DNA from: an uncultured bacterium
GTDB lineage: Bacteria; Elusimicrobiota; Elusimicrobia; Elusimicrobiales; Elusimicrobiaceae
Assembly: GCA_949296525.1 (NCBI GenBank)
Contig: CASFOP010000007.1
Span: 1 to 64,000 of the forward strand
DNA: 64,000 nt
Reading direction: 5' to 3'
Shown: piece by piece, positions 1-64,000 of the stretch
How positions within the stretch are numbered: position 1 is the stretch's first letter
Layout: each line of letters opens with the position of its first letter
Made by a program: the position numbers and the translations under genes
Notes under the pieces: generated by a model
What the model was told of the DNA's origin: nothing
Databases searched by the model: none
What the model saw: the letters and a program-made list of their open reading frames with translations, nothing else

Positions 1-32
1 GGTTTTAAATTTATACGGGTAGAGAGCCGAAC

Positions 33-87
33 GAACGACGAGTTGCGAACCGGAGGGCGCTGTTTCGCTCCGAAGTGAGCAGAGGAG
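33..87. repeat. Diverged direct repeat, copy 1
   Basis: This 55-base stretch matches 266-320 at 43 of 55 positions without gaps. Both copies are preceded by GGGTAG a short distance upstream and share a central gcgaaccggag block and a gaagtgagc block. No reading frame is shared convincingly. The function is unknown. Confidence 0.7.
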
Positions 88-126
88 GTCGTCGGTTCGT
101 CACGGGTCACGTCCATTTTTTAAATT

Positions 127-225
127 AAAACGCTCCGATTCGTTGTTGCAGACTCCTTCGGATACCTCGGGCTCCGCCCCTTCACAGTATACCTCAGTCG
201 TCTGCGCCTAGACTCGGAGCGTTTT
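127..225. repeat. Long imperfect palindrome between the two direct repeats
   Basis: AAAACGCTCCGA (127-138) is the exact complement of TCGGAGCGTTTT (214-225). Inside it GCAGAC (148-153) pairs with GTCTGC (200-205). The result is a roughly 100-base stem-loop ending in a T-rich stretch. It could be a terminator-like RNA, a MITE-like palindromic element or an extragenic repeat. It sits between two direct repeats, which favours a repeat element. Confidence 0.6.
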
Positions 226-265
226 CTTTTTAAAAAATCCGTGTGGCAGTATCAGGGTAGCAGTG

Positions 266-320
266 GAACAATGAGTGGCGAACCGGAGAGCGGTGTTTTA
301 CTGTGAAGTGAGCGGAATAG
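266..320. repeat. Diverged direct repeat, copy 2
   Basis: Partner of the repeat at 33-87 (43 of 55 identities). It ends 20 bases before the stop codon of the SpoIID-like gene, so on the minus strand it would lie in that gene's 3' untranslated region. Confidence 0.7.
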
Positions 321-340
321 AAAAAGCCAAAAGCAATGTT

Positions 341-2407
341 TTATTTTTTTCTCGTGTCTTTCAGTTCGGTGCCCGGGAAATAATGCATGAGTATTTCCGG
401 GTATTCCTGGCCCGCTTCGGCACGCCCGGCCGAGCCCGTCTGGCAAAATCCCACGCCGTGGCCCCAGCCTCCTCCGTAAAAGACAAAGTTTTTCAGTTCG
501 CGCTCTTCATAATGCGGCACCACAATAAAATAAGTGCTGCGCAACATGCCCGGGGCCAGATTGCTGCGGATGCTGTTTTCTTTGGTCAGGGTGACGCTGC
601 CTTTGGTACCTTTTACCAGTACGCGGCTGACATAGCCGGAGCGTCCTCGCCGCTGCGGGATGATAGCGGTAATGCGCCCGATGTCTTTGCGCTGGCGTTT
701 AATGATTTGGCGCAGGTCTTTTTCATCTATAACCCGTGCCCAGCGGTAGGCGGCGCGGCTGACGTGTTTGTCATAACGGCTGTAAGCGTCCTGCGGGTGC
801 TGCAGAAGCGTTTTGAACTGGTAAGGCTGTATTTTGTTAAAATCAAAATCTTTGTAATCGCTGGTCGGTATCAGATACGGCGTTTCGTACCACCCGGCTT
901 CTTTGGCGCTTTGGGTGAATCCGCCCGCATTGGCCGAGAATACGGCCTCCACAGGTTTGCCTTTGTATAACAATACCTGCCCCATGGTGCTCTCCACGGC
1001 GGCGTTGCCCGGTTCGCTTTCGGCGTTTACGCCGCCGTATACCTGACAGTTTTGCGTATCGCACAAATCATAGCCGTAGGCTTTGTGTTTGCCCAAATGT
1101 TTCAGCGCATAGGTACGCGCCAGCACGGCTTGGGCACGCAGCGCGTTCATCGGAAAACCCGACGGCATTTCCGACGACATGACCCCCATGAGGTATTCTT
1201 CAATATTGACCAGGTTGACGGGGAGCAGCGTGCCGCGTTTTTTGTCGTGGATAATCTCCAGGCGTCCGCGGTATTCTTTGTCGTCTACGCTGGCCCAGGT
1301 CATTCCTGCCCCGCTCATGACTTTTTGTATCAGAATAGTGGCTCCTTCCTGTGCAGAGGCGGATTTTGGCGTTACAATGACTGCGCCCGAAAAGGGATAG
1401 CGTTTCCCGGCTGGAGACAGCAGACTGGCCTGGCCTTTGTTCAGTTCTGCCCGCCAGGTTTCCTTGGCTTTGCCCATAGCCAGCGTTTTCCCGCTGGCTT
1501 TGTTTGTAATACGGAACGGGTGGGAGGGGGTAAAAATCACGCTGCTTCGGTGAGAAGGCCGGCCTCCGGCCGTTGTGCCCAGCGCCACGCGCAGCGGCTG
1601 GAGTTTGCCTTCCAGAGAAACAACGGGTTTAACAATGGTGTGAGTGGAGCGTTCTTTATGGGCGGTCAGTTCTTTTTCGCTTTTGGTCAGTTTTGCCCGC
1701 AGCCGGACCACGGCGGCTTGTGCTTCCGTGTCGCGCGGACTGGACGAACGCAATATGCGGTATTGGCGGTAAGCTTCATTATATTGTTTGTCTTTTTCCA
1801 AGGCGCGGGCGTAATGGCGCCGCGCTTCGGTAAACTGGTGATCGTAGGCCACGGCCTTGCCGAAGGCTTCGGCGGCTTTGTCCCAGTTTTTGTCCGTCTC
1901 GTACACTCTTCCCAACAGGTAATTGGATAAAGAGGTGTGGTATTTCCCTTTGGCCGCCTGGCGCAAATTGCGTTCGGCCAGTTTATTTTCGCCCATTCCC
2001 TGCTGGGCGCGGGCCAGGTTAATTAAAATAAATTCGGAGCGTTCTCCGCCGCCCGGAAGCTGGGAATAAAATTTTTCCGCGTTTTCATATTGCCCGTCTG
2101 CCAGGTAAGCCTCGGCGGTAAATTCAATGATGTCTTCGTCCTGCGGATATAACAGGTACGCCGAAGACATAATATCCACCGCCTGCTTGGGGTTGCCTTG
2201 TTCCAGCGCAATGAAAGCGGCATTTAAGAATGCATCACGCGCATTCGTTTCTTTGGAAATGGCAATATACTGCTCCAGCGCGTCCTGGGGACGGCCGTCA
2301 AAATAAATTTCCGCCGTTTCAGCCAACCGGGTGGGCAGGTCTTTTTCCTGGCTCCAGGCTCCCAGCGGCAGACACAGCAAAAGCGGCAGTATCAGTAATT
2401 TGTACAT
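341..2407 (-). CDS. SpoIID/LytB-domain protein with N-terminal TPR-like repeats
   Basis: 688 residues from the ATG at 2407, which puts a signal peptide (MYKLLILPLLLCLPLGAWS) at the N-terminus; an upstream in-frame start would bury it. Residues about 25-260 are helical tetratricopeptide-like repeats. The C-terminal half is a SpoIID domain, with IEEYLMGVMSSEMPSGFP, ALRAQAVLARTYAL and a final GWGHGVGFCQTGSAGRA stretch. SpoIID proteins are glycan-strand hydrolases acting on stem-peptide-free peptidoglycan. In a non-sporulating diderm a role in cell separation or amidase stimulation is the reasonable inference. The gene is divergent from lipA with only 21 bases between the two start codons. Confidence 0.87.
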   Translation of the reverse strand: MYKLLILPLLLCLPLGAWSQEKDLPTRLAETAEIYFDGRPQDALEQYIAISKETNARDAFLNAAFIALEQGNPKQAVDIMSSAYLLYPQDEDIIEFTAEAYLADGQYENAEKFYSQLPGGGERSEFILINLARAQQGMGENKLAERNLRQAAKGKYHTSLSNYLLGRVYETDKNWDKAAEAFGKAVAYDHQFTEARRHYARALEKDKQYNEAYRQYRILRSSSPRDTEAQAAVVRLRAKLTKSEKELTAHKERSTHTIVKPVVSLEGKLQPLRVALGTTAGGRPSHRSSVIFTPSHPFRITNKASGKTLAMGKAKETWRAELNKGQASLLSPAGKRYPFSGAVIVTPKSASAQEGATILIQKVMSGAGMTWASVDDKEYRGRLEIIHDKKRGTLLPVNLVNIEEYLMGVMSSEMPSGFPMNALRAQAVLARTYALKHLGKHKAYGYDLCDTQNCQVYGGVNAESEPGNAAVESTMGQVLLYKGKPVEAVFSANAGGFTQSAKEAGWYETPYLIPTSDYKDFDFNKIQPYQFKTLLQHPQDAYSRYDKHVSRAAYRWARVIDEKDLRQIIKRQRKDIGRITAIIPQRRGRSGYVSRVLVKGTKGSVTLTKENSIRSNLAPGMLRSTYFIVVPHYEERELKNFVFYGGGWGHGVGFCQTGSAGRAEAGQEYPEILMHYFPGTELKDTRKK

Positions 2408-2428
2408 ATTTATTATAATTATACCAAT
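2408..2428. promoter_or_regulatory. Divergent overlapping -10 elements for the spoIID-like gene and lipA
   Basis: The 21-base gap contains TATAAT on the plus strand (2414-2419, 9 bases before lipA ATG) and TATAAT on the minus strand (2417-2412 or 2423-2418, 4 or 10 bases before the spoIID-like ATG). Neither gene has a Shine-Dalgarno. Both transcripts would be leaderless or nearly so. Confidence 0.55.
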
Positions 2429-3346
2429 ATGAACACACCCATGCCCCAGTGGCTTAAAGAGATGGTGGGCCGCAACAAGGCGGCCCTGCGCACCCAAACA
2501 GCGGAGAAGGCGCAAAGCGGGTTGGACCGCGCCGCGCTGCATACCGTGTGCGTGGAAGCCAAATGCCCCAACCGCGGCGAATGTCTAAACTGCGGCGATG
2601 CCACGTTTATGATTTTGGGCGGTATTTGCACGCGTGGCTGCCGGTTTTGTGCGGTAACCAAACAAAAACCGTTGCCTCCCGACGAAACGGAAGCGGACAA
2701 AATTGCCCAGACGGTGAAGGACTGGCACATACGCTACGCGGTGCTGACTTCTCCGACGCGTGATGATTTGCCCGACGGCGGTGCGGGGCACTTTGCGCGC
2801 GTTATGCGCGCCATTGCCGCGTTAAACCCTGATGTGCTGACCGAACCCTTGGTACCGGATTTCCGCGGCCGTACGGAAGATTTGCAAACCGTACTGGATG
2901 CGGGGCCGGCCGTACTGGCACATAATATAGAAACCGTGCCGCAGCTTTATGGCGGTGTGCGCGTGGGGGCGGATTACCGCCGTTCTTTGGATTTGCTGGC
3001 CTATGCCAAAAAAGCCGCGCCGCGGATATTTACCAAATCCGGCCTGATGCTGGGGCTGGGGGAAACGCAAGCGCAGGTAAGAGATACGCTGAAAGATTTA
3101 CGCGCGGCAGGGGTGGATTTAATTACCATCGGGCAGTATCTGGCCCCGTCCAAACAGCATCATCCTGTCTTGCGTTACCCGGAGCCTGCCGAATATGAGA
3201 TGTGGACGCAGTATGCGCTGGATTTGGGTTTTGCCGGGGCGGCCTGCGGGCCGCTGGTGCGCAGCAGTTACCGGGCGGGGGCTTTGTACCGCCAGGCCGT
3301 ATTGCACTGTAAATTAAACGCGCAAAATACGGAAAAACAAGTATAA
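2429..3346 (+). CDS. lipA: Lipoyl synthase
   Basis: 305 residues. This radical SAM enzyme inserts two sulfurs into octanoyl groups on lipoyl-dependent proteins. The auxiliary-cluster cysteines are at 41, 46 and 52 (CX4CX5C). The SAM-cluster motif CTRGCRFC (CX3CX2C) has cysteines at 67, 71 and 74. The C-terminal RSSY near residue 278 supplies the serine ligand expected of LipA. Length is typical. No lipB lies nearby. It is followed after 8 bases by a small lipoprotein gene, probably co-transcribed. Confidence 0.96.
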   Translation: MNTPMPQWLKEMVGRNKAALRTQTAEKAQSGLDRAALHTVCVEAKCPNRGECLNCGDATFMILGGICTRGCRFCAVTKQKPLPPDETEADKIAQTVKDWHIRYAVLTSPTRDDLPDGGAGHFARVMRAIAALNPDVLTEPLVPDFRGRTEDLQTVLDAGPAVLAHNIETVPQLYGGVRVGADYRRSLDLLAYAKKAAPRIFTKSGLMLGLGETQAQVRDTLKDLRAAGVDLITIGQYLAPSKQHHPVLRYPEPAEYEMWTQYALDLGFAGAACGPLVRSSYRAGALYRQAVLHCKLNAQNTEKQV

Positions 3347-3354
3347 TAAAAGAA

Positions 3355-3786
3355 ATGAAACATCTGTTTGCTGTTTTTATATTGTCTTTTTTGTGTGCCT
3401 GCGCCGGCAATCCGCCGCAGTGGTGGAATCCGTCCGGCTCATACGGTTCGGACGGAAAAGAAAATAATGCTTCTTCTCCCGCCCGGCCTTCTTTGTCTTC
3501 TGTGGTAACGTCGGAAGAGGAAGAGCCTTACCCAATGGAGCAAACCATTGAGCCCGCTGTGGAAAGTTATGAGGAATTAAACCTCTCCCCGCTGGGGGCG
3601 CCGCAGGAAGCGGGGGAGATTTTGCCGGAAACATCCGCCGCTGCTACTGTGCAGGAGCCTGCCGGGACAGAGGAAACGGCGGAACTTTCATTGGAGCAAA
3701 CGGATGTGGAGGCGCCATCTTCCGTCCCGGAAGAAGAGTATTTACCTCCGGACGGCTCGTTGCCTCCGCCCAGCGTTTTGCAATAA
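3355..3786 (+). CDS. Small acidic, proline-rich lipoprotein
   Basis: 143 residues. The N-terminus MKHLFAVFILSFLCACAG is a lipoprotein signal with cleavage expected before a Cys at about 16. The mature part opens with NPPQWWNPSGSYG and continues as a low-complexity region rich in Glu, Pro, Ser and Thr, with no recognisable fold. It looks like an envelope-tethered disordered protein. No family is recognised beyond the PPQWWNPS opening. It is probably transcribed with lipA and ends at the terminator at 3791. Confidence 0.7.
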   Translation: MKHLFAVFILSFLCACAGNPPQWWNPSGSYGSDGKENNASSPARPSLSSVVTSEEEEPYPMEQTIEPAVESYEELNLSPLGAPQEAGEILPETSAAATVQEPAGTEETAELSLEQTDVEAPSSVPEEEYLPPDGSLPPPSVLQ

Positions 3787-3790
3787 TTGC

Positions 3791-3813
3791 CCCCGCCGGA
3801 AGGCGGGGTTTTA
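3791..3813 (+). terminator. Rho-independent terminator after the lipA operon
   Basis: CCCCGCC (3791-3797), GGAA loop, GGCGGGG (3802-3808), then TTTTAT. Confidence 0.85.
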
Positions 3814-3903
3814 TATGAAGGCGTTCTGAAATTTTTGGACGGAGGCCTGAAAATAACGGGCAATTACCGGAAGCTGCGTCAATTCCCGGGCTTTTTGTTC
3901 AGG

Positions 3904-3939
3904 CCCAAATAAAGACCCCCCGATATCCAATCGGGGGGT
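3904..3939 (-). terminator. Terminator closing the minus-strand candidate RNA
   Basis: A ten-base-pair stem of ACCCCCCGAT (3915-3924) and ATCGGGGGGT (3930-3939) with a five-base loop. On the minus strand it is followed by CTTTATTT, so it ends transcription coming from the promoter at 4286-4313. Confidence 0.8.
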
Positions 3940-4280
3940 TCACGTCGACTCTTTCATTCTCTCTTCCTTTTTAAGTCAGGCCGGGCGACTTATCCGTCCG
4001 GGCAACCTCCACAACCGCACGCTCCGCATCAGGCCGAACCAAGTACATCAACCTCCGCGAAACGCCGCACGTCTGTACACTGCCTGCCGCCAACGCCTGC
4101 ACCACCCGCTTACCAACCGGTGACGCCACATCAGGCGGCCGTTTCCTGTCCATCCGCTCCACGGCCCGGGCCCTACATCCACCCGCCGCCGCGGCACCGC
4201 TCGGTCAGTCCGCTTTACAACCCGCTTTCCTTCCTTCGCGGCCGGCCAGTCACCCATGCACCCAACCTGGGACTGTCTTA
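3915..4280 (-). ncRNA. Candidate structured non-coding RNA of about 365 nt, identity unresolved
   Basis: A consensus sigma-70 promoter (TTGACA, 16-base spacer, TATACT; 4313-4286) fires leftward into this G/C-rich region, and a strong terminator closes it at 3915-3939. Between them no ORF has a convincing ribosome site. Two overlapping short frames exist (4257-4048 from ATG, 4162-3971 from GTG). The sequence has many local pairings, such as GGCCGT with ACGGCC around a 24-base insert. It lacks the conserved P4 sequences of RNase P RNA, the tmRNA ends and the SRP domain IV loop. A small frameshifted protein gene is the main alternative. Confidence 0.5.
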
Positions 4281-4313
4281 CTGACAGTATAAGCGGATTT
4301 AAAAAATTGTCAA
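4272..4313 (-). promoter_or_regulatory. Strong minus-strand promoter with operator-like dyad
   Basis: On the minus strand TTGACA occupies 4313-4308 and TATACT 4291-4286, with a 16-base spacer. A dyad ACTGTC-TTACT-GACAGT (4272-4288) overlaps the -10 and the start point, where a repressor could bind. Confidence 0.75.
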
Positions 4314-4390
4314 GGGGTAATTTTTTGAACTTGTATCTGTTTGCGGAAGCGGCGGTGTAAGAGATGAAATCCCTTCGGCTTACCTCCGGG

Positions 4391-4528
4391 TTTTTTGTTT
4401 CAAAATATCAGTTTCGCCTGATTTTGCCGGCCGCCGGCAAATAAAAAGAAATCTCCGTTTCCCTGCGGCGGAATGGTATTCATTCCTGAGGTTACACACG
4501 GGGTATTCTGTGTAAGGTCTCCATAAAG
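4391..4528. repeat. Dispersed structured element, copy A
   Basis: Aligns along its whole length with 18217-18344. Shared blocks are TTTTTTGTTT, a TCAG/YTGA mini-hairpin followed by ATTTTGCC, CCGTTTCC, ATTCATTCC, and a closing GTA(A)GG.CTC.ATAAA. The central stem differs in sequence but keeps its pairing: CCGCCGGCA with TGCGGCGG here. It lies upstream of both flanking promoters, so neither known neighbour transcript includes it. Confidence 0.6.
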
Positions 4529-4628
4529 TCCCTCCTATCTCCGGGGCCGCCTGTATTTGTTTTGCCGTGGCCGCAGAGCCACAACAGGGGGATTTGCCGC
4601 CTCTTTCCCTCGTCTGTTTAAAAAATGC

Positions 4629-4679
4629 TTGACAAAAAATCATGCAACTTATATACTATATATGAACATTTGTTCATAT
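4629..4679 (+). promoter_or_regulatory. arsR-ATPase promoter with ArsR/SmtB operator
   Basis: TTGACA (4629-4634), 17-base spacer, TATACT (4652-4657). Immediately downstream lies a perfect 20-base palindrome, ATATGAACATTTGTTCATAT (4660-4679). Its TGAACA-N2-TGTTCA core is the classic ArsR/SmtB-family operator, so the repressor would block its own operon until metal binds. Confidence 0.92.
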
Positions 4680-4730
4680 GTTTATTTTATATGTCTGCTG
4701 TTTTCCGCTTTTGCGGAAAAGGGGAAGAAA

Positions 4731-5084
4731 ATGACCAAAGAAAACGTGCCTTCTTTTTTGCACCTGACCGCCGCCCAGGCGCGGGAGCTGGCCAAGCGTA
4801 TGCCGGAGGAAGAAACCTTGTACGAGCTGGCTGATTTATACAAAATGTTTGCCGATTCCACGCGCGTGCGCATCCTTTCGGCTTTGCGCGTGCAGGAACT
4901 GTGCGTGCTGGATTTGGCCGCGCTGCTGGGCATCAGCCAGTCGGCACTGTCGCATCAGCTGCGCATTTTAAAACAGGCCAAGCTGATTAAATGCCGCCGC
5001 GAGGGCAAAATCATTTGCTATTCGCTGGCTGATGAACATGTGGAATCTATTTTCCGCCAGGGATTAGAGCACGTACAGGAATAA
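4731..5084 (+). CDS. ArsR/SmtB-family metal-responsive repressor
   Basis: 117 residues from the ATG at 4731, preceded by a ggggaag ribosome site. A longer in-frame extension would run back across the promoter and is rejected. The winged-helix core includes MFADSTRVRILSAL, ELCVLDLAALLGISQSALSHQL and a beta-wing KCRREGKIICYSL. The ELCVLDLA segment carries one Cys in the alpha-3 sensing region, as in CadC/SmtB relatives, and the C-terminal DEHVESIF resembles an alpha-5 metal site. It is 12 bases ahead of the ATPase gene. Zn, Cd or Pb are the likely inducers, judged from the pump's motifs. Confidence 0.93.
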   Translation: MTKENVPSFLHLTAAQARELAKRMPEEETLYELADLYKMFADSTRVRILSALRVQELCVLDLAALLGISQSALSHQLRILKQAKLIKCRREGKIICYSLADEHVESIFRQGLEHVQE

Positions 5085-5096
5085 AAGGGGGATAAT

Positions 5097-7010
5097 ATGT
5101 CTTGCGAACATGGGGGGTGTGCCTGCCGCGCTTCTGCGGGGAGCGCGGTGCGGCACGAAGAGAAAAAAGGATTTTTGCCCGAAGGCTTGCCTGTTATTTT
5201 GGCGGGGGGAGTTGTGTTTGCTGCGGCCCTGGCCGTATCCGCCCAGCCCGTGCGGCTGCTGCTGTTTGCGGCGGCATATTTAATCTGCGGCGGCGAAGTG
5301 CTGTTTAAAGCCGTCAAAAATATCTTGCGCGGCGAATGGATGGACGAAAACTTCCTGATGTCTTTAGCCACGATGGGCGCTTTTGCCATAGGCGAATATC
5401 CCGAAGCGGTGGCCGTTATGCTGTTTTACCAGACAGGGGAATTTTTCCTGCACTGGGCGGTGCACCGTTCGCGCCGCAGCGTGCGCTCTTTAATGGAGCT
5501 CAAACCGGAAACCGTACTTTTGCGCCGGGGAGAAGAATGGAAAGAAACCGCGCCGGAAACGGTCAATAAAGGCGACGTGTTTTTGGTGCGCCCGGGGGAA
5601 CGCGTACCGCTGGACGGTGTGGTGCTCAAAGGGCGCAGCGCCGTGGACGCGTCTGCGCTGACGGGCGAATCCGTACCGCTGGAAGCGGCGGCGGGCAAAG
5701 AGTTGTTCGCCGGCGTAATTGCGTTGGACGGAGAGCTGGAAATGCAGGCCCTGCGCCCGTACGCCTCCTCGGCCGTAGCCAAAATTTTGGAACTGGTGGA
5801 AAACGCTTCGGCCAAGAAAACGCCGACGGAACGTTTTATCACGCGTTTTGCGCGCTGGTACACGCCCGCCGTGGTGGCGGCGGCATTGCTGACGGCTTTT
5901 GTGCCGCCCCTGCTGCTGCCGGACGCCCAGCTGAAAACCTGGGTATACCGCGCGCTGATTTTTTTGGTAATTTCCTGCCCGTGTGCGCTGGTGCTGTCGG
6001 TGCCTCTGGGGTTTTTCGGCGGTATCGGGGCGGCGGCGAGGCGCGGCGTGCTGATTAAAGGCAGCGGCAGTTTGGAAGGCCTGGCCAAAGGGGCCATAGC
6101 CGTATTTGACAAAACCGGTACTCTGACGCAGGGACGCTTTGAGGTCACGGGTATTTATCCCGCAGAAGGTTTTGAAAAAGAAAACCTGCTGGAGCTGGCG
6201 GCCTATGCGGAAAGTTCTTCCACCCACCCGCTGGCGCAGGCGGTGGTAAAAGCCTATGGCAAAGCCATAGACCGTGTGCGCCTTTCCGACGTGCGGGAAA
6301 AAGCCGGCCTGGGCGTATCGGCCCGCGTGGACGGACGGGACGTGTTTGCGGGTAAGGCAGAGGCTCTGGGCGGGGGCATTATGCCGCCTGCGGACGTGCC
6401 CGCGGGCACGGCGGTATTTGTGCGTGTGGACGGCAAATATGCGGGCTGCCTAGCCCTGTCCGATACGTTAAAACTGGACGCGGCCTATGCCGTGGCGGAT
6501 TTAAAAAAGCTGGGCTTTCTCCAAACCGTCATGCTGACGGGGGACGCGCCCGAAGCGGCCCGCCGTATTGCGGAGCAGGCGGGGGTGGACCATTACTACG
6601 CTTCCCTGCTGCCGGCGGACAAAGTGCAGAAAGTGGAGGAGCTGCTTTCCGCCCGGCCCGCCGGAGGCACCCTGCTCTTTGCGGGGGACGGCATTAACGA
6701 CGCGCCCGTCCTGGCCCGCGCGGATGTGGGTATAGCCATGGGGGCGCTGGGATCCGATGCGGCCATAGAAGCGGCCGACGTCGTGCTGACCGATGACAAA
6801 CCCTCCAAAATCCCGCAGGCCGTGGCGTTAAGCCGTTTTACGGTGCAAATCGTCAAACAAAATATTTGGTTTTCCCTGCTGGTCAAAGCTGCCGTCATGC
6901 TGTTGGGCGTGCTGGGCCTGGCCAACCTGTGGGAAGCCGTATTTGCCGATGTGGGGGTGGCCGTGCTGTGCGTGCTTAATTCTTTGCGCCCACTGGCCTT
7001 TAAGAAGTAA
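5097..7010 (+). CDS. zntA: Zn/Cd/Pb-exporting P1B-type ATPase
   Basis: 637 residues, shorter than typical ZntA/CadA because there is no N-terminal GMxCxxC metal-binding domain. Instead the N-terminus is a short Cys/His patch (CEHGGCAC). Core motifs are TGES in the actuator domain, CPC in the membrane (294-296), DKTGTLT with the phosphorylated Asp at 338, the nucleotide-binding THPLAQ, and GDGINDAP near 530-537. The last membrane helix contains DVGVAVLCVLNSLR, whose Asp is the second transport-site ligand in the divalent-metal (Zn/Cd/Pb) subgroup. Co-regulated with the ArsR repressor upstream. Confidence 0.93.
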   Translation: MSCEHGGCACRASAGSAVRHEEKKGFLPEGLPVILAGGVVFAAALAVSAQPVRLLLFAAAYLICGGEVLFKAVKNILRGEWMDENFLMSLATMGAFAIGEYPEAVAVMLFYQTGEFFLHWAVHRSRRSVRSLMELKPETVLLRRGEEWKETAPETVNKGDVFLVRPGERVPLDGVVLKGRSAVDASALTGESVPLEAAAGKELFAGVIALDGELEMQALRPYASSAVAKILELVENASAKKTPTERFITRFARWYTPAVVAAALLTAFVPPLLLPDAQLKTWVYRALIFLVISCPCALVLSVPLGFFGGIGAAARRGVLIKGSGSLEGLAKGAIAVFDKTGTLTQGRFEVTGIYPAEGFEKENLLELAAYAESSSTHPLAQAVVKAYGKAIDRVRLSDVREKAGLGVSARVDGRDVFAGKAEALGGGIMPPADVPAGTAVFVRVDGKYAGCLALSDTLKLDAAYAVADLKKLGFLQTVMLTGDAPEAARRIAEQAGVDHYYASLLPADKVQKVEELLSARPAGGTLLFAGDGINDAPVLARADVGIAMGALGSDAAIEAADVVLTDDKPSKIPQAVALSRFTVQIVKQNIWFSLLVKAAVMLLGVLGLANLWEAVFADVGVAVLCVLNSLRPLAFKK

Positions 7011-7026
7011 AGAAACCAATATATAC

Positions 7027-7090
7027 GCCCCGCCGTTTCCCACGGCGGGGCTTTTGTAAAAGGCTCCCCGGTATAGCCGGGGATTTTTTT
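7027..7090 (+). terminator. Two tandem terminators after the metal-pump operon
   Basis: First hairpin GCCCCGCCG/CGGCGGGGC (7027-7035 and 7043-7051) followed by TTTT. Second hairpin TCCCCGG/CCGGGGA (7065-7071 and 7077-7083) followed by seven T. They may also stop the convergent ankyrin transcript. Confidence 0.88.
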
Positions 7091-7127
7091 ATGGAAGGGC
7101 GTATCCGCCTGTTGCGGCGAGGGATAT

Positions 7128-9440
7128 TTATTCCGTTGCGCCGGCGGTTTTTAATAAAGAGGCAATCTCTTCAAAGCCTCCGTTTTGGGCGATTTTCAAA
7201 GGCGTCAGCCCCGTTTCCTGCCCATTTAATTGGTGTTTGGCGTTCACATCAGCCCCGGAGGAAACCAGAAGCGCGGCCATGTTTTTATTTCCCACCTGGG
7301 CGGCCATCATCAAAGGAGTATATCCCGTGTCTCCGGACGCATTGACGTCTGCCCCGGCGGAAATAAGCGCTTGCAGCGTCTCTTCGTTGCCGGAAGAAAC
7401 GGCAAACAGCAAAGGAGTGCCTACTGCCGGCACTTTTATATTTACGTCGGCCCCCAGACCGATTAATTCTTTTACGCGAGCCGTATCCTGCGCCATTAAA
7501 GCATGCATCAGCGGCGTAAAACCGGCGGCGTCCGCCTGATTTACTTCCGCCGGGTTCGTCGGCAGCGGCTGGGGCTGCGCTGGAGGGGTGTCAGGCGTTA
7601 TTTCTTTGGCTCCTGCGCCGCGCAGCAACTGTACCATATCAGACAGGTTATTCGCAAGAGCTATGGATAAAGCATTTTCATTTTGCTGCTGCCCAAGTAA
7701 GACGGAACGGATATTTACGTCCGCTCCTGCTTCCAAAAGCAGTTTGGCCGCGTCTATATGGTTCCCCATGACTGCTTCCATTAAAGCTGTGCGCCCGGAA
7801 ACGGAGCTGATGTGATTGACGTCGGCCCCGCCATCCAACAAAGGCTTTATATAAGCGGTATATCCCATAGCTGCCGCGGCGGAGAGCGGCGTCTCTCCGG
7901 TGGAAGGAGCCTGATAGTTTACATCCGCTCCCGCCTCAATCAGTTTTTCCACGAATTCCGGCTCTTTTTGTGTCATGACTGCCGATAGAAGCGGGGTAAA
8001 ACCGTTTTCGTCGGGTTTGTTAATCTCTTCGGGAGACGGAACAGCGGGGCCCGCTTGGGGCGCAGTGCCCGGATTTGCGGCGGCAAAAAGCGTTTGCCTG
8101 TGGCCGGCGAAGTAGGCGGCATCCGGCAGGCCGTTCTTTTTTAAATTTTCGTTTGCCCGGGTAAAATAGTCCAGGGCTTTTTGCTGGTATTGTGCCCAAT
8201 CCGCAGCAGGTTCGTCTGAGGTTTCGTATCTTGCCCCGCTTTGGCGGAAATCATTGAGTTCAACGGCCGTTTCTTCGGCCTGGTAAGAGGCCAGATGCTC
8301 TTGGGCCCCCGTAACCTGGCTGTAGAGCCATAAATCCACCCCTCCGTAGGGAGTTAAAGTAAATAACAGGCTGTCCCATTTAGGCTCTTGGGCCGTCAGC
8401 TCCTGACGGAAACTTTCTATGGGAAGGCGCGTATGGAGAGAATAGCATTTATTTTCGGCAATAGAGTACCAAGTCAAATCCATCCCATAAGGGAGCGGCT
8501 TTTCTTGTTCCAGCCGGGCTCCGCCGCCGGAGGAACTGTTTTTTAAAAAAATCTTGGGGAAGGAATAGCGGATATTATCATTTTGCGGGTCCAGCATAAA
8601 TTGCGCCAAAAACAATTCTGCAGGATATAACTCCGGCGCCCTAAAATGAATGCTGTACTCTGCCATAATTGGGTTATGCTTTTCTTCCGTCGCCTGTTTT
8701 GCCGGAGTTGAGTCGTTTTGCAGCCGTGCTTTGAACGAATCTAATACCTGCTTTCTTACTTTTTGAAAATCTTCATCCGCAATGGGCTGGAGAGCGTCTT
8801 CCCGTATTATCATTTGTCTGAATTCTTCTAATTTTTCATCACTGCTTTGAGTTATTTCTTCTCTTTCTTTGGCGTTAGTGGCGAATTTCATGAAGTCTTC
8901 TCTGGTCATATGCTTAATTTTTTCATGGAATCGATTGAGCATTTTTTCCCTGTCAAAGGGGTGGCTTTCTTCATATTTAATGACGCTGTCTATTAAACTT
9001 TGTTTTTTATCAATCGGCATATTTGGCCAGGCGTTATTCTCTATAGCCTTCACCAGGGCCATTATATAATCAAACTGGGACCCCATTTCACTTCTATACA
9101 TCCAACTTTCAACAGTCATCCATATCATCATACCGCGCATTTTTAGAAGTTGAAACCAAAAAAACTGTTGTTCGTCCGATTCTCCCAATACATTCAATAA
9201 TTTTGTCATGGAGTCGTTTTGAGCCAGATAGAAAAGATAATCGAATGCATTAAGATAGTTAGCGCTTTCAAAAAAATCCTCCGCAACGGGGCCCTTTTCA
9301 AAGAATATATTTTTTGCTATCTGCTGTTTTATTTCAGGCGTGGCATAAGGGAACTGCGCCTCTTCCTGTTGGCCGATACACCCTGTTTGGGAACATAATA
9401 TACTGCCGATAATGGATAATAATAAGACACGGTTTTTCAT
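7128..9440 (-). CDS. Exported ankyrin-repeat protein, probable lipoprotein
   Basis: 770 residues from the ATG at 9440, preceded by GGGAGGAAGC. The start MKNRVLLLSIIGSILCSQTGC is an export signal with a possible lipobox Cys at 21. Residues about 25-480 are mostly helical and unrecognised, with a GGGARLE segment near the middle. The C-terminal third holds about seven ankyrin repeats ending in GADVN, such as TPLLSAVM..EAGADVN and TPLMMAAQ..SSGADVN, split by a Pro-rich linker into two blocks. Ankyrin repeats mediate protein binding; a periplasmic or surface role is inferred from the signal. Confidence 0.8.
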   Translation of the reverse strand: MKNRVLLLSIIGSILCSQTGCIGQQEEAQFPYATPEIKQQIAKNIFFEKGPVAEDFFESANYLNAFDYLFYLAQNDSMTKLLNVLGESDEQQFFWFQLLKMRGMMIWMTVESWMYRSEMGSQFDYIMALVKAIENNAWPNMPIDKKQSLIDSVIKYEESHPFDREKMLNRFHEKIKHMTREDFMKFATNAKEREEITQSSDEKLEEFRQMIIREDALQPIADEDFQKVRKQVLDSFKARLQNDSTPAKQATEEKHNPIMAEYSIHFRAPELYPAELFLAQFMLDPQNDNIRYSFPKIFLKNSSSGGGARLEQEKPLPYGMDLTWYSIAENKCYSLHTRLPIESFRQELTAQEPKWDSLLFTLTPYGGVDLWLYSQVTGAQEHLASYQAEETAVELNDFRQSGARYETSDEPAADWAQYQQKALDYFTRANENLKKNGLPDAAYFAGHRQTLFAAANPGTAPQAGPAVPSPEEINKPDENGFTPLLSAVMTQKEPEFVEKLIEAGADVNYQAPSTGETPLSAAAAMGYTAYIKPLLDGGADVNHISSVSGRTALMEAVMGNHIDAAKLLLEAGADVNIRSVLLGQQQNENALSIALANNLSDMVQLLRGAGAKEITPDTPPAQPQPLPTNPAEVNQADAAGFTPLMHALMAQDTARVKELIGLGADVNIKVPAVGTPLLFAVSSGNEETLQALISAGADVNASGDTGYTPLMMAAQVGNKNMAALLVSSGADVNAKHQLNGQETGLTPLKIAQNGGFEEIASLLKTAGATE

Positions 9441-9474
9441 GCTTCCTCCCGGGAAATATGTAAAAAGACATTTC

Positions 9475-9483
9475 ATTATATCA
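9475..9483 (-). promoter_or_regulatory. Extended -10 for the ankyrin gene
   Basis: On the minus strand TGA-TATAAT (9483-9475), about 35 bases upstream of the start codon. No clear -35 is visible. Confidence 0.55.
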
Positions 9484-9487
9484 AAAA

Positions 9488-9518
9488 AAAACGAAACAAC
9501 CAGAGTGTGTTTCGTTTT
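9488..9518 (-). terminator. Terminator after mltG
   Basis: AAAACGAAACA (9488-9498) pairs with TGTTTCGTTTT (9508-9518). On the minus strand a run of T follows directly, separating the tyrS-mltG unit from the ankyrin gene. Confidence 0.8.
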
Positions 9519-9527
9519 GCGCGGGGA

Positions 9528-10499
9528 CTAATTTTTCCGCCGGTACTTGTTCTTTTTAATCAGGTGTTCGTTGTAGGTGCGGCTGAAATCGTGCCGGCCC
9601 GTATTATCGGCCACGAAATACAGCGCGTCAAAATCCGGCTCCGGGTTTAAAACCGCTTTTATAGACTCATAACTCGGGTTGGCAATAGGCCCTGGCGGCA
9701 GGCCGTTGTGGCGGTAGGTATTATAGGGGGAGGGATTGCGCAAGTCCTTATAGGTCAGGCCCTTTTTCCAGTAGCGGTTTTCGCGGAAATTAAAACCCAG
9801 GGCATATTGCACCGTCGGATCCGCCTCCAGGCGTTTGCCTATTTTGAGGCGGTTTAAATATACGGCAGCGATTTTGGGCCGCTCGTCATGGAAGATTGCT
9901 TCCCGCTCTATAATGGAAGCTAGCGTAAGAACTTCCTTTTCCGTCAAATCTGTAGGATATTGTTTAAACAGCGGTTTAACGCTGCGGTTATACTGGGCCA
10001 GCATGGCGTCCACCACGGCCCAGGCGGGGGTATGTTCGGAAAAATAATAAGTGGAAGGGAACAGATATCCTTCCAAATCCCGCCTGCGCACAATGTCCAA
10101 AAATGCCTGCGGGTCGGTAATGTCATTGGCGGCCAGCACTTCGGCTATTTCTTCGCTGCGCCAGCCTTCCAGCGTGGTTACTTTGGCCAAATGCAAACAG
10201 CGCCCGCTCTTGATGCAGTTTAATACCGACTCGGCCGCCATGTTTGTGCGCAGGTCATATTTCCCGGCCTTTAAATCTTTGGCCGAAGAGGAGAGGTTGA
10301 GGATAATTTTAAACCAAGTGCCGCTTTGTATCACGCCGGCGTTTTTCAGGTTTTGGGCAATTTCCGAAGCCGTCTGCCCGGGTTGTATTTCAAAAACCAC
10401 GCTTTCGCCTTCATTAAAATAATGCAGTTTCAGAAACAGCGAAAACGAACCGACAAGCAGCAGTAATATAACGGCATAAGTCCAGGTTCTTTTATTCAT
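9528..10499 (-). CDS. mltG: Endolytic murein transglycosylase MltG
   Basis: 323 residues. One N-terminal membrane anchor (residues 8-25) is followed by a LysM-like segment (FEIQPGQTASEIAQNLKNAG) and the YceG catalytic domain. LASIIEREA carries the catalytic Glu, and the substrate-groove motifs VYLNRLKIGKRLEADPTVQY and NTYRHNGLPPGPIANPS are intact. MltG cleaves nascent glycan strands at the membrane and helps set strand length. Its ATG lies two bases after the tyrS stop, so the two genes are co-transcribed. Confidence 0.95.
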   Translation of the reverse strand: MNKRTWTYAVILLLLVGSFSLFLKLHYFNEGESVVFEIQPGQTASEIAQNLKNAGVIQSGTWFKIILNLSSSAKDLKAGKYDLRTNMAAESVLNCIKSGRCLHLAKVTTLEGWRSEEIAEVLAANDITDPQAFLDIVRRRDLEGYLFPSTYYFSEHTPAWAVVDAMLAQYNRSVKPLFKQYPTDLTEKEVLTLASIIEREAIFHDERPKIAAVYLNRLKIGKRLEADPTVQYALGFNFRENRYWKKGLTYKDLRNPSPYNTYRHNGLPPGPIANPSYESIKAVLNPEPDFDALYFVADNTGRHDFSRTYNEHLIKKNKYRRKN

Positions 10500-10501
10500 A
10501 A

Positions 10502-11662
10502 TCAGCGGGAAAGTTTAAAAAACGCGCGTTTGCCCACCTGCAGTACGTCGCCGTCGTTAAAAGACAGCGGCCCGTCCTGCGTGAGTTTCTGCCCGTTGAG
10601 GCGCACAGCACCCTGTTCAATGAGCGCGCGGGCTTTGTTTTTGCTGGCGGCGGCTTTGGCATCAAACAGCACCGCCGAAAGCAGGGCGTTTTCCGCGGGT
10701 TTGAGCAAAGGCATTTCATCGGGGTTTTCTTTTTTGGAGAATACTTTTTCAAAATTTTCCCGCGCCGCTTTAGCCGCTTCCGCCCCGTGGAAACGCTCCG
10801 TCAGCAGGCCGGCCAGGCGTTTTTTGGCCTCCATGGGGTGCATGGCTTTGACTCCGTCCAGATTTTCCGAAGTGAGCAGTTCATAATAATTCATCATCAT
10901 TTCGTCGGATACGGACATGAGCTTGCCGAACATGTCGTTCGGCGCGTCATTGAGGCCCACATAGTTGCCGTAGGATTTGGACATTTTTTTCACGCCGTCA
11001 ATGCCCACCAGCAGCGGTACCGTGATGGCTATTTGCGCTTCCTGTCCGTTTTGCTTTTGCAGCTGCCGGCCGACCAGCAGGTTAAAAATCTGATCCGTGC
11101 CGCCCAGTTCCACGTCGGCTTTTAACGCCACGGAGTCCTGCCCCTGGAACAGGCTGTATAGGATTTCCAGCATGCTGATAGGGTTGCCTTCTTTCATGCG
11201 TTTTTTGAAATCGTCGCGCTCCAGCACCTGCGCCACCGTCACTTTGGCCAGTGTCTGCAAGAGGTCCTTTCCGGACACAAACGGATCCAGCCATTCGCTG
11301 TTGAAACGGATTTGGGTTTGCTCCGGTTTTAGGACTTTAAAAGCCTGCTCGGTATAGGTTTTGGCATTCTCTAAAATTTGCTCGCGCGGCAGGACGGGGC
11401 GGGTGGAGTCCCGGCCCGAAGGGTCACCGATGGCGGCGGTAAAATCGCCGATGACCAGCACGGCGGTGTGCCCTAAATCCTGAAAACGGCGCAGCAGGGA
11501 AAGCACCACGCTGTGCCCCAAATGCAGGTCCGCGCTGGTTGGGTCGCAGCCCAGCTTAACAATCAGCTTTTTGCCGCTTTCCAGCTTTTTTTGCAGGCCT
11601 TCCACATTCACTACATCCACGCAGCCGCGGGTTAAAAAAGAAATTTGTTCCTGTATGTTCAT
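10502..11662 (-). CDS. tyrS: Tyrosyl-tRNA synthetase
   Basis: 386 residues. Class I synthetase with an HLGH form of the HIGH signature near residue 46, KMSKSYGN as the KMSKS loop, and a C-terminal S4-type RNA-binding domain (ARALIEQGAVRLNGQKL). It charges tRNA-Tyr. The length and KMSKSYGNYVGL loop resemble the TyrZ-type branch, a family-level inference. A weak gagga ribosome site precedes the ATG. A TGA-TAAAAT extended -10 lies about 70 bases upstream. Confidence 0.95.
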   Translation of the reverse strand: MNIQEQISFLTRGCVDVVNVEGLQKKLESGKKLIVKLGCDPTSADLHLGHSVVLSLLRRFQDLGHTAVLVIGDFTAAIGDPSGRDSTRPVLPREQILENAKTYTEQAFKVLKPEQTQIRFNSEWLDPFVSGKDLLQTLAKVTVAQVLERDDFKKRMKEGNPISMLEILYSLFQGQDSVALKADVELGGTDQIFNLLVGRQLQKQNGQEAQIAITVPLLVGIDGVKKMSKSYGNYVGLNDAPNDMFGKLMSVSDEMMMNYYELLTSENLDGVKAMHPMEAKKRLAGLLTERFHGAEAAKAARENFEKVFSKKENPDEMPLLKPAENALLSAVLFDAKAAASKNKARALIEQGAVRLNGQKLTQDGPLSFNDGDVLQVGKRAFFKLSR

Positions 11663-11730
11663 AAATCCTCATGGGTCATCCCGCTTGACGTGTGCGGCGC
11701 AAAACCGCGCGCAGCGGGGAAACTCTTTAT

Positions 11731-11739
11731 ATTTTATCA
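11731..11739 (-). promoter_or_regulatory. Extended -10 for tyrS-mltG
   Basis: Minus strand TGA-TAAAAT with the hexamer at 11736-11731. It gives a leader of roughly 60 bases before tyrS. Confidence 0.5.
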
Positions 11740-11759
11740 TATACGCGCGCGCCCCGGGT

Positions 11760-13715
11760 TTAATAGAAGTCGTACGGGTCAGCGATCAGTTTAAAATCCG
11801 TTTTTTTGGAAGGTTTTAAGCCGTCCAGCGCGGCCACCAAAGCGGCATATTGCCCTTCGGCGGCTTTAAAGAGGACGTATTGTTTTTTGTAAGTATCCGT
11901 TTTTTTGCCGGTGCGGACGGGGCCCAGCGTTTCGGCGCAGAAAGGGGCGGCCGCACTCATGACGCGGGCGGTTTCGGCCTGGAGCAAAGTCAGGTCTTTG
12001 CTTTTCAGCAGGACTTTGACCATTTGTACAAAAGGCGGATAGCCAAAACTTTCCCGCGCCAGCAGTTCTTCGCGCGCGCAGGCTGCGTAAGAGGCGTGCA
12101 GGGCCTCAAACGGGAAAATATCTTCCGAGCTGGCCTGAATAACCAGCCGCGGGACCAGGTGCGAGGACAGGCGGTCTTTAAGTTTAAACAAAAGCTGGCC
12201 GAATTTTTCGGACGCGCGGAAATCGGGGCTGTCCAGCTCCAAATCCGCATCGGCCACCGCCGCCAGCGTGACCCGCGGCGATAGCACGGCGTCCAGCGCC
12301 TGGCGGGTGCCGACCACAATGTCGGCCTCTGCGCTGTCCAGCGCGCGGCGCACGGCGTGGCCCTGCCCGTCTTTATTTTTTAACGTGTCCGAATCCAGGC
12401 GCAGTACGCGCGCCTGCGGGAAAATTTTGTTTAGCTCCGACACAATTTTCTGCGTACCGCCGCCGCGGGACTTGAAAATTTTGTTTTGGCACTGCGGGCA
12501 GGTTTGCTGGGTGCTTTCTTTGTGTCCGCATTTTTTGCACAGCAGGAAATCTTCGCCTTTTTCATTCTTTTCGCGCGCCAGGATGGCGCCGCATTTTTTG
12601 CATTTGGCATAGGCGCCGCAGTTTAAGCAGTAATAGGCATTGCTGTAACCGCGGCGGTTTAAAATCACCAGGGCCGCCTGGCCGTTTTGCAGGTTTTCCT
12701 GCAGCTGCTGCAGCAGGAAATCCGACAGCAGGGCCGAGTGCTGGCCTTTTTTGGGGGTAACTTTGGTTTGGACGCTGCCCTGCGCCGCCGGCAAAACGAT
12801 TTCTTCGCTTTCACCCCGCGCCGCGGTGTGCAGGGCTTCCAGGGACGGTGTGTCTGACGCCGCCACAAACAGGGCCTCATGCTGGCGGCAGCGCTGGGCC
12901 AATAAGCCGAGCAAATGAAAATACGGCTTGTTTTCTTCCTGTTTGTAATTGTCGTTTTCTTCTTCCAGCATGGCGGCCAGGCGCAGGTTTTTGAACGGCA
13001 GCAGGCCGCCCGAGCGGGCCGATACAATCAGACACGGCAGGCCGTTGGAGACGCGGGAAAAAACCTTTTTCTTTTGGCTTAACGGCATTTTGCTGTGCCA
13101 GCCGAATACATAATCCGTCCCGAAAAGCGGCCGGAGCTTTTGCGCCAGGTTTTGCGCGGCCAGTACATCGGGCAGGGTAATCAGGGCCTGCCCGCAGCCC
13201 TGCAGGGCCCGTGCGGCCAGGCGCAGGGCGATTTGGGTTTGCCCCGCTTCGTCCGGCCCGCTTAAAAGCACGCGGTGAAAGCCGGCGTTCAGCTGCGCGC
13301 TCAAACGCTCAAAAACGGCCGTCTGCTCTTTATTAAGCGTCAAAACGGGGGGGATAAATCCCTCCTGCGGCAGGGGGTCGGGTTCGGTCAGTTTAAAATA
13401 CGCCTGCGGCGGAACCAGCGCAAATAAAATCTGTCCGATCGGGCCGCCCCAGGTGTGTTTGATAAAATCTGCCAGCGTAAAAAGGTCGGAGCCGAATACG
13501 GGCTGTTCGTCCAGCACACAGGCGATTTCTTTAATCAGGATATGGTCGGGAAAGGAGGCGCTGTCCGTAGTTTTTACCACCAGGCCGGTAGTCAGGCGGG
13601 GGCCGAAAGGGGCCGTTACACGCACGCCGGGCCTGACGCGGCTTTGCAAATCAGGCGGGACGGCGTAATCAAATGTGCGGTCCAAGGGAACGTCAAAAAC
13701 AACCTGGCAGAACAT
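11760..13715 (-). CDS. priA: PriA-like primosome protein with degenerate ATPase motifs
   Basis: 651 residues. The N-terminal DNA-binding domain (VVFDVPLDRTFDYAVP) and the zinc-binding insert (CLNC, CKKC, CKKC, CPQC) are intact. The helicase motifs are not. Walker A is GPDEAGQT at 153-160, with Gln replacing the essential Lys. Motif II is LEEEN at 250-254 instead of DEEHD. The conserved DADxxLxSPDFRASE region is recognisable (DADLELDSPDFRASE), but QVAGRAGR of motif VI is absent. PriA restarts replication forks; this protein probably loads the primosome structurally without ATP-driven unwinding, as proposed for actinobacterial PriA. It ends the gmk-rpoZ-udg-priA operon. Confidence 0.9.
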   Translation of the reverse strand: MFCQVVFDVPLDRTFDYAVPPDLQSRVRPGVRVTAPFGPRLTTGLVVKTTDSASFPDHILIKEIACVLDEQPVFGSDLFTLADFIKHTWGGPIGQILFALVPPQAYFKLTEPDPLPQEGFIPPVLTLNKEQTAVFERLSAQLNAGFHRVLLSGPDEAGQTQIALRLAARALQGCGQALITLPDVLAAQNLAQKLRPLFGTDYVFGWHSKMPLSQKKKVFSRVSNGLPCLIVSARSGGLLPFKNLRLAAMLEEENDNYKQEENKPYFHLLGLLAQRCRQHEALFVAASDTPSLEALHTAARGESEEIVLPAAQGSVQTKVTPKKGQHSALLSDFLLQQLQENLQNGQAALVILNRRGYSNAYYCLNCGAYAKCKKCGAILAREKNEKGEDFLLCKKCGHKESTQQTCPQCQNKIFKSRGGGTQKIVSELNKIFPQARVLRLDSDTLKNKDGQGHAVRRALDSAEADIVVGTRQALDAVLSPRVTLAAVADADLELDSPDFRASEKFGQLLFKLKDRLSSHLVPRLVIQASSEDIFPFEALHASYAACAREELLARESFGYPPFVQMVKVLLKSKDLTLLQAETARVMSAAAPFCAETLGPVRTGKKTDTYKKQYVLFKAAEGQYAALVAALDGLKPSKKTDFKLIADPYDFY

Positions 13716-13718
13716 AAA

Positions 13719-14747
13719 TTACGCATGGGGGCGCTTGAGGCCCATTTCCGCCATGACCATTTGCAAATCGGCCCAGGCGTCTTTTTTCCAGTTTGGATTG
13801 CGCAGAAGCGCGGCGGGGTGATAGGTGGCTAAAATTTTAATGGGGGTTTGCAGCTGCACCGTATCCAAATGCAACAGGTGAAAACGCCCGCGCAACGCGC
13901 CCAAAGACTTGGTGTCGCTGATCAACGCCTTGGCCGCCACTCCGCCCAGCGCCACGACGTATTTGGGGGATATAGCCGCAATTTGCCGCTCAATGTATTT
14001 GCGGCAGACGGCGATTTCCCCCGCATTGGGGGCACGGTCATTGCCGCGCGCTTCGGGATTTTGGGGGTTGACCATGGGGTGGCATTTGGCAATATTGCCG
14101 ATGAATACCTGCTCACGCTTCAGGCCCATGGCCGCAATCATTTTATCCAGCAGTTGGCCGGCTCGCCCGACAAACGGGCGGCCGCTGTGGTCTTCGTCAA
14201 ATCCGGGGCCTTCGCCGATAAACATCAGTTCCGCGGCGGGGTTGCCTTCCCCGGGCACGGCATGAATGCGCGTCTGCCCCAGCGGGCAGCGGCGGCAGGC
14301 TTTGATTTCTTCGGCGATTTTATCCAATGCGGCTTGTTTTTCCTGCGGGGTCACGGGAGCCTCCTGCACGGGGGCGGTTTGCGGCGTCTGCGCCGCTTCG
14401 GCGCGGACGGCGGCGGAAACGGGGGCAGTCTGGCCAAATAAGTCAGTGTCAGCGGTTTCTGCGGAAAGATGTTGAGCCGTATTTTGTTCTGCGGCGTCTG
14501 CCTGATGCCCGGGTGCGTGCATTTCTGTCATTTGACCGGCAGGGTGATTTTCTGCTTCTTTATGCGCCGTGCGGGCAAATTCTATGGTTAAATGATCCTG
14601 CGGCGTGTTTTCCGGCGTCTGCCCTGCGGCGGGCATGACTTGCTCCGCGCCTCCCTGCGGGGAGGACAGCGGCGTCAGTTCATCCTCTTCCCGCGTCTGC
14701 AGGAAGGCCTTAAACTGCCGGGCCAGTTCACGCACGCCGTCTTTCAT
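13719..14747 (-). CDS. Family 4 uracil-DNA glycosylase with a long disordered N-terminal extension
   Basis: 342 residues, versus about 200 for the family. Residues 1-140 are low complexity, rich in Ala, Gln, Thr, Pro and Glu. From about 145 the catalytic domain shows CRRCPLGQTR, GEGPGFDEDHSGRPFVGRAG, NIAKCHP, IAVCRKY and TYHPAALLRNP. The four cysteines (CxxC plus two singles) bind a 4Fe-4S cluster in this family. It removes uracil from DNA in base excision repair. Start ATG is three bases after the rpoZ stop, and the stop is three bases before priA. Confidence 0.93.
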   Translation of the reverse strand: MKDGVRELARQFKAFLQTREEDELTPLSSPQGGAEQVMPAAGQTPENTPQDHLTIEFARTAHKEAENHPAGQMTEMHAPGHQADAAEQNTAQHLSAETADTDLFGQTAPVSAAVRAEAAQTPQTAPVQEAPVTPQEKQAALDKIAEEIKACRRCPLGQTRIHAVPGEGNPAAELMFIGEGPGFDEDHSGRPFVGRAGQLLDKMIAAMGLKREQVFIGNIAKCHPMVNPQNPEARGNDRAPNAGEIAVCRKYIERQIAAISPKYVVALGGVAAKALISDTKSLGALRGRFHLLHLDTVQLQTPIKILATYHPAALLRNPNWKKDAWADLQMVMAEMGLKRPHA

Positions 14748-14750
14748 ACA

Positions 14751-15050
14751 TTACAGCTTCATCGGCTCTTTGGCTTTGCGTTCGGCTTCTTTGCGGGCTT
14801 CTTCCTGGGCGCGCAGTTCGGCTTCCAGGTTTTGGCGGCTGATTTCCAGCACGGCATCTTTGCTCATACGGCCCGAAAGGATATCGTCCAAAGCCACTTT
14901 GATAACGGCGGCATTGGGCTGGTTTTTATATTCGCTTTTCTTTTTCAGTTCTTTGGCCCAAATGGAAGCGAGCACCACCACGTCGTAGCGGTCCCCGTCA
15001 AAGTTCATGAGTTCGGACTCAAAGTTTTTTTCGTTTTTCGTATTCGGCAT
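14751..15050 (-). CDS. rpoZ: RNA polymerase omega subunit
   Basis: 99 residues. RYDVVVLASIWAKELKKKSE and AAVIKVALDDILSGR fit the omega fold that clamps the beta-prime C-terminus. The position directly after gmk is the usual genomic context. The C-terminus is a charged helix (EARKEAERKAKEP). Ribosome site GGAGCC lies seven bases upstream of the ATG. Confidence 0.88.
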   Translation of the reverse strand: MPNTKNEKNFESELMNFDGDRYDVVVLASIWAKELKKKSEYKNQPNAAVIKVALDDILSGRMSKDAVLEISRQNLEAELRAQEEARKEAERKAKEPMKL

Positions 15051-15061
15051 GTTTCGGCTCC

Positions 15062-15661
15062 CTAAATGACTTTGGATTGTTTCAAATCTTGGATGTTTCT
15101 TTCCGTTTTAAGCTGTTCGGCGCGGATGACGGCGGCCGTATCGGCCACGGCGCGGTCCAGCTTGTCGTTTAGCACGACATAATGATAATTTTTAATTTCT
15201 TTTAATTCTTTCTTGGCCGTACGCAGGCGCAGTGCCACATCCTGTGTGTGATCTTTACGCGCGGCGATGCGTTTTTTCAGTACGTCCAGCGAAGGCGGCA
15301 CAATAAAAATTTTTACGGCCTGCGGGTATTTGCCCGATACAGTTTTGGCCCCCTGCACGTCTATGACCAATACGGGACAGCGGCCTTCTTTCAGCACCCC
15401 GTCCACCGATTTTTTGGGAATGCCGTAATAGTGTGCATGCACTTTGGCCCATTCCAACATTTGGCCTTTTTTGACAGCATCCTGAAACTGTTTTTCCGTC
15501 CAGAAATGGTAGTCCCGCCCGTTTTTTTCCCCGTCGCGCGGGCCGCGCGTGGTGGCGGTAACGACGCGGCGCAGGGTTTTATCCCGCCGCAGAAGCCGCT
15601 GCACGACGGTGGTTTTGCCGCCGCCGGAGGGGGAAGAAACAATAATGGGAAAAGGTTTCAT
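15062..15661 (-). CDS. gmk: Guanylate kinase
   Basis: 199 residues. P-loop SSPSGGGKTT at 9-18; GMP-binding segments TATTRGPRDGEKNGRDYHF and the EWAKVHAHYYGIPK loop. It phosphorylates GMP to GDP. First gene of a four-gene unit with rpoZ, udg and priA. The ATG is only 7 bases downstream of a TAAAAT -10 and lacks a Shine-Dalgarno. Confidence 0.96.
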   Translation of the reverse strand: MKPFPIIVSSPSGGGKTTVVQRLLRRDKTLRRVVTATTRGPRDGEKNGRDYHFWTEKQFQDAVKKGQMLEWAKVHAHYYGIPKKSVDGVLKEGRCPVLVIDVQGAKTVSGKYPQAVKIFIVPPSLDVLKKRIAARKDHTQDVALRLRTAKKELKEIKNYHYVVLNDKLDRAVADTAAVIRAEQLKTERNIQDLKQSKVI

Positions 15662-15668
15662 TTAGTCT

Positions 15669-15698
15669 ATTTTAGTAAAATCGGGGCCTTTTGGTAAA
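15669..15698 (-). promoter_or_regulatory. gmk operon promoter, apparently leaderless
   Basis: Minus strand TTTACC (15698-15693), 18-base spacer, TAAAAT (15674-15669), then 7 bases to the gmk ATG. Confidence 0.55.
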
Positions 15699-15732
15699 TA
15701 CCCGGCCGCAGCAATTTTGCAGGAAAAGCTGT

Positions 15733-16326
15733 TTAGGTTTCGCAGTCCTCCTGCCCGTGCGGCAAAGACTCCAAATAATACGCAATCTGCGGATGTTCGT
15801 ATTTTTGGGCCACTTCCAACGGGGTCAGCCCTTCGCGGTCACGCTGAAAAGGATTGGCCCCGTGTTTTAAAAGCAGTTTAATCACACGGGTTTTACTTTG
15901 GCAGGCCGCTGCCGCGTGCAAAGGGGAACCGCCAAATCCGTCCGGCGCGTTGATTTCGGCCCCGTTTCTTAATAAAAAACGGCACATACCCGGCTGATTG
16001 CATTCGGCTGCAATATGCAGCGGCGTTTGTCCGTCCGCGGTTTCATGGGCGGCGGTATAGCCTTCGTCCAAAAGGCGGTCGGCTGTTTCAAAGTCGTTGC
16101 AGAAAACGGCGTAATGGAGAGGATAAGAACGCAACTCTTTGGACAGAAAGGAAATAATTTCAGGATTGACACCCCGGTGCAAGCCAATGCGCCATACGAT
16201 GCGCATAATAATAGGGCGAGTAAAATAAAATACTATGGCCAGAACCATGCACAGCACTAAACCGTATAGGTTCGGGTTGAGCCAAAAAAGGCAAAAAAGA
16301 ATAATAAAAAAAATCGCCCATGTCAT
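15733..16326 (-). CDS. Membrane-anchored ankyrin-repeat protein
   Basis: 197 residues with GGAGG upstream of the ATG. Two closely spaced hydrophobic helices (residues 3-35) are followed by a short basic linker and four ankyrin repeats, including TPLHIAAECNQPGMCRFLL and SPLHAAAACQSKTRVIKLLL. The repeats would lie on the cytoplasmic side if the two helices form a hairpin. The binding partner is unknown. Confidence 0.8.
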   Translation of the reverse strand: MTWAIFFIILFCLFWLNPNLYGLVLCMVLAIVFYFTRPIIMRIVWRIGLHRGVNPEIISFLSKELRSYPLHYAVFCNDFETADRLLDEGYTAAHETADGQTPLHIAAECNQPGMCRFLLRNGAEINAPDGFGGSPLHAAAACQSKTRVIKLLLKHGANPFQRDREGLTPLEVAQKYEHPQIAYYLESLPHGQEDCET

Positions 16327-16570
16327 AAAAAACCTCCTTTATTAGTTTAAAGGATTGACGGTATGCTGTCAATACAAAAATTTTTGAGGGAAGGGGGATA
16401 GTGCCAGTAAAAGTGACGGCTATAAAAAGCCAGGATGTTCGGCGGGCGTTGAGGTAAATAGGCCCCGGGAAAACAGGACGAATGGGAAAGGCAGGGGCGG
16501 TACAACTTTGCAACCTGCCAAAAACTGCCTTGGAAAAGGCGAGAAAACGGGAGTGCAGGGGATTTGTTTG

Positions 16571-17068
16571 TTACTGTAATAAATGTTCAGAGCCGGTATA
16601 TTTGGCTATAGCTTCCAGTGCCGCTCTTCTTTGTTTTTTTGGATATATCGAGGGGAGAGCAATGCTAAAAGAAGTTTTCTTTGTGGGGAAGATATTAAAA
16701 ACATAGAGCTGGACGGAGCTATTGTTTTTTAGGTAAAAATTTAATACCTGAACCTTTCCCGTTCCGTAGTTCATATTAGTAAGTTGTACCCAGTCTATTT
16801 CTTCCCACAATATAGGGCGGCGTATGTGAGGGTGTTTAATGTATTGGGGGGTAATAACAACTTTAAAAGCTGAAAGAAAGAAAGGAAGAAAAATGAAGAT
16901 CACACCCACAAAAACAGCCATTAGTTTCATTAATATTGGTAATTCCGCTCCACTTTCTGGTAAGCATATGGAGCAGTAAAGCAACCCTAAGCTAGGCCCC
17001 CCAATTAGAATCATTATTCTGTAGAACAGGGAGATTTTCAAAGTAATTGTTTGTTCTTTGCATTGCAT
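16571..17068 (-). CDS. Two-helix membrane protein with PH-like cytoplasmic domain (paralogue 1)
   Basis: 165 residues. Two transmembrane helices (about 15-35 and 45-70) precede a beta-rich region with VITPQY, LWEEIDWVQL and VLNFYLKNN. The C-terminus is KKQRRAALEAIAKYTGSEHLLQ. It aligns end to end with the protein at 17649-18164. The layout resembles bacterial PH-like (YdbT-type) domains, which is inference. No function is known. No clear Shine-Dalgarno precedes the start. Confidence 0.65.
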   Translation of the reverse strand: MQCKEQTITLKISLFYRIMILIGGPSLGLLYCSICLPESGAELPILMKLMAVFVGVIFIFLPFFLSAFKVVITPQYIKHPHIRRPILWEEIDWVQLTNMNYGTGKVQVLNFYLKNNSSVQLYVFNIFPTKKTSFSIALPSIYPKKQRRAALEAIAKYTGSEHLLQ

Positions 17069-17143
17069 AAAAGAGTGTTTAAATACCCTGCCTCGTGAAA
17101 CACAAGGCAGGGCTATGTTATTTAAATGATACTGCCGCCAATT

Positions 17144-17446
17144 TTACTGTCCGGTAACGATGATGCAGACTTTGGAGTAAACGGCGTAATTTTTGATGTC
17201 TTTGTCCACCGTGGCGACATAGGTAATCCCGCCGTCGCGTTTGGCGGCTTCAATAGACATATCCCCGCTGATCCACACCCCTAAGATGTTGGAAGAGCAG
17301 GATTTGCCCATTTTTACGCTTTTGGCCGGGCCGACCGCCATCGGCTGCTGGGTAATGCCGAACCAGGCGCTTCCCACTTCGGTCCCGGCGGTGGCGCAGG
17401 CGCACAGCGCGCAGGCGCATAAAGCGGCAAAAACTACTTTTTTCAT
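17144..17446 (-). CDS. TRL-like small lipoprotein
   Basis: 100 residues from the ATG at 17446, with GGAGAAC upstream. Signal MKKVVFAALCACALCACATAG with a lipobox Cys. The mature part (GKSCSSNILGVWISGDMSIEAAKRDGGI, broken here as GKSCSSNILG then ISGDMSIEAAKRDGGI) and a C-terminal VCIIVTG match the TRL-like family of small exported proteins of unknown role. An N-terminally longer reading is rejected because it would hide the signal. Confidence 0.75.
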   Translation of the reverse strand: MKKVVFAALCACALCACATAGTEVGSAWFGITQQPMAVGPAKSVKMGKSCSSNILGVWISGDMSIEAAKRDGGITYVATVDKDIKNYAVYSKVCIIVTGQ

Positions 17447-17648
17447 GTTTTGTTCTCCTATCGTCCCCATATGGAGGGAAACGCTGAAATATAAATATTT
17501 CCTTCCATAGCATTGTATCAAAAAGATTTTAATTAATAAAGCGGAATTTTAGAAGCTTTTCCGCAACTGCAGAGAAGGACCTGCCTCACCGTCTGGCAAA
17601 CGCCCCGCCGCGGGGGAAAACAAAATACGCGAAAATATACGACGACGA

Positions 17649-18164
17649 TTATTTTTGCAGCAGCTGCGGCGCGGGGGCGTATTTGGCCACTGCTTCCAGA
17701 GCTTCTTTTTGTTTGTCGGCGGGATAGTTGGAAAGCACCATGGCGCAATGTTGCGTCCGGCGCGGGAAAATATTCAACACGCGCATCCGCACGCAGCAGC
17801 CTTTTTTTAAGTAGAAATGTAACAGTTTTATATTGGAGACTTTTTCAAGCTTTATCCGTTCCACCGTTTCCCACGGAACGGGCGTTGCCATGGGAATTTG
17901 GAAATATTGGGGGGTGATAACCGTTGTAATCGAAGCAAAAGCGGCAAAGAGGGAAGTAGAAGCAAAGAGTCCTAAGAACAATCTGAGCAAAACACTCCAA
18001 GCGGAGGGAGAAAACAACCCAAACTGGCTTGAAGTATATGCTCCAAAACTCAGCCATTCGTCAGAGCCAAAGGCACAGAGAATGTATACAAAGACTGCCG
18101 CCATAAACAAAAACAAGAGTCTGCGCATGAAAGAAAGTTTAAGGATAACGGTATTATTTTGCAT
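17649..18164 (-). CDS. Two-helix membrane protein with PH-like cytoplasmic domain (paralogue 2)
   Basis: 171 residues. Paralogue of 16571-17068, sharing VITPQY, the W-E-x-(I/V) turn, L.FYLK, VLNIFP and the C-terminal ALEAVAKYAP..QLLQ. Two hydrophobic helices at about 13-33 and 55-80. GGAGA lies nine bases upstream of the ATG. The two copies flank a TRL-like lipoprotein gene, so the three may form a module. Confidence 0.65.
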   Translation of the reverse strand: MQNNTVILKLSFMRRLLFLFMAAVFVYILCAFGSDEWLSFGAYTSSQFGLFSPSAWSVLLRLFLGLFASTSLFAAFASITTVITPQYFQIPMATPVPWETVERIKLEKVSNIKLLHFYLKKGCCVRMRVLNIFPRRTQHCAMVLSNYPADKQKEALEAVAKYAPAPQLLQK

Positions 18165-18216
18165 ATTGTATGTCTCCTTCCGGGTTTTTTATAAAACGTC
18201 CTGGGTTTAGTCTGGA

Positions 18217-18344
18217 TTTTTTTGTTTTAAATCTCAGCTTCGCTTGATTTTGCCTGTCGTTAACGGACAGCAAGAAAGCCCCGTTTCCTTGCTGTCTGAT
18301 TTTCATTCATTCCCGCAGGGGAATGCTGTAGGCCCTCAATAAAA
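18217..18344. repeat. Dispersed structured element, copy B
   Basis: Homologous to 4391-4528. The central stem is GACAGCAAG with CTTGCTGTC here, a different sequence but the same pairing as copy A. A second hairpin, CATTCCC-GCA-GGGGAATG, follows. It lies between the ppdK stop and the minus-strand gene starting at 18164. Confidence 0.6.
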
Positions 18345-18390
18345 CAGGTACACCTTGCTTTTTGCAAGGCGTACCTGGGGTTAAAACAAC

Positions 18391-21177
18391 TTATTTGCGT
18401 TTTTTGGCCAAAGCGTCTTTGGCGGCGGCCTGTGCGGCGGCCAGGCGCGCTATGGGCACGCGGAAGGCCGAGCAGGACACGTAGTTGAAGCCCTGGCGGT
18501 GGCAGAATTCCACGCTGTCGGGGTCTCCGCCGTGTTCGCCGCAGATGCCGATTTTCAGGTTTTCTTTGGCGTCGCGCCCTTCGTTGACGGCGTGCTCAAT
18601 GAGCATACCCACGCCGCGCTGGTCCAGCGTCTGGAACGGGTCGGCTTCCAAAATGCCCTGTTTGAGGTATTCGGGCAGGAAAGAACCGATGTCGTCGCGC
18701 GAGAAGCCAAAGGTCATCTGCGTCAGGTCATTGGTGCCGAAGGAGAAGAAATCCGCCTCCTGTGCCACGTCGTAAGCCAGCACCGCCGCACGCGGGATTT
18801 CAATCATGGTGCCCACGGAGAAGTTGAGTTTTTTGACTTTGGTTTTGGCAACCACTTCGTCATACACGCTGCGGATAATGGCTTTCTGCTGTACAATTTC
18901 GTTGACGTCGCAGGTCAGCGGGATCATCACTTCCGGCACGGCTTTGACGCCTTCTTTAATCAGTTCGGCGGCCGCTTCAAAAATAGCGCGGGACTGCATT
19001 TCCGTAATTTCGGGATACGTTACGCCCAGGCGGATACCGCGGTGGCCCATCATCGGGTTGACTTCATGCAGACCGGCGGCGCGTTCCTGGAAGGTGGCCA
19101 TATCAATGCCCAAGGCTTTGGCCAGCTCCTGCTGTTTGGCGGGCAGGGTCGGCACGAACTCATGCAGCGGCGGATCCATTAAGCGGATGGTTACGCTGTA
19201 AGGAGCCATGGCTTTGATGGTGGCCTTGATGTTTTTCTTCATGTACGGGAAAAGCTCGTTTACGGCTTTTTTGCGTTCTTCTTCGTTGCCGGAGAGAATC
19301 ATTTTGCGCAGGATGAAAAGCGGTTCATCGGAGTTTTTGCCGTAGAACATGTGTTCAATGCGGAACAGGCCGATGCCTTCGGCGCCGAATTTGCGGGCAT
19401 TTTCCGCGTCTTCGGGCGTGTCGGCGTTGGCGCGGACTTTCATGGTGCGTACGGAATCGGCCAGTTTTAAGAAAGCGGCCAAATTCTTGTTGCCTTCGCC
19501 GGCGGCTAACATCTTCAGGGCGCCGTCATACACCCAGCCTTTGGTGCCGTTTAACGTGATGCTGTCGCCTTCTTTATAGGTTTTGCCGCCCATTTTGACG
19601 GTTTTTTTGGCATTGTCCAATTCCAGCTCGCTGCAGCCTACGATGCAGCATTTGCCCCAGCCGCGCGCCACCAGGGCCGCGTGGGAGGTCATACCGCCGC
19701 GCTGGGTCAAAATACCCGCCGCCGCGCGCATGCCTTCAATGTCTTCGGGGTTGGTTTCTTCGCGGATCAGAATGGCGTTTTCTCCGGCGGCTTGCAGTTT
19801 AATGGCATCGTCGGAATTAAAAACGATTTTGCCGCAGGCGCCGCCCGGGCCGGCCGGCAGGCCTTTGGCGATGGGTTTTACGCCCGCTTCGGCTTTGGGG
19901 TCAATGGCGGGCAGCAGCAGTTCGCCCAGCTGGTGCGGGGTCACGCGCAGGACGGCGGTTTCTTTGTTAATCAGGCGTTCTTTAAGCATGTCCAACGCCA
20001 TCTGCACCGCCGCTGTGCCGTTGCGTTTGCCCACGCGGCACTGCAGCATCCACAGCGTACCGTGTTCAATGGTAAATTCAATATCCAGCATGTCGTGGAA
20101 GTGTTTTTCCAGACGTTTCTGTATGGCGTCCAGCTCTTTGTACACTTTGGGCATCACTTTTTCCAGCGTCGGCAGGTGGGCCGAGTGGGCGTTGGCGGAC
20201 CATTTGTTCATCGGGGACGGGGTGCGGATACCGGCCACTACGTCTTCGCCCTGGGCGTTGATGAGGTATTCGCCGTAGAAGTGGCTGTCGCCGTTGCCCG
20301 GGTTGCGCGTAAAGGCCACGCCGGTGGCGGAAGTGTCGCCCATGTTGCCGAACACCATGGTCTGCACGTTGACGGCCGTGCCCCAGTCGTGCGGGATGTT
20401 TTCAATATTGCGGTAGGCAATGGCGCGTTTGCCGTTCCAGGAGGCAAACACCGCGCCGATGGCGCCCCAGAGCTGTTCGGTCGGATTGTCGGGGAAGTCT
20501 TTGCCCAGTACTTTTTTGACCGTTTTCTTAAATTCCGCGCACAGTTTTTTGAGCTCTTCGGCCGGGATTTCCGTATCGTCATGGACGCCGAGTTTTTCTT
20601 TGACCTGCTCCATCATGCCGTCCAAAATTTTGCGGATGCCTTCGCCGTCTTTGGGCTCAATGCCGGCGGCCTTTTCCATCACCACATCGGAATACATCAT
20701 AATCAAACGGCGGTAGGCGTCATAAACAAAGCGTTCGTCGCCGGTTTTGGCAATCATACCCGGAATGGTTTTTTCCGTCAGACCGATGTTCAAAATCGTT
20801 TCCATCATGCCCGGCATGGACGCGCGCGCACCGGAGCGCACGGACACGAGCAGCGGGTTTTTCTCGGAGCCGAACTGTTTTTTGGTCAGTTTTTCCACTT
20901 TTTTGAGGTTGGCTTCCACGTCGGCTTTTAAGGTTTTGGGGTAGGTTCTTTTGTTGTTCCAGTAGTAAGTGCAAACTTCGGTAGTAATGGTAAATCCGGG
21001 AGGGACGGGCAGTTTTAAGGTTCCGGCCATTTCGGCCAGGTTGGCGCCTTTGCCGCCCAAAAGTTCTTTCATTTTTCCGTTTCCGTCAGCTTTTCCGCCT
21101 CCGAAAGCGTACACCATTTTAGCCTGCTTTTTGGCCGCCGCTTTCTTGGCGGTTTTCTTCACAGTTTTTGTTGCCAT
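18391..21177 (-). CDS. ppdK: Pyruvate, phosphate dikinase
   Basis: 928 residues from the ATG at 21177 (GGAGACAAG upstream). The ATP-grasp domain starts at VYAFGGGKADG. The swivelling phosphohistidine domain has LTQRGGMTSHAALVARG, and the C-terminal PEP/pyruvate barrel has GTNDLTQMTFGFSRDD and GICGEHGGDP. It interconverts pyruvate + ATP + Pi with PEP + AMP + PPi and probably serves PPi-linked glycolysis in this anaerobe. It carries an extra Lys/Ala-rich tail (MATKTVKKTAKKAAAKKQAK) absent from typical PPDKs of about 880 residues. Confidence 0.97.
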   Translation of the reverse strand: MATKTVKKTAKKAAAKKQAKMVYAFGGGKADGNGKMKELLGGKGANLAEMAGTLKLPVPPGFTITTEVCTYYWNNKRTYPKTLKADVEANLKKVEKLTKKQFGSEKNPLLVSVRSGARASMPGMMETILNIGLTEKTIPGMIAKTGDERFVYDAYRRLIMMYSDVVMEKAAGIEPKDGEGIRKILDGMMEQVKEKLGVHDDTEIPAEELKKLCAEFKKTVKKVLGKDFPDNPTEQLWGAIGAVFASWNGKRAIAYRNIENIPHDWGTAVNVQTMVFGNMGDTSATGVAFTRNPGNGDSHFYGEYLINAQGEDVVAGIRTPSPMNKWSANAHSAHLPTLEKVMPKVYKELDAIQKRLEKHFHDMLDIEFTIEHGTLWMLQCRVGKRNGTAAVQMALDMLKERLINKETAVLRVTPHQLGELLLPAIDPKAEAGVKPIAKGLPAGPGGACGKIVFNSDDAIKLQAAGENAILIREETNPEDIEGMRAAAGILTQRGGMTSHAALVARGWGKCCIVGCSELELDNAKKTVKMGGKTYKEGDSITLNGTKGWVYDGALKMLAAGEGNKNLAAFLKLADSVRTMKVRANADTPEDAENARKFGAEGIGLFRIEHMFYGKNSDEPLFILRKMILSGNEEERKKAVNELFPYMKKNIKATIKAMAPYSVTIRLMDPPLHEFVPTLPAKQQELAKALGIDMATFQERAAGLHEVNPMMGHRGIRLGVTYPEITEMQSRAIFEAAAELIKEGVKAVPEVMIPLTCDVNEIVQQKAIIRSVYDEVVAKTKVKKLNFSVGTMIEIPRAAVLAYDVAQEADFFSFGTNDLTQMTFGFSRDDIGSFLPEYLKQGILEADPFQTLDQRGVGMLIEHAVNEGRDAKENLKIGICGEHGGDPDSVEFCHRQGFNYVSCSAFRVPIARLAAAQAAAKDALAKKRK

Positions 21178-21256
21178 GGTTTCTTGTCTCCGTATAATAG
21201 ATGCGGGGCGCAACGACGGGCGTCCCCGTAAAACTGTCTTGCGTCCTTCCTATTGT

Positions 21257-21262
21257 ATTATA
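21257..21262 (-). promoter_or_regulatory. -10 element for ppdK
   Basis: Minus strand TATAAT about 80 bases upstream of the ATG. The leader contains a small ACGGG-GACG-CCCGT hairpin. No good -35 is visible. Confidence 0.45.
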
Positions 21263-21308
21263 TTTCCTTTTTAAAATAAAGAATTTTTTGTCGGACGGGT
21301 GCCAAAAG

Positions 21309-21406
21309 GCCCAAAATCTTTTGGGTCCTTGAAAAATAAAAAAGCGGGCCCTGTCTGCGGGCAAAGCGTGGGCCCAAAAAATATCTTTCGCTGGGTCCTA
21401 GGACCC
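21309..21406. other. Cluster of short palindromes
   Basis: CCCAAAA-TC-TTTTGGG (21310-21325) and a perfect 14-base palindrome GGGTCCTAGGACCC (21393-21406), with GGGTCC and GGGCCC echoes between them. The region lies between ppdK and a small plus-strand ORF. It may be an operator array or a structured transcript; nothing else is recognisable in it. Confidence 0.4.
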
Positions 21407-21478
21407 TGGTTGTTTTCCGTCGGAAAAGTTATCCTGTATGTAGAAAGCAGGACAGCCGGAGCCGTAAAGGGGGCAGTT

Positions 21479-21649
21479 ATGAACAATATGGTAATGACCC
21501 GTAAAGTACAGGTAATGAAAAAGCGCCGCCTGGAGCGCGAAATCGCCTGGATCAAGCGCGAATTTAGAGATTTTAAAACGGTCAGCGATATTGATATCTA
21601 TAATACTGAACGTTACGCCAGCCTGCATTTGGGTGTACATTTTCTCTAA
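21479..21649 (+). CDS. Small basic/acidic protein of unknown function
   Basis: 56 residues, ATG at 21479 preceded by aaagggggcag. The charged helical core is KVQVMKKRRLEREIAWIKREFRD and then a DFKTVSDIDIYNTERYASLHLG tail. No family is recognised. It ends before a strong terminator at 21680, which supports transcription of the region. Coding status is moderate. Confidence 0.4.
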   Translation: MNNMVMTRKVQVMKKRRLEREIAWIKREFRDFKTVSDIDIYNTERYASLHLGVHFL

Positions 21650-21679
21650 TTTATTCATACCTCCTCCTACAAAACCCCT

Positions 21680-21722
21680 CGCCCGCCGGGTTTATAACCC
21701 TCCCGGCGGGCGTACCCTTTTT
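21680..21722 (+). terminator. Strong terminator
   Basis: CGCCCGCCGGG (21680-21690) pairs with CCCGGCGGGCG (21702-21712), followed by TACCCTTTTTT. Confidence 0.85.
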
Positions 21723-21738
21723 TATGAAAAAGATTTTG

Positions 21739-21766
21739 TTGAACAAAAGCCCATATATGATATACT
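21739..21766 (+). promoter_or_regulatory. Promoter of the DUF805 gene
   Basis: TTGAAC (21739-21744), 16-base spacer, TATACT (21761-21766). The ATG is 9 bases downstream. Confidence 0.6.
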
Positions 21767-21775
21767 CAATAAGGT

Positions 21776-22141
21776 ATGGGATGGATTTTTTCTGTTGCTA
21801 AAGATATTTTGCAAGGCTTGTTGCTTTTTTGGTGCCCGTGCGGCAGAATTTCTCGCCGCAGTTATGTGCGTTTTTATGTTTTTGCTTGGACGGCGGGCAT
21901 CATTTTGGCCATATGGAGCGCTGTTACCGAAAATGACTCTTTAGAGTCCTTCCTGTTATTGCTTATTATATGGCTGTGCGTCGCTTTTTTTATGGCCGCT
22001 GTGCGCCGCGGGCATGATTTGGGGTATTCCGGCTGGTATACGCTGGGGCATTTTTGGCGTTTTTCGGAGTATCTGCGCCTGTTGGGTCAAACGGAGGGGA
22101 ACCCCTCTTCAAATGACTACGGACCGCCTAGGACTGACTGA
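21776..22141 (+). CDS. DUF805 membrane protein
   Basis: 121 residues. The GRISRRSYVRFYVF opening, two hydrophobic helices, the RRGHDLGYSGWY motif and a C-terminal NDYGPP tail match the DUF805 family of small inner-membrane proteins of unknown function. The family usually has three or four helices; here the last is weak. An AAGG lies just upstream of the ATG. Confidence 0.82.
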   Translation: MGWIFSVAKDILQGLLLFWCPCGRISRRSYVRFYVFAWTAGIILAIWSAVTENDSLESFLLLLIIWLCVAFFMAAVRRGHDLGYSGWYTLGHFWRFSEYLRLLGQTEGNPSSNDYGPPRTD

Positions 22142-22179
22142 GTTTTTGCCGCTTTGGCCCTTTACGCATATGTATGCGG

Positions 22180-22206
22180 TTGAAAGGGCTTCTTATTTGC
22201 TATAAT
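22180..22206 (+). promoter_or_regulatory. rpsO-pnp promoter with extended -10
   Basis: TTGAAA (22180-22185), then TGC-TATAAT with the hexamer at 22201-22206. The 15-base spacer is short, compensated by the TGn extension. Confidence 0.65.
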
Positions 22207-22212
22207 AAATTG

Positions 22213-22319
22213 TACTCTGGTACAAAAAACTAAAAAGGAGAAGGTTGGACTCCGGCTCGGCGTTTCCTAAGGAGATGGGACGCTTGGTCGCACAGTTTTC
22301 AGCCTAAGTGTAAAATAAA
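22213..22319 (+). promoter_or_regulatory. Structured rpsO leader, possible S15 autoregulation site
   Basis: The roughly 105-base leader forms GGAG-AAGGTTGGA-CTCC and GCGT.TCC / GGG.ACGC hairpins, with an AAGGAG in the second loop. Many bacteria autoregulate rpsO through S15 binding to its own leader using unrelated structures. This assignment is inference from position and structure. Confidence 0.45.
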
Positions 22320-22589
22320 ATGGTACTTTCCGTACAAGACAGAAAAGACATCATCAGCAAATTTCAGAGCAGCCCCAACGACACCGGCTCCGCCGCCGTG
22401 CAGATTGCTCTGATTACTGAACGCATCAGCTATATTTCCAATCACCTCAAAGCCAATCCGAAAGATTTCGCCGGCGAACGGGGCCTGAACAAACTGGTCG
22501 GCCAGCGCAAACGGCTGCTTGCTTATCTGAAAAAATCCGACTTTGCCAAATACCAGCAAGTCACCAAAGAACTCAAATTAAGGAAATAA
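22320..22589 (+). CDS. rpsO: 30S ribosomal protein S15
   Basis: 89 residues, the usual length. The signatures DTGSAAVQIALITERI, LNKLVGQRKRLLAYL and the basic C-terminus are diagnostic. S15 binds the central domain of 16S rRNA early in 30S assembly. It is followed after 6 bases by pnp, the widely conserved rpsO-pnp pairing. Confidence 0.98.
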   Translation: MVLSVQDRKDIISKFQSSPNDTGSAAVQIALITERISYISNHLKANPKDFAGERGLNKLVGQRKRLLAYLKKSDFAKYQQVTKELKLRK

Positions 22590-22595
22590 TCAGTC

Positions 22596-24707
22596 ATGGA
22601 AAATTTCAACCACAATTTTGACATCCACTCTTTGGACGTGGAAGTCGGCGGTCAGACGCTGAACCTGCAGACGGGCCTCATCGCCCGCCAGGCCGACGGC
22701 GCCGTCATGGTGACGTGGGGGGAAACCAAAGTCCTCGCCACCGCCGTGTGCACCAAAGAGCAAAAGCCGGGTATTTCCGACTTTATGCCCCTGACCGTCA
22801 ACTATAAAGAACGCACCTACGCCGCCGGCAAAATCCCGGGCGGTTTTTTTAAGCGTGAAGGCCGCGCCAGCAAGAAAGAAACCCTTTCTTCGCGCATTAT
22901 TGACCGCACCCTGCGCCCGATTTTCCCCGAAGGTTTCGCCTGCGAAACCAACGTGACGGCCATGGTGCTGTCTTCAGACGATTTGCACGGCTCCGATGTA
23001 ATCAGCGTGCTGGCCTCTTCGGCCGCGCTGGTTATTTCTTCCATTCCGTTTAACGAGCCCGTCGCCGCGGTGCGCATCGGCCGCATCAACGGCCAGTACA
23101 TCGTCAACCCCACCAAGCCCCAGGAAGCCGAGTGCGATATGGATCTGGTTATCGCCGGTTCTGCCCAGGGCCTGCTGATGGTGGAAGGCGGCGCCAAAGA
23201 AGTGGAAGAAGAAGCCATTATCAAAGCCATGGAAGTGGCCAAGCCGGAAATTGACAAAATGTGCGCCGTGCAGCTTAAACTGCGCGAACTTTGCGGCAAG
23301 CCCAAATTTGCTTATACCGTGGAAAAACTGCCGCAGGAAGTGGCCGATTTGGCCAACGGCAAATTCCGCGAAGAAGCCAAAAAGATTTTGCACGCTTTTT
23401 CCGACAAACAAACCCGCGACCTGCAGGTGGCCCAGCTCAAAGCCTCTTTTACCGAGGAGCTGACCCCGGCGTACGGCGATAACGCCGCCACCTATGCCGC
23501 CGTGGCTTTGGAAAACATTATGTATGAAGAATCGCGCGCCATGGTGCTCAACGAAGGCGTGCGCGTGGACGGACGCAAACCCGAAGAAATCCGCCCTTTA
23601 AGCTCTATGGTCGGCTTGCTGCCCCGCGCCCACGGCTCTGCGCTGTTTACGCGCGGACAGACTCAGTCCCTGGCCGTCTGCACGCTCGGCACGCCCGATG
23701 ACCAGCAGATGATTGAAGGCCTGGATGAAACGACCTACGAACGTTTTATGCTGCACTACAACTTCCCGGGTTTTGCCACGGGCGAATGCAAACCGGACCG
23801 CAGCCCCGGCCGCCGCGAAATCGGCCACGGGGAGCTGGCCCGCAGGGCTTTAATGCCCCTGCTGCCCAGTGAAGAAGAATTCCCGTACACCATTCGCGTG
23901 GTGTCCGATATTATGGAATCCAACGGCTCTTCCTCCATGGCCAGCGTCTGCGGCGGCTCCCTGTCGCTCTTTGACGCGGGCGTACCGATGAAAGCCGCCT
24001 GCTCCGGCATCGCCATGGGCGCCATTTCCGGCGAAGGCAAATTCGTCGTCCTGTCCGACATTATGGGCCTGGAAGACCACCTGGGAGATATGGACTTTAA
24101 GCTGACCGGTTCCAGAAAAGGCATCACGGCTTTCCAGATGGACGTTAAACTGAAAACCGGTATTCCTTTGGACGTGCTGCGCCAGGCCATCGCCCAGGCG
24201 ACCCGCGGCCGCATGCACATCATGGACCATATGGAAAAAACCATTTCCGCACCCAGAACGAGCGTTTCCCGCTTTGCACCGGTGATTTTCAAAATGAGAA
24301 TCCCCGTGGACAAAATCGGCGCGCTCATTGGCCCGGGCGGCAAGAACATCAAACGCATTACCGAATCCACCGACACCAAGATTGACATTGAAGAAAACGG
24401 TACGGTAACCATTGCCGCGTCCAACGCCGACAAGCTGGACCAGGCCAAAGCCGAAATTGAAATGATGACGGCCGAAGCCGAAGTGGGCAAAATTTACAAA
24501 GGCAAAGTGGTGTCCATACAGCCCTTTGGCGCCTTTGTGGAAATTCTGCCCGGAAAAGACGGACTGCTGCATATTTCCGAAATTGAAAAACACCGCATCA
24601 ACAAGGTGGAAGACGTACTGCACCTGGGCGATACGGTGGAAGTCAAATGCGTGGAAATTGACACCAACGGCAAAGTCCGCCTGTCCAGAAAGGTTCTGTT
24701 GAAGTAG
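22596..24707 (+). CDS. pnp: Polyribonucleotide nucleotidyltransferase
   Basis: 703 residues. Two RNase PH domains are joined by a helical linker. The second carries the FSPGRREIGHGELARRAL-type motif (here RSPGRREIGHGELARRAL). A KH domain (KIGALIGPGGKNIKRI) and an S1 domain (GKVVSIQPFGAFVEI) follow. It degrades RNA 3' to 5' using phosphate. It terminates at 24729-24757. Confidence 0.98.
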   Translation: MENFNHNFDIHSLDVEVGGQTLNLQTGLIARQADGAVMVTWGETKVLATAVCTKEQKPGISDFMPLTVNYKERTYAAGKIPGGFFKREGRASKKETLSSRIIDRTLRPIFPEGFACETNVTAMVLSSDDLHGSDVISVLASSAALVISSIPFNEPVAAVRIGRINGQYIVNPTKPQEAECDMDLVIAGSAQGLLMVEGGAKEVEEEAIIKAMEVAKPEIDKMCAVQLKLRELCGKPKFAYTVEKLPQEVADLANGKFREEAKKILHAFSDKQTRDLQVAQLKASFTEELTPAYGDNAATYAAVALENIMYEESRAMVLNEGVRVDGRKPEEIRPLSSMVGLLPRAHGSALFTRGQTQSLAVCTLGTPDDQQMIEGLDETTYERFMLHYNFPGFATGECKPDRSPGRREIGHGELARRALMPLLPSEEEFPYTIRVVSDIMESNGSSSMASVCGGSLSLFDAGVPMKAACSGIAMGAISGEGKFVVLSDIMGLEDHLGDMDFKLTGSRKGITAFQMDVKLKTGIPLDVLRQAIAQATRGRMHIMDHMEKTISAPRTSVSRFAPVIFKMRIPVDKIGALIGPGGKNIKRITESTDTKIDIEENGTVTIAASNADKLDQAKAEIEMMTAEAEVGKIYKGKVVSIQPFGAFVEILPGKDGLLHISEIEKHRINKVEDVLHLGDTVEVKCVEIDTNGKVRLSRKVLLK

Positions 24708-24728
24708 TTTCAGCGCCTTTTATACATG

Positions 24729-24757
24729 CCCCGCGTCTTCCGGCGCGGGGTTTTTTT
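24729..24757 (+). terminator. Terminator after pnp
   Basis: CCCCGCG (24729-24735) and CGCGGGG (24744-24750), then seven T. Confidence 0.88.
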
Positions 24758-24897
24758 GCGTGCGAGCCCCAGGGGCGGTATGGCCGTTACCCCTCTCAGA
24801 AATTGCCTCTTTTTTTTTATCTAAATAGTTTATACTGTTTTTACCACTTGCTTTAGTTGTTTTTTTATCTTTTACCTCAATAAAAGGAGGTATTCTT

Positions 24898-26661
24898 ATG
24901 AATTATTATTGCTTCGTTTTTTTCTTTATCCTGCTTGCATGGGCGCCGTTGCTCCATGCACAAGATACGTACTGGACCCGGACGGGAGGGAACTTTGCCT
25001 CTTCTGTCGGAGTACAAAGCAGTGCTTTTACGCCTTCTTCGGAGGATGCAACATCCGCCCCGGTTCGGCAAAAACACGGGGAAGCCGCCGCTTCCTCCCG
25101 TTTTACCTATGCCTATCCTTCCCAAGTGTCCGCGAAAGCCTCCGATGCTCCGGCCGGGGGAGAGGGCACTGTTTCCTGTATGGTGTGCCGTCAGGAAATT
25201 GCTAAAAATGAAGGATACAGCATCTTGCCGCGGGAGAAATATCCGAAACATCAATGGTATGTGCATAAGAATTCCTCTTGCGCCTGCGATTATTTTAAAC
25301 AATGGCTGAAAGAAGAAAAACAGGCCGGACGCCTGGATTTTAACCGCCAGGCGGAAGAACGCCAGGCCTGTGAGGGGAAAGTGGGGGCAAAGTATCATTA
25401 CGAGGAAACATGTAGCGTTTGCGGTAAGCCCATTAACACGGCTTGCGGCCCGGTTGCCGTCTATAAAGAGGGGGGTTCCACCCATTATGGGCATAAAGAC
25501 TGTGTGGATCGCATGCGTCATGAAAAAGAGAAAAAGGCCTTGCTGACCGGCCTGGAGATAGACGAAACGGCCTGCCGCCAAACGATCTCCGAAGAAGAAC
25601 AGCTCCGCATTAGTCAGGCAAACGCGCAGAAAATGAAGCAGGAACTGCAGAAGAGCGTGGCTGCTTTGGCTGTATCCCAAAAAAAGGCCCCTGCTGTGCG
25701 TCTGGCCCCTGCCGTGCGTCCGCCCGAACAAATCCAAAAGGATTATGAAGAGTTTATGGCCAGTGAGGATAACCGCAAACAGATAAAAAATGCTTCGGCT
25801 AAATTAAGAAAAGGAAAAACCCTGAAAGGGGAAGAGCTGGCCGCCTACCGCCGGTATGAAGCGTTGCGCCGGGAAATGCAGCTGGCTCACGAACGGGCAT
25901 CCGGTTCCGCCATGGGGTTTTCTTCGTCCGGACGGGCGGTGGCCGTCAAATCCGATGCGGTGGCCCCGAAAGAGGTTTCTTCCGCTGTACGTCAGGTAAG
26001 CAATGCGCAATACCGGCAGGCTTTGGATGAGTTTATTCGGGAAAACCAGCCCGCTTTACAATCCATTGCCAAAAAGCGCAAATCCGGTGCAAAACTGAGC
26101 TCTGATGAAGAAAAATTATATGTACAGTTCCAGAAACTCCATCAGGAGATAGAGGACTCTTATCGGCAGGAGTCCGGCGCAGCTGCCAAACGGAAAACGG
26201 ACGAAATGACGGTTTATGAGCCCGCAGTGGACGGGCCCCGCTATCAAGACGGCCGTCTGTTGCCTCCGTATCGGGAAACACTGACCAGCCAATGGGCAAA
26301 GTCCGCAGATGAAGCCGGTATGGCACAAAATATGTCGCAGGATTTGAGCATATCCAGCGGGACATTGGCCTCTGTCCGACAGGAATCAAAAGGCGTAGAG
26401 AGCCAAAAATATTTACCCAAAGAACCAGAAATCCCGCAGATTTCTGTTAAACCGTCCGCCGGGACCTGTTCAGCGGATACGCTTAGGAAACTGATGGCAG
26501 AAAAGGATCAGTTTATACAAGAGCACCGCAAGACATTAGAGTGGTTCCGGGATATGCGTAAGCAGGGCATTACGCTGGAACAGGTCGGAAACAGCCGTGA
26601 GGGTAAAATATTACAGGAATACAGTGATTTGCTAGCAAGGATCAATAAGTGCTCCTCCTGA
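24898..26661 (+). CDS. Secreted Cys/His-rich protein with three helical repeats
   Basis: 587 residues; AAAAGGAGG precedes the ATG. A signal peptide (residues 1-21, ending LLHAQ) precedes two zinc-ribbon-like modules. One has CMVC and, after WYVHKNS, a CAC pair (about 92-131); the other has CSVCGKP and HKDC (about 170-205). Three repeats of about 50 residues follow, around 280-335, 375-430 and 530-580, each of the form EF....RK.I......K.G..L...E...Y..Y..L. No family is recognised. The protein at 26865 is a shorter relative. Confidence 0.75.
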   Translation: MNYYCFVFFFILLAWAPLLHAQDTYWTRTGGNFASSVGVQSSAFTPSSEDATSAPVRQKHGEAAASSRFTYAYPSQVSAKASDAPAGGEGTVSCMVCRQEIAKNEGYSILPREKYPKHQWYVHKNSSCACDYFKQWLKEEKQAGRLDFNRQAEERQACEGKVGAKYHYEETCSVCGKPINTACGPVAVYKEGGSTHYGHKDCVDRMRHEKEKKALLTGLEIDETACRQTISEEEQLRISQANAQKMKQELQKSVAALAVSQKKAPAVRLAPAVRPPEQIQKDYEEFMASEDNRKQIKNASAKLRKGKTLKGEELAAYRRYEALRREMQLAHERASGSAMGFSSSGRAVAVKSDAVAPKEVSSAVRQVSNAQYRQALDEFIRENQPALQSIAKKRKSGAKLSSDEEKLYVQFQKLHQEIEDSYRQESGAAAKRKTDEMTVYEPAVDGPRYQDGRLLPPYRETLTSQWAKSADEAGMAQNMSQDLSISSGTLASVRQESKGVESQKYLPKEPEIPQISVKPSAGTCSADTLRKLMAEKDQFIQEHRKTLEWFRDMRKQGITLEQVGNSREGKILQEYSDLLARINKCSS

Positions 26662-26697
26662 AAGAGGCGCAGCAAAAGTGCTTTCATCTGCCCTACA

Positions 26698-26723
26698 TCC
26701 CCGCTGTGTGCGGGGATTTTTTT
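26698..26723 (+). terminator. Terminator between the two secreted-protein genes
   Basis: TCCCCGC (26698-26704), TGTGT loop, GCGGGGA (26710-26716), then a T run. The downstream paralogue therefore probably has its own promoter. Confidence 0.85.
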
Positions 26724-26864
26724 AGCCGGAAAGAATGTGCCTGCTAAATTTTGTCCTTTGGCCCGCAGCGGGGCTATAAGGCCCAGGGCCGAATAGGTCT
26801 TTTGTCTCTTGTATCATAACGCATAAATCCGTAAACTGTAATTAAAAGACATAAGGAGGGAAAA

Positions 26865-27686
26865 ATGAAAAACAGCGTTTCTATTTTCTTATGCTTGTTG
26901 TGCATGATTGCTGTTTCTGCTTTTGGACAAACACCCCAAATGAGAACACAAAAAGTGAGGGATTTTATTTCCGGAGAGGAAATCTTTCTTTATGAAGCCT
27001 ATAGAATACCTGGCAAACACGGTTGGTATATTAAACAACATTCTCCACAGGCCTGCCGACTGTATAAAAGCTGGTACGATGATTATCAGGAAAAATACAA
27101 AGCCCTGCAGCAGCAGTTGTTGCAGCGTTATGTAAAGGAATCCAATAAAGTAAAGAAAAACAAACATTCCGCCCGTTTTGCTCCTAAATGTAGTGTTTGG
27201 GGGTGCAAGAAATCTCCTGTATTTTCGGAATTTGGGCTGGTGGAAGTAAGAGAAAGAGACGGCAAACGCGATTGCCGCCATTACGAATGCGCGGAGATGG
27301 AACGCTTGCGTATCAAAGATGCAGAGATACGTTATAAAATGGGCATTACGCATGATTTTTGTCAGGATGTTTTTGAAAGTATGGAGAAAGAAAAACAGGA
27401 AGAGGGACTGTCTGTTTCCATCCGCGACCGGGATACGGGGCAGGAAGTACTTGTACAGGACGAGACCGCCTCTCCCGTCCAAGCAACCCGGAAAACAAAA
27501 GAGTCTGTTGAAGATGCCCAAAAAAACCTGCAGCGTTTTTCTTATAAATATCGAAAGGAACTGCAGCAAATCCGCCGGGTTTTTGCCGAGAGCGGCCGGG
27601 AAGATGTCGCCCTGCTCTCCCCGCAGCAACAGGACATATATGCTCAGTTCCAACAGCACCGGGACGCTCTGCTGCTGGAGCAATAA
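26865..27686 (+). CDS. Secreted Cys-rich protein, short paralogue of 24898-26661
   Basis: 273 residues with an AAGGAGGG ribosome site. Signal peptide ends near AFGQ. The first module has lost its leading cysteines (DFISGEE where the larger protein has SCMVCRQE) but keeps the WYI..HS..AC end. The second module (CSVWGCKKS and CRHYEC) has shifted spacing. One helical repeat remains at the C-terminus (about 215-270). Metal binding is inferred and uncertain here. Confidence 0.7.
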   Translation: MKNSVSIFLCLLCMIAVSAFGQTPQMRTQKVRDFISGEEIFLYEAYRIPGKHGWYIKQHSPQACRLYKSWYDDYQEKYKALQQQLLQRYVKESNKVKKNKHSARFAPKCSVWGCKKSPVFSEFGLVEVRERDGKRDCRHYECAEMERLRIKDAEIRYKMGITHDFCQDVFESMEKEKQEEGLSVSIRDRDTGQEVLVQDETASPVQATRKTKESVEDAQKNLQRFSYKYRKELQQIRRVFAESGREDVALLSPQQQDIYAQFQQHRDALLLEQ

Positions 27687-27706
27687 TAAAAACAAGCCTT
27701 TATTTG

Positions 27707-27729
27707 ACCCGCCTTCGGGCGGGTTTTTT
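27707..27729 (+). terminator. Terminator with TTCG tetraloop
   Basis: ACCCGCC-TTCG-GGCGGGT followed by a T run. Confidence 0.9.
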
Positions 27730-27781
27730 ATTGTTTGCGGGCCCGGCTTTGTTTTTTCTGCGGGAAGAGCCCCAATTAATG

Positions 27782-27787
27782 TACAAT
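27782..27787 (+). promoter_or_regulatory. -10 element 7 bases before the protease ATG
   Basis: TACAAT at 27782-27787, with ATG at 27795 and no Shine-Dalgarno between. A leaderless transcript is inferred. Confidence 0.5.
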
Positions 27788-27794
27788 AACTCTT

Positions 27795-29171
27795 ATGAAC
27801 TTTCCCCGTGCCTGCGCTTTTGCCCTGTCCGCCGTCATACTGCTGGGCGGATGCACTTATCACGGCAAGATACACCGCGGTATTTACCGCCACAGCGATT
27901 ACCAGGAAAAAGTAAACGCCCGCGTTATGGTGGTGGCGGATAAATTTTATCCGCAAACCCTGACGCTGGATGGTTCCGCCCGCTATACCATCCGCCTTTC
28001 TGACGGTTTCCCCGTGGCGGTGGCTGACGCGCTGGGCACTTTGTTTACCGAAGTGGACGTCAACGAATACAAGTACCGCAAAAATTATGATTATATTGCG
28101 GAACTGGATTACAAGGCCGACCTGCTTCCGGGCCGCGCCGAAGTGCGCCTGCAAAACACCCTGACCAGCCAGGTTATTTTCCGCCCGTTTTTGTATACGG
28201 AGCTGACGCTGACCATGCGCAACCCGCAGACGGGGTATGCCGTAGCCCGTTACAATGAAAGCATTTACACGCCGCTGCCCAACGCAGACACCAATGCCTG
28301 GCTGTGGTGGACGCGCCTGCTGCGCGTGATTACCCTGGGCATTTTTACGCCGCTGGACATGCAGGCTTACGGCAGCCAAATCCGACGGATGATGGAAACG
28401 GGCATTACCGATACGCTGCATAATGAAATTATGCCACAGATGGCAGACAGCCGCCTAAACTTTACCAAAGCCCATGAAACCGAAAAAACCAATACGCGCG
28501 TAGACGGTAAATTTCTTCCGTTTATGAAGGCCACCGTGTATATCCATACGGACACGGGGCTGGGCTCGGGATTTCTCATCAGCCCCGACGGGTATATTAT
28601 TACCAACCGCCATGTGGTGGGAGACAGCCGCGACGTTTCCGTTGTCCTGTATGACCAGCGCGGTCTGATGGACAAAACAGACCCTTTCCTGCCGGCCGAC
28701 CCTAAGAACACCGTCAATAAAGTCCGTTTTGCCAAGGTGCTTAAAACCAATAAAACGCGCGATTTGGCCCTGTTAAAAATGCAGGGGGAAAACCTGCCCT
28801 ATCTGGAACTGGAAACCAATCGCTCTGCGTATGCCTCCGGCGGGGAAGTGGCGGCTGTCGGCGCTCCGGAAGGGATGGAGTGGAGCGTGAGCCGGGGGAT
28901 TGTCAGCGCCGTGCGCGATTTTAACGGCATAGATGTTATTCAAACAGATGCCGCCATTAACCACGGCAACAGCGGCGGCCCGCTGATCAGCCTGCAGACG
29001 GGGCGGGTGCTGGGCGTGAATACCTGGGGGAAAAACGCCGGTCCCAGCCTGGAAGAACTGCAAAGCGGCATACAAAACCTTAATTTTGCTATATCCGCTT
29101 ATGAAGTACAGCGTACCCTGGGCGTGCGCCAGCCCGTCAATCCCGACGATTTCCCACACCCGGCGGACTGA
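27795..29171 (+). CDS. Trypsin-like serine protease lipoprotein
   Basis: 458 residues. Lipobox LLGGC at the N-terminus. Residues about 30-235 are an unassigned mixed domain. The C-terminal protease domain has the full triad: H273 in TNRHVV, D323 in RDLALL and S393 in HGNSGGPL. This is the HtrA/trypsin-2 type, but no PDZ domain follows. It is probably a periplasmic quality-control or processing protease tethered to a membrane by lipid. The ATG follows the -10 by only 7 bases. Confidence 0.88.
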   Translation: MNFPRACAFALSAVILLGGCTYHGKIHRGIYRHSDYQEKVNARVMVVADKFYPQTLTLDGSARYTIRLSDGFPVAVADALGTLFTEVDVNEYKYRKNYDYIAELDYKADLLPGRAEVRLQNTLTSQVIFRPFLYTELTLTMRNPQTGYAVARYNESIYTPLPNADTNAWLWWTRLLRVITLGIFTPLDMQAYGSQIRRMMETGITDTLHNEIMPQMADSRLNFTKAHETEKTNTRVDGKFLPFMKATVYIHTDTGLGSGFLISPDGYIITNRHVVGDSRDVSVVLYDQRGLMDKTDPFLPADPKNTVNKVRFAKVLKTNKTRDLALLKMQGENLPYLELETNRSAYASGGEVAAVGAPEGMEWSVSRGIVSAVRDFNGIDVIQTDAAINHGNSGGPLISLQTGRVLGVNTWGKNAGPSLEELQSGIQNLNFAISAYEVQRTLGVRQPVNPDDFPHPAD

Positions 29172-29279
29172 CGCGGCAGCGTTTTGCTGCGCCAAAGGGC
29201 GCAAAATTATGTAAAATAATAAAAAGATGATTTGGGCCCTTTCCGGCCCGCAGACCATGTGCAAGAGGGCATTTTCTTT

Positions 29280-29789
29280 ATGAAAAAAACAGTTAAGAAA
29301 GCCGCACCTAAAAAAGCCTCCGCCAAAACCCAGGCAGGACAAGAATCCCCGATTTTGAAGGAAGTCAAGCAGCTGTATTCGTTTATGCAGGACAACTCCC
29401 TTGACACCATTGAATACGACCAGAACGGCCTGTATCTGCGCCTGGTCAAAGCCAAACCCGCCGCCGTGCCCGTGCCTGTGGCGGTAGGGGCGGCTGCTGT
29501 GGCAAACGGTGTTTCTTCCGCCGCTCCGGCCCCGGTGCAGGAACAGTATAAAGAAGTGATTAAAGCGCCGCTGATGGGTATTTTCTTCCGCGGCTCCACG
29601 CCGTCGGCCCCTCCGTTTGTCAAGGAAGGCGCCACCGTTAAAAAAGGCGACGTCATCTGCCTGATTGAAGCCATGAAAGTATTTAACGAAGTGCGTGCGG
29701 ATTTTAACTGCGTCGTGCACAAAGTGCTGGTGGAAAACGGCAAACCCATTAAACAAGGCGATGCGCTGTTTGCCATTGAACGGGTGTAA
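29280..29789 (+). CDS. accB: Biotin carboxyl carrier protein of acetyl-CoA carboxylase
   Basis: 169 residues from the ATG at 29280. The C-terminal biotinyl domain has IKAPLMGIFFRGSTPSAPPFV and EAMKVFNE, with the biotinylated Lys at 133. The N-terminus is a Lys/Ala-rich tail (MKKTVKKAAPKKASAKTQ) similar to that on PPDK in this window. An Ala/Pro/Val linker joins the two. It carries carboxybiotin for malonyl-CoA synthesis. No accC follows; the next gene is a small winged-helix protein. Confidence 0.94.
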   Translation: MKKTVKKAAPKKASAKTQAGQESPILKEVKQLYSFMQDNSLDTIEYDQNGLYLRLVKAKPAAVPVPVAVGAAAVANGVSSAAPAPVQEQYKEVIKAPLMGIFFRGSTPSAPPFVKEGATVKKGDVICLIEAMKVFNEVRADFNCVVHKVLVENGKPIKQGDALFAIERV

Positions 29790-29791
29790 TT

Positions 29792-30028
29792 ATGACCCCG
29801 CTACAAGAAACTTTACAAGGCGCCTGCGGGCGAATGATGGAATACCTGCAGGAAAAGCAAGAAGCCACCTCCTGGCAGCTAAAGCTGGCTTTGCATCTGT
29901 CCAGTTCCGTGCTGTATTTGGCTCTGGGGATGTTGTTGGAGCAGGGTAAAATCCGTTTGGAAGCCGATGATATTAATTACAAAGTTTCACTTCCGCAGCC
30001 AGATATTACGCCGCAACAACAGTTCTAG
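29792..30028 (+). CDS. Small winged helix-turn-helix protein (DUF2582-like)
   Basis: 78 residues, starting two bases after the accB stop. TSWQLKLALHLSSSVLYLALGMLL reads as helix-turn-helix, and KIRLEADDINYKVSL as a two-strand wing. This resembles DUF2582 winged-helix proteins of unknown role. It could regulate accB or act elsewhere. A terminator follows. Confidence 0.7.
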   Translation: MTPLQETLQGACGRMMEYLQEKQEATSWQLKLALHLSSSVLYLALGMLLEQGKIRLEADDINYKVSLPQPDITPQQQF

Positions 30029-30036
30029 TTTTCAGC

Positions 30037-30058
30037 CCCCGCTTCCGGCGGGGTTTTT
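30037..30058 (+). terminator. Terminator after accB
   Basis: CCCCGC (30037-30042), GCGGGG (30048-30053), then TTTTT. Confidence 0.85.
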
Positions 30059-30218
30059 ATTTGCCTGTGTCGCCCCCATACCCTTTCCCTTTCCGGGCGA
30101 AGAGGCCTCCTGGGGCGGCGGGTAAAGGGGGCTCCCGTCCGGGTGACCTCCGGGAAGCCGCCGGGGGATTTGTTTCCCTTTCCGAAGGAAAAAGAGCAAG
30201 CGTGCCCTGTATAAAAAT

Positions 30219-30227
30219 TGCTAAAAT
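30219..30227 (+). promoter_or_regulatory. Extended -10 for ftsK, 8 bases before ATG
   Basis: TGC-TAAAAT (hexamer 30222-30227). The ATG at 30236 has no Shine-Dalgarno. Confidence 0.5.
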
Positions 30228-30235
30228 ATCCCTGT

Positions 30236-32551
30236 ATGGCAAGATATTACTACGCGCGTAAAAAATCCAAAAAAAAGCCGCAGAAAACTTCTTCCGTCCG
30301 CTGGCTGGCCTCCGCCCTGTATATTTTCGGCTTTGCCGCGGCGGCGTGGCTGTTTGCCATTTTATGGTTCGGTTTTTCCCAGGGCTCGGTCAGTGAGGCT
30401 TCCGCGCGCGTATTGCAGCAGCTTTTTGGCCAGAGTGCGCCGCTGATCCCCCTGTTGCTGACATACTGGCTGGTGCGCAGTTTGATTAAAAAAACCGGTG
30501 CTTTCGTGTTTTTTCTGTTTGGTTCTCTGCTGACCTTGACGGCTTTTTCCTCCGTACTGACCATGCTCAAACTGATTTTTTCCGATTCGCAACTTACGGG
30601 CGGTTTAGCCGGGCAAAAAGTGTTTTACTGGTTTGAGGATTTTGTCGGCCCCGTCGGAGCCTCTTTATTCTCGTTGGCGCTTTTGCTGGTGGGGCTGCAT
30701 GTGCTTTTTGCCATACCCTGGCGCGTGGTGGTGGAAAAAACGGTGGAATTCCTGCGCGATGATTTCCAGGGCTGGATGGACGCACGCGCGGAACTGAAAG
30801 AAAAAGTCAAAGAAGGCAAAGAAGAAGTGAAAAATGCCGCGTCTGTTCCTTCTGTTTCGTCCGAAGAAGAGGAAGAAACCCAAGCGCGCCCTTCCAAACC
30901 CAAAATTTACCGCCCGCATACCCAAATACAGGCCCCCGTGGCGGGGCTGGTCAAAGAGCTGCCGCGCTCCGGCGCACAAAATGCCGCCGCTTCCGCCAAA
31001 AAAGAAGAAGAGGGGGAAGAAAAGCCCGTTGAAACAAAACCTTTTGATCCGGCCACTTTTGTGCTGCCGTCTTTGGATTTGCTGGTTGACCCCGTCAATA
31101 ACGGCGTAGTCGGGCCGACGGACGAAGAGATCGCCGACGCGACCAAACGGCTGGAAGAAACACTGAAGAATTTTGAAATCGGCGCGCATGTAACGGGCGT
31201 ATCGCCCGGCCCCGTGGTGACGCGTTATGAAATTAAGCCCGACCCGGGGGTAAAAATTGCCTCCATCGTATCCATTTCCAACGATATTGCGCTGGCTATG
31301 AAGGCCAAATCCATACGTGTGGAAGCGCCTATCCCGGGCAAAGACGCCATCGGCTTTGAGATTCCCAATGACCGGCCGCTTACGGTAACGATGAAAGAAA
31401 TTTTGCAGGACCCCGTTTATACGCAGTCCAAGGCGCGCATTCCCGTGGCGCTGGGCCGCTACGCTGACGGACGCCCCGCCGGCGCCACGCTGGAGAAATG
31501 GCCGCATATTTTGATTGCCGGTGCGACCAACAGCGGCAAATCCATTTGCCTGCACACTATTATCATGTCCGTGCTGTACCATGCCAAGCCCAATGAGGTC
31601 AAATTTTTAATGATAGACCCCAAACGCCTGGAGCTGACGCTGTATGAAGGCATACCGCATTTGTATGACCCAAAAACCTCCTGCGATGACGTCAATGTGG
31701 TGACCGACGCGCAGGGAGCCGTAAAATCCCTGCAAATGCTGGTCAAGGTCATGGAAAAACGCCTGAAAATTATGGAACTGGCCAAGGTAAAAAATATTGA
31801 AGGATACAATGCCTGGGCCGAGAAAAAAGGCGAAGAAAAAATGTTCTACATCGTGGTCATCATTGACGAAATGGCCGACCTGATGCTGCAAACCCGTGCC
31901 GCCATTGAAGATTCCGTCCAGCGTCTGGCGCAAATGGCCCGCGCCGTGGGCATACACCTGATTTTGTGCACCCAGCGTCCGTCCGTCAACGTCATTACAG
32001 GCGTCATTAAGGCCAACCTGCCTTCGCGCATTGCCCTGCAGGTGGCCAGCAAAACCGATTCACGCGTGATTTTGGACGGTGCAGGGGCAGAATTGCTGCT
32101 CGGGCGCGGGGATATGCTTTATCAGGGTACATCCGATCAAAAACCGCACCGCATTCAGGGTGCATATGTCAGCGAAAGCGAAATTACCGCAGTGGCCGAT
32201 TTCCTGCGCAGCCAGGGCGCGCCGGACTATCCGGTGCAGATTTTGGCCGACCACAGCATGCAGCGGCCGCAGGACGGGCTGGGCACTTCGCCGGAGGAAC
32301 TCTTGCAGGCCTTAAAGCTGGTTACCGAACGGCGCCGCGTATCGCAGGATTTGTTAAAGGCCCATTTCGGCTCTTCCGCCCGTGCGACCAATATTTTAAG
32401 CGTTTTGGAAATGAAAGGTTTTATTACCAAGCCCGAAGGATCCAACCGCTGGGAAATACATTACGATTTGATTGAAGAACAAATTCAGGCTCTGGAAAAC
32501 AGAGATACCGACAAATACCAGGAACCCGAATATGAAACGGTTTATAAATAA
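30236..32551 (+). CDS. ftsK: DNA translocase FtsK
   Basis: 771 residues from the ATG at 30236; a TTG further upstream is possible but unsupported. Four N-terminal membrane helices (about 25-170), an acidic/Lys linker, then the motor: the alpha/beta part has Walker A GATNSGKS and Walker B-like FYIVVIIDEMADL. The C-terminal gamma winged helix (VSQDLLKAHFGSSARATNIL and MEMKGF-like LEMKGFITKP) reads KOPS-type DNA signals. It pumps chromosome ends at the septum and coordinates dimer resolution. It overlaps lolA by 20 bases. Confidence 0.96.
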   Translation: MARYYYARKKSKKKPQKTSSVRWLASALYIFGFAAAAWLFAILWFGFSQGSVSEASARVLQQLFGQSAPLIPLLLTYWLVRSLIKKTGAFVFFLFGSLLTLTAFSSVLTMLKLIFSDSQLTGGLAGQKVFYWFEDFVGPVGASLFSLALLLVGLHVLFAIPWRVVVEKTVEFLRDDFQGWMDARAELKEKVKEGKEEVKNAASVPSVSSEEEEETQARPSKPKIYRPHTQIQAPVAGLVKELPRSGAQNAAASAKKEEEGEEKPVETKPFDPATFVLPSLDLLVDPVNNGVVGPTDEEIADATKRLEETLKNFEIGAHVTGVSPGPVVTRYEIKPDPGVKIASIVSISNDIALAMKAKSIRVEAPIPGKDAIGFEIPNDRPLTVTMKEILQDPVYTQSKARIPVALGRYADGRPAGATLEKWPHILIAGATNSGKSICLHTIIMSVLYHAKPNEVKFLMIDPKRLELTLYEGIPHLYDPKTSCDDVNVVTDAQGAVKSLQMLVKVMEKRLKIMELAKVKNIEGYNAWAEKKGEEKMFYIVVIIDEMADLMLQTRAAIEDSVQRLAQMARAVGIHLILCTQRPSVNVITGVIKANLPSRIALQVASKTDSRVILDGAGAELLLGRGDMLYQGTSDQKPHRIQGAYVSESEITAVADFLRSQGAPDYPVQILADHSMQRPQDGLGTSPEELLQALKLVTERRRVSQDLLKAHFGSSARATNILSVLEMKGFITKPEGSNRWEIHYDLIEEQIQALENRDTDKYQEPEYETVYK

Positions 32552-33185
32552 ATATATCCTTTTTGCCCTGCCGCTGCTAGCCGCCGGCGCGCTGCAGGCC
32601 GCCGAAACGGAGACCTCCAAGGCCCCCGTGCAAGAAAAAGACTATGTCGTGTGTTTTACCGAATGGGACAAAAATATGCATACCCTGCAGACGGACTTTG
32701 TGCAAACTACGGAGTATGACGGCATACTTATCAGCCGCTCCGAAGGATGCATTACATACGACCAGAACGGGCCGAAACTGCGCCTGGACAATGTGGAAAA
32801 GGGCAAAGTAACCCAGACCGCCCTGACGGATAAAAAGAACATTTGGATTGTGGACGAAAAAGGTTTGCCCGTTACAGAAGTAAAGTGGAAAGACTGGCTG
32901 GCCGGCCAACCTAACCAGGCTTTGTTTGATTTCGGCAATTATACGGCCCTGATTGCACGGCATAATGCCTCTGTGTTGGAGAAAAAGGACGGACAGGTAA
33001 TATTGCGTCTGGAACCCAAGGACCCGGGCCAAAGCTATACGCTCTATGTGGCCGTGGCGGAAAGCAACTGTTTTCCGACATATATCGCCATAGAGTCTGA
33101 TTTAATGAAAACGACTGCCGAACTAAAGAATAAAAAACTTAACGCCGCCCTGAAAGACGACGTGTTCAAGGGGATGAAAAAATGA
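32532..33185 (+). CDS. lolA: LolA-like outer-membrane lipoprotein carrier
   Basis: 217 residues from the ATG at 32532. Signal peptide MKRFINKYILFALPLLAAGALQA. The mature region shows the LolA pattern: MHTLQTDFVQTT near the start, RSEGCITYDQNGPKLRLD and IWIVDEKG strands. Divergent but right in context, since ftsK-lolA adjacency is common. LolA ferries lipoproteins across the periplasm, fitting the many lipoproteins here. Two unusual Cys are present. Confidence 0.82.
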   Translation: MKRFINKYILFALPLLAAGALQAAETETSKAPVQEKDYVVCFTEWDKNMHTLQTDFVQTTEYDGILISRSEGCITYDQNGPKLRLDNVEKGKVTQTALTDKKNIWIVDEKGLPVTEVKWKDWLAGQPNQALFDFGNYTALIARHNASVLEKKDGQVILRLEPKDPGQSYTLYVAVAESNCFPTYIAIESDLMKTTAELKNKKLNAALKDDVFKGMKK

Positions 33186-33805
33186 TGACGCTTGCCAATA
33201 AAATCACGCTCACGCGCGCCGCGCTGTCTATCGTGATGTTTCTGCTTATTTTAGTGCCTTGCACCGGAGCGCGCATAGCGGCTACGCTGATTTTTATTTT
33301 GGCCGCCAGTACGGACTGGGTGGACGGTAAAATCGCCCGTACAACCAACACGGTCACGCCTTTCGGGGCGATTGTGGATCCGTTTGTGGACAAGATTTTG
33401 GTGGCGGCTGCTTTCTTTGCTTTTGTGGGCATTAAAGAGCTGGACGTGCCCATTTGGGCGGTATTTTTTATCCTGCTGCGTGAGTTGATGATTTCCACCC
33501 TGCGCGTTATTGCCGCGCTGGAAGGCAAAGTTATGGCGGCCGAACGCTGGGGAAAATTTAAAACTGTTATTCAGATGGTGGCCGTGGGGACGATTTTCTT
33601 TGTGCTGGATGTATATCATCTGTCCCATATTTTGACGGGCACGGCGCAGACCGTATGCTGCGTTATTTTCCTGACACTGCGCAAAATCCCATATGCCATT
33701 ACGGCCATTGCCGCCGTGATTACCTGGGTCAGTGCCATATCCTATTTGAAAAATAATTGGGAGCTGTTAAGAAAATCCTGGAGTCTGCCCACATGCAAAA
33801 AATAA
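33182..33805 (+). CDS. pgsA: CDP-diacylglycerol-glycerol-3-phosphate phosphatidyltransferase
   Basis: 207 residues; overlaps lolA by 4 bases. The CDP-alcohol phosphotransferase motif is intact as DGKIAR, then 8 residues, G, 3, D, 3, D (residues about 48-70). Five or six membrane helices. It makes phosphatidylglycerophosphate, the substrate of the next gene's product. Confidence 0.92.
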   Translation: MMTLANKITLTRAALSIVMFLLILVPCTGARIAATLIFILAASTDWVDGKIARTTNTVTPFGAIVDPFVDKILVAAAFFAFVGIKELDVPIWAVFFILLRELMISTLRVIAALEGKVMAAERWGKFKTVIQMVAVGTIFFVLDVYHLSHILTGTAQTVCCVIFLTLRKIPYAITAIAAVITWVSAISYLKNNWELLRKSWSLPTCKK

Positions 33806-34284
33806 TCAACGCTCTGGCTACGGGGTTTTATATCAGCTATTTGCCGGCGCAGATTATCCCGTTTAAAAAAAATACGGGGGCGGGCTTTTTGGGCACGCTT
33901 TTGGCTGTGCCGTTTGTATTTATACTGCCGGCGGATTTTATTCTGTATCTGGTGTTTTTGTTGGCGTTCTGGGTGGCGGCCGTGTGGGTATGCAAGCAAG
34001 CCAAACTGGGCGGCGATTATAAAGGACACGACAACCCGCGCATTGTGATAGACGAAATGGCGGGCTACTTTACGGCCGTTATGTTCCTGCCGCGCACCTG
34101 GCCGTATTTGCTGGCGGCGTTTGTGCTCTTCCGCACGGTGGATACGCTAAAACCCTGGCCGGTAAAAAATTTTGACCGTATGGAAAACCCTTTCGGTGTG
34201 GTATTTGACGATGTGGCGGGGGGGCTGCTGGTTAACATCGTTTTGCAGTTGTTTATTATTTTTTCGCGTGCAGTGGGGGTGTAA
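33793..34284 (+). CDS. pgpA: Phosphatidylglycerophosphatase A
   Basis: 163 residues from the ATG at 33793 (GGAG upstream, inside pgsA). PgpA signatures are NTGAGFLGTLLAVP, DNPRIVIDEMAGYF, FRTVDTLKPWPVKNFD and GVVFDDVAGG. It removes the phosphate to give phosphatidylglycerol, completing the pathway started by PgsA. The 13-base overlap suggests translational coupling. Confidence 0.93.
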   Translation: MQKIINALATGFYISYLPAQIIPFKKNTGAGFLGTLLAVPFVFILPADFILYLVFLLAFWVAAVWVCKQAKLGGDYKGHDNPRIVIDEMAGYFTAVMFLPRTWPYLLAAFVLFRTVDTLKPWPVKNFDRMENPFGVVFDDVAGGLLVNIVLQLFIIFSRAVGV

Positions 34285-34317
34285 CTCCTCTGTGCGCATA
34301 GGCAAGTGTATCAGATT

Positions 34318-34326
34318 TGCCATAAT
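34318..34326 (+). promoter_or_regulatory. Extended -10 for the tolQ operon
   Basis: TGC-CATAAT with the hexamer at 34321-34326, about 30 bases before the tolQ ATG. Confidence 0.45.
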
Positions 34327-34356
34327 ATAGATATATCATAAGGAGAATAAAATAAT

Positions 34357-34998
34357 ATGGACTTTTCCAATATGACCAATCTGCGCGAACTGTTCGCGGC
34401 CGGCGGACCGGTTTTGGTGCTGCTGATTTTGCTTTCTTTATATTCCTGGGCTGTTATTTTGGAACGTTTTTTTAAATTCAGGAGCAGCATAGGTATGTCC
34501 CGCAAGCTGATTGCCTATTGCCGCCATCCCATCCGCTCGGATAATTATGAAAAGGTAGTGGACGGATGCACAAAACGCCTGACAAAAAACATTCCCGCTT
34601 CCCATGTGATTTTGGCCCTGGTGGAGAAAAGGAACCGCCCCAAGACGGAGCTGAAAGAGATTGCCGATTCCGCCATAGACTGGGAAGTAACCAAGCTCCA
34701 GCGCAAACTGACCGTACTGGGCACTTTGGGCAGCATTACGCCGTTTATCGGCTTGTTCGGCACGGTCATCGGGGTCATGCACGCGTTTAAAGATTTGGCG
34801 GGTGCAACGGCCAGTGCGGCCGGGGCTTCCGTCGTGGCAGCCGGCATTGCCGAAGCGCTGGTCAATACGGCTGCGGGCCTGTTTGTGGCCATCCCGGCGG
34901 TAATCGCCTATAACTATTTTTTGTCCAAAACCAATTACTTTGGCAAAGAGCTGGAAAACATAGCCGACGAAATCATTTTCCAGCAAAACCGCGGATAA
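34357..34998 (+). CDS. TolQ/ExbB/MotA-family proton channel subunit
   Basis: 213 residues; AAGGAG upstream. Three membrane helices: 16-36, about 125-150 (IGLFGTVIGVMHAF) and 160-185 (EALVNTAAGLFVAIPAVIAYNYF), with a cytoplasmic loop between the first two. The family forms a pentameric proton channel that drives TonB or TolA. Clustered with tolR-like and tonB-like genes; no tolB or pal is seen nearby, so Tol versus ExbB cannot be settled. Confidence 0.9.
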   Translation: MDFSNMTNLRELFAAGGPVLVLLILLSLYSWAVILERFFKFRSSIGMSRKLIAYCRHPIRSDNYEKVVDGCTKRLTKNIPASHVILALVEKRNRPKTELKEIADSAIDWEVTKLQRKLTVLGTLGSITPFIGLFGTVIGVMHAFKDLAGATASAAGASVVAAGIAEALVNTAAGLFVAIPAVIAYNYFLSKTNYFGKELENIADEIIFQQNRG

Positions 34999-35001
34999 AT
35001 T

Positions 35002-35403
35002 ATGGCACATAAAAGAAGAACCGTTATGGCGGAAATCAACATGGTGCCTTTTATAGACATCACGCTGATTTTGCTGATTATTTTTATGGTGATGAGCCCC
35101 ATGCTGGTGCAAATGCAGCTGAATGTGGATTTGCCCAAATCCAATGCCATTAACACGACAGCTGAAGATGACGTTATCCGTATTGAAGTGCAAAGAAACG
35201 GCGTTATCCGCATTGAAAACCGCACCTATTCGGCCGCCAATTTGGAAAAGGAATTGGTGTTGCGCATGGGAAAGGCCAACAAAAAAACCATTCTTGTGGA
35301 AGCGGATAAAGACGTGCCGATACAAACGGTGGTGGACGTGTTTGACATCGCCAAAAAGCTTGGCGCGGCCAAACTGGGCATAGGGGTGCTCTCTAAAAAC
35401 TAA
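35002..35403 (+). CDS. TolR/ExbD-family protein
   Basis: 133 residues. A single N-terminal helix NMVPFIDITLILLIIFMVMSP carries the essential Asp that binds protons in the channel. The periplasmic part (TILVEADKDVPIQTVVDVFDIAK) matches the family's peptidoglycan-binding domain. Starts 3 bases after tolQ and overlaps the next gene at TAATG. Confidence 0.93.
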   Translation: MAHKRRTVMAEINMVPFIDITLILLIIFMVMSPMLVQMQLNVDLPKSNAINTTAEDDVIRIEVQRNGVIRIENRTYSAANLEKELVLRMGKANKKTILVEADKDVPIQTVVDVFDIAKKLGAAKLGIGVLSKN

Positions 35404-36134
35404 TGAACCGCTATTTTTTCTTATCCTGCATATTACATCTGTTTTTGGCGCTGGCCGTTGTCGGGCTGGTAGGGGGGGTGTCGTCAAAGTCCAAGGCCAC
35501 TTATACCATTGATTTTATAGGAAGCGGAAAAGTGGTGTCTATGCAGCAGCCCCAAGCCTCCCCCGCGCCCGCCAAACAGGAAGAAAAAAAAGAACTTCAA
35601 AAAGGAGCCATACAGGCAGCCCCGGAGGTTAAAAAGCAGGAAGCAAAGCCTGATAAAAAGGCATACCAGTCCAAAGAAGAAATTTCCGCCAAGAAACAAC
35701 CAAAAAAGAAAAAGCCTGCGCCGGCCCCTGCCCCGGAGCCTTTGCCCGGCCCCAGCGTGCTTGAGGACAGTGAAAAAGAAGCCCCCGCCACTTCTGCCGG
35801 CCCCAACGGGGAAGGGGAGTTTGAAGGGGGGAGTGTTCAGACGGACTTTGCCACTTTTCCCTATCCCTGGTATATTACCCAGGTGCGCAACAGCTTATGG
35901 AGCGAGTGGGAGAAGCGCCGCCCCGCCGGTGTGGTGCGGGGTGCCATGGTGACTTTCGCCATTGCCCGTGACGGGAAAATACAAAACTTAGAAGTGCAGA
36001 AATCTTCCGGCGACGACAGCTTTGACTTTGCCGCCACGTCGGCCGTCATCAATGCGGGGCCTTTCCCGCCGCTTCCGATGTTATATGAAAAAGACGAGCT
36101 GACCGTAACGGTTGAATTTAAACAGGAGGGCTGA
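35403..36134 (+). CDS. TonB/TolA-like energy transducer
   Basis: 243 residues. N-terminal anchor helix (7-25), a long Lys/Pro/Ala-rich spacer (about 45-130) suited to spanning the periplasm, and a C-terminal TonB/TolA domain (ITQVRNSLWSEWEKRRP, RGAMVTFAIARDGKIQNLEVQKSSGDDSFD). It transmits channel energy to an outer-membrane partner not encoded in this window. Confidence 0.88.
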   Translation: MNRYFFLSCILHLFLALAVVGLVGGVSSKSKATYTIDFIGSGKVVSMQQPQASPAPAKQEEKKELQKGAIQAAPEVKKQEAKPDKKAYQSKEEISAKKQPKKKKPAPAPAPEPLPGPSVLEDSEKEAPATSAGPNGEGEFEGGSVQTDFATFPYPWYITQVRNSLWSEWEKRRPAGVVRGAMVTFAIARDGKIQNLEVQKSSGDDSFDFAATSAVINAGPFPPLPMLYEKDELTVTVEFKQEG

Positions 36135-36135
36135 T

Positions 36136-36615
36136 ATGACGGGATGGCAGCGTTTCTTTTTGTTGCTTGTGTGTATGGTGGTTACACTGGTTTTGTGGCC
36201 GCAATATGAGCGTGCAGGCCTGACGTTTATGCTGATGGCGGGGCTGCTGTGGACATGCGTTATCATTATGCTGTCAGTCATTATCAATATGTTTGCTATT
36301 TATAAACTGGAGTTTCTGCACCGTTTTATCAGCATTTTATTTTTTGGGGCCGTTATGGCTTCCCTGCTCTATTATTTCCCGTTGGAAGGGGGGGAAACCC
36401 CCGCCTCCCGTATGGGGGCCGGCCAGTGGCCTACGGTGCAGGATGTGCAGCAGGGCATGAAAAGACTGACTTTTAATTTTGACTTTGTACGCCGTAATGT
36501 ACACCGGGATGCTAATTATATCAACCAAAAAATGGATGACGCTTCCGACACCGTAAAAGATATTAAAAAAACCGCCGAGAAGAAAAAGGAAGCATTGGAT
36601 ATCTTGGTGGAGTAG
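36136..36615 (+). CDS. Unknown inner-membrane protein with C-terminal coiled coil
   Basis: 159 residues from the ATG at 36136, with AGGAGGG upstream. Three hydrophobic helices at about 6-25, 30-60 and 68-85 are followed by a charged helical region (RRNVHRDANYINQKMDD to AEKKKEALDIL) likely to form a coiled coil. No family recognised. It begins 1 base after the TonB-like stop and so belongs to the Tol/Ton cluster. Confidence 0.75.
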   Translation: MTGWQRFFLLLVCMVVTLVLWPQYERAGLTFMLMAGLLWTCVIIMLSVIINMFAIYKLEFLHRFISILFFGAVMASLLYYFPLEGGETPASRMGAGQWPTVQDVQQGMKRLTFNFDFVRRNVHRDANYINQKMDDASDTVKDIKKTAEKKKEALDILVE

Positions 36616-36621
36616 GAGTAT

Positions 36622-37581
36622 ATGATGAAAAAAACTGTTTTGATTACCGGGGGCAACGGCTTTATCGGCCGGCGCCTGACGGATGTTTTGCTGCAGGAAG
36701 GATATCATGTGCGTATTGTTTCGCGCCGTGAGCCCAAAAATAAGCCGGTCAACCCAAATGTAACCGTGGTGAAGGCCGATTACCAGGACTGCGTGTCGCT
36801 GCAGCGTGCCATGGAGGGCTGCAGCATGGTATACCACCTGGCGGCGGCCATTTTTGGTTATAAATATGAAGACTTTGCCAAAGCCAATGCACGCGCTACT
36901 CAAAATGTGGTCCATGCGGCCAACTTAACGCCGGATTTGGAGCGTTTTATTTATGTCTCCAGCCTGGCTGCCTCCGGTTATGCGCCGGATGCGTCACAGC
37001 CGCGTACAGAGGAAATGGAGCCCAAACCCGTATCTGATTACGGGATTACCAAGCTGGCGGGGGAAAAAGCCGTGCACACCCTGAAACCTTCGGTAAAATG
37101 GACGATTGTCCGCCCGCCTATTGTATATGGGAAAAATGACTCCGGCGTATCTAAAATCGCCGCGTGGGTAAAACGCGGGCTGATGGTGAATACTTCCGGC
37201 AAAGGGCTGTTTAGTTTTGTGTATGTGGATGATTTGGTACGTGCCCTGGCGGACATCCCCAAAACCGAAGGCACGGAAGGGCAAGTTTTCTTTATTTGTG
37301 AAGAAAAGAATTACCCGTGGCCGGAATTTATTGAGAAGATGGCCAATGCCATGGGCGTAAAAAAACCGTTTATGCCCAATGCGCCCGTATGGATGCTGAA
37401 GGTGGCTGCGGCTTTATATAGCCTGGGCGCACGGCTGACGGGTGCCCAGCCGGCTTTAAATTATGACAAAGTGAAAGAGGCCATTATCCCTGGGCATTGG
37501 ATTTGCAGCAGCGAAAAGTGGCGCAGCCTCAGCGGGCAAAAATTTACGCCGCTGGACGAAGGGCTAAAGAAAAGTTTTTAA
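36622..37581 (+). CDS. NAD-dependent epimerase/dehydratase (extended SDR)
   Basis: 319 residues. Rossmann motif TGGNGFIGRR near the N-terminus, VSSLAASG strand, and a YGITK catalytic Tyr-Lys pair. It resembles nucleotide-sugar or sterol-type extended SDRs; the substrate cannot be read from sequence. Sits 6 bases after the preceding membrane protein gene. MM start; either Met is possible. Confidence 0.85.
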   Translation: MMKKTVLITGGNGFIGRRLTDVLLQEGYHVRIVSRREPKNKPVNPNVTVVKADYQDCVSLQRAMEGCSMVYHLAAAIFGYKYEDFAKANARATQNVVHAANLTPDLERFIYVSSLAASGYAPDASQPRTEEMEPKPVSDYGITKLAGEKAVHTLKPSVKWTIVRPPIVYGKNDSGVSKIAAWVKRGLMVNTSGKGLFSFVYVDDLVRALADIPKTEGTEGQVFFICEEKNYPWPEFIEKMANAMGVKKPFMPNAPVWMLKVAAALYSLGARLTGAQPALNYDKVKEAIIPGHWICSSEKWRSLSGQKFTPLDEGLKKSF

Positions 37582-37660
37582 ACTTTTTCGCTCTTGGCCG
37601 CAGAGAGCCGGGGAAAATTCCCGTTTGTTCCAAGTCAAAACAGACAAGGCTTTCATTATT

Positions 37661-37669
37661 TGTTATAAT
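37661..37669 (+). promoter_or_regulatory. tRNA-Ser promoter -10
   Basis: TGT-TATAAT with the hexamer at 37664-37669, about 40 bases ahead of the tRNA. Confidence 0.6.
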
Positions 37670-37709
37670 AATAGTGTTGCGGCAGTTTCCTGACGTAAAA
37701 AACAATTTT

Positions 37710-37800
37710 GGAGAGGTGGCTGAGAGGCCGAAAGCGGCGGTTTGCTAAACCGTTATACGGGTTAACTCCCGTATCGAGGGTTCGAATCCCTCCCTCTCCG
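37710..37800 (+). tRNA. tRNA-Ser (GCU anticodon)
   Basis: 91 nt. Acceptor stem GGAGAGG with CCTCTCC and G discriminator, long variable arm (ACGGGTTAACTCCCGT), anticodon loop TTGCTAA reading AGC/AGU codons, and T-arm GAGGGTTCGAATCCCTC. CCA is not encoded. The long variable arm is diagnostic of class II tRNAs. Confidence 0.97.
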
Positions 37801-37810
37801 TTTTGCTATA

Positions 37811-37842
37811 CAACCCTTTTCCCCGACGGGAAAGGGGTTTTT
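37811..37842 (+). terminator. Terminator after tRNA-Ser
   Basis: CCCTTTTCCC and GGGAAAGGGG around a CGAC loop, then TTTTTT. Confidence 0.85.
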
Positions 37843-37907
37843 TGCGGCCTTTGCGTCGGGGTTGTTTTATACTTTTGTTCCCGTTTTTTTCGCTTTTATG
37901 CCTTTTT

Positions 37908-37940
37908 TGTAACAAAAAACGCTACCAAAAACGCGATACA
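37908..37940. other. Tandem integrase-arm-like motifs downstream of tRNA-Ser
   Basis: gtaacaaaaaacgctacc, then aaaaacgcgatac: spaced copies of a (G)TA(A/C)C-A5-ACGC unit about 110 bases beyond the tRNA. Such repeats often mark integrative element ends next to tRNAs. No integrase is visible. The rest of 37843-38070 holds only a TTACT-TCGG-AGTAA hairpin (37966-37979). Confidence 0.3.
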
Positions 37941-38069
37941 TAAAGCCTGGTGCTATCATCACAATTTACTTCGGAGTAAGGACAATATTTTTTATCTGAT
38001 TTGCTGCGGCCTATGGGATAGTTGTTACCGTCCAGGGATATACAAAGCACCCCGGATTTTAGCACCCCC

Positions 38070-38099
38070 AAAAAAATCCCCCGGGGTAAGTCCGGGGGA
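38070..38099 (-). terminator. Terminator of the giant secreted-protein gene
   Basis: TCCCCCGG (38077-38084) pairs with CCGGGGGA (38092-38099); on the minus strand seven T follow. Confidence 0.85.
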
Positions 38100-38105
38100 G
38101 TAAAA

Positions 38106-41100
38106 CTACCAGACAGGGAATTTGTTTTCCCAGTATGTGGCGCGTTGGGAGGTAATCAGCCCGTTTGCTCGTAAGTCCTCTATAATGGACAGGGCCTCTT
38201 CCCTCAGCGCAGCCCTATCTCCTTTACCGCCAACCCGCTGTTCAGACAAAGCTTCCAGGAGCTTTTGCTCTTCTATTGTGCGGGCAGCATCAATTTGGCG
38301 GTCATACTGCGCTGCGCGTGATCTGAGCAGAGAGCTGTGCTGCGCCGTCCACCCCTCTGTTATCCGGTTATAGGTAGAGCCGGTCACCGTTTCCACGGAG
38401 ATCTGTCCTTTTGTATTCCTGAAATACATTTTGACATTTCTCATGTCAGTCGGGTCTTGTTCCATGCGCACCAAGCCCCGGGCAAACAGCTCTTCTGCCT
38501 CTTTTCCGGGCTGACGGGCCGCCGCATCCGGAATAATTTCCCGTTCAGACAATTTCATCTGGGGGACAAGCCCTTTATCCATCAGGGTCTTATGCATTTC
38601 TCTCTTGGAGGCATGGAAAGCGATTTTGCCTGCTTCCTCCTCCGGGATTTGAATGCCTAAACGTTTGGCCTGGTAAGGTTCCATGAATTTTCTGGTTCCG
38701 TCCCGATAAATTACCTCCAGGCTGCCGCTTGCTCCGTCATCTGCGGCTTTCACAGAGGAAACGGCATTATTTTCCATCTGTTTAAGGGCCTCTTTTTGCG
38801 GGGAATTGAGGCCGTCCTGCAGATAGGCATAATCTCTGGCATCCATGGTTTTTGTGGTGCCGTCTCTGTATTTTAAAACTACATTCCGGCCGTCAGAGCG
38901 CACAAAGTCCAGATCACGCATAAAGTCTTTGCGCAGGATATTGCTCCGCTGACGGGGAGACATCTGTGCCAGCACATTGTCAAACTCTTCCGCGGAGAAT
39001 ATTTTCTGCTCCTTTCCCGTATTTAAAATCACTTTTCCCGGCTGGCTGGCTCTGTCCACTGTCCTTACTTTGCCCATAAAAGTGCTAAACTCTTGCATTT
39101 CCTGCATATGGGTTTTTGTGGCATCAGAGGCCTGATCAAGCAAAGAATGGTACCTGGAAGGAGTTACCGTTTTGCTGGTACCGTCAGCCAAATGCAAACG
39201 ATAGCCACCGGAGGTTTCTTCAAGCGAAACCACACCCTCAAAGAAATCATCCGCCGGGTTCGCTGCCGGAGCCGTTGCCGCCTGGGCCGGAGGCTGCACG
39301 GTCGCGGCGCCATTGGCCGCAGGCTGCGTATTGTTGGCAGTTAAGCGTGGCGAATTGGCCTGGGCGGCTTCATCGGCCGCGCCAATGTTTTTAGCGGCCG
39401 TTGTTTCGGCCCGGGTGGAAGCCGCCGTAGAGGCAACATCTTCCGTGGTTCTGGCAGCCGATTGGCCCTGCTGTACGGTACCCGCCGCATTACGCTGTTG
39501 TAAAGATTGGGCATTTTGGGGCAACTGCCTGGACGGCGGAATAATCTCGTCTGCCGCTGAACGGGCCGCATTGCCCGTGCCGCGGCTCTGCGTCTGCGCC
39601 GCAGGCCGTGCAGTATTTTCGGCCACATCATCGGCCCCTCCCAACACTTTGTCGCTGCCCAAAGTATCATAATCTAACCGCAGGACATTATCATCGGCCC
39701 CGCTGCGGGCGGCAGTACGTGGCGTTTCCCTGGCAGTAGTGGACGCCGTTCTGCGCTGCGCCGACGCACGCGGTGCAGCACTGGTCACGTCATCGACCCC
39801 GCTGCGGGAAGCTCCTTGAGCCGCCGAGGAGGTAACATTTTCCGTGCTTTCCGATACAAGATTTCCCCTCCCATCATAGTTGCTTGTCCTTAGAAGCCTT
39901 CCCTGTTCATCATAGGTATAGAAGGTTTCTGATACAAAATTCCCTTTATCATAGTAGCGTGTCGATCTAAGACTTCCATCTTTATTATAGCGATAGGTGT
40001 TTTCCGATACAAGATTTCCCTTCTCATCATATCTGCCTGTCCATCGAATACTTCCATCCTTATAATAGCCATGGCGCTCCTGAGCCGTTCTGTGTTGGGA
40101 AGACCCCGTGCGCGCGGCAGGGGACGCCGGCTTGGCCGCAGCAGCATTCTGTTGTGCCGCACGCGACGCAGCATTGCCGGACGCCGCGGAAGGGTTGGAC
40201 GGCGTCCCGCCGCGCCGGACAATTTCAATACCGGCGGGATTTCTGCTCTGGGCGGCAGAACGCTGCAACCCGCGAAGCTGGGCTGATATGCCCGCCTTCA
40301 GCCGTGCGATTTGTTGCATTTCTTCCGCTGTGGCTTTGCTGACGGCGGACGGATCCAAATTATCCAGCTGCCCCGACAGTTCCTTCAGTTTCGCCGTTCT
40401 TTTAACGGGATCTGCCGGCAAATACGCCATATCCTCCGAAACGGAGTCTATTGTCTTAGAGATTTTGGAAGGGAATAACCTATCCAACAAGCTCTTCTTT
40501 TTAGGGGGATTGGCGTTAGCAGTAGGCGCAGCGAGGCGGCCATCGGACGGAACCGTAAGCGAAGGAGTTTCGCGCGCAACAGGCTTCCCGTCCAGAGCGG
40601 CAGGTTTTTTTACTTTATCGGCCAGAGAAGAGAGCAGTCTCTTATCCAAGCCTTCGTGGGATATGGGGGAAAGCTCCGGTTTGGGAGTTTTGCTAGGTAT
40701 GTGCCCTAAAGGCAAGGGTTCTGTCGGCTGCTGCCTCGGGTGTGCTACAGGTTTCCCCGCAACAGTCCCACCGGTGCGTCCGGCTGTATTTACCGGCGTT
40801 GTAGGGGCAACAGGCCGAGCGGCGGAGGGAATGCGCGGGGCGCCTGCCGGTATTTCTGGCACCGTGACGGCCTTCTTTAGCTGTTTGACGGTACGACCGA
40901 CCGAGTAGCGGACCTGATCGACAATTCCCTTCAGCTGGGCTTGGGAATACAATAAATATTGCCGGCGGCTGACCCGTACCCCCTGCAGCAGGGGCCGGCC
41001 CACAATCAAACGGCCCGAACCGGCCGCCAGCCTCCAGCCGCCCTTCAGCAGTGCCGGAGCCGAAACGACCAGCAGCGTCCAGTCTATGGTGGAAGCCAGA

Positions 41101-42794
41101 GGCTGGACGGTATCATTCAGGCGCACGGCCATCTGGGCGCCGCGTCCTGCCTGGACGTTTTCCGCCGTGGTCATGATGTAAGAGCGCTCTCCGTCGGCCT
41201 CTCCGGAATTTTTATAGCTGTAGCAGGCCAGCTCCGGATAATAATACGTGAGCACGAAATCCATGTTCTGTTCCTGCACATAAGGCAGGTCGCCCCATGT
41301 TTTGCGGGCCATATATAAAGCGATTTTGGTTTCTTTTTCTCCTTTTTTGGCCGCGCTCTGCAAATAACCGTACACCAGGGGCCAGATGATTTTGTTTTCA
41401 TCTTTGGGTTCCCCGTCGTTATCAAACAGGTTAACGGTATATTTTTTCAGCAGGGAGGGGTGCTGGCGGGCCAGCTGGCGGGCAAACTCCGTCCAGGCAT
41501 TGGTGGACAGCATCCCCTGCTGGGTCTTCCCCGTCATGGATGCGCCGCCTCCTCCGACTACCAATTCCGGCAGTACGGCCTGTTTGGTATAAGCGCTGAA
41601 CTGTCCTTTGGATATACGTTCCAATATTTCCACTTTGCGTGCGGCGTAGGGCGTTTTTTCAATGGGTTGCATTTTGCTGGGGGAAATGGAACCGCCGCCC
41701 GCCAGCGATTCCGGGTAAATATATACTTCGGTACCCGTCATGGAAACGGAACCGGAGCGGCAGGCGATGGTTTCCCGTCCCGCCACGGCGGACTTTTTCA
41801 GCACGACGGAAAGGTTGCTTGCCGCGCGGTGAGGGGGCCTTTGCGGCAGGGAAAGAATGTAGTATTCATAGAATACGGACGGGGAATAAGAGAAGGGCGC
41901 TTTTTTCCAGTAAGGGCTGGCAAAAGAAGACAAAGCGCCATAAAATAAATCCTGCCGGGGGTCAAAATTATAAAGCCTTTCCTTGGCAAACGCAAGACTA
42001 CCAACGATGCCGGCCCCTTCCAGCGCTTTCATTACGTTTCCCCATACGCGGCCGCTGCGCTCGTCCCATTCCTTTTGTTGCACCGCCGCCATACTTTGTT
42101 CCAGCGCACCCCAAGAACCGTTTTTCATTAAAATGGGAAAGACGGATTCCACCACCATGGCCGACTGCAGGGACTGCACAGCCCGCGGGGCCAGCTCTTC
42201 CCATACTTTTTTGGGGATGGCATAGCCGCTGAGCTGGAAACTGATCAGGTTTTGCAGCGCCAAGCCGAAAAGGGAGGCCTGTTCCTGCGCCTGATTTGAA
42301 GGCGTGGAGGATGTAACCAGATTTGTTTTGACCGTTTCCAGATAGAAATCGGCCAACGAAGCAAAATAATTCTCGCGGAAATTTCTTTCCCCGCCGAAAA
42401 AGTCGCTCCAGTTCGGCTGTTGCAGCAGTACGGCCGTCAGCAACAGCCAGGCTTTGTCCGCTTCCTGGCGATAGTTCTCATCCTGATGCAGCTGCTGCCA
42501 GTCTTCGAAAATCTCTTTGATAATATCGGCCAGGGCTTGCTTTTCCTGCGCGGTAAGCGAAGCGTTTGAACCGGAAGAAGCAGCCGGCTGCTCGTCCCCC
42601 AGGAAAAGGCTCACCAGCATTTGGAAACGTTCAAAAACCGCCGGCGTACGATTGGTCAGCCCGGAATCCAGCCTTTGGAGCTGTTCGCCTTTTCTTTGTT
42701 CAATAGCCTCCAGCCCCGTGGCCGCATTTGCCGCGGCAGGCAGAGGGGAAAGCAGCAGAGCCGTGCTGACAACAAGAGAAAGAAATTTATGCAT
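38106..42794 (-). CDS. Giant secreted repeat protein (1562 residues)
   Basis: Signal peptide MHKFLSLVVSTALLLSPLPAAANA. Residues about 25-570 form a helical/mixed domain of unknown family. A hydrophobic pair follows (about 575-625). Residues 650-900 are Pro/Ala/Thr-rich linker. Around 906-983 lie four YD/YwqK-like repeats (YKDGSIRWTGRYDEKGNLVSE type). Another Ala/Gln/Thr linker leads to about 1183-1480, where at least four and perhaps five modules repeat a pattern of V..V....G.V.L.YRDGT.K......Y..L. It is probably an envelope or surface protein; no catalytic motif is seen. YD-type repeats also occur in Rhs toxins, but no toxin tip or immunity gene is identifiable. Confidence 0.85.
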   Translation of the reverse strand: MHKFLSLVVSTALLLSPLPAAANAATGLEAIEQRKGEQLQRLDSGLTNRTPAVFERFQMLVSLFLGDEQPAASSGSNASLTAQEKQALADIIKEIFEDWQQLHQDENYRQEADKAWLLLTAVLLQQPNWSDFFGGERNFRENYFASLADFYLETVKTNLVTSSTPSNQAQEQASLFGLALQNLISFQLSGYAIPKKVWEELAPRAVQSLQSAMVVESVFPILMKNGSWGALEQSMAAVQQKEWDERSGRVWGNVMKALEGAGIVGSLAFAKERLYNFDPRQDLFYGALSSFASPYWKKAPFSYSPSVFYEYYILSLPQRPPHRAASNLSVVLKKSAVAGRETIACRSGSVSMTGTEVYIYPESLAGGGSISPSKMQPIEKTPYAARKVEILERISKGQFSAYTKQAVLPELVVGGGGASMTGKTQQGMLSTNAWTEFARQLARQHPSLLKKYTVNLFDNDGEPKDENKIIWPLVYGYLQSAAKKGEKETKIALYMARKTWGDLPYVQEQNMDFVLTYYYPELACYSYKNSGEADGERSYIMTTAENVQAGRGAQMAVRLNDTVQPLASTIDWTLLVVSAPALLKGGWRLAAGSGRLIVGRPLLQGVRVSRRQYLLYSQAQLKGIVDQVRYSVGRTVKQLKKAVTVPEIPAGAPRIPSAARPVAPTTPVNTAGRTGGTVAGKPVAHPRQQPTEPLPLGHIPSKTPKPELSPISHEGLDKRLLSSLADKVKKPAALDGKPVARETPSLTVPSDGRLAAPTANANPPKKKSLLDRLFPSKISKTIDSVSEDMAYLPADPVKRTAKLKELSGQLDNLDPSAVSKATAEEMQQIARLKAGISAQLRGLQRSAAQSRNPAGIEIVRRGGTPSNPSAASGNAASRAAQQNAAAAKPASPAARTGSSQHRTAQERHGYYKDGSIRWTGRYDEKGNLVSENTYRYNKDGSLRSTRYYDKGNFVSETFYTYDEQGRLLRTSNYDGRGNLVSESTENVTSSAAQGASRSGVDDVTSAAPRASAQRRTASTTARETPRTAARSGADDNVLRLDYDTLGSDKVLGGADDVAENTARPAAQTQSRGTGNAARSAADEIIPPSRQLPQNAQSLQQRNAAGTVQQGQSAARTTEDVASTAASTRAETTAAKNIGAADEAAQANSPRLTANNTQPAANGAATVQPPAQAATAPAANPADDFFEGVVSLEETSGGYRLHLADGTSKTVTPSRYHSLLDQASDATKTHMQEMQEFSTFMGKVRTVDRASQPGKVILNTGKEQKIFSAEEFDNVLAQMSPRQRSNILRKDFMRDLDFVRSDGRNVVLKYRDGTTKTMDARDYAYLQDGLNSPQKEALKQMENNAVSSVKAADDGASGSLEVIYRDGTRKFMEPYQAKRLGIQIPEEEAGKIAFHASKREMHKTLMDKGLVPQMKLSEREIIPDAAARQPGKEAEELFARGLVRMEQDPTDMRNVKMYFRNTKGQISVETVTGSTYNRITEGWTAQHSSLLRSRAAQYDRQIDAARTIEEQKLLEALSEQRVGGKGDRAALREEALSIIEDLRANGLITSQRATYWENKFPVW

Positions 42795-42911
42795 AATAAG
42801 CTCCTAAAAATAAAATATTTGTACCGTCGGAGTAAACACAAGGAAAACCCGCCCGCGTACATATTCGTTTTTTATTAGTATAAGACATTTTCTTTTAAAT
42901 TCAAGTCTAAA

Positions 42912-43685
42912 TTATTCCGCCGCAAATAAATCCGGCTGGTTGAGCAAATATATTAAAGCCCCGCTGAGTAACAGGAAATGGGTAAACGCCCCCCAAAGGG
43001 TAAACACGACGGACACAAAGCCGCCGCCCTGCATACCAAAAGCAGCCAGCAGCGCCGCCGGCCCCCATAAGAGCAGCAAAGCTGCCACCAGCACCAACAG
43101 CCAAAAGGGCAGGCGCATGACAAACAGGTGCCAGGCCAGGCGCAGGCCGCCCAGGGCGGACTCTTCCGCGGCAAATCCCAGGGCAAAGCAAACGGCGGAT
43201 ATTTCCCACAGGATGGTCCACAGGCTGCCGGCCAGGGAAGAGGAAAAAAATACCGGGAGCAGGGAATACACGGAAAAATTATCCTGCCACCCGCAGAGCA
43301 GGCAGACGGCCAACGCCGCAACGGCCTGCCAGCCCAGCAAACGGATCCCCGCGCGCAGCGTCACCCGGCACCAATCCGGCAGGGATATGTTTTCCCGCGT
43401 TACCAAATCATTAAGCAATTTATAAGAAAAGAATAAGATAAAAAAATCCAGCACTGCCGTTCCGCACAACACATAAAGCAAACGCACCGCCGTCTGCATG
43501 GCGGCATACAGCGAGGGATGGCCCGCCCAAAACTGCGGCAGCCCTCCGGCGCCCAGCAACGTGGCCACCAGCCAGCCCAACAGGCTCGGGAGGATAAAAA
43601 ATACAACCGGTACCACCAAACAAAAAACCCCGGCGAAAACCAGCCAGGTTTTCCGTTCCGGAAGAGCAAAACGGGAAGTAAGCAT
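42912..43685 (-). CDS. Polytopic membrane protein of unknown function
   Basis: 257 residues from the ATG at 43685. Six hydrophobic segments: about 15-40, 50-75, 110-130, 140-165, 185-215 and 225-250. No recognised family. Start chosen because a consensus promoter ends 6 bases upstream; a longer frame would run through that promoter. There is no Shine-Dalgarno. Confidence 0.7.
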   Translation of the reverse strand: MLTSRFALPERKTWLVFAGVFCLVVPVVFFILPSLLGWLVATLLGAGGLPQFWAGHPSLYAAMQTAVRLLYVLCGTAVLDFFILFFSYKLLNDLVTRENISLPDWCRVTLRAGIRLLGWQAVAALAVCLLCGWQDNFSVYSLLPVFFSSSLAGSLWTILWEISAVCFALGFAAEESALGGLRLAWHLFVMRLPFWLLVLVAALLLLWGPAALLAAFGMQGGGFVSVVFTLWGAFTHFLLLSGALIYLLNQPDLFAAE

Positions 43686-43691
43686 ACATTG

Positions 43692-43721
43692 ATTATATCT
43701 ATCTCCCAGCCAGATTGTCAA
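43692..43721 (-). promoter_or_regulatory. Consensus promoter giving a leaderless mRNA
   Basis: Minus strand TTGACA (43721-43716), 18-base spacer, TATAAT (43697-43692), then 6 bases to the ATG at 43685. Transcription should start at or beside the A of the start codon. This is the clearest leaderless case in the window. Confidence 0.75.
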
Positions 43722-43765
43722 AAACTTACTGGGAGGGGGGATACCCTTTATAGGACTCAAAAATT

Positions 43766-43799
43766 CGGCCGCTCCTTTAAGGCGTCTGAGGAGCGGCCG
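43766..43799 (-). terminator. Terminator after the aldo-keto reductase gene
   Basis: CGGCCGCTCCT (43766-43776) with AGGAGCGGCCG (43789-43799); minus-strand AATTTTT follows. Confidence 0.8.
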
Positions 43800-43804
43800 T
43801 GCAT

Positions 43805-44650
43805 TTACTTTCCTAAACCGGTTAAAAATTCCACCGTTTCGGGGTCATAATGCGAGAAGAACAGGCTTTTGCCCGTGTCCAGCGTGCGGATTTTGTTCAT
43901 ATCCTCTTCAGACAGCTCAAAATCAAAGATGTTAAAGTTTTCCTCCATACGTTCTTTATGCGTAGATTTGGGAATGACCACCACGCCTTCCTGCGTCAGG
44001 AAGCGCAGGGCCGTCTGGGCCACGCTTTTGCCGTATTTGGCGCCGATTTCTTTGAGGGTTTCATTTTGGAAATAATTGTTCCGCCCTTCGGCAAAAGGCC
44101 CCCAGGACATAATCTGCGTATGGTATTTTTTCATAATTTCCCGCGCCACTTTCTGTTGCTGGAACACATGGGTTTCCACCTGGTTGACGGCGGGCTGCAC
44201 TTCGCAGAAGTGGGAAAGGTCAATAAAACGGTCCGGATAAAAATTGCTCACGCCGATGGCGCGCGTTTTGCCGGCTTTGTAGGCTTCTTCCATGGCGCGG
44301 TAGGTGCCGTAATAGTCGTTAAACGGCTGGTGAATCAGCAGCAAATCCACATAATCGGTTTGCAGTTTGTTTAAAGACTCTTCAATGGATTTTTTTGCCT
44401 TTTCATAGCCGGCATTGGAAATCCAAATTTTGGTCACCAGGAAAATATCCTTGCGGCCAATGCCGCTTTTCTTTATGGCGCTTCCGACGGCCTCTTCGTT
44501 AAAATAGGCCTGTGCCGTATCCAGCAAGCGGTATCCTGTATTCAGGGCTTCCAGGACGGCCTTTTCACATTCTTTATGGTCGGGGACCTGATAAACCCCA
44601 AAACCCAAAATCGGCATTTCCACGCCGTTGTTTAATTTTACTGTTTGCAT
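43805..44650 (-). CDS. Aldo-keto reductase
   Basis: 281 residues; GGAGCAAGCT precedes the ATG. Catalytic tetrad visible: Asp and Tyr in LLDTAQAYFNEEAVG, Lys in FLVTKIW and His in LLLIHQPF. NADPH-binding IPKSTHKERMEEN near the C-terminus. It reduces aldehydes/ketones, with substrate unknown. It is 27 bases downstream of a TetR gene and probably co-transcribed, so carbonyl detoxification under TetR control is inferred. Confidence 0.93.
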   Translation of the reverse strand: MQTVKLNNGVEMPILGFGVYQVPDHKECEKAVLEALNTGYRLLDTAQAYFNEEAVGSAIKKSGIGRKDIFLVTKIWISNAGYEKAKKSIEESLNKLQTDYVDLLLIHQPFNDYYGTYRAMEEAYKAGKTRAIGVSNFYPDRFIDLSHFCEVQPAVNQVETHVFQQQKVAREIMKKYHTQIMSWGPFAEGRNNYFQNETLKEIGAKYGKSVAQTALRFLTQEGVVVIPKSTHKERMEENFNIFDFELSEEDMNKIRTLDTGKSLFFSHYDPETVEFLTGLGK

Positions 44651-44677
44651 AGCTTGCTCCTTTCTTAAAATTTCAAA

Positions 44678-45289
44678 TTAGTTTTCTGCCGTAAGGTACG
44701 GCCCGAACAAGGCCGGCAGCTGCGCCGCGCAAAACTTCTCCGTCCAATCCAGCGGATCAAACTTCCCGTCGGACATGCACCAACAGGTCATCATGCCGTA
44801 CATTTGGCAGATTAACAGGTGCGTGAATAAATCTATGGGTGTATCTTTCTTTAATTCGCCGTTTTGAGCGGCATTTTTTAAAATGTTTTGAAGCATATTC
44901 ACGTCATACTGCCATTTTTGGGCATCTTTATTTTCCGGCACTTCGTTCGGATCCAGCACGTCGCGCGTCCACTGGCGGCAGATGTGTATGCCGCAGAACT
45001 GCACGCATTGCATAAAACGGCGGACATAATGTGAGAGTTTGTCAATCAACGGCAGGGCGCGCATAGCTTCCAGTTCGTCGGCAATTTCCGCAAAAGGCGC
45101 ACGGCTGATTTCCAGCACGATGTCCTCTTTGCGTTTAAAATAAGTATAAAACGTCCCTTTGGCTACACCGGCTTCCCGGGTAATATCTTCTACGTTAATG
45201 GCGTTGAAGCCGTTGCTTTTAATCAGTTCCAGGGCGGCGGCAATAAGTTTGCGCTTGGTTTGCAGTGCGGCGTTTTGTCTGTTTGTCAT
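44678..45289 (-). CDS. TetR-family repressor
   Basis: 203 residues from the ATG at 45289, which has GGAG at ideal spacing; an ATG 12 bases further up overlaps the ribosome site. N-terminal helix-turn-helix NVEDITREAGVAKGTFYTYFKRKEDIV. The ligand-binding half is Cys-rich (CVQFCGIHICRQW, MMTCWCM), so thiol- or electrophile-based sensing is possible. Probably represses itself and the adjoining reductase through the dyads at 45327-45354. Confidence 0.93.
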   Translation of the reverse strand: MTNRQNAALQTKRKLIAAALELIKSNGFNAINVEDITREAGVAKGTFYTYFKRKEDIVLEISRAPFAEIADELEAMRALPLIDKLSHYVRRFMQCVQFCGIHICRQWTRDVLDPNEVPENKDAQKWQYDVNMLQNILKNAAQNGELKKDTPIDLFTHLLICQMYGMMTCWCMSDGKFDPLDWTEKFCAAQLPALFGPYLTAEN

Positions 45290-45326
45290 ACCTTTCTCCA
45301 TTCTCTGTATATAGTTTAATAAATAA

Positions 45327-45355
45327 TTGACTTAAAGTCAATGACTTTTAGTCAA
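45327..45355 (-). promoter_or_regulatory. tetR promoter with two tandem operators
   Basis: Perfect dyad TTGACTTAAAGTCAA (45327-45341) followed at once by TGACT-TTT-AGTCA (45342-45354). On the minus strand TTGACT (-35) lies inside the first dyad and TAAACT sits 17 bases downstream. A TetR dimer would cover the -35. Confidence 0.8.
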
Positions 45356-45356
45356 T

Positions 45357-45808
45357 AGTTATATTGGCTAAAGGCCGCTAATGTGGCCGCGAACGCGGCG
45401 GAGGCCGGAAGTAAAGCCGCGGCGGCCAGTGCGGGGTGGGCCCTGTTCGGCGCGGTAGCCATAGGTGCGGCGATTATGGCGGCCGTGTTGGCATTTGTGG
45501 ACGGCTTTACCACGGGCGGCATTGTGCCGGGGAACAGCTTTAGCGGGGATCATGTGCTGGCGCGCGTAAACAGCGGGGAAATGATATTAAACGGGGCGCA
45601 ACAGGCGCGGCTGTTTGACATGGCCAACGGGGACGCCGGCGGGCAGAACGGCGGACAAGGCGCCGTTATAAACCAGACGATTAATGTGGGCGGCGGGACG
45701 GATTTGTCGGCCATTACGCAGGCCATTAAACGTGGAACGGTGCAGGCGTTGGAGTTTGCCAACGTGGCCTATAAAGCAGGGCAGAAACGCAATAAGTATG
45801 TGGGTTAA
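45357..45808 (+). pseudogene. Truncated phage tail tape-measure protein, C-terminal fragment
   Basis: The open frame begins abruptly beside the tetR operator, with an in-frame stop just upstream and no start signal. AEAGSKAAAASAGWALFGAV, then VDGFTTGGIVPGNSFSGDH and VLARVNSGEMILNGAQQARLF are hallmarks of tape-measure C-termini. The remainder of the gene and the other tail genes are missing. A relic of prophage decay or illegitimate recombination. Confidence 0.8.
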
Positions 45809-46629
45809 TGTATTCGGCCGGCAGGCAATGTTATTTCAAGTTCCGCTTTTTTAGATGTGTTCTTTGAAGATATTTTTGGGGCGGGTAAAGTATCAGCCGT
45901 GGCATAGCGGGTGCAGGTAACCGTGTATTTGCCCTGTTTTTTATCCATTTTGGAACCCGTATATTCTTGGCATGGATATTTTTCGTCTTCTGCAAAATAT
46001 TCGGCAATGGAAGCAACCGGTTTTAAACCGGAATCCATCCCGATATAATCGGCCCATACGGAAACAAAAAGGCCCGCTTCATTGTCCAGCTGGTACTTAT
46101 CACAGCGGCTGATGACAGTGCCGTCTGTCTGATATTCATGTTTCCAAAGCAGGCAGAATTTGCCGTTTTCTTCGGTATCAAATTTGGAGCATTCGGAAAG
46201 CCAGGCTTCTTTTTGTTTTTTAGCCAGTTTTTCCGACAAAGGCCCGGATACAAACTCACGGCAAATAATGCGTTGGGTAGAAGGGGTGTCTTTATATAGC
46301 CAGCTGCTGCAGAAAGATTGGCGGCTGCCGTTTTTTAAAACAGCCGTTTTCCAGACTTTACAGGTGTAAGGGAGAGCCGGATTTTTAACGGGTACGCATG
46401 CCTGGACCTTATTGCCAAAACGGTCGGTAACGGTTTGCCACTCGCAGTTTGCGGCAGAAGTGTCGGCCGGCTGTTCGGAGGGTGAAGAAACATTGCTCCA
46501 CCATGCGCAGCGGGTGCGCTGGTCTCCGCTGGGCATGGTTTCTGTGATCCACTGCGTGCAGATGCGTTCCGCATGGGCATAAAGTGACAAAAGGAAAAAA
46601 AACAAAAAGAAAGTAAAGTATTTTTTCAT
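45805..46629 (-). CDS. Secreted Cys-rich protein of unknown function
   Basis: 274 residues from the ATG at 46629 (GGAGG upstream). Signal peptide ends near LYAHA. The mature part repeats a C-x-x-W / C-x-x-(W/F) pattern with about 14 Cys (RICTQWITE, RCAWWS, NCEWQT, YTCKVWKT, FCSSWLY, ICREFVS, FCLLWKHE, PCQEYTG). This suggests five to seven short disulfide-linked modules. It lies between phage remnants on the opposite strand, so it may be a prophage cargo gene. Confidence 0.7.
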   Translation of the reverse strand: MKKYFTFFLFFFLLSLYAHAERICTQWITETMPSGDQRTRCAWWSNVSSPSEQPADTSAANCEWQTVTDRFGNKVQACVPVKNPALPYTCKVWKTAVLKNGSRQSFCSSWLYKDTPSTQRIICREFVSGPLSEKLAKKQKEAWLSECSKFDTEENGKFCLLWKHEYQTDGTVISRCDKYQLDNEAGLFVSVWADYIGMDSGLKPVASIAEYFAEDEKYPCQEYTGSKMDKKQGKYTVTCTRYATADTLPAPKISSKNTSKKAELEITLPAGRIH

Positions 46630-46676
46630 GGAGAGCCTCCTGCTTTTATTATAACCCATTTGGAGGATAAAAATAT

Positions 46677-46970
46677 ATGGTGGAAACAAAACGCATCACA
46701 ACACCCGTTAAATTCTACGGGGCCAATTATATTACCAGGCGCTGCGGCTTTGAGGGCAGCGTACAAAACCAGTCGGCCCTGTATGACAACGCGTCCGAGA
46801 GCCTGGCCTCTTTTTATAATGCCGATGTATCGCAGCCCGTGCGGTGGCGGGTGGCGTTTAAAGATAAATACGGGCAAATCACCAGCCGGGTGATGGAAAT
46901 AAAAGTGGAAAACGGCAACTATGAACAATATAAAACGCTGGCAAACGGCATAAAAATCAGTATAATTTAG
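46677..46970 (+). CDS. Small protein, probably prophage-derived
   Basis: 97 residues; ggaggataaaaat precedes the ATG. Beta-rich composition (VKFYGANYITRRCGFEGSV, VRWRVAFKDKYGQITSRVMEIK). No family recognised. Same strand as the tape-measure fragment and separated from it only by the Cys-rich gene, hence the phage guess. Confidence 0.5.
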   Translation: MVETKRITTPVKFYGANYITRRCGFEGSVQNQSALYDNASESLASFYNADVSQPVRWRVAFKDKYGQITSRVMEIKVENGNYEQYKTLANGIKISII

Positions 46971-46993
46971 GAAGATATCCGCGGAGGGGGAAA

Positions 46994-47509
46994 ATGTCCA
47001 AAAACCTGATTATTTATTACTCCCGCAAAGGGGAAAACTATGTAAACGGCGCCATTATTTCTTTGCCAAAAGGGAATACCGAACGAGTGGCCGAATATAT
47101 TGCCCAGGCTGTGGGAGGGGATTTGTTTGAGGTGGACACCGTCAAACCTTATGCCCCCGCTTACAAAGCCTGCATAGAACAGGCCAAAGACGAACTGGAA
47201 CAGGACGCCCGTCCCGAACTAAAAAAATATTTGGACGATATTTCCTCCTATGACAATGTATTCGTCTGCGGCCCCTGCTGGTGGGGTACTTTCCCCATGG
47301 CCATGTTTTCCCAGCTGGAACGGCTGGACTGGATTGGGAAAAAAGTCATGGCGGTCATGACGCACGAAGGCAGCGGCATGGGCAACAGCGAGCGGGATTT
47401 AAAACGCATTTGCCGGGGAGCTGCTTTTGGCCCCGGCTTGGCCGTTAAAGGGGCGGATGTGGAAAAAGAACAGGCGCGCGTGGAGGCCTGGGCCAAAAAT
47501 GTCATTTAA
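46994..47509 (+). CDS. Flavodoxin-like protein
   Basis: 171 residues. LIIYYSRKGENYVNG and a following SLPKGNTERVAEYIAQAVGG supply the FMN phosphate loop, although the TGNT-type signature is split by an insert. VCGPCWWGTFPMAMFSQLE is the second FMN loop. Cytoplasmic, unlike the exported relative at 56339. Reduces or carries electrons for an unknown partner; next gene is a PLP lyase. Confidence 0.88.
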   Translation: MSKNLIIYYSRKGENYVNGAIISLPKGNTERVAEYIAQAVGGDLFEVDTVKPYAPAYKACIEQAKDELEQDARPELKKYLDDISSYDNVFVCGPCWWGTFPMAMFSQLERLDWIGKKVMAVMTHEGSGMGNSERDLKRICRGAAFGPGLAVKGADVEKEQARVEAWAKNVI

Positions 47510-47533
47510 AGCAACAAATTCTCTTGCTAATCC

Positions 47534-48694
47534 GTGAAATACGATTTTGACAAAATTATTTCCCGTGCAGGCACCCACAGCGTCAAGTGGGCCAACCCCG
47601 CGACGGAAGACGAAATCCCCATGTGGGTGGCGGATATGGACTTTGCCACCGTACCGGCCGTAACGCAGGCCCTGGCCCGCCGCGCCGCGCACGGCATTTA
47701 CGGCTATACGCTGCCGCCTGCGTCTTATTACAAAGCCGCGGCGGAGTGGTTTGCCCGCCGCCACGGCTGGGCCGTACGCCCACAATGGATATTGCCCGTG
47801 ACGGGCGTGGTGCCCGCGCTGGCGGCTATTTTGTGCGCCATGGCGGAGAAGGGGGATAAAGTCATTTTGCAGACGCCGGTATACAACTGTTTCTTTTCCG
47901 TTATCAAAAATTACGGCTGTGAGGCACTGCCCAACCCGCTGATATATAAAAATAACCGCTGGAGCATGGACTTTGACGATTTGGAGAAAAAGGCGGCCGA
48001 TCCCAAAGCTAAAATCCTATTTTTGTGTAACCCGCACAATCCGGCGGGCAGAGTATGGAGCAAAGAAGAACTGAAGCGGCTGGGGGAAATCTGCCTGCGC
48101 CATCGGGTGCTTGTGGTGGCGGACGAAATCCATTGTGAATTGGTAGCCCCGGGTATCAAATATACGCCGTTTGCGTCTTTGGATGAACGCTTCTTAAAAA
48201 ATTCCGTTACCTGCACTTCGCCCAGCAAGGCGTTTAACCTGGCGGGCCTGCAGGCGGCCAATATCTTCGCCGCCGATGAATCCGTGCGGGAAAGCGTGCG
48301 CCGCGGGCTGGACATTACCGAAACGGGCGGCATAGGCTGTTTTGGGGTGGAAGGGCTTATCGCCGCTTACAGTCACGGGGCGGACTGGCTGGATCAGTTA
48401 AACGTTTATTTGCACGAAAACTTTTTATTTTTAAAAAACTTTTTCGCCAAACATCTCCCTAAAGCCGCCGTGGCGGAGTTGGAAGGGACGTATTTGGTAT
48501 GGGCGGACTGCCGTTATCTGCAAAAGCCTTCCGCCTGGCTGGCCGCGCAGCTGCGCAAAGGCGGCGTGCGCGTCAACCCGGGCAGCTTATACGGGACGGA
48601 CGGGGAAGGCTTTCTGCGCATAAACATTGCCTGTCCGCGCGCCATGCTGCAAACGGGGCTGGAACACATGGCAGTTGTCTTAAATGAAATATAA
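47534..48694 (+). CDS. patB: PatB/MalY-type PLP enzyme, probable cystathionine beta-lyase
   Basis: 386 residues, GTG start at 47534. Fold-type I aminotransferase with PLP Lys in TCTSPSKAFNLAGLQ, FLCNPHNPAGRVW, VVADEIHCELV and a C-terminal FLRINIACPR substrate-carboxylate Arg. The MWVADMDF opening is typical of the PatB/MalY branch, which splits cystathionine or cysteine. Aminotransferase activity cannot be excluded. Confidence 0.9.
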   Translation: MKYDFDKIISRAGTHSVKWANPATEDEIPMWVADMDFATVPAVTQALARRAAHGIYGYTLPPASYYKAAAEWFARRHGWAVRPQWILPVTGVVPALAAILCAMAEKGDKVILQTPVYNCFFSVIKNYGCEALPNPLIYKNNRWSMDFDDLEKKAADPKAKILFLCNPHNPAGRVWSKEELKRLGEICLRHRVLVVADEIHCELVAPGIKYTPFASLDERFLKNSVTCTSPSKAFNLAGLQAANIFAADESVRESVRRGLDITETGGIGCFGVEGLIAAYSHGADWLDQLNVYLHENFLFLKNFFAKHLPKAAVAELEGTYLVWADCRYLQKPSAWLAAQLRKGGVRVNPGSLYGTDGEGFLRINIACPRAMLQTGLEHMAVVLNEI

Positions 48695-48714
48695 AATAAT
48701 AGACGAAAAGGAAT

Positions 48715-49446
48715 ATGCAAGATATGAAAATAAAACAAATTTCGTTTTTACTATTTTTTTTGTTGTTTTGCCAGTTAAACGGCTTTGCCCAGTGTATTAA
48801 CGGCAAAATCAATCTGGGAACTGGCTTTTCGGCTGCGTTAATCCCGCACAAAATAGCAACCCTGATGCGGGGGAAAAGCTATCCCAAAGGTGCTCTTGTA
48901 CCCCTGGAAGATTTGCGTTATGTGCAGGTAAAGCATATTGGTTTTGACGGAAAAACCCATCGGGGGGAACTGGTGGTGCATAAAAGCGTTTCCTGCGAGG
49001 TGGTGGAAATCTTTAAAGAACTCTACAAAGAGCAATACCCCATTGAAAAAATGCGCTTGGTAGATTACTATGACGCCAATGACCAAAAATCCATGGCCGA
49101 CAACAATTCTTCTTCTTTTTGCTGGCGCATGATTACCAGCGGAGGGCTTTTGTCTTACCATGCACTGGGGCTGGCCATAGACATCAACCCCCTGCAAAAT
49201 CCCTATGTGCGCGGCTCCGTAATTGAACCCATAGAAGGGAAAGAATTTATTAACCGGGAGCAGAATGTGCAAGGTATGATTTTTGAAAATGATGCCGCCG
49301 TACGCGCGTTTAAAAAAAGAGGCTGGAAGTGGGGCGGCAACTGGAAAAAGACCAAGGGATATTATGATTTGCAACATTTTGAAAAGCCCTCCTCCCTGCG
49401 TGATGAGTACATGCAGGAGATGAAAAAGCAGTCCGCCAATCCCTAG
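48715..49446 (+). CDS. Exported M15-family D-Ala-D-Ala carboxypeptidase-like protein
   Basis: 243 residues. Signal peptide ends near NGFAQ. The zinc ligands of the M15 family are visible: SYHALGLAIDINPLQNPY (His and Asp) and the C-terminal YYDLQHFEK (His), with WKWGGNWKK between. Probably trims peptidoglycan stem peptides in the periplasm. AAAGGA lies upstream of the first ATG; a second Met four codons on is also possible. Confidence 0.88.
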   Translation: MQDMKIKQISFLLFFLLFCQLNGFAQCINGKINLGTGFSAALIPHKIATLMRGKSYPKGALVPLEDLRYVQVKHIGFDGKTHRGELVVHKSVSCEVVEIFKELYKEQYPIEKMRLVDYYDANDQKSMADNNSSSFCWRMITSGGLLSYHALGLAIDINPLQNPYVRGSVIEPIEGKEFINREQNVQGMIFENDAAVRAFKKRGWKWGGNWKKTKGYYDLQHFEKPSSLRDEYMQEMKKQSANP

Positions 49447-49488
49447 CCAGTCTGTCAGTCTGCGGCGCAGGGGAGCTTTGAAAAACAC

Positions 49489-49519
49489 TTGACCTAAAGT
49501 ACGCTCCAGCGGATATACT
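49489..49519 (+). promoter_or_regulatory. Promoter of the DUF1893 lipoprotein gene
   Basis: TTGACC (49489-49494), 19-base spacer, TATACT (49514-49519); aaggagg follows before the ATG. Confidence 0.6.
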
Positions 49520-49536
49520 GTAAGAAGGAGGAAAAC

Positions 49537-50046
49537 ATGAAAATAAAAAATACTTTTCTTTTGCTGACCTGCGCTTTGCTGGCTGCGGGCTGCGCCTCGG
49601 CCCCGCAGGGCCAGGCGGCCGCTTCGGCCGATGTACAAAAACGCGTGGCGGAGCTGGCGCCGCACCATGCGCTGGTCATTGCGGGTGCAGACGGCACCAT
49701 ACGCACCTATGACGGCCGCGGCCTGCGCCCGCTGTTTAACGCGCTGGAAGAAAACGGAATAAAAGACGCTTATGTGTATGACAAAGTAACAGGACGGGCT
49801 TCGTCTTTGTTGCTGGCTTACGGCGGAGCCAAAGAACTGCATACGGGCATGCTTTCGCAGGAGGCGATCCCCATATTGGAAAAGTATCACATCAAATATA
49901 CCGCCGATAAGACCGTCCCTTATATTTTGAACCGTGCAAAAACGGGCAGCTGCCCCATGGAAAATGTGGCGCGCAGCTTAGATGACGCCCGAACGGCGTA
50001 TCCGCAAATCAAACAGGGCTTTGAAAATTTGGTGGCACCGAAATGA
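49537..50046 (+). CDS. DUF1893-domain lipoprotein
   Basis: 169 residues. Lipobox LAAGC. The mature domain (RGLRPLFNALEENGIKDAYVYDKVTGRAS, then KYHIKYTADKTVPYILNR and GSCPMENVAR) matches DUF1893, a small fold related to deaminase-like proteins whose members are normally cytoplasmic. Export as a lipoprotein is unusual. The CPME motif is kept. Confidence 0.82.
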   Translation: MKIKNTFLLLTCALLAAGCASAPQGQAAASADVQKRVAELAPHHALVIAGADGTIRTYDGRGLRPLFNALEENGIKDAYVYDKVTGRASSLLLAYGGAKELHTGMLSQEAIPILEKYHIKYTADKTVPYILNRAKTGSCPMENVARSLDDARTAYPQIKQGFENLVAPK

Positions 50047-50110
50047 CAGAACCCGGGTTTCGGCCCGGGGATATTTTTAAGCCGCATTTTATGTGCCGAA
50101 GCGGCAAATA

Positions 50111-50119
50111 TGTTACAAT
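50111..50119 (+). promoter_or_regulatory. Extended -10 for the glycosyltransferase operon leader
   Basis: TGT-TACAAT with the hexamer at 50114-50119. Predicted start near 50126, giving a leader of about 325 bases before the first gene. Confidence 0.55.
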
Positions 50120-50125
50120 AAACAT

Positions 50126-50410
50126 AAATTTGTTTACAGCGAGGTAGTTTTTTTGTCATTCATGAGTTCCTAATACGGGGCTTATTTACAATTTATCTGT
50201 TTTTGGAATCCTATACAGAATAGGATGGGTCCGGCAGACCGGGCGCAAGTAGAGTCCAAAAACAGCTGGTTTAGGCAGGAAATGCCGCGGGGTAGCTCCC
50301 CGCGCATTTCCTGCCGAATGTTTCGCATATTCAAAAGAATAAGCGAAACTACGGCTGTTTAATGGTGGGCCACTCTACTTGCCTCACGTATTATACAGCC
50401 GTTTTTGTTG
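50126..50410 (+). ncRNA. Highly structured leader RNA with alternative pairings and a terminator
   Basis: Closing stem TAATACG (50171-50177)/CGTATTA (50387-50393). Stem CTGTTTTTGGA (50197-50207)/TCCAAAAACAG (50255-50265). Inside it hairpins ATCCTAT/ATAGGAT and GGTC/GACC. GCAAGTAGAGT (50245-50255) is the exact complement of ACTCTACTTGC (50372-50382). Hairpin 50274-50315 has 18 pairs with one bulge; hairpin 50321-50348 follows. ACGGCTGT (50351-50358)/ACAGCCGT (50395-50402) precedes TTTTT, a terminator that competes with AAACAGC (50260-50266)/GCTGTTT (50354-50360). This is riboswitch- or attenuator-like; no known class is recognised. Confidence 0.7.
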
Positions 50411-50451
50411 GGCAAATCTTTTTCTGCCAATAACACCAAAGGAGAAAAACT

Positions 50452-51414
50452 ATGCCCGACAAACACATGCATATTTGCTTTGCTTCTGACAACAACTATG
50501 TCCCATATATGGGGATTGCAGTCTTGTCCATTTTGCAACACGCACAGGCCGATGAATATTTCCATTTTTATATTTTGGATAATAAGATCTCTCTGAATAA
50601 AAAACAGACAATAGAGCAGCTTTTGAAAGGGCACAATGCCCAAATTTCTTGGCTGCCAATAGATGAAATCTTCTTTCAGGGTTGTAAAACGCAGCGTAAA
50701 AACTGGACTTTTTCCATCTTCAGCCGTTACTTAATACCCCAATTAATCAACCAGGACAAAGTGCTGTATTTAGACTGTGATGTAATGGTGCGTTCTTCCC
50801 TGTGGCCTTTATGGAAAACGGATTTAACTGACTATTACTTGGCCGGAGTGCCGGATTACAATGTCATTTACCGCGGCCGTCTCAAGGAACGTTTTGGGAA
50901 AGAGCTAAAAGCGGAAGAATACGTCAATTCCGGCGTATTGCTTATCAACAATAAAAAATGGCGTCAGGAAAAGCTGTTGCGCCAGCTGTTGGAATACTCT
51001 GTTAGAAATGCCGACAATCTGCTTTGGCCCGATCAGGATGCCATTAACTTTATCTGCCGCCGCGCCAAAAAAATATTGCCGTCCTGTTGGAACACCATGG
51101 GGTATTTTTATAAGCCTGATTTATTTGCCGATGACCCGCACATGGAAGATATTTTAAGAGAAAGGGACAAGGCATATATCCGGCATTTTCACCCGTGGAA
51201 AAAAAACCATTTTATTCCGCACAGAGAAGAATATTTCCAACTGATGCGCAAAAGCCCGTGGAAAAATTTGATACCCAAAGATGATCCAAAACCGATTGCC
51301 TGGGGCAAGGCCCTGTTGCGGTATATGTATAATCATCCTTTTTGTTTTTTGACTCCCAAATTTTACAGACGCTGGTATTACCGGGGGACGGCATGCCTGT
51401 TCATGGAATATTAA
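50452..51414 (+). CDS. Glycosyltransferase family 8 (LPS-type hexosyltransferase)
   Basis: 320 residues; AAAGGAGAAA precedes the ATG. GT-A fold with N-terminal ICFASDNNYVPYMGIAVLSIL, metal-binding DxD in VLYLDCDVMV, YVNSGVLLIN, WPDQDAIN and a C-terminal IRHFHPWKK resembling the HxxGxxKPW of the family. Transfers galactose or glucose to lipid A core or a similar acceptor on the cytoplasmic face. First gene behind the structured leader RNA. Confidence 0.92.
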   Translation: MPDKHMHICFASDNNYVPYMGIAVLSILQHAQADEYFHFYILDNKISLNKKQTIEQLLKGHNAQISWLPIDEIFFQGCKTQRKNWTFSIFSRYLIPQLINQDKVLYLDCDVMVRSSLWPLWKTDLTDYYLAGVPDYNVIYRGRLKERFGKELKAEEYVNSGVLLINNKKWRQEKLLRQLLEYSVRNADNLLWPDQDAINFICRRAKKILPSCWNTMGYFYKPDLFADDPHMEDILRERDKAYIRHFHPWKKNHFIPHREEYFQLMRKSPWKNLIPKDDPKPIAWGKALLRYMYNHPFCFLTPKFYRRWYYRGTACLFMEY

Positions 51415-51953
51415 ATTTGCCGGTTGTTTGTATAAGTGATGAGTGCCATTCCTCCGAAACGGCACGTATCCTGGAACTGTTAACGCAGTATGGCTGCCGC
51501 CAGCCCGTATATTTGTTGGCCCATTATATTAATCCTGCCACACGGCAGAGCCTGGAAAACATGGCGGCAGAAAAAGGCCTAACCCTCTTGTGGCGGGAAT
51601 GCGGAGATGGGCTGATTTATGCCTACTTCTGCGGGGAAAACGGTTATCTGCCGACAGAACTGACCCTTTTATTATTGCCGTGGATACTCCCTGACAAAAA
51701 AGTATTGGTGCTAGGAGGTAAAATAACAACCCGCGAGATAGAGAGCCTGGCCATCGCGACAGCAGAACATGAAAGTACCGTTCTGGAAGGCGGGCTTCCA
51801 CCGTTTTCTCAGGCAGCACAGATTCATTTGGCTGCCGCGCGCCGAGACATACGGAATATAGAAAGCCTTTTGGAACAGAACCGTCATATTTATAAAAAAT
51901 TCCCCATCTGGCGAGTCTGGGGAATATTCGCCACTACTGTGAGGACTTTATGA
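51393..51953 (+). CDS. Degenerate, truncated GT8-fold protein
   Basis: 186 residues from the ATG at 51393, inside the end of the previous gene. It parallels the first half of the GT8 upstream: VVCISDECHSSETARILELL matches ICFASDNN..., PVYLLAHYINPATRQSLENM matches the next helix, and LPWILPDKKVLVLGGKITT replaces IPQLI..DKVLYLDCDVMV. The DxD is therefore GGK and the acceptor half is missing. It is probably non-catalytic. It overlaps the GT2 gene by 4 bases, so it is translated within an intact operon and not obviously decaying. Confidence 0.65.
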   Translation: MPVHGILNLPVVCISDECHSSETARILELLTQYGCRQPVYLLAHYINPATRQSLENMAAEKGLTLLWRECGDGLIYAYFCGENGYLPTELTLLLLPWILPDKKVLVLGGKITTREIESLAIATAEHESTVLEGGLPPFSQAAQIHLAAARRDIRNIESLLEQNRHIYKKFPIWRVWGIFATTVRTL

Positions 51954-53002
51954 ACTATCCATTTCTGTCTTTTATAGTTCCCATCTATAATACAGAACGT
52001 TTTTTGCCGCGTTGTCTGGATAGTATTTTATTCCAAAATTACCCAAACCTGGAGATTATCTGCGTAGATGATCATTCCGTAGATGCCTCTGCGGGGATTT
52101 TGCAGCATTATGCCAAAAAACATCCGTCTATAAAGGTGTTTAGTACTTGCGGAAAAGGGGTTGCCGATACTCGCAATACGGGGCTAATACAGGCAACGGG
52201 GGAGTGGATAGGGTTTGTAGACAGCGATGATTTCCTGCTCCCGAATGCCCTGCAGGAAATAACTTCTTATTTGACTGAAGACATAGATCTTATGGTTTGG
52301 GGATATGAATTATATTTTGAAACACAGTCTGAAAGTAGAGTGCCTGAACGGGCCAATATATGCAAAGATGGAAAGCTTTATTTTAAAGGGAAGAAAAATT
52401 TTTCCTTTAGAACAGCAAGACATACCCCGGTAGTCTTATGGAACAAATTGTTCCGTGCCGATATTATACGGGAACGCCACATTGCGTTTCCCCGTGATGT
52501 ATCTTTCGGAGAAGATAATGCCTTTTTTTGGAAATATTTTTTATACTGCCGTAAGGCCTATTTTTTACCAAAGGCTCTATACGCTTATGTTCAGCATTCC
52601 GCGTCCCTTATGAACCGGCTGGAAAAACGCCACCTGCCCAAACAAGATACTCATATGCAGGCCGCAGAAGATATATACCATTTCTATCAGCTCCACAGGG
52701 CATTGCACTCCCATGCCAAAGAACTGGAAAAAATCTGTTTATGGGTTTTTTATTTCCTATGGGAGCATACCCCAGTAGAAAAAAAGGCAGATATTTTTCA
52801 ATTGGGCGTCCGGTTTTTCAGACAGCATTCATTTAAAGGGCGTAATGCTGCCGTAAAAGCCCTATTGAAAGGAAATATGGGACAATTTTTAAAGATAAGG
52901 CAAAAAGGCAGCCTGTTGGAGCAGATTTTTTCTTTTAGAAACATTAATGGTTATAAGTCTCTGACCCTGTTCGGAGTTAACATACCGCTTTATAAAAAAT
53001 GA
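51950..53002 (+). CDS. Glycosyltransferase family 2
   Basis: 350 residues. FIVPIYNTERFLPRCLDSIL opening, ICVDDHSVDAS, DTRNTGLIQATGEWIGFVDSDDF with the DSDD metal site, and SFGEDNAFFWKYF for the catalytic ED. The C-terminus has helical SALMNR-like VQHSASLMNR. It adds a sugar to LPS or another envelope glycan. Start overlaps the preceding gene at ATGA. It converges with the flavin reductase gene with 3 bases between stops. Confidence 0.92.
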   Translation: MNYPFLSFIVPIYNTERFLPRCLDSILFQNYPNLEIICVDDHSVDASAGILQHYAKKHPSIKVFSTCGKGVADTRNTGLIQATGEWIGFVDSDDFLLPNALQEITSYLTEDIDLMVWGYELYFETQSESRVPERANICKDGKLYFKGKKNFSFRTARHTPVVLWNKLFRADIIRERHIAFPRDVSFGEDNAFFWKYFLYCRKAYFLPKALYAYVQHSASLMNRLEKRHLPKQDTHMQAAEDIYHFYQLHRALHSHAKELEKICLWVFYFLWEHTPVEKKADIFQLGVRFFRQHSFKGRNAAVKALLKGNMGQFLKIRQKGSLLEQIFSFRNINGYKSLTLFGVNIPLYKK

Positions 53003-53005
53003 TTT

Positions 53006-53554
53006 TTACAGCCCGGGCGGTAACTTGTCTTTCATCAGGCGGCGTAGATTGCGCTGGCTGCCGTCCAATGTGAAAGTTCCGTCCCCGCGCGCATGCCAAA
53101 GGCGGCCTGTGGCTTTGCTTTTGTCGGCCACTATGCGCTTTACGCGCAGCACCACAAAGCCGTATTCTTTAATAATCCGCTCCACTTTGCATTCCAGGCA
53201 GGCCTGACAGCCCGCTAGCAGCGGTGCCTTGACCGTTTTGGCCGGCAGGGCGCGCAGATGAAAACGGGCGAATTTGTCGCAGTCAGCCCCGCTTACATCG
53301 CCGATTTTAACGGCTGTTTCCAGCATATCCTGCGCCGGAATACAAACCACGCATTCTTTACTTTTGCGCAGGGCCTCAAAGGAATAGTTCCACGGGCCCG
53401 TGGCCATCACGGCCCCGCCGTCAAAATCTATGGGCATAATCCAGGAAATGGTCATCACATTGTTTTGTTGGCCGTCAAAAGTGGTAATTAAAGTCAGCGG
53501 CCCGGGCTCCAAAAAAAGCAAGGCTTTGGGCAAAGCAATTTCTCTGTAAGGCAT
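53006..53554 (-). CDS. Flavin reductase-like FMN-binding protein
   Basis: 182 residues from the ATG at 53554 (GGAGGGAGCT upstream). PGPLTLITTFDGQQNNVMTISW and the split-barrel FMN fold (GPWNYSFEALRKSKECVVCIP) identify the family; Cys pair CQACLEC in the middle is notable. It may reduce or use FMN with an unknown partner. Confidence 0.88.
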   Translation of the reverse strand: MPYREIALPKALLFLEPGPLTLITTFDGQQNNVMTISWIMPIDFDGGAVMATGPWNYSFEALRKSKECVVCIPAQDMLETAVKIGDVSGADCDKFARFHLRALPAKTVKAPLLAGCQACLECKVERIIKEYGFVVLRVKRIVADKSKATGRLWHARGDGTFTLDGSQRNLRRLMKDKLPPGL

Positions 53555-53617
53555 AGCTCCCTCCGTTTCTTTTATTATATCCCGTTTTTTGCTAGAGTAA
53601 AAGAAAAAGGAGGGTAT

Positions 53618-53851
53618 ATGAAACACACTGTTATCGGCATTGAACTAAAAAACCGCCAAAATGAAGCGGCCGTTTTACAAGATATTTTGACGCGTTACGG
53701 TTGCAGCATCAAAACGCGTATCGGCCTGCACGACGTGGCGGAAAACCAGTGCGCGGCGGGAGGGATTATCCTGCTGGACGTCATCAGCAGGGAAGAAGAA
53801 CTGCTCAAAGAGCTTTCCGGCAAATTTAATGTGCAAACCATGCGTTTTTAA
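53618..53851 (+). CDS. Small ACT-like protein (TM1266-type)
   Basis: 77 residues; AAAGGAGGGTAT precedes the ATG. VIGIELKNRQNEAAVLQDILTRYG, then IKTRIGLHDV and a final VQTMRF fit the ferredoxin-like ACT domain of the TM1266 family (annotated as iron-hydrogenase-associated regulators). No hydrogenase is nearby, so the role is open. Confidence 0.55.
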   Translation: MKHTVIGIELKNRQNEAAVLQDILTRYGCSIKTRIGLHDVAENQCAAGGIILLDVISREEELLKELSGKFNVQTMRF

Positions 53852-53881
53852 GTCTTAAAGCAATATAAGACACACCTGTCG

Positions 53882-53895
53882 TACAAATATTTGTA
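53882..53895. other. Perfect 14-base AT-rich palindrome
   Basis: TACAAATATTTGTA between convergent genes. Could be an operator or part of a bidirectional terminator; unassigned. Confidence 0.35.
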
Positions 53896-53900
53896 AGCCA

Positions 53901-53933
53901 TAAAATCCCCGGCCGCACGGAAAACAGCCGGGG
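53901..53933 (-). terminator. Terminator after the metallo-beta-lactamase-fold gene
   Basis: CCCCGGC (53907-53913) and GCCGGGG (53927-53933); minus-strand ATTTTA follows. Confidence 0.75.
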
Positions 53934-53968
53934 TACTGCTCCGGGGGGAGGAGGAGAAACCCGGAAAT

Positions 53969-55069
53969 CTATTTTACTTCCTCCCACCAGGCTCGCGTAA
54001 GCGTCTGCCCGGGCACATATTTCTGCCCCATCAGTGGGGAAACCAGCTTTACGCCCTGCTCTTTGGCCAACGAGGCCACTTTGCTTATGGATTCATTCCA
54101 CGGGTGCTGGCCCAGGTTAAACACGCCCCAATGCACGGGGATAAATTCTTGGGCGCCGATGTCCTGCGCCGCCTGCACGGCCTGATGGGGGAAAAGGTGT
54201 ATCCCCGGCCAGCCTTCATTCCAGGCGTCTATTTCAATAAAAGCCAAGTCAAACGGGCCGTATTTCCTGCCAATGCTGTGGTACAAATCTGCGTCATAGC
54301 CGCTGTCCCCGCTGATGTATATTTTTTTATCTCCGCTTTGCAGGATATAAGACACCCACAGGGTTTTATTGCGGTCATCGGGCCGGCGGTTGGAATAATG
54401 CCCCGTTTCGCCCGCCGTCACGGTCAGCGTCCCGTCCTGCAGGCTCTCATCCCAGCCCAGCTCCCGTATACGGGCGGCCGGAATGCCCCAGGAACGCAGG
54501 GCCGCTCCCACCCCCAGCGGCACGATAAAAAGCGCATCACGGTCTTTTAAAGCGCGCAGGGTCGCGGCTTCCAGGTGGTCATAGTGGTTGTGCGTAATCA
54601 GCACATAGTCCACGGGCGGGATATCCTGCCGTTTTAAGGGCGAGGGGACATACCGCTTAAACAGCCCGGGCACGGGGGCGGCGTTGCCGAATACGGGGTC
54701 CACCAAAAAGCGTTTTCCGTCCAGCTCAATAATCAGCGAAGAATGCCCCAGCCAGTAGGCCGCCATTTCCTCCGGCGTGCCGAAAGAAGCGGGCGTCAGC
54801 TGCTGTGTGGGCAGCTCCGGCACGTCATTTCCGGCTAAAAAAAGTTTTAACATACTGCTTTTTCCTCCGGACATTTTTTCCGGATGGACGGAAATATCCG
54901 TGCGGCTTACAAAGTGCCCGTTTTGAAAATAAGGCAAATTTTCATACTTTTTCAATTCCTGCGCAGAGGGGGCAGCCCCCAGCTGGCGCCAGGCATACAC
55001 TCCCAACGCTCCGACGGCCAGCAATACAAACAAGAAGCAAAATCCCATCACCCGAAACACTTTTTTCAT
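53969..55069 (-). CDS. Membrane-anchored metallo-beta-lactamase-fold hydrolase (NAPE-PLD/UlaG type)
   Basis: 366 residues. N-terminal hydrophobic anchor (6-26). The zinc motif HNHYDHLE is complete, preceded by AYWLGHSSLIIELDG and LVDPVFGNAAPVPG, and followed by ISGDSGYD (Asp) and FIPVHWG (His). This arrangement is typical of the N-acyl-phosphatidylethanolamine phospholipase D-like branch. Likely periplasmic phosphodiesterase or lactonase; substrate unknown. Last in the MerR cluster, behind an intergenic GC hairpin. Confidence 0.88.
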   Translation of the reverse strand: MKKVFRVMGFCFLFVLLAVGALGVYAWRQLGAAPSAQELKKYENLPYFQNGHFVSRTDISVHPEKMSGGKSSMLKLFLAGNDVPELPTQQLTPASFGTPEEMAAYWLGHSSLIIELDGKRFLVDPVFGNAAPVPGLFKRYVPSPLKRQDIPPVDYVLITHNHYDHLEAATLRALKDRDALFIVPLGVGAALRSWGIPAARIRELGWDESLQDGTLTVTAGETGHYSNRRPDDRNKTLWVSYILQSGDKKIYISGDSGYDADLYHSIGRKYGPFDLAFIEIDAWNEGWPGIHLFPHQAVQAAQDIGAQEFIPVHWGVFNLGQHPWNESISKVASLAKEQGVKLVSPLMGQKYVPGQTLTRAWWEEVK

Positions 55070-55096
55070 CGTTTATTTTTCCGTATCAAATAAGGA

Positions 55097-55130
55097 GGGG
55101 CCGGCGCGCACGCGGCGCGGGCCGGCCCCG
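55097..55130 (-). terminator. GC-rich intercistronic hairpin
   Basis: GGGGCCGGC and GCCGGCCCC surround a GC-rich loop between the DUF362 and metallo-beta-lactamase-fold genes. No T run follows directly, so partial attenuation or RNA processing is more likely than full termination. Confidence 0.5.
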
Positions 55131-55135
55131 CAAGA

Positions 55136-56119
55136 CTATTTGTCCAAGTCCACTAATTCATATTCGCCGGTGCCCATGCCCAGTTCTTTCATGTAAGAAA
55201 GCTGGCGCAGGCCCTCGCGGGTTTCAATGCGTTCCTTGAGGTCGTGCAGTTCCGCTTCCGGCAGCTGATAGACCATGTCAATGGAGGCCTGGTCCACGGC
55301 CACGAGGTCGGTGGAAGCCAAAATGCCGATATCATGGGCTTTGACGGGCGCGGCGGAAGTGCCGGCGCAGTCGCAGTCCACGGACATATTGCGCAGTACA
55401 TTAATAAAGGCAATATGCGGCGCGAAATGGTCTACGGTAGCTTTGGCAGACTCTACCATGTTCTCTTGGAAGCGGGCTCCGCTGGTACCCCAGTTGTTGT
55501 CATTGCTGCTGCCGTGAATCATCGCTTTGCCGATTTTGGCGTCAGCGCAGCCGATGGCGATGTTTTTCATGGAACCGCCGTATCCGCCCATGGCGTGGCC
55601 TTTAAAATGCGTCAGCACCAGCATAGAGTCATAATTGAGCATATGCTTGCCGACGGACATTTCTTTAAAGTGCTTGCCGCCTTTGACCGGAATCATGACG
55701 GCGCCGTCCTCGTCCATAATATCCACGGGGCTGAAGGTCCAGCCGTTGATTTTTAAGGTTTCGCGGTGGCCTTTGGTGGTCTGGCGCGGGCTGTCATAAA
55801 GCACATTGGTTTCCACAATCGTGCCGTTGGGGATTTGGGTCAGCAGTTCTTTGACCCATTCGCGCGGCAGAATGTTCGGCCCGTGCGGCTCGCCGGTGTG
55901 CAGCTTAATGGCCACTTTGCCCGTCAGGTTTTGGTTGATTTTACTGTACACCTTTTTTAACCCTTCGGCGGAAAGGTCGCGCGTGAAATACACCACAGCC
56001 TTTTTGCCTTCCGTCTGTGCGGGGGCTGCCGCCTCCGCCGGCGCGTCGGGTGAAGAACACGCCGCCAGGCAGGCGCAGGCCATAAACAGCCCCGGTAAAG
56101 AAATTTCCGTCTTTTTCAT
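55136..56119 (-). CDS. DUF362-domain lipoprotein
   Basis: 327 residues from the ATG at 56119 (GAGGAGAAAG upstream). Lipobox ACLAAC. DUF362 core: VVYFTRDLSAEGLKK, VAIKLHTGEPHGPNILP, LTHFKGHAMGGYGGSMKNIAIG and ASTDLVAVDQASIDMVYQ. DUF362 proteins are often fused to 4Fe-4S domains; none is present here. Function unsettled, usually linked to redox metabolism. Overlaps the preceding small gene at ATGA. Confidence 0.9.
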   Translation of the reverse strand: MKKTEISLPGLFMACACLAACSSPDAPAEAAAPAQTEGKKAVVYFTRDLSAEGLKKVYSKINQNLTGKVAIKLHTGEPHGPNILPREWVKELLTQIPNGTIVETNVLYDSPRQTTKGHRETLKINGWTFSPVDIMDEDGAVMIPVKGGKHFKEMSVGKHMLNYDSMLVLTHFKGHAMGGYGGSMKNIAIGCADAKIGKAMIHGSSNDNNWGTSGARFQENMVESAKATVDHFAPHIAFINVLRNMSVDCDCAGTSAAPVKAHDIGILASTDLVAVDQASIDMVYQLPEAELHDLKERIETREGLRQLSYMKELGMGTGEYELVDLDK

Positions 56120-56337
56120 TTGCTTTCTCCTCGTTGCATTATTAAATAAGTCCCTGCGGCAAACAGCCAAAATATACCGGCCGAAGCGGCCAGAAATCCG
56201 GCCGCGGATCCGTCCCAGAAGCCGAAAGAGGACTCAAAAAATAGTTTATCCCATAGCCGCAGGCGTATAAACCCCAGCGCGCCCCAGGCGGCAAAAAGCA
56301 GAGCGGCGTCCGTTATGCGGCGCAGGCAACGGCTCAA
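56116..56337 (-). CDS. Small two-helix membrane protein
   Basis: 73 residues, apparently from a TTG one base beyond the flavodoxin stop. Two hydrophobic segments (about 10-27 and 45-67) flank a short loop (RLWDKLFFESSFGFWDG). No family recognised. Tight coupling at both ends (1 base and a 4-base overlap) argues it is real. Confidence 0.6.
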   Translation of the reverse strand: MSRCLRRITDAALLFAAWGALGFIRLRLWDKLFFESSFGFWDGSAAGFLAASAGIFWLFAAGTYLIMQRGESK

Positions 56338-56338
56338 C

Positions 56339-56962
56339 TTAAAACCCCAGCCGGCCCAGCCAGTTGTTTAACGCGCTTTCAGACGCGCCGGAAGAACGGC
56401 CCGCAAAAGCGCCCCCTTCCAACACGGTGGCATTGGGCAGTGCGGCGCGCATGTCCTTTTCGCAGTTTTGCATTCCGCCGCCGACGTGCGTGTTAAAAGG
56501 CACTACGGTTTTGCCCGTAAAGTCGTTTTTCTCCAGGAAAGACGACACCGCCGGCGCCAGCGTACCCCACCAGTTCGGCGTGCCGATAAACACCACGTCA
56601 TATTGGCTGATGTCCGGCATGGCGCCCGTCAGTTCGGGGCGGAATCCGGCCTCTATTTCTTCTTTGGCCTGCTGGGTCATCGGGCGGTAAGCCTCCGGAT
56701 AGGCATGGTCGGTTTTGATTTCGTACAAATCCCCGCCCGTTTTGGCCGCTATCTGGCGCGCCACGGCGGCGGTATTGCCCGAATAGGAATAATAAGCCAC
56801 TAATACTTTTTTAGGCATACTCTCTTCTCCCGCGGGTGCGGCGGCCTGCGTCTGCACAGGGGCCGCGGCGCCCGTTTCCATCTGCGGGTCGGCCGTTTTG
56901 GCGCAGGCTATGCCGCCCAGCGCCAAAAAGCCCGCAAAAGTCAAACCCCATATTTTTCTCAT
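56339..56962 (-). CDS. Exported flavodoxin lipoprotein
   Basis: 207 residues. Signal with GGIAC lipobox, Ala/Gln linker, then a full flavodoxin domain: VAYYSYSGNTAAVA (FMN phosphate loop), FIGTPNWWGTLAPAVSSFL and NTHVGGGMQNCEKDM. Flavodoxins normally work in the cytoplasm; an exported form implies FMN delivery or folding outside, as known for some gut-bacterial flavoproteins. Part of the MerR operon. Confidence 0.9.
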   Translation of the reverse strand: MRKIWGLTFAGFLALGGIACAKTADPQMETGAAAPVQTQAAAPAGEESMPKKVLVAYYSYSGNTAAVARQIAAKTGGDLYEIKTDHAYPEAYRPMTQQAKEEIEAGFRPELTGAMPDISQYDVVFIGTPNWWGTLAPAVSSFLEKNDFTGKTVVPFNTHVGGGMQNCEKDMRAALPNATVLEGGAFAGRSSGASESALNNWLGRLGF

Positions 56963-56971
56963 AACTGTTCC

Positions 56972-57469
56972 TTATTTGTATTCTTTCTCCGTCACGGGTT
57001 CCAGCCATTCGGTTTTCCCGTTCAAATGCGCATTGGGTTCCAAAGACACATGCACAAACCAGCAGTCCGGCGCGGCCCCGTGCCAATGCTCCACCTTGGG
57101 CGGAATGCGCACGATATCGCCTTTGTGCAGGACTTGGATTTCTTTGCCTCTTTCCTGGTAGCGGCCTTCGCCGTTTAACACCAGCAGGATTTGCCCGCCG
57201 TCGTGTTTGTGCCAGTTCGTGCGTGCGCCCGGCTCAAACGTAACGTTGCCGACGGGCAGGTTCCACACGTCCTCTTTGGGGTTGAGCATATTCAAATACG
57301 TCTGCCCCGTGAAGAACTGCCCGTACGGATTGGGCTCACCCTGTTCAAATACGGTTTCAATAGGTGCTTTTCTCATGGTTTTCTTTTCCTCTTTGTTTAA
57401 TTTGCAATAGACCACCCCGCTGCACAGCAGCAACAAGGCCAGTACGGCTGTGATTTTTCCAAAACGCAT
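56972..57469 (-). CDS. Exported cupin-domain protein
   Basis: 165 residues. N-terminal signal or anchor (VLALLLLCSGVVYC, possibly a lipobox Cys at 22). Cupin motif 1 GARTNWHKHDGGQILLVLNGEG and motif 2 KGDIVRIPPKVEHWHG provide metal-binding His residues. Matches cupins found beside carboxymuconolactone-decarboxylase-like and flavodoxin genes. Enzyme activity unknown. Confidence 0.88.
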   Translation of the reverse strand: MRFGKITAVLALLLLCSGVVYCKLNKEEKKTMRKAPIETVFEQGEPNPYGQFFTGQTYLNMLNPKEDVWNLPVGNVTFEPGARTNWHKHDGGQILLVLNGEGRYQERGKEIQVLHKGDIVRIPPKVEHWHGAAPDCWFVHVSLEPNAHLNGKTEWLEPVTEKEYK

Positions 57470-57481
57470 ACCGCCTCCTTT

Positions 57482-57925
57482 TTACTTCATAATTTCCAGC
57501 CGCGCGCGGAAATCCCGCTTCTGCGCGGCCAAATCTTCCAGCCCGCTCTGCACGTCGCCCAGCCAGATCAGGCTTTTGTCTATTTTTGTTCCGTGCTCTT
57601 TATAGAAAATGCCCATATTGCCCCACGGCGCGTAAATAAACATGCGCCCCGCAGAGGCCACCATGCCGCGCGGCGCGGCGGACAAATCCAGCGGGCGGGG
57701 GAAATCGGTGATTTTCTCTTCGCCGGCAAAATCACGGAACGTAAACTCCGCCGGCAGCAGGGCCGCCAGCTGGGCCACGGCGGCGTTGTCCTGCATGAGC
57801 AGCACCGCTTCCCGGCCGTTAAAAGTCATTTTTATTTTCATAGGTTCCTTTTGCTCCGCCGCGGCCCACACGGCTCCGGCCAGCAGGCCCAAACAAAGCA
57901 AGACAGCCAATTTTTTCATAAGCAT
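57482..57925 (-). CDS. Exported cyclophilin-like fold protein
   Basis: 147 residues from 57925, or 145 from the second Met at 57919. Signal peptide ends near VWAAA. MTFNGREAVLLMQDNAAVAQLAALLP, YAPWGNMGIFYKEHG and LIWLGDVQSGLEDLA match the cyclophilin-like domain (COG4925 type) that accompanies flavodoxins in many gut bacteria. Its ATG abuts the stop of the reductase gene. Confidence 0.85.
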   Translation of the reverse strand: MLMKKLAVLLCLGLLAGAVWAAAEQKEPMKIKMTFNGREAVLLMQDNAAVAQLAALLPAEFTFRDFAGEEKITDFPRPLDLSAAPRGMVASAGRMFIYAPWGNMGIFYKEHGTKIDKSLIWLGDVQSGLEDLAAQKRDFRARLEIMK

Positions 57926-58465
57926 TTAACAGTTTTTGCCCGCTTCGTAGGCTTGCTGGTACACGGGCAGGTCTTTTACTTCCCCTGCCTGCCATGCACC
58001 CGTGCCGTAAATGACGCCTTTTTCGCGTGCGCCTTCCAGGCAGTCCTCGGTAAATCCGCGCAGGGTTTCCAGCGTGCGGCGCATATTTTTATGCTCCGTA
58101 TCCGCCGCCGTGAGAATAAAATAAAACTCTTTGTCTTTCATCTCCGTATATCTGGGCACGCAGCGGTCAATAAACGTTTTGAGCTGCCCGTCGCAGGAAT
58201 AAAAATACACCGGCGTGGCAAACACGATAACGTCTGCATTGACCATTTTGTCCAGCAGCGGGGCCATATCGTCTTTCTGCACGCAGGCGTGCGTGCTATT
58301 GCATACGCCGCAGCCCAGGCAGTAATTGATTTTTTTATCCCGCAGAAAGATTTTCTCTGCCTGATGGCCCGCTTCCTGTGCGCCGGCCAAAAAGCGGTCA
58401 CACAACAAATCGGAATTGCCGCCCTTGCGCGGGCTGGCGGAAATAATCAGTACATTCTTGCTCAT
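57926..58465 (-). CDS. NADPH-dependent FMN reductase / flavodoxin-fold protein
   Basis: 179 residues. LIISASPRKGGNSDLLCDRF is the FMN loop; CLGCGVCNSTHAC is a compact Cys motif (CX2CX2CX5C) of the iron-sulfur flavoprotein type; ATPVYFYSCDGQLKTFIDRC follows. Cytoplasmic, coupled to the MerR gene by an ATGA overlap. Confidence 0.92.
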   Translation of the reverse strand: MSKNVLIISASPRKGGNSDLLCDRFLAGAQEAGHQAEKIFLRDKKINYCLGCGVCNSTHACVQKDDMAPLLDKMVNADVIVFATPVYFYSCDGQLKTFIDRCVPRYTEMKDKEFYFILTAADTEHKNMRRTLETLRGFTEDCLEGAREKGVIYGTGAWQAGEVKDLPVYQQAYEAGKNC

Positions 58466-58854
58466 TTATTTTTCCTCCGGCCTAACAGTTCTTTCTCACA
58501 GGCCACGATTTTCTTGTCGTAAAAGTCTATTTTATAGTTTAGCCGCTTGAGGGTTTCCTGCATTTCCTGCAAACGCTCCTGCAGTTTGGCGCGTTCGGCA
58601 ATCAGCAGGTCTTTGCGCTTTTGCAAAGTGCGGTTGCCTTTGGCGTGCAGGCTGATATATTCGCGCAGGGTTTCTATGGACAGGCCCGCCCCGCGCATAC
58701 ATTTAATAAATTCCACCCAGCCGCAGTCCTGCTCCGTATAATCGCGTATGCCGCTTTCGTTGCGGTGCACCGGGGGGATTAAACCTTCTTTTTCATAGTA
58801 ACGCAGGGTATCTATGGAAAGGCCGTATTTTTTGCTGACTTGCGAAATGTTCAT
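58462..58854 (-). CDS. MerR-family regulator
   Basis: 130 residues. Winged helix MNISQVSKKYGLSIDTLRYYEKEGLIPP and a long C-terminal coiled coil (RTLQKRKDLLIAERAKLQERLQEMQETLKRL). Only one C-terminal Cys (VACEKELL), so it resembles the AdhR/NmlR group that senses electrophiles or aldehydes more than metal sensors. Heads the operon of six downstream redox genes. Confidence 0.93.
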   Translation of the reverse strand: MNISQVSKKYGLSIDTLRYYEKEGLIPPVHRNESGIRDYTEQDCGWVEFIKCMRGAGLSIETLREYISLHAKGNRTLQKRKDLLIAERAKLQERLQEMQETLKRLNYKIDFYDKKIVACEKELLGRRKNK

Positions 58855-58872
58855 TTTCGCCTCCTTATTAAA

Positions 58873-58903
58873 ATTGTAATACCTGGAGTTAACTTCAAGT
58901 CAA
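58873..58903 (-). promoter_or_regulatory. MerR-type promoter with 19-base spacer
   Basis: Minus strand TTGACT (58903-58898), 19-base spacer, TACAAT (58878-58873). The spacer holds the dyad CTTGAAGTT-AACTCCAGG (58899-58882), closely like AdhR/NmlR operators. A long spacer twisted by the regulator is the hallmark of MerR activation. Confidence 0.88.
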
Positions 58904-59005
58904 GCGTTTTTTTATTTTTCTTCGCTGATCCCGCGCCGGCCGCCGGTATGGCTGGAGCCGGCTCAAGCTCCGGCCTGCGGGTACAGCACGCAAGCAAAAC
59001 AAATT

Positions 59006-59014
59006 TGTTATAGT
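59006..59014 (+). promoter_or_regulatory. Extended -10, 6 bases before the GT8 ATG
   Basis: TGT-TATAGT with the hexamer at 59009-59014 and ATG at 59021; no Shine-Dalgarno. Confidence 0.55.
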
Positions 59015-59020
59015 ATCGGT

Positions 59021-60124
59021 ATGCACAGCCCGCGGCACGCTTTCAGCCAAAACAATATTCCCGTCATCTTTTGTACTGACGGGCGTTTTTTACCGTATAC
59101 GGCCGTGGCGCTTTCATCGCTGGCGGCCGCGGCGCGGGACGGGTACAATTACGACCTGCTTATTGTCAGCGGCGATAAAATCCTTTCAGAAGCACGGCAG
59201 TGTCTGCAAGCATCGCTGGGTAAAAAGGAAAATATATCCATTCGCTTTATCTGCATACCGGAGAGTCTGAGGATTTTGACGGATAAATTGTCCGTACGTG
59301 AAGGATATTCTCCGGTTATTTATTACCGCCTGTTTATTCCGCAACTGTTTAAACACTATACTAAGGTGATTTTTTGCGATGCAGACGTGCTTTTTCTGCG
59401 GGGAATAGAAGAACTCTACAACCAATCGCTGACGCAGAACCTCCTGCTGGCCGCTGTGCCCGATAGCCTGCCTTATTCTGGGACGGAACAGGCCCAAAAA
59501 AATTTTGCCGCTTACACCCGCCGTTTGGGATTAAAAACGCCTTTTTCTTATATCAATTCCGGAGTTTTGTTGTGGAACCTGGAACAGACGAGGAACCAAA
59601 AGCTGGACAAGCAGCTTTGGCAGAAACTGCCGCTGCTGCCAAAACCTTCCCTCTTCCCAGATCAAGATGTTTTGAATTTGGTCTTTCAAGGCAAAATCTT
59701 TTATTTAACGGCTGCTTATAATTTCTTTGCCCAGGAACCGGACATACGTCCCCCTTTTAGCCTGCAGGCCCAAACCTGCATACAGGCGCGGCGGGAAGCG
59801 GCGCAAAATCCGGCCGTTATTCATTATGCGGGCTTTGCCAAGCCTTGGTTTTATCCGCACGCTCCTTATGCCGCCATGTGGTGGCGCCAAGCGGCGCAGA
59901 CGCCTTTTTATGATGAAATTGTGGCCCGTCTGCGCGCGCATGACCGCCGCATGCAGCGGCGCTGGACAAATACGGTTTTGGCGGCAAAACTTTATTTTTA
60001 TAAAATAATGAATAAATTGTCCGGCGGTCATTATGAAGATAAAATGTTACATATAAGCGACCGCTTGGATATTAATAACTACTGGATAAAAAACCGTTTT
60101 AAGAAACAGGAGGAAAAATTATGA
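59021..60124 (+). CDS. Glycosyltransferase family 8
   Basis: 367 residues. PVIFCTDGRFLPYTAVALSSL, DxD in VIFCDADVLFL, YINSGVLLWNL, LFPDQDVLNLV and the complete HYAGFAKPW acceptor/nucleotide motif. Adds a hexose to LPS core or a related glycan. Overlaps the next gene at ATGA, forming a GT8-lipocalin-SIMPL unit. Confidence 0.92.
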   Translation: MHSPRHAFSQNNIPVIFCTDGRFLPYTAVALSSLAAAARDGYNYDLLIVSGDKILSEARQCLQASLGKKENISIRFICIPESLRILTDKLSVREGYSPVIYYRLFIPQLFKHYTKVIFCDADVLFLRGIEELYNQSLTQNLLLAAVPDSLPYSGTEQAQKNFAAYTRRLGLKTPFSYINSGVLLWNLEQTRNQKLDKQLWQKLPLLPKPSLFPDQDVLNLVFQGKIFYLTAAYNFFAQEPDIRPPFSLQAQTCIQARREAAQNPAVIHYAGFAKPWFYPHAPYAAMWWRQAAQTPFYDEIVARLRAHDRRMQRRWTNTVLAAKLYFYKIMNKLSGGHYEDKMLHISDRLDINNYWIKNRFKKQEEKL

Positions 60125-60462
60125 AAAAATTAGTTACCACATTATCCGCAGCCGTCTTGTTGGCGGCCTGCGGGGGATCATCTTTGGAAGGGAACTGGGT
60201 GCAGCCCGTGCCCGGACTGGAAGGACAGACCCAGGGGATGAGCCTGCAGGCCGGCGGAACGGCTTCCAGCCTGAATATGGCCACGCTGCTGTATGAAAGC
60301 TGGAGCGTAAGCGGCAATACCCTGACTCTGACGGGCACCAGCATTGGCAACGGGCAAACGATTGAATTTACACAGACTTATACGTTCTCCATGCCGGATG
60401 AAAACACCCTGATTCTAAACGGGGAAAACGGCGGCACGCAGTCGTTTACACGCCAAAAATAG
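60121..60462 (+). CDS. Lipocalin-like lipoprotein
   Basis: 113 residues. Lipobox LLAAC followed by GGSSLEGNWVQPVPGLEG; then MATLLYESWSVSGNTLTLTG, SIGNGQTIEF and a C-terminal strand. This matches the small lipocalin-3-type lipoproteins of gut bacteria. Ligand unknown. AGGAGGAAAAATT precedes the ATG. Confidence 0.82.
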   Translation: MKKLVTTLSAAVLLAACGGSSLEGNWVQPVPGLEGQTQGMSLQAGGTASSLNMATLLYESWSVSGNTLTLTGTSIGNGQTIEFTQTYTFSMPDENTLILNGENGGTQSFTRQK

Positions 60463-60471
60463 GGGAACCGG

Positions 60472-61182
60472 ATGAAACGCCTGCTTTATTTATGGCCGCT
60501 TCTGCTGTTGACGGCCTGCAGCGGAAAACCCGCCTCCGCGCCGGAGGGGTTGCTGAAAGTAAACGCGGAAGCCGAAGTGCGCGTGCAGCCGGATCGCGCC
60601 GCCTTGGCTCTGTCCGTCGTGCGGCGTTCGGCGGATCTGCGGGAAGGACGCGAAGCCATGAAAAATATCATGGCTGACATAGAAAAGTATTTACAGGAAC
60701 AGGGCACGGAAGGAAAAAACTTTAAAATACGCCAAATCCGCATCATGCCGCTGTACCGCGACTATGATTCCCCTGCCAACGCAGGCAATACCGTGCCGCA
60801 AACGCAGTATGAGCTGGAGCAAAGTTTTACCGTCACATTGGAAGATCCCACCCAATACGAAAGTGTACTCTACGGCCTGTTGGAGCATGGTGTAAACCGC
60901 GTGGAAGGGGTGGAGTTTTACTCTTCCGAAATACGCAAATACCGCGACGAAGCGCGCCTGGCAGCCCTGCAGGCCGCGCAGGAAAAAGCAGCTCTGCTGG
61001 CCCGCGCCGCAGGGATAAAAACGGGCCAAATCAAAGCCCTGGAAGAAATGACCTCCCCGGTTTATTATCTGTCTGCCTCCAACGCCGTGCAAAACCTTTC
61101 CGGCGGCGGAACGGACGGGGAACTGGGAAGCGGGTTGATTTCCGTCAAGGCTTCCGTTTCATTAAGTTACGAAATAGAGTAA
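60472..61182 (+). CDS. SIMPL-domain (DUF541) lipoprotein
   Basis: 236 residues. Lipobox LLTAC. LLKVNAEAEVRVQPDRAALALSVV opening and repeated strand-helix units ending in AALQAAQEKAALLARAAGIK match the SIMPL family (BP26/OMP28-like). Members form periplasmic oligomers of uncertain function. Confidence 0.88.
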   Translation: MKRLLYLWPLLLLTACSGKPASAPEGLLKVNAEAEVRVQPDRAALALSVVRRSADLREGREAMKNIMADIEKYLQEQGTEGKNFKIRQIRIMPLYRDYDSPANAGNTVPQTQYELEQSFTVTLEDPTQYESVLYGLLEHGVNRVEGVEFYSSEIRKYRDEARLAALQAAQEKAALLARAAGIKTGQIKALEEMTSPVYYLSASNAVQNLSGGGTDGELGSGLISVKASVSLSYEIE

Positions 61183-61188
61183 AAAATA

Positions 61189-61214
61189 CCCCGCCTTTCC
61201 GGCGGGGTATTTTA
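61189..61214 (+). terminator. Terminator after the SIMPL gene
   Basis: TACCCCGCC-TTTCC-GGCGGGGTA followed by TTTTAT. Confidence 0.88.
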
Positions 61215-61304
61215 TAAAAACGCTCTTGCACAGGTCGTTTAAATGTAATAGAGTAATGGTAAGAGCCGGTGCCGTCAGACCGGCAAAGAATTAAGGAGGG
61301 TTTT

Positions 61305-62519
61305 ATGTGGGAGAAAGACATTGATATTAACGCCGTACGTGAAATCCGCTCCAAAACGCTGGTTTATTTCGGAGCGGGCGCCATTGCAAAAATGGACGAC
61401 ATCGCCAAAGATTTAAAAGCCCGCGGCATCAGTAAAGTGCTGGCCGTTACGGGACATGGTTCTTACAAGAAAACGGGCGCGTGGGATTATGTAACCAAAG
61501 CCTTTGACGCGCACGGTATTGCTTATACGCTTTATGACGGCGTTACCCCAAACCCGAATACGCACCAGGTCAACGCCGCGGCCAAACTGGGGCTGGAATT
61601 CGGGGCGCAGGCCGTTATCGCCATCGGCGGCGGCTCTGCCATTGACGCCGGCAAAAGCACGGCCATTCTGCTAAAATACCCCGGCAAAACGGCCGAAGAA
61701 CTGTATGAATTCCAGTTCACCCCGACGGAAGCCGCGCCCATCGTGGCCGTCAACCTGACCCACGGCACCGGTTCGGAAGCCAACCGCTTTGCGGTGGTAA
61801 CCATTGAAGAAAAAGATTTCAAACCGGCCATTGCTTATGACTGCATTTATCCGCTTTACTCCATTGATGACCCCAAACTCATGGCGGGTTTGAGCGAAAA
61901 ACAGACGCGCTATGTGTCTATTGACGCGGTTAACCATGTGGTAGAAGCCTCTACCACAACGGTTACAAGCCCCTATGCCATTGACCTGGCTATTTCCGTG
62001 GTGGATTTGGTGGCAAAATACCTGCCCGAAGCCCTGAAAGACTTAAACGCCGTGGAGCCGCGCTATTTCCTGGCGTATGCGGCTTTGATTGCGGGTATCG
62101 CCTTTGACAACGGCATGCTGCACTATACGCACGCTTTGGAACATCCGCTTTCCGGCGTCAATCCGAACCTGACCCACGGTCTGGGCCTGGCTATGTTGCT
62201 GCCGGCCGTGATTAAAAATATCTACGGCGTGAAAGGCCAGACGCTGGCCGCCGTATTGAAGCCCGTGGCCCCCGGCCTGACCGGAGACCCCGCGGAAGCC
62301 GATAAAGCCGCCCAGCTGGTGGAAAAATGGCTCTTCAGCGTGGGCGCCGACCACAAGCTGGAAGACGAAGGCTTTAAAGCCGAAGACGTGGACAAGATGG
62401 TAGAGCTGGCCTTCAATACGCCGTCTTTGGGCGGACTGCTGGCCATTGCGCCGACCAAAGCCGATAAAGAAGCCGTGCGCGCCATTTACGCCGCTTCTTT
62501 AAAACCCTGCCATAAATAA
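61305..62519 (+). CDS. Iron-containing alcohol dehydrogenase
   Basis: 404 residues from the ATG at 61305, with TAAGGAGGGTTTT upstream. NAD-binding GGGSAIDAGKS, THGTGSEANRFAVVT, metal ligands in SIDAVNHVVEA and HALEHPLSGV, and THGLGLAMLLP. A group III alcohol dehydrogenase, probably reducing aldehydes during fermentation. Single-gene unit with its own terminator. Confidence 0.95.
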   Translation: MWEKDIDINAVREIRSKTLVYFGAGAIAKMDDIAKDLKARGISKVLAVTGHGSYKKTGAWDYVTKAFDAHGIAYTLYDGVTPNPNTHQVNAAAKLGLEFGAQAVIAIGGGSAIDAGKSTAILLKYPGKTAEELYEFQFTPTEAAPIVAVNLTHGTGSEANRFAVVTIEEKDFKPAIAYDCIYPLYSIDDPKLMAGLSEKQTRYVSIDAVNHVVEASTTTVTSPYAIDLAISVVDLVAKYLPEALKDLNAVEPRYFLAYAALIAGIAFDNGMLHYTHALEHPLSGVNPNLTHGLGLAMLLPAVIKNIYGVKGQTLAAVLKPVAPGLTGDPAEADKAAQLVEKWLFSVGADHKLEDEGFKAEDVDKMVELAFNTPSLGGLLAIAPTKADKEAVRAIYAASLKPCHK

Positions 62520-62538
62520 GTTTTTCCGCAGGCAAAAC

Positions 62539-62565
62539 CGCGCCCCGACCGGGCGCGGTTTTTTT
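62539..62565 (+). terminator. Terminator after the alcohol dehydrogenase gene
   Basis: CGCGCCC-CGACC-GGGCGCG followed by GTTTTTTT. Confidence 0.88.
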
Positions 62566-62573
62566 GTTATACT
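62565..62573 (+). promoter_or_regulatory. Extended -10, 6 bases before the ogt ATG
   Basis: TGT-TATACT with the hexamer at 62568-62573 and ATG at 62580. It overlaps the T run of the preceding terminator. Confidence 0.6.
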
Positions 62574-62579
62574 TTGAAT

Positions 62580-63044
62580 ATGAATATACTTTTAGTGAAC
62601 ACCCCGCTGGGGAAAATGGCTTTGGGCGAAGAAGGGGGGAAAATTACCCGCTTGTATCTGCGCGCGCAGGACGCCCCCGCCGGAGCAAACCGGCAACAAA
62701 CGCCCGTTTTACAAGAGGCAGCTCGGCAGCTGGGGCAGTATTTTGACGGCACGCGCAAAACTTTTGATTTGCCGATCCAGCCCCGCGGTACGGCCTTTCA
62801 ACAAAGCGTCTGGCGGGCGCTCTGTGATATTCCTTACGGCCAAACCCGTTCTTATGCCCGGCTGGCCGCGCAAATCGGCCGTCCGAAAGCCTGCCGCGCC
62901 GTCGGTATGGCCAATCATAAAAACCCGATTCCGATTCTTATTCCCTGTCACCGCGTGGTGGGAGCGGACGGCAGTTTAACAGGCTATGCGGGGGGAACGG
63001 ACATGAAAAAAGCCCTGCTGGATTTGGAAAGCAAATATAAATAA
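62580..63044 (+). CDS. ogt: Methylated-DNA-[protein]-cysteine S-methyltransferase
   Basis: 154 residues from the ATG at 62580; a TTG two codons earlier lies inside the predicted 5' end. Active-site IPCHRVVG with Cys at 123; FQQSVWRALCDIPYGQTRSYARLA is the helix-turn-helix entry; RPKACRAVGMANHKNP carries the Arg finger and the Asn hinge. It repairs O6-alkylguanine by suicide transfer. No Ada regulatory domain. Confidence 0.95.
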   Translation: MNILLVNTPLGKMALGEEGGKITRLYLRAQDAPAGANRQQTPVLQEAARQLGQYFDGTRKTFDLPIQPRGTAFQQSVWRALCDIPYGQTRSYARLAAQIGRPKACRAVGMANHKNPIPILIPCHRVVGADGSLTGYAGGTDMKKALLDLESKYK

Positions 63045-63045
63045 A

Positions 63046-63074
63046 AAACCGGAGCTTAAAACTTCGGTTTTTTA
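63046..63074. terminator. Bidirectional terminator between ogt and the beta-barrel gene
   Basis: AAAAAACCGGAG and CTTCGGTTTTTT flank a short loop, with T runs on both strands. Confidence 0.85.
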
Positions 63075-63086
63075 CATAGTTCCTTT

Positions 63087-63971
63087 TTATACTATATCTC
63101 GGGCGCGAATAAAGGTGTGGCTGAAGGAAAAAGATACACCTACATAAAAATTCTGCCCCCGTTTGCCAAAAGCACTGGCCTGGGCCGTATAATACTGCAT
63201 AAACGGCGCTACGGACAATTTCTTCAGCACCGCCACATCCAGCCGCGCGTCCAGCCCGGCTTCGTAATCTATATCAGTGGCTTCCTTGCGGCTGCTGTGC
63301 AAATAGTCGCGGAACATGGCCGTATACACGGCCCGTACGCCTTCGCGTATGGGCTGATGCACTTCCACGGAAGTTTCCCAACCGTACTTTTGGGAAGAGG
63401 GGTCATAGGTAAAATCACACTCGCTGAAACCCGCCAACTGAAAATTTTTGATATATTTCCCTTCATAAATTTTAACACCCAGCGCGGCGCGAAAAACTCT
63501 TTTAAGAGGAGTGTCCCCCTGGGAACTAAACTCTGTTTGGTATGCCAAAGAACCAAAGGGCCCCGCCTCAAACCCGCCTAAAAAATTATTTACATCCCAT
63601 AATCTTTGCGTATAGGAACCGATATATTGAATACTGTCGGCCGTTTCGTTGGTACTGCGCTCCCCTTCGGCGGGTTTTAAGGTTGTCTTGCCGTAATCAA
63701 GTATCAATTCGTTTCCCCATACGAAACCGCGGGCGAAATAATCCCCTTTTAAATCCAAAAATCCCTTTACCACATGTTGAGAGTCGGAAGAAAGTTTGGA
63801 ATTGGGGAAATCTTTATATTCTACGGCGTTTTTTACATCCGTGGAGGACAAATCCAAAGAGGCTTTTTTCAGTTCCAGCTGCCAACCACGCTTGGTATTT
63901 TGCGCATAAGAGGAGGCAGTTAAAAACAGCAGGCAAAAAACAGACATTAAGACTTTGTATTGCAAATTCAT
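63087..63971 (-). CDS. Probable outer-membrane beta-barrel protein
   Basis: 294 residues; AAGGAATTCT precedes the ATG. Signal peptide MNLQYKVLMSVFCLLFLTASSYA. The mature chain is a series of amphipathic strands with aromatic edges (GYFARGFVWGNELILDYG-like and NFYVGVSFSFSHTFIRA at the end). Resembles DUF3078-type outer-membrane proteins, but the assignment is tentative. Its promoter lies beyond the window. Confidence 0.7.
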   Translation of the reverse strand: MNLQYKVLMSVFCLLFLTASSYAQNTKRGWQLELKKASLDLSSTDVKNAVEYKDFPNSKLSSDSQHVVKGFLDLKGDYFARGFVWGNELILDYGKTTLKPAEGERSTNETADSIQYIGSYTQRLWDVNNFLGGFEAGPFGSLAYQTEFSSQGDTPLKRVFRAALGVKIYEGKYIKNFQLAGFSECDFTYDPSSQKYGWETSVEVHQPIREGVRAVYTAMFRDYLHSSRKEATDIDYEAGLDARLDVAVLKKLSVAPFMQYYTAQASAFGKRGQNFYVGVSFSFSHTFIRARDIV

Positions 63972-64000
63972 AGAATTCCTTTTATGTTAATTTTCTAATT

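Follow-up and report, generated by a model that had tools for sequence, protein, structure and literature searches.

A predicted structured RNA of gut Elusimicrobia that keeps a five-codon reading frame against its terminator

Introduction

A stretch of 64,000 nucleotides (hereafter the window) of contig CASFOP010000007.1, from the assembly GCA_949296525.1 of an uncultured bacterium of the family Elusimicrobiaceae, carries on its minus strand a promoter and a terminator with no evident gene between them. What does such a unit produce? An earlier reading of the bare letters (the sequence-only reading) had suggested that it may be a new and abundant regulatory RNA with its own promoter and terminator, and had found neither signatures of RNase P RNA, tmRNA or SRP RNA nor any open reading frame with a credible ribosome site. 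In the open-access literature, coverage of which is incomplete, nothing was found on noncoding RNAs of Elusimicrobia or on tails of the kind described below. Bacterial RNAs are usually classed as coding or noncoding. The RNA predicted here, which we call class 1, is strongly structured and keeps a complete five-codon translation unit.

Results

Transcription unit and its neighbours

The promoter is of the sigma70 type (TTGACA-16-TATACT), lies at 4313-4286 of the minus strand and matches the consensus at 11 of 12 positions; the intrinsic terminator, a 10-bp stem followed by a T-rich tract, occupies 3939-3915 on the same strand. Counted from the likely start, which is placed at about 4279 from the -10 box, to the end of the T tract at about 3908, the class 1 RNA would span 4279-3908 of the minus strand, about 372 nt with 63% G+C, in good agreement with the consensus promoter, 10-bp terminator and GC-rich transcript of about 365 nt that the sequence-only reading had described. 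A TATACT-like -10 box at a spacing of exactly 16 bp is present in all 52 class 1 homologues with readable upstream DNA. In locus L022 (G006:C138), a promoter of the type CCCTTGACA-16-TATACT precedes tRNA genes and an EF-Tu-like ORF, and for this reason the TTGACA-16-TATACT type may be one that serves highly expressed genes of the genus.

Across the start point lies a dyad, ACTGTC-AGTAA-GACAGT, at 4288-4272 of the minus strand (arms 4288-4283 and 4277-4272). The dyad is present as the sequence-only reading had reported it, and the repressor control which that reading had considered possible found no support. Exact 6-bp arms ACTGTC/GACAGT occur in only four genomes, all close relatives; several other near relatives have dyads of 5 to 7 bp and different sequence at the same position, and in most class 1 homologues the dyad is absent or at chance level. 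Because its exact form is confined to the four close relatives, the dyad was rejected as a defining feature of the class 1 RNA; it is possibly a local operator among close relatives.

A lipoprotein-like ORF on the plus strand (3355-3786) is convergent with the RNA, is not part of it and is its neighbour in most relatives. This fast-evolving ORF has no Pfam or NCBIfam match, carries CAGNPPQWWNPSG near its N terminus and adjoins lipA in many genomes of the genus. In about 35 of 53 loci, class 1 has the lipoprotein gene and lipA beside it, mostly in convergent arrangement, and the lipoprotein gene lies downstream in the opposite orientation in 29 of the 34 class 1 loci where it was found. No co-directional downstream gene is shared by the class 1 loci, and no conserved regulator is adjacent to them. 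The plus strand of the window also carries a promoter TTGACA-17-TATACT followed by a near-perfect palindrome, ATATGAACATTTGTTCATAT, the two together at 4629-4679 and the palindrome at 4660-4679; the latter precedes two genes, one of the ArsR family (4731 onward) and one for a metal-transporting P-type ATPase, and looks like an ArsR/SmtB operator.

Distribution of the class 1 RNA

By covariance models, homologues of class 1 were found in 56 of the 66 genomes that represent the window's genus, whereas the other 274 genomes of the phylum gave no convincing match. All genomes compared are draft metagenome-assembled genomes, and the covariance E-values are approximate. Matches by blastn were obtained in 18 of 61 genomes searched, every one within the genus. 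Model R1, built on the 159 nt at the 3' end of the RNA, matched 55 of the 66 genus genomes before removal of two matches, in G009 and G015, that proved false on inspection; a second model (R2), built from the 53 true members, added three and brought the total to 56, and the true copy of G015 was recovered in the later search. Matches outside the genus to R2, or to the class 2 model R3 described below, turned out to be ordinary gene ends with terminators in those that were read (G102, G118, G123, G125, G254 and G114), and the remaining ones scored no better. The core hairpin and the terminator are present in 56/56 class 1 homologues, and the promoter wherever the upstream DNA can be read.

A scan of named genomes with the core pattern gave 24 matches, in Elusimicrobiota or 'uncultured bacterium' metagenome-assembled genomes and in one Colwellia metagenome-assembled genome, the last being taken as chance. 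From these matches, the homologue-bearing genus is probably the UBA1436/Avelusimicrobium group. Phage records and viral contigs contained no match to the class 1 RNA, and a phage or viral origin was rejected on that account. The homologues range in length from about 230 to 550 nt; two short ones of about 235 nt, in G027 (L060:1421-1656) and G003 (L073:678-910), may represent the minimal class 1 RNA. The new RNA with its own promoter and terminator that the sequence-only reading had suggested is thus strongly supported as a structured RNA, and to judge from these genomes class 1 is an undescribed, genus-wide structured RNA of gut Elusimicrobia.

Secondary structure and comparison with known RNA families

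The window RNA is predicted to be more stable than its dinucleotide shuffles (z -2.8). Its structured body extends over 4269-3977 of the minus strand and is closed by a helix of 4269-4259 with 3987-3977 (helix 1), in which 5 of 11 pairs show changes on both sides. The most conserved element is the core hairpin at 4053-4032 of the minus strand, GGTTGA-TGTACTTGGT-TCGGCC in the DNA and GGUUGA-UGUACUUGGU-UCGGCC in the RNA; outside it the homologues have drifted widely in sequence. Covariation was counted within groups, because MAFFT does not align distant groups reliably outside the core. An alignment of 12 sequences (A7) has 27 compensatory pairs as against 9.4 in shuffles, with 98.8% of its cells paired, and an alignment of 14 sequences that includes the window (A6) has 19 as against 9.9. 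Both counts exceed every shuffle (0/500 reach the observed value) and every slid control, as would be expected of a free-standing structured noncoding RNA.

At the gathering score, Rfam recognises nothing in the whole window other than a tRNA elsewhere, and no family matches the class 1 locus at E up to 10; the Rfam search that the sequence-only reading had put forward as a check thus left the RNA without a family. A cmscan of 14 homologue loci at E up to 1 gave no credible match. Scattered Rfam matches, such as those to BSnc120 and OrzO-P, fall far below the cut-offs, and were set aside as lying outside the RNA or resembling composition noise. RNase P RNA (RF00010) does not match the locus and has its true copy at C14:24427-24762 (E 1.3e-68); tmRNA (RF00023) was likewise rejected, ARAGORN and cmscan being negative at the locus and the true copy lying at C5:60043-60387. 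The models of SRP RNA (RF00169 and RF01854) match neither the locus nor any of the 14 homologue loci. Here the sequence-only reading, to which no signature of these three RNAs was apparent, is borne out. A motif like SRP domain IV, with a GNRA loop, was seen in 3 of 52 class 1 RNAs and in 0 of 56 class 2 RNAs, the E. coli control being positive. The 6S RNA model (RF00013) gave no match at the locus, a silence that means little because the model recovers only 5 of 14 control genomes. In the window's genome, which is 94% complete, neither SRP RNA (RF00169, RF01854) nor 6S RNA (RF00013, a weak model) was detected; an SRP RNA is expected there.

Reading frame at the 3' end

Between the body and the terminator, on the minus strand, lies a short reading frame at 3957-3940, AUG AAA GAG UCG ACG UGA, which would encode MKEST and a stop. 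It is mostly unpaired in the predicted fold, abuts the terminator and is preceded 7 nt upstream of the AUG by a Shine-Dalgarno sequence AAGGA (3969-3965, minus strand). The statement of the sequence-only reading that the unit holds no gene, and no ORF with a credible ribosome site, has to be given up at this point, since the frame is kept in every homologue. Calls were anchored on the terminator in 53 homologues, and three later members were read separately. The anchored calls have an in-frame stop ending no more than 3 nt from the stem in 53/53, and comprise 52 frames of five codons and one of eight; the later members have five, five and four. An AUG with an in-frame stop at the terminator is therefore found in 56/56 homologues, with five codons in 54, eight in one and four in one. 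Shine-Dalgarno-like sequences lie upstream of the AUG in class 1 homologues. Counted from the AUG, the first base of the terminator stem falls at +16 to +22 in class 1; in class 2 it is mostly found at +17 or +20. Bases of the tail are unpaired with a mean probability of 0.59, as against 0.34 in the body, and the tail has the higher value in 51/51.

The encoded peptides, in contrast to the frame, vary freely: they include MKEST, MTQTK, METSR, MHSCK, MKVHS, MTPSN and MRSHT, and are strongly polar in composition. Among the 52 five-codon members the stop is UGA in 42, UAA in six and UAG in four. Since the homologues are related and raw counts overstate their independence, changes were also counted on a tree built from the RNA body with the tail left out, which gave at least 31 changes of the peptide, eight of the stop codon and one of the length, the stop codon changes never breaking the frame. 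In the five-codon members the variable sites are distributed 14/18/16 over the three codon positions, with 33 replacements and seven silent changes, figures that give no sign of purifying selection on the peptide. If the stop were irrelevant, most such changes would have ruined it; it has nevertheless been kept. The comparison of homologues demonstrates selection on the start, frame, stop and position of the unit, and indicates that it is the frame on which selection acts and not the peptide, because frame and stop persist while the peptide changes at least 31 times without third-position bias. The last two bases of the stop codon often pair within the terminator stem, and the stop may be conserved partly for the sake of the terminator, which would leave the fixed frame unexplained.

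Two longer ORFs inside the RNA, of 63 and 69 aa, were rejected as genes, as they are not kept even in close relatives. Conservation of one frame with synonymous bias, which the sequence-only reading had named as evidence that would overturn it, is absent from them. A palindrome, GUCGAC at 3949-3944 of the window or others such as GUGCAC and GACGUC, recurs in the mini-ORFs of both classes, possibly as a loop-loop contact or by coincidence.

A second RNA with the same tail

Matches of model R2 beyond class 1 revealed a second predicted RNA, class 2, which is about 390-440 nt long and has an unrelated-looking body; a covariance model of its own (R3) was built. Class 2 was counted in 57 of the 66 genus genomes, the tail being unreadable in one (G030). 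In all 56 readable copies an ORF of five or six codons stands at the terminator, and the Shine-Dalgarno sequence is weak in some copies. The class 2 tree has at least 33 changes of the peptide, 10 of the stop and four of the length, all in frame. MKEST is found in both classes. The copy in the window's genome lies at C6:52412-52597 and has the mini-ORF MNECT with a UAG stop; in the excerpt of its locus (L166, G000:C6:51400-54400) the 3' part of class 2 is at 1013-1198 on the plus strand, flanked by a gene for an XRE-like regulator and by yggS.

In 56 of 57 loci, class 2 directly follows the XRE-like regulator gene and has the same orientation. The regulator protein has only a marginal HTH_3 match, and a GDSM motif, typical of S24 peptidases, is retained in one member, from which we would read the regulator as S24-like. 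No Rfam family matches the class 2 loci tested, and no class 2-like RNA was seen beside homologous regulators of other genera in loci from four genomes. A pattern search of the window's genome for more such tails gave no clear new RNA; it was not exhaustive, because it missed class 2 as well. The RNase P RNA and tmRNA of this genome have no such tail, and the tail is thus not general to its stable RNAs.

Discussion

A reading that fits these observations, to which we would give an even chance, is that class 1 is a free-standing structured RNA with a ribosome landing pad at its 3' end, which would recruit an initiating ribosome. The closed, covarying body would be followed by a single-stranded tail that forms a minimal translation unit, made of a Shine-Dalgarno sequence, an AUG, four codons and a stop, directly against the terminator hairpin. 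A bacterial ribosome with the AUG in its P site covers the mRNA to about +15. With the leading edge there and the stem at +16 to +22, the tail would offer room for about one initiating ribosome between body and hairpin, and a ribosome initiating at the AUG would just fit ahead of the hairpin. Initiation would be easy, four or five codons would be elongated to the foot of the hairpin, and termination would follow; the selected trait would be the act or position of translation and not the peptide. Docking might keep the body attached to ribosomes, take up initiation capacity, or tie the lifetime or activity of the RNA to translation. Transcription, ribosome binding and a purpose of docking are what we infer from the comparison. 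Somewhat more tentatively, the two classes may be the first examples of RNAs that carry a dedicated 3' ribosome-docking module of five or six codons, fixed against the terminator, selected for ribosome engagement rather than for its peptide and present in at least two structurally distinct RNAs across the genus.

Other readings have to be weighed against the landing pad. The mini-ORF might merely shield the 3' end, or steer decay by way of passing ribosomes, in an RNA that acts in trans by antisense pairing or by binding a protein. The unit is laid out like a free-standing small RNA gene, the homologues have diverged greatly in sequence beyond the core hairpin, and it is the tail that lies open in the fold; we nevertheless consider this unlikely, as neither a target nor a pairing seed was identified and protection of an end has no obvious need for a ribosome start and an exact frame. 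A dual-function RNA, whose product would be the pentapeptide itself (a signal, intracellular or exported, or else a regulator's ligand) and whose body would control peptide synthesis or have a separate action, appears slightly less probable again. Some role of the peptides is conceivable because they are strongly polar; they are also short, one of them occurs in both classes, the ORF and its start signal are kept in every copy (56/56 within the structured class 1 RNA), and class 2 adjoins a regulator gene in nearly all of its loci. On the other hand, the peptides have changed at least 31 and at least 33 times on the two trees without an excess of silent changes, they are neither conserved nor under visible purifying selection, they are too short for a signal peptide or a precursor, and class 1 has no conserved neighbouring regulator.

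Two further readings fare much worse. A translation-dependent attenuator, in which the terminator is opened by a ribosome translating the mini-ORF and RNA polymerase continues into a downstream gene, would account for a stop that abuts the terminator in every copy. It is very unlikely, because the downstream lipoprotein gene has the opposite orientation in 29 of 34 loci and the loci share no co-directional gene. Known leader peptides, moreover, sit ahead of the structured region, whereas the class 1 ORF follows it. That class 1 is a divergent SRP RNA or 6S RNA we regard as the most improbable of these readings. The strong-looking promoter, and the failure of RF00169, RF01854 and RF00013 to find anything in the window's genome, would suit such an RNA; against it stand the cmscan results, without match at the locus (E up to 10) and at the 14 homologue loci (E up to 1), and the rarity of the domain IV-like motif in class 1 (3/52) together with its absence from class 2 (0/56). 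Neither SRP RNA nor 6S RNA is known to carry such a tail.

If ribosomes do dock on the tail, this would be a new way for a structured RNA to be attached to translation, one concealed until now by annotation pipelines that skip ORFs of fewer than 10 codons. Among known systems, OLE, ROOL and GOLLD are large ornate bacterial RNAs that were recognised by covariation and whose function long stayed unknown (PMC12286853). Class 1 shares with them the status of an ornate orphan RNA, but is smaller (about 230-550 nt), is confined to one genus of Elusimicrobiota and has no Rfam match. Like tmRNA (RF00023), it is structured and has a short reading frame through which it would engage ribosomes, yet it has neither a tRNA-like domain nor a match to the tmRNA model. 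The dual-function small RNAs SgrS/SgrT and RNAIII are likewise structured regulatory RNAs that also bear a small ORF; theirs encodes a functional protein that is conserved and tens of residues long, whereas the class 1 ORF has five codons, stands always against the terminator and specifies an unconserved peptide. The E-peptide frame in 23S rRNA and the 'bar' minigenes are also complete units of translation, only a few codons long and equipped with start signals of their own; neither is known to be part of a dedicated RNA gene or to be placed against a terminator. A comparable case is that of the yfr6 or Downstream-peptide RNAs of cyanobacteria, where an RNA about 250 nt long, predicted to be noncoding, proved to hold a short ORF, with a structured 5' leader upstream of an ORF that has a conserved coding signal (PMC2864571). 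In class 1, by contrast, it is the frame that is conserved and not the peptide.

What the first reader, a model, noticed from the sequence alone, without database searches (positions are those of the whole stretch)
50126..50450. Candidate new riboswitch/attenuator in front of an LPS glycosyltransferase operon
Three 7-11 base perfect long-range pairings, a near-perfect 18-pair hairpin, a second hairpin and a terminator compete for the same segments. GCTGTTT can pair upstream (AAACAGC) or within the ACGGCTGT/ACAGCCGT terminator, while AAACAGC can instead lie in the CTGTTTTTGGA stem. GCAAGTAGAGT/ACTCTACTTGC forms a pseudoknot with that stem. This is the logic of a regulatory RNA switch, and I recognise no known class.
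Basis: partly seen in the sequence, partly recalled or inferred. Interest (0 to 1): 0.8.

Follow-up and report, generated by a model that had tools for sequence, protein, structure and literature searches.

The report
New gut-bacterial transcription-switch RNA family
A previously uncatalogued RNA switch sits in front of surface genes (pili, sugar-coat enzymes, outer-membrane proteins) in gut Elusimicrobiota, in up to 35 or more copies per genome, and each copy carries its own private 'address' helix, which suggests that bacteria can regulate many similar genes one by one through RNA alone.

Summary
Window 50185-50406 is one copy of a structured leader RNA (~220 nt). A covariance model finds it in 61 of 66 genomes of the genus, in a second genus of the family (18/18) and in a distant family of the phylum, with up to 35 or more copies per genome; Rfam has no match. 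I collected 213 distinct copies. The claimed pseudoknot is 99.4% paired over 101 copies, with compensatory changes in every pair. Copies sit mostly 30-60 nt upstream of co-oriented start codons of prepilins (about 60%), glycosyltransferases, outer-membrane proteins and DNA methylases. Each ends in a U-run terminator. Two exclusive folds are conserved: P2 plus terminator P5, or antiterminator AT plus pseudoknot.

(1) The pseudoknot is private: no two separate copies in a genome share it, syntenic orthologues keep it (7/7 at >=90% identity elsewhere) and paralogues do not (0/10). (2) The P3 apical loop is usually a 6-nt palindrome, at least nine different ones, as in retroviral kissing loops, which suggests that leaders dimerise.

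Best reading: a new class of transcription attenuator for surface genes. The trigger is unknown. RNA-RNA recognition between leaders is my favoured but unproven trigger; a metabolite riboswitch is the main rival.

The parts
50114..50119 (+). -10 promoter hexamer TACAAT
   Evidence: sequence; 152 of 212 copies have TATAAT/TATACT/TACAAT in the 90 nt upstream versus 22% of shuffles. No good -35 was found here
50139..50147 (+). AGGAG-like stretch (GCGAGGTAG) of the 5' extension, seen in glycosyltransferase and outer-membrane type copies
   Evidence: upstream sequences of 76 copies; role unknown
50162..50185 (+). P1, optional variable 5' hairpin ATGAGTTCC/GGGGCTTAT
   Evidence: fold and equivalent hairpins in copies
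50185..50406 (+). conserved core of the leader RNA (model R1 match, 205.8 bits, E 3.7e-49)
50197..50207 (+). P2 5' strand CTGTTTTTGGA
   Evidence: 96.9% paired; compensatory changes at two of ten pairs
50208..50226 (+). P2a hairpin ATCCTATACAGAATAGGAT
   Evidence: 98.7% paired, all five scored pairs covary
50227..50244 (+). P2b hairpin (variable)
   Evidence: fold
50245..50255 (+). pseudoknot 5' strand, the private address
   Evidence: 99.4% paired with 50372-50382, double changes in every scored pair; different in every separate copy
50255..50265 (+). P2 3' strand TCCAAAAACAG
50260..50268 (+). antiterminator (AT) 5' strand AAACAGCTG
   Evidence: 95.4% paired with 50352-50360 versus 26-60% when slid; one double change (L312); bases after CAG stay complementary to ACGG
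50274..50315 (+). P3, long hairpin with the dimerisation-type apical loop (TAGCT at 50293-50297 in this copy)
   Evidence: 97.0% paired, all eleven scored pairs covary; loop palindromes
50320..50349 (+). P4 hairpin
   Evidence: 98.4% paired, all seven scored pairs covary
50351..50358 (+). P5 5' strand of the terminator ACGGCTGT
   Evidence: 93.6% paired for the whole P5 helix
50352..50360 (+). antiterminator 3' strand CGGCTGTTT
50372..50382 (+). pseudoknot 3' strand, in the terminator loop
   Evidence: no other copy of this 11-mer in the genome
50395..50402 (+). P5 3' strand ACAGCCGT
50402..50406 (+). U-run of the terminator
   Evidence: 188 of 213 copies have 5-6 T in the last six positions
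50438..50444 (+). ribosome-binding site AAAGGAG
   Evidence: sequence
50452..51414 (+). first gene of the controlled operon: glycosyltransferase family 8
   Evidence: PF01501, E 8.6e-40
51950..53002 (+). glycosyltransferase family 2 in the same run of genes
   Evidence: PF00535, E 2.6e-29

Best explanation
The element is a cis-acting transcription-attenuation leader RNA, one copy of a new multi-copy family of gut Elusimicrobiota that controls surface genes. A promoter just upstream starts the leader. The RNA first forms P2, P3 and P4. When GGCUGUUU and then the pseudoknot strand emerge, AAACAG(YYG) can leave P2 and pair with CGGCUGUUU (antiterminator AT), locked by the copy's private pseudoknot; then the polymerase reads into the gene. 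If the pseudoknot is not made or is undone, GGCUGU pairs with ACAGCC (P5), P2 is restored and transcription stops at the U-run, releasing a leader of about 280 nt. Shown here: the helices, their conservation and covariation, their mutual exclusion, the position between promoter and gene, and copy-specific pseudoknots. Inferred: that P5 terminates, that AT plus pseudoknot is the ON state, and what sets the balance. My favoured trigger (inferred) is another leader RNA: P3 palindromes let leaders touch (kissing loops) and the pseudoknot strands check identity, so that released leaders act only on their own gene. The confidence below is for attenuation by these two folds, not for the trigger.
For: Covariation: 101 copies, 97.1% of cells paired, pseudoknot 99.4% with double changes in all nine scored pairs. 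Position: 197 of 213 copies have a co-oriented ORF within 260 nt (of the 16 without, 7 lie at contig ends), with a median gap of 40 nt before prepilins and 62 nt before others; -10 hexamers upstream and a U-run at the 3' end in nearly all. Switch: constrained folding gives AT+pseudoknot more stable than P2 in 100 of 101 copies before the terminator arm is made (mean 9.3 kcal/mol), and P2+P5 more stable than AT+pseudoknot in 94 of 101 at full length (mean 6.0). AT: 95.4% paired versus 26-60% when slid, and L312 changes three partners together so that P2, AT and P5 all persist. Privacy of the pseudoknot. Loop palindromes. Only one NusG gene per genome, so no RfaH/LoaP-type factor is at hand.
Against: No transcript, 3' end or reporter data exist. 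The AT strands are almost invariant, so AT has conservation and only one double change, not covariation proper; the same conservation could come from P2 and P5 alone, apart from the bases after CAG. The energy comparison does not score P2 together with the pseudoknot. Some glycosyltransferase-type copies have a second hairpin plus T-run between element and gene. The window's own P3 loop, TAGCT, is of the type that is not strictly palindromic.
Confidence: 0.78

Rival explanations
1. A classical riboswitch: the conserved unpaired bases (ACAAUUU before P2, UUUAGG before P3, GA(A/G)UG between P3 and P4, ACUACGG) make a pocket for a small ligand, perhaps a second messenger, and ligand binding decides between AT and P5. 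One signal then switches all surface genes together.
For: Highly conserved unpaired stretches; regulon of surface genes like that of cyclic-dinucleotide riboswitches, which control adhesins and pili with terminators in other bacteria (PMC6366702, PMC11218506 listed); many copies per genome.
Against: No match to any known riboswitch in Rfam. A shared ligand gives no reason for copy-specific pseudoknots or for palindromic loops. No ligand test was possible.
Confidence: 0.3
2. The conserved core is a binding site for an RNA-binding protein or modified polymerase complex (antiterminator of the RfaH, LoaP, Q or put-RNA kind).
For: Targets (LPS glycosyltransferases, pili) resemble RfaH targets by general knowledge; some copies must pass two terminators.
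Against: Exactly one NusG-domain gene in 16 of 17 genomes tested (none found in the other), with or without the element, so no NusG paralogue; most targets are single short genes close to the leader.
Confidence: 0.15
3. The RNA is mainly a trans-acting small RNA that ends at its own terminator; the downstream gene is incidental.
For: Strong 3' terminator, own promoter, and several glycosyltransferase-type copies with 96-236 nt and a second hairpin before the gene.
Against: Fixed orientation and short spacing to a start codon in most of 213 copies, and strongly biased gene types.
Confidence: 0.1
4. The attenuator is real, but the variable pseudoknot is just a fast-drifting helix and the palindromic loops are a by-product; there is no leader-leader recognition.
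For: Any helix can drift by compensatory change; no third site matching the window's pseudoknot exists in the genome.
Against: P2a, P3 and P4 of the same copies stay 57-86% identical within a genome while the pseudoknot is at chance (0.33-0.36); syntenic orthologues keep it unchanged at 90-100% identity elsewhere (7/7) but paralogues do not (0/10); at least nine different 6-nt palindromes occur at one loop position.
Confidence: 0.35

Closest known systems
Transcription attenuators and terminator-type riboswitches (e.g. c-di-GMP riboswitches, GEMM)
   Same: 5' leader, exclusive terminator and antiterminator helices, surface-gene regulon, many copies per genome
   Different: no Rfam match; no known aptamer core; copy-specific pseudoknot as part of the presumed antiterminator; palindromic loop
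HIV-1 dimerisation initiation site (DIS) kissing loop (PMC7357161)
   Same: hairpin with a loop of about nine nucleotides around a 6-nt palindrome
   Different: found in bacterial mRNA leaders; the palindrome itself covaries among copies; flanks are not strictly purine; dimerisation untested
ROOL, GOLLD and OLE ornate RNAs (PMC12286853)
   Same: large structured bacterial RNAs that self-associate through RNA contacts (there shown, here inferred)
   Different: smaller, cis-acting before genes, with a terminator, multi-copy; no Rfam match
Termite-flg (RF01729) and Termite-leu (RF01730) motifs (PMC2864571)
   Same: candidate structured RNAs from gut bacterial metagenomes
   Different: no Rfam match to the window element
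RfaH/ops and LoaP RNA-dependent processive antitermination
   Same: acts on LPS and pilus genes (general knowledge)
   Different: no NusG paralogue in these genomes

Membership tests
Any Rfam 15 RNA family | score above the family's gathering threshold | tested here: not met
   only a tRNA-Ser in the window; best sub-threshold matches for the element score 17-18 bits against thresholds of 90-100
Structured RNA family (real RNA) | helices maintained by compensatory changes in homologues | tested here: met
Transcription attenuator | intrinsic terminator between promoter and start codon, same strand | tested here: met
   (sequence level)
Transcription attenuator | conserved antiterminator exclusive with the terminator | tested here: met
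   conservation rather than covariation
Transcription attenuator | measured signal-dependent termination | not testable with these tools
   no expression data held
Riboswitch | binds a ligand that changes its fold | not testable with these tools
   conserved unpaired bases are compatible with it
Kissing-loop (DIS-like) dimerising RNA | self-complementary apical loop kept palindromic through sequence change | tested here: met
   65 of 106 distinct loops have a 6-nt or longer palindrome versus 18% of shuffles; TAATTA, TCATGA, TTATAA, TTCGAA, TTGCAA, CTCGAG, CTGCAG, TCTAGA, CTATAG; the window's own loop has only AGCT
Kissing-loop (DIS-like) dimerising RNA | physical dimerisation | not testable with these tools
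   none
RfaH/LoaP-dependent leader | specialised NusG paralogue in the genome | tested here: not met
   one PF02357 gene in each of 16 of 17 genomes, none found in the other

The most novel reading that the evidence does not exclude
A bacterial RNA-only identity system: leaders of dozens of paralogous surface genes meet through palindromic kissing loops and then test each other's private pseudoknot strands, so that a released, terminated leader represses (or activates) only its own gene. Each gene would count its own transcripts, which would allow independent or one-at-a-time expression of pilins and surface glycans without DNA rearrangement or proteins.
Probability: 0.25. Interest if true: 0.95.

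Novelty: new variant of a known kind. Interest (0 to 1): 0.82.

Why it matters
It adds a large, well-supported RNA family to a phylum in which I found no paper on structured RNAs, and links it to a coherent regulon of surface and restriction-modification genes, which are typically phase-variable elsewhere (general knowledge). Within-genome diversification of one helix, kept in orthologues and lost in paralogues, is evidence that leaders must not cross-react, so leader RNAs probably meet in trans. That makes RNA dimerisation as a regulatory principle in bacteria directly testable with short RNAs and purified polymerase.

Tried and rejected
Rfam at gathering and permissive thresholds: nothing convincing. 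Phage and plasmid homologues: none; the DNA pattern in viral contigs gave only short partial 26-27 bit AT-rich matches, so a phage-borne element is unlikely. Non-Elusimicrobiota hits of the genome pattern scan did not score with the model and are chance. NusG paralogue: rejected. A trans partner of the pseudoknot: no other copy of the 11-mer in the assembly, and none near other copies above chance. A leader peptide after AGGAG: spacing and start codons are inconsistent (read by eye). The pairing TAATACG/CGTATTA in the window: not kept in the first relatives aligned, probably chance. Restriction sites as a reason for the palindromes: any palindrome is one, so not informative.

Full report
OBSERVATION. 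It matches nothing in Rfam.

FAMILY. A plain DNA search of 100 relatives already hit 44 of 101 genomes, all in the same genus, with several copies in many. Copies turned to one strand align end to end. A covariance model (R1) finds four copies in this genome: window 50185-50406, C4:94365, C8:90777 and C8:115663. It finds 61 of 66 genomes of the genus, up to 35 copies per genome, where 35 is the scoring cap. In the phylum it finds 91 of 341 genomes: the window's genus, all 18 genomes of a second genus of the family, and 12 genomes of a distant family f21, where G318 has 25 copies and G312 has 19. A named scan shows the hosts as Elusimicrobiaceae, Elusimicrobium sp. and Elusimicrobiales MAGs, many with rumen or other gut sources in their names. 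Phages and plasmids have none. I do not know the name of family f21. A single-contig relative, G118 (1,643,562 bases), has none; from memory that length is Elusimicrobium minutum, so that cultured species may lack it.

STRUCTURE. RNAalifold on 20 copies gave 52 pairs, 38 with double changes, and on its own chose the pseudoknot and the antiterminator helix. On 101 copies the combined P2/P2a/pseudoknot/P3/P4/P5 structure has 97.1% paired cells and a covariation score three times the shuffles and six times the slid controls. The alignment was fitted to the model, which includes the pseudoknot, P2a, P3 and P4 but not P2, P5 or AT, so for the first four the percentages lean upward; the pseudoknot was visible in unfitted MAFFT alignments too.

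SWITCH. AAACAG is the 3' strand of P2 and can instead pair with CUGUUU, the 5' strand of P5. Both sets are conserved. The two bases after CAG are pyrimidines facing G in 94 and 98 of 101 copies, although P2 does not use them; their complementarity to ACGG exceeds shuffles of the same bases (3.52 versus 2.59 of 4 over 29 distinct strings). Copy L312 changes all three partners at one position and keeps P2, AT and P5. Constrained folding gives the expected order of stability in 100 of 101 copies before, and 94 of 101 after, the terminator arm is transcribed; this does not model P2 together with the pseudoknot, nor kinetics.

CONTEXT. Of 213 distinct copies, 197 have a co-oriented ORF within 260 nt; 119 of these carry the prepilin motif, and several of the 78 'others' do too by eye. 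Pfam on 65 first genes gave 38 N_methyl prepilins, 9 glycosyltransferases and 4 beta-barrels. Among 58 mostly non-pilin genes it gave GT2, GT8, beta-barrels, three EcoRI-type methylases, sulfatases and rhamnan synthesis proteins. In this genome the four targets are a GT8/GT2 run, a beta-barrel, an N6/N4 DNA methylase and, about 100 nt after the element, a GT2 gene. -10 hexamers lie just upstream; in pilin copies transcription would start near the first conserved base.

PRIVATE PSEUDOKNOT. Within a genome no two separate copies share the pseudoknot (37 of 37 in G060, 21 of 21 in G041, 10 of 10 in CAMVRX; the single repeat, in G128, is a 98.5% identical pair of which one lies at a contig end). 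Identity between copies is at chance in this helix (0.33-0.36) but 0.57-0.86 in P3, P4 and P2a and higher in P2 and P5. At 90% or more identity outside the helix, syntenic orthologues keep it in 7 of 7 pairs and paralogues with homologous downstream genes in 0 of 10; without the synteny criterion 28 of 50 versus 1 of 14, Fisher p 0.0016. Pairs share members, so the p-value is indicative only, and most of the ten paralogue pairs come from one genome, G128. I read this as selection against cross-pairing between leaders of one genome.

PALINDROMIC LOOP. P3 ends in a loop holding TAATTA, TCATGA, TTATAA, TTCGAA, TTGCAA, CTCGAG, CTGCAG, TCTAGA or CTATAG in most copies (148 of 213 copies have a palindrome of six or more, a count that includes a few off-centre or longer ones); 65 of 106 distinct loops have six or more self-complementary bases versus 18% of shuffles. 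Common non-perfect types are xGATCx and TAGCT, the latter in this window. A 6-nt palindrome cannot fold on itself, so the natural partner is a second molecule, as in the HIV DIS (PMC7357161).

MECHANISM AND LIMITS. Attenuation is well supported at sequence level; direction and trigger are inferred. Because the helix that stabilises the antiterminator is private and the loop is self-complementary, I favour control by contact between leaders, with a metabolite riboswitch as main rival. A NusG-paralogue mechanism is disfavoured. Nothing here measures RNA. Literature searches found no earlier description, but the library holds open-access papers only.

Noticed in passing
post-terminator region of many copies, e.g. 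L063, L070, L071, L075, L081 (G041): A TTTTCCAAAAACAG-like stretch, complementary to the 5' strand of P2, lies just before the ribosome-binding site of many prepilin genes; 26% of copies have 11-12 of 12 pairs versus 2.7% of shuffles. It may be a third partner for P2.
   Followed up: partly
L005, L007, L008, L013, L040, L083 (after the element): Glycosyltransferase-type copies often have a second hairpin plus T-run (GGGATTCC...GGAGTCC TTTTT) between the element and the gene.
   Followed up: no
window 50139-50147 and equivalents: AGGAG-like motif 5' of the P1 hairpin in glycosyltransferase and outer-membrane copies, with no consistent start codon after it.
   Followed up: partly
L084 (G000:C8:115663) and L290, L196, L172: The leader precedes DNA methylase genes (N6_N4_Mtase in this genome, EcoRI-type in others), so restriction-modification genes belong to the regulon.
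   Followed up: partly
L088 1178-1378 and 2001-2212 (G060): Two elements about 620 bases apart on one strand, each in front of its own prepilin gene.
   Followed up: no
L083 (G000:C8:90777): This copy has a degenerate P3 loop and an imperfect pseudoknot while its orthologue L013 is intact; it may be decaying.
   Followed up: no
window 59021-60124: A second GT8 gene in the window has no copy of the element before it.
   Followed up: no
window 37709-37801: tRNA-Ser(GCT), the only Rfam match in the window.
   Followed up: no
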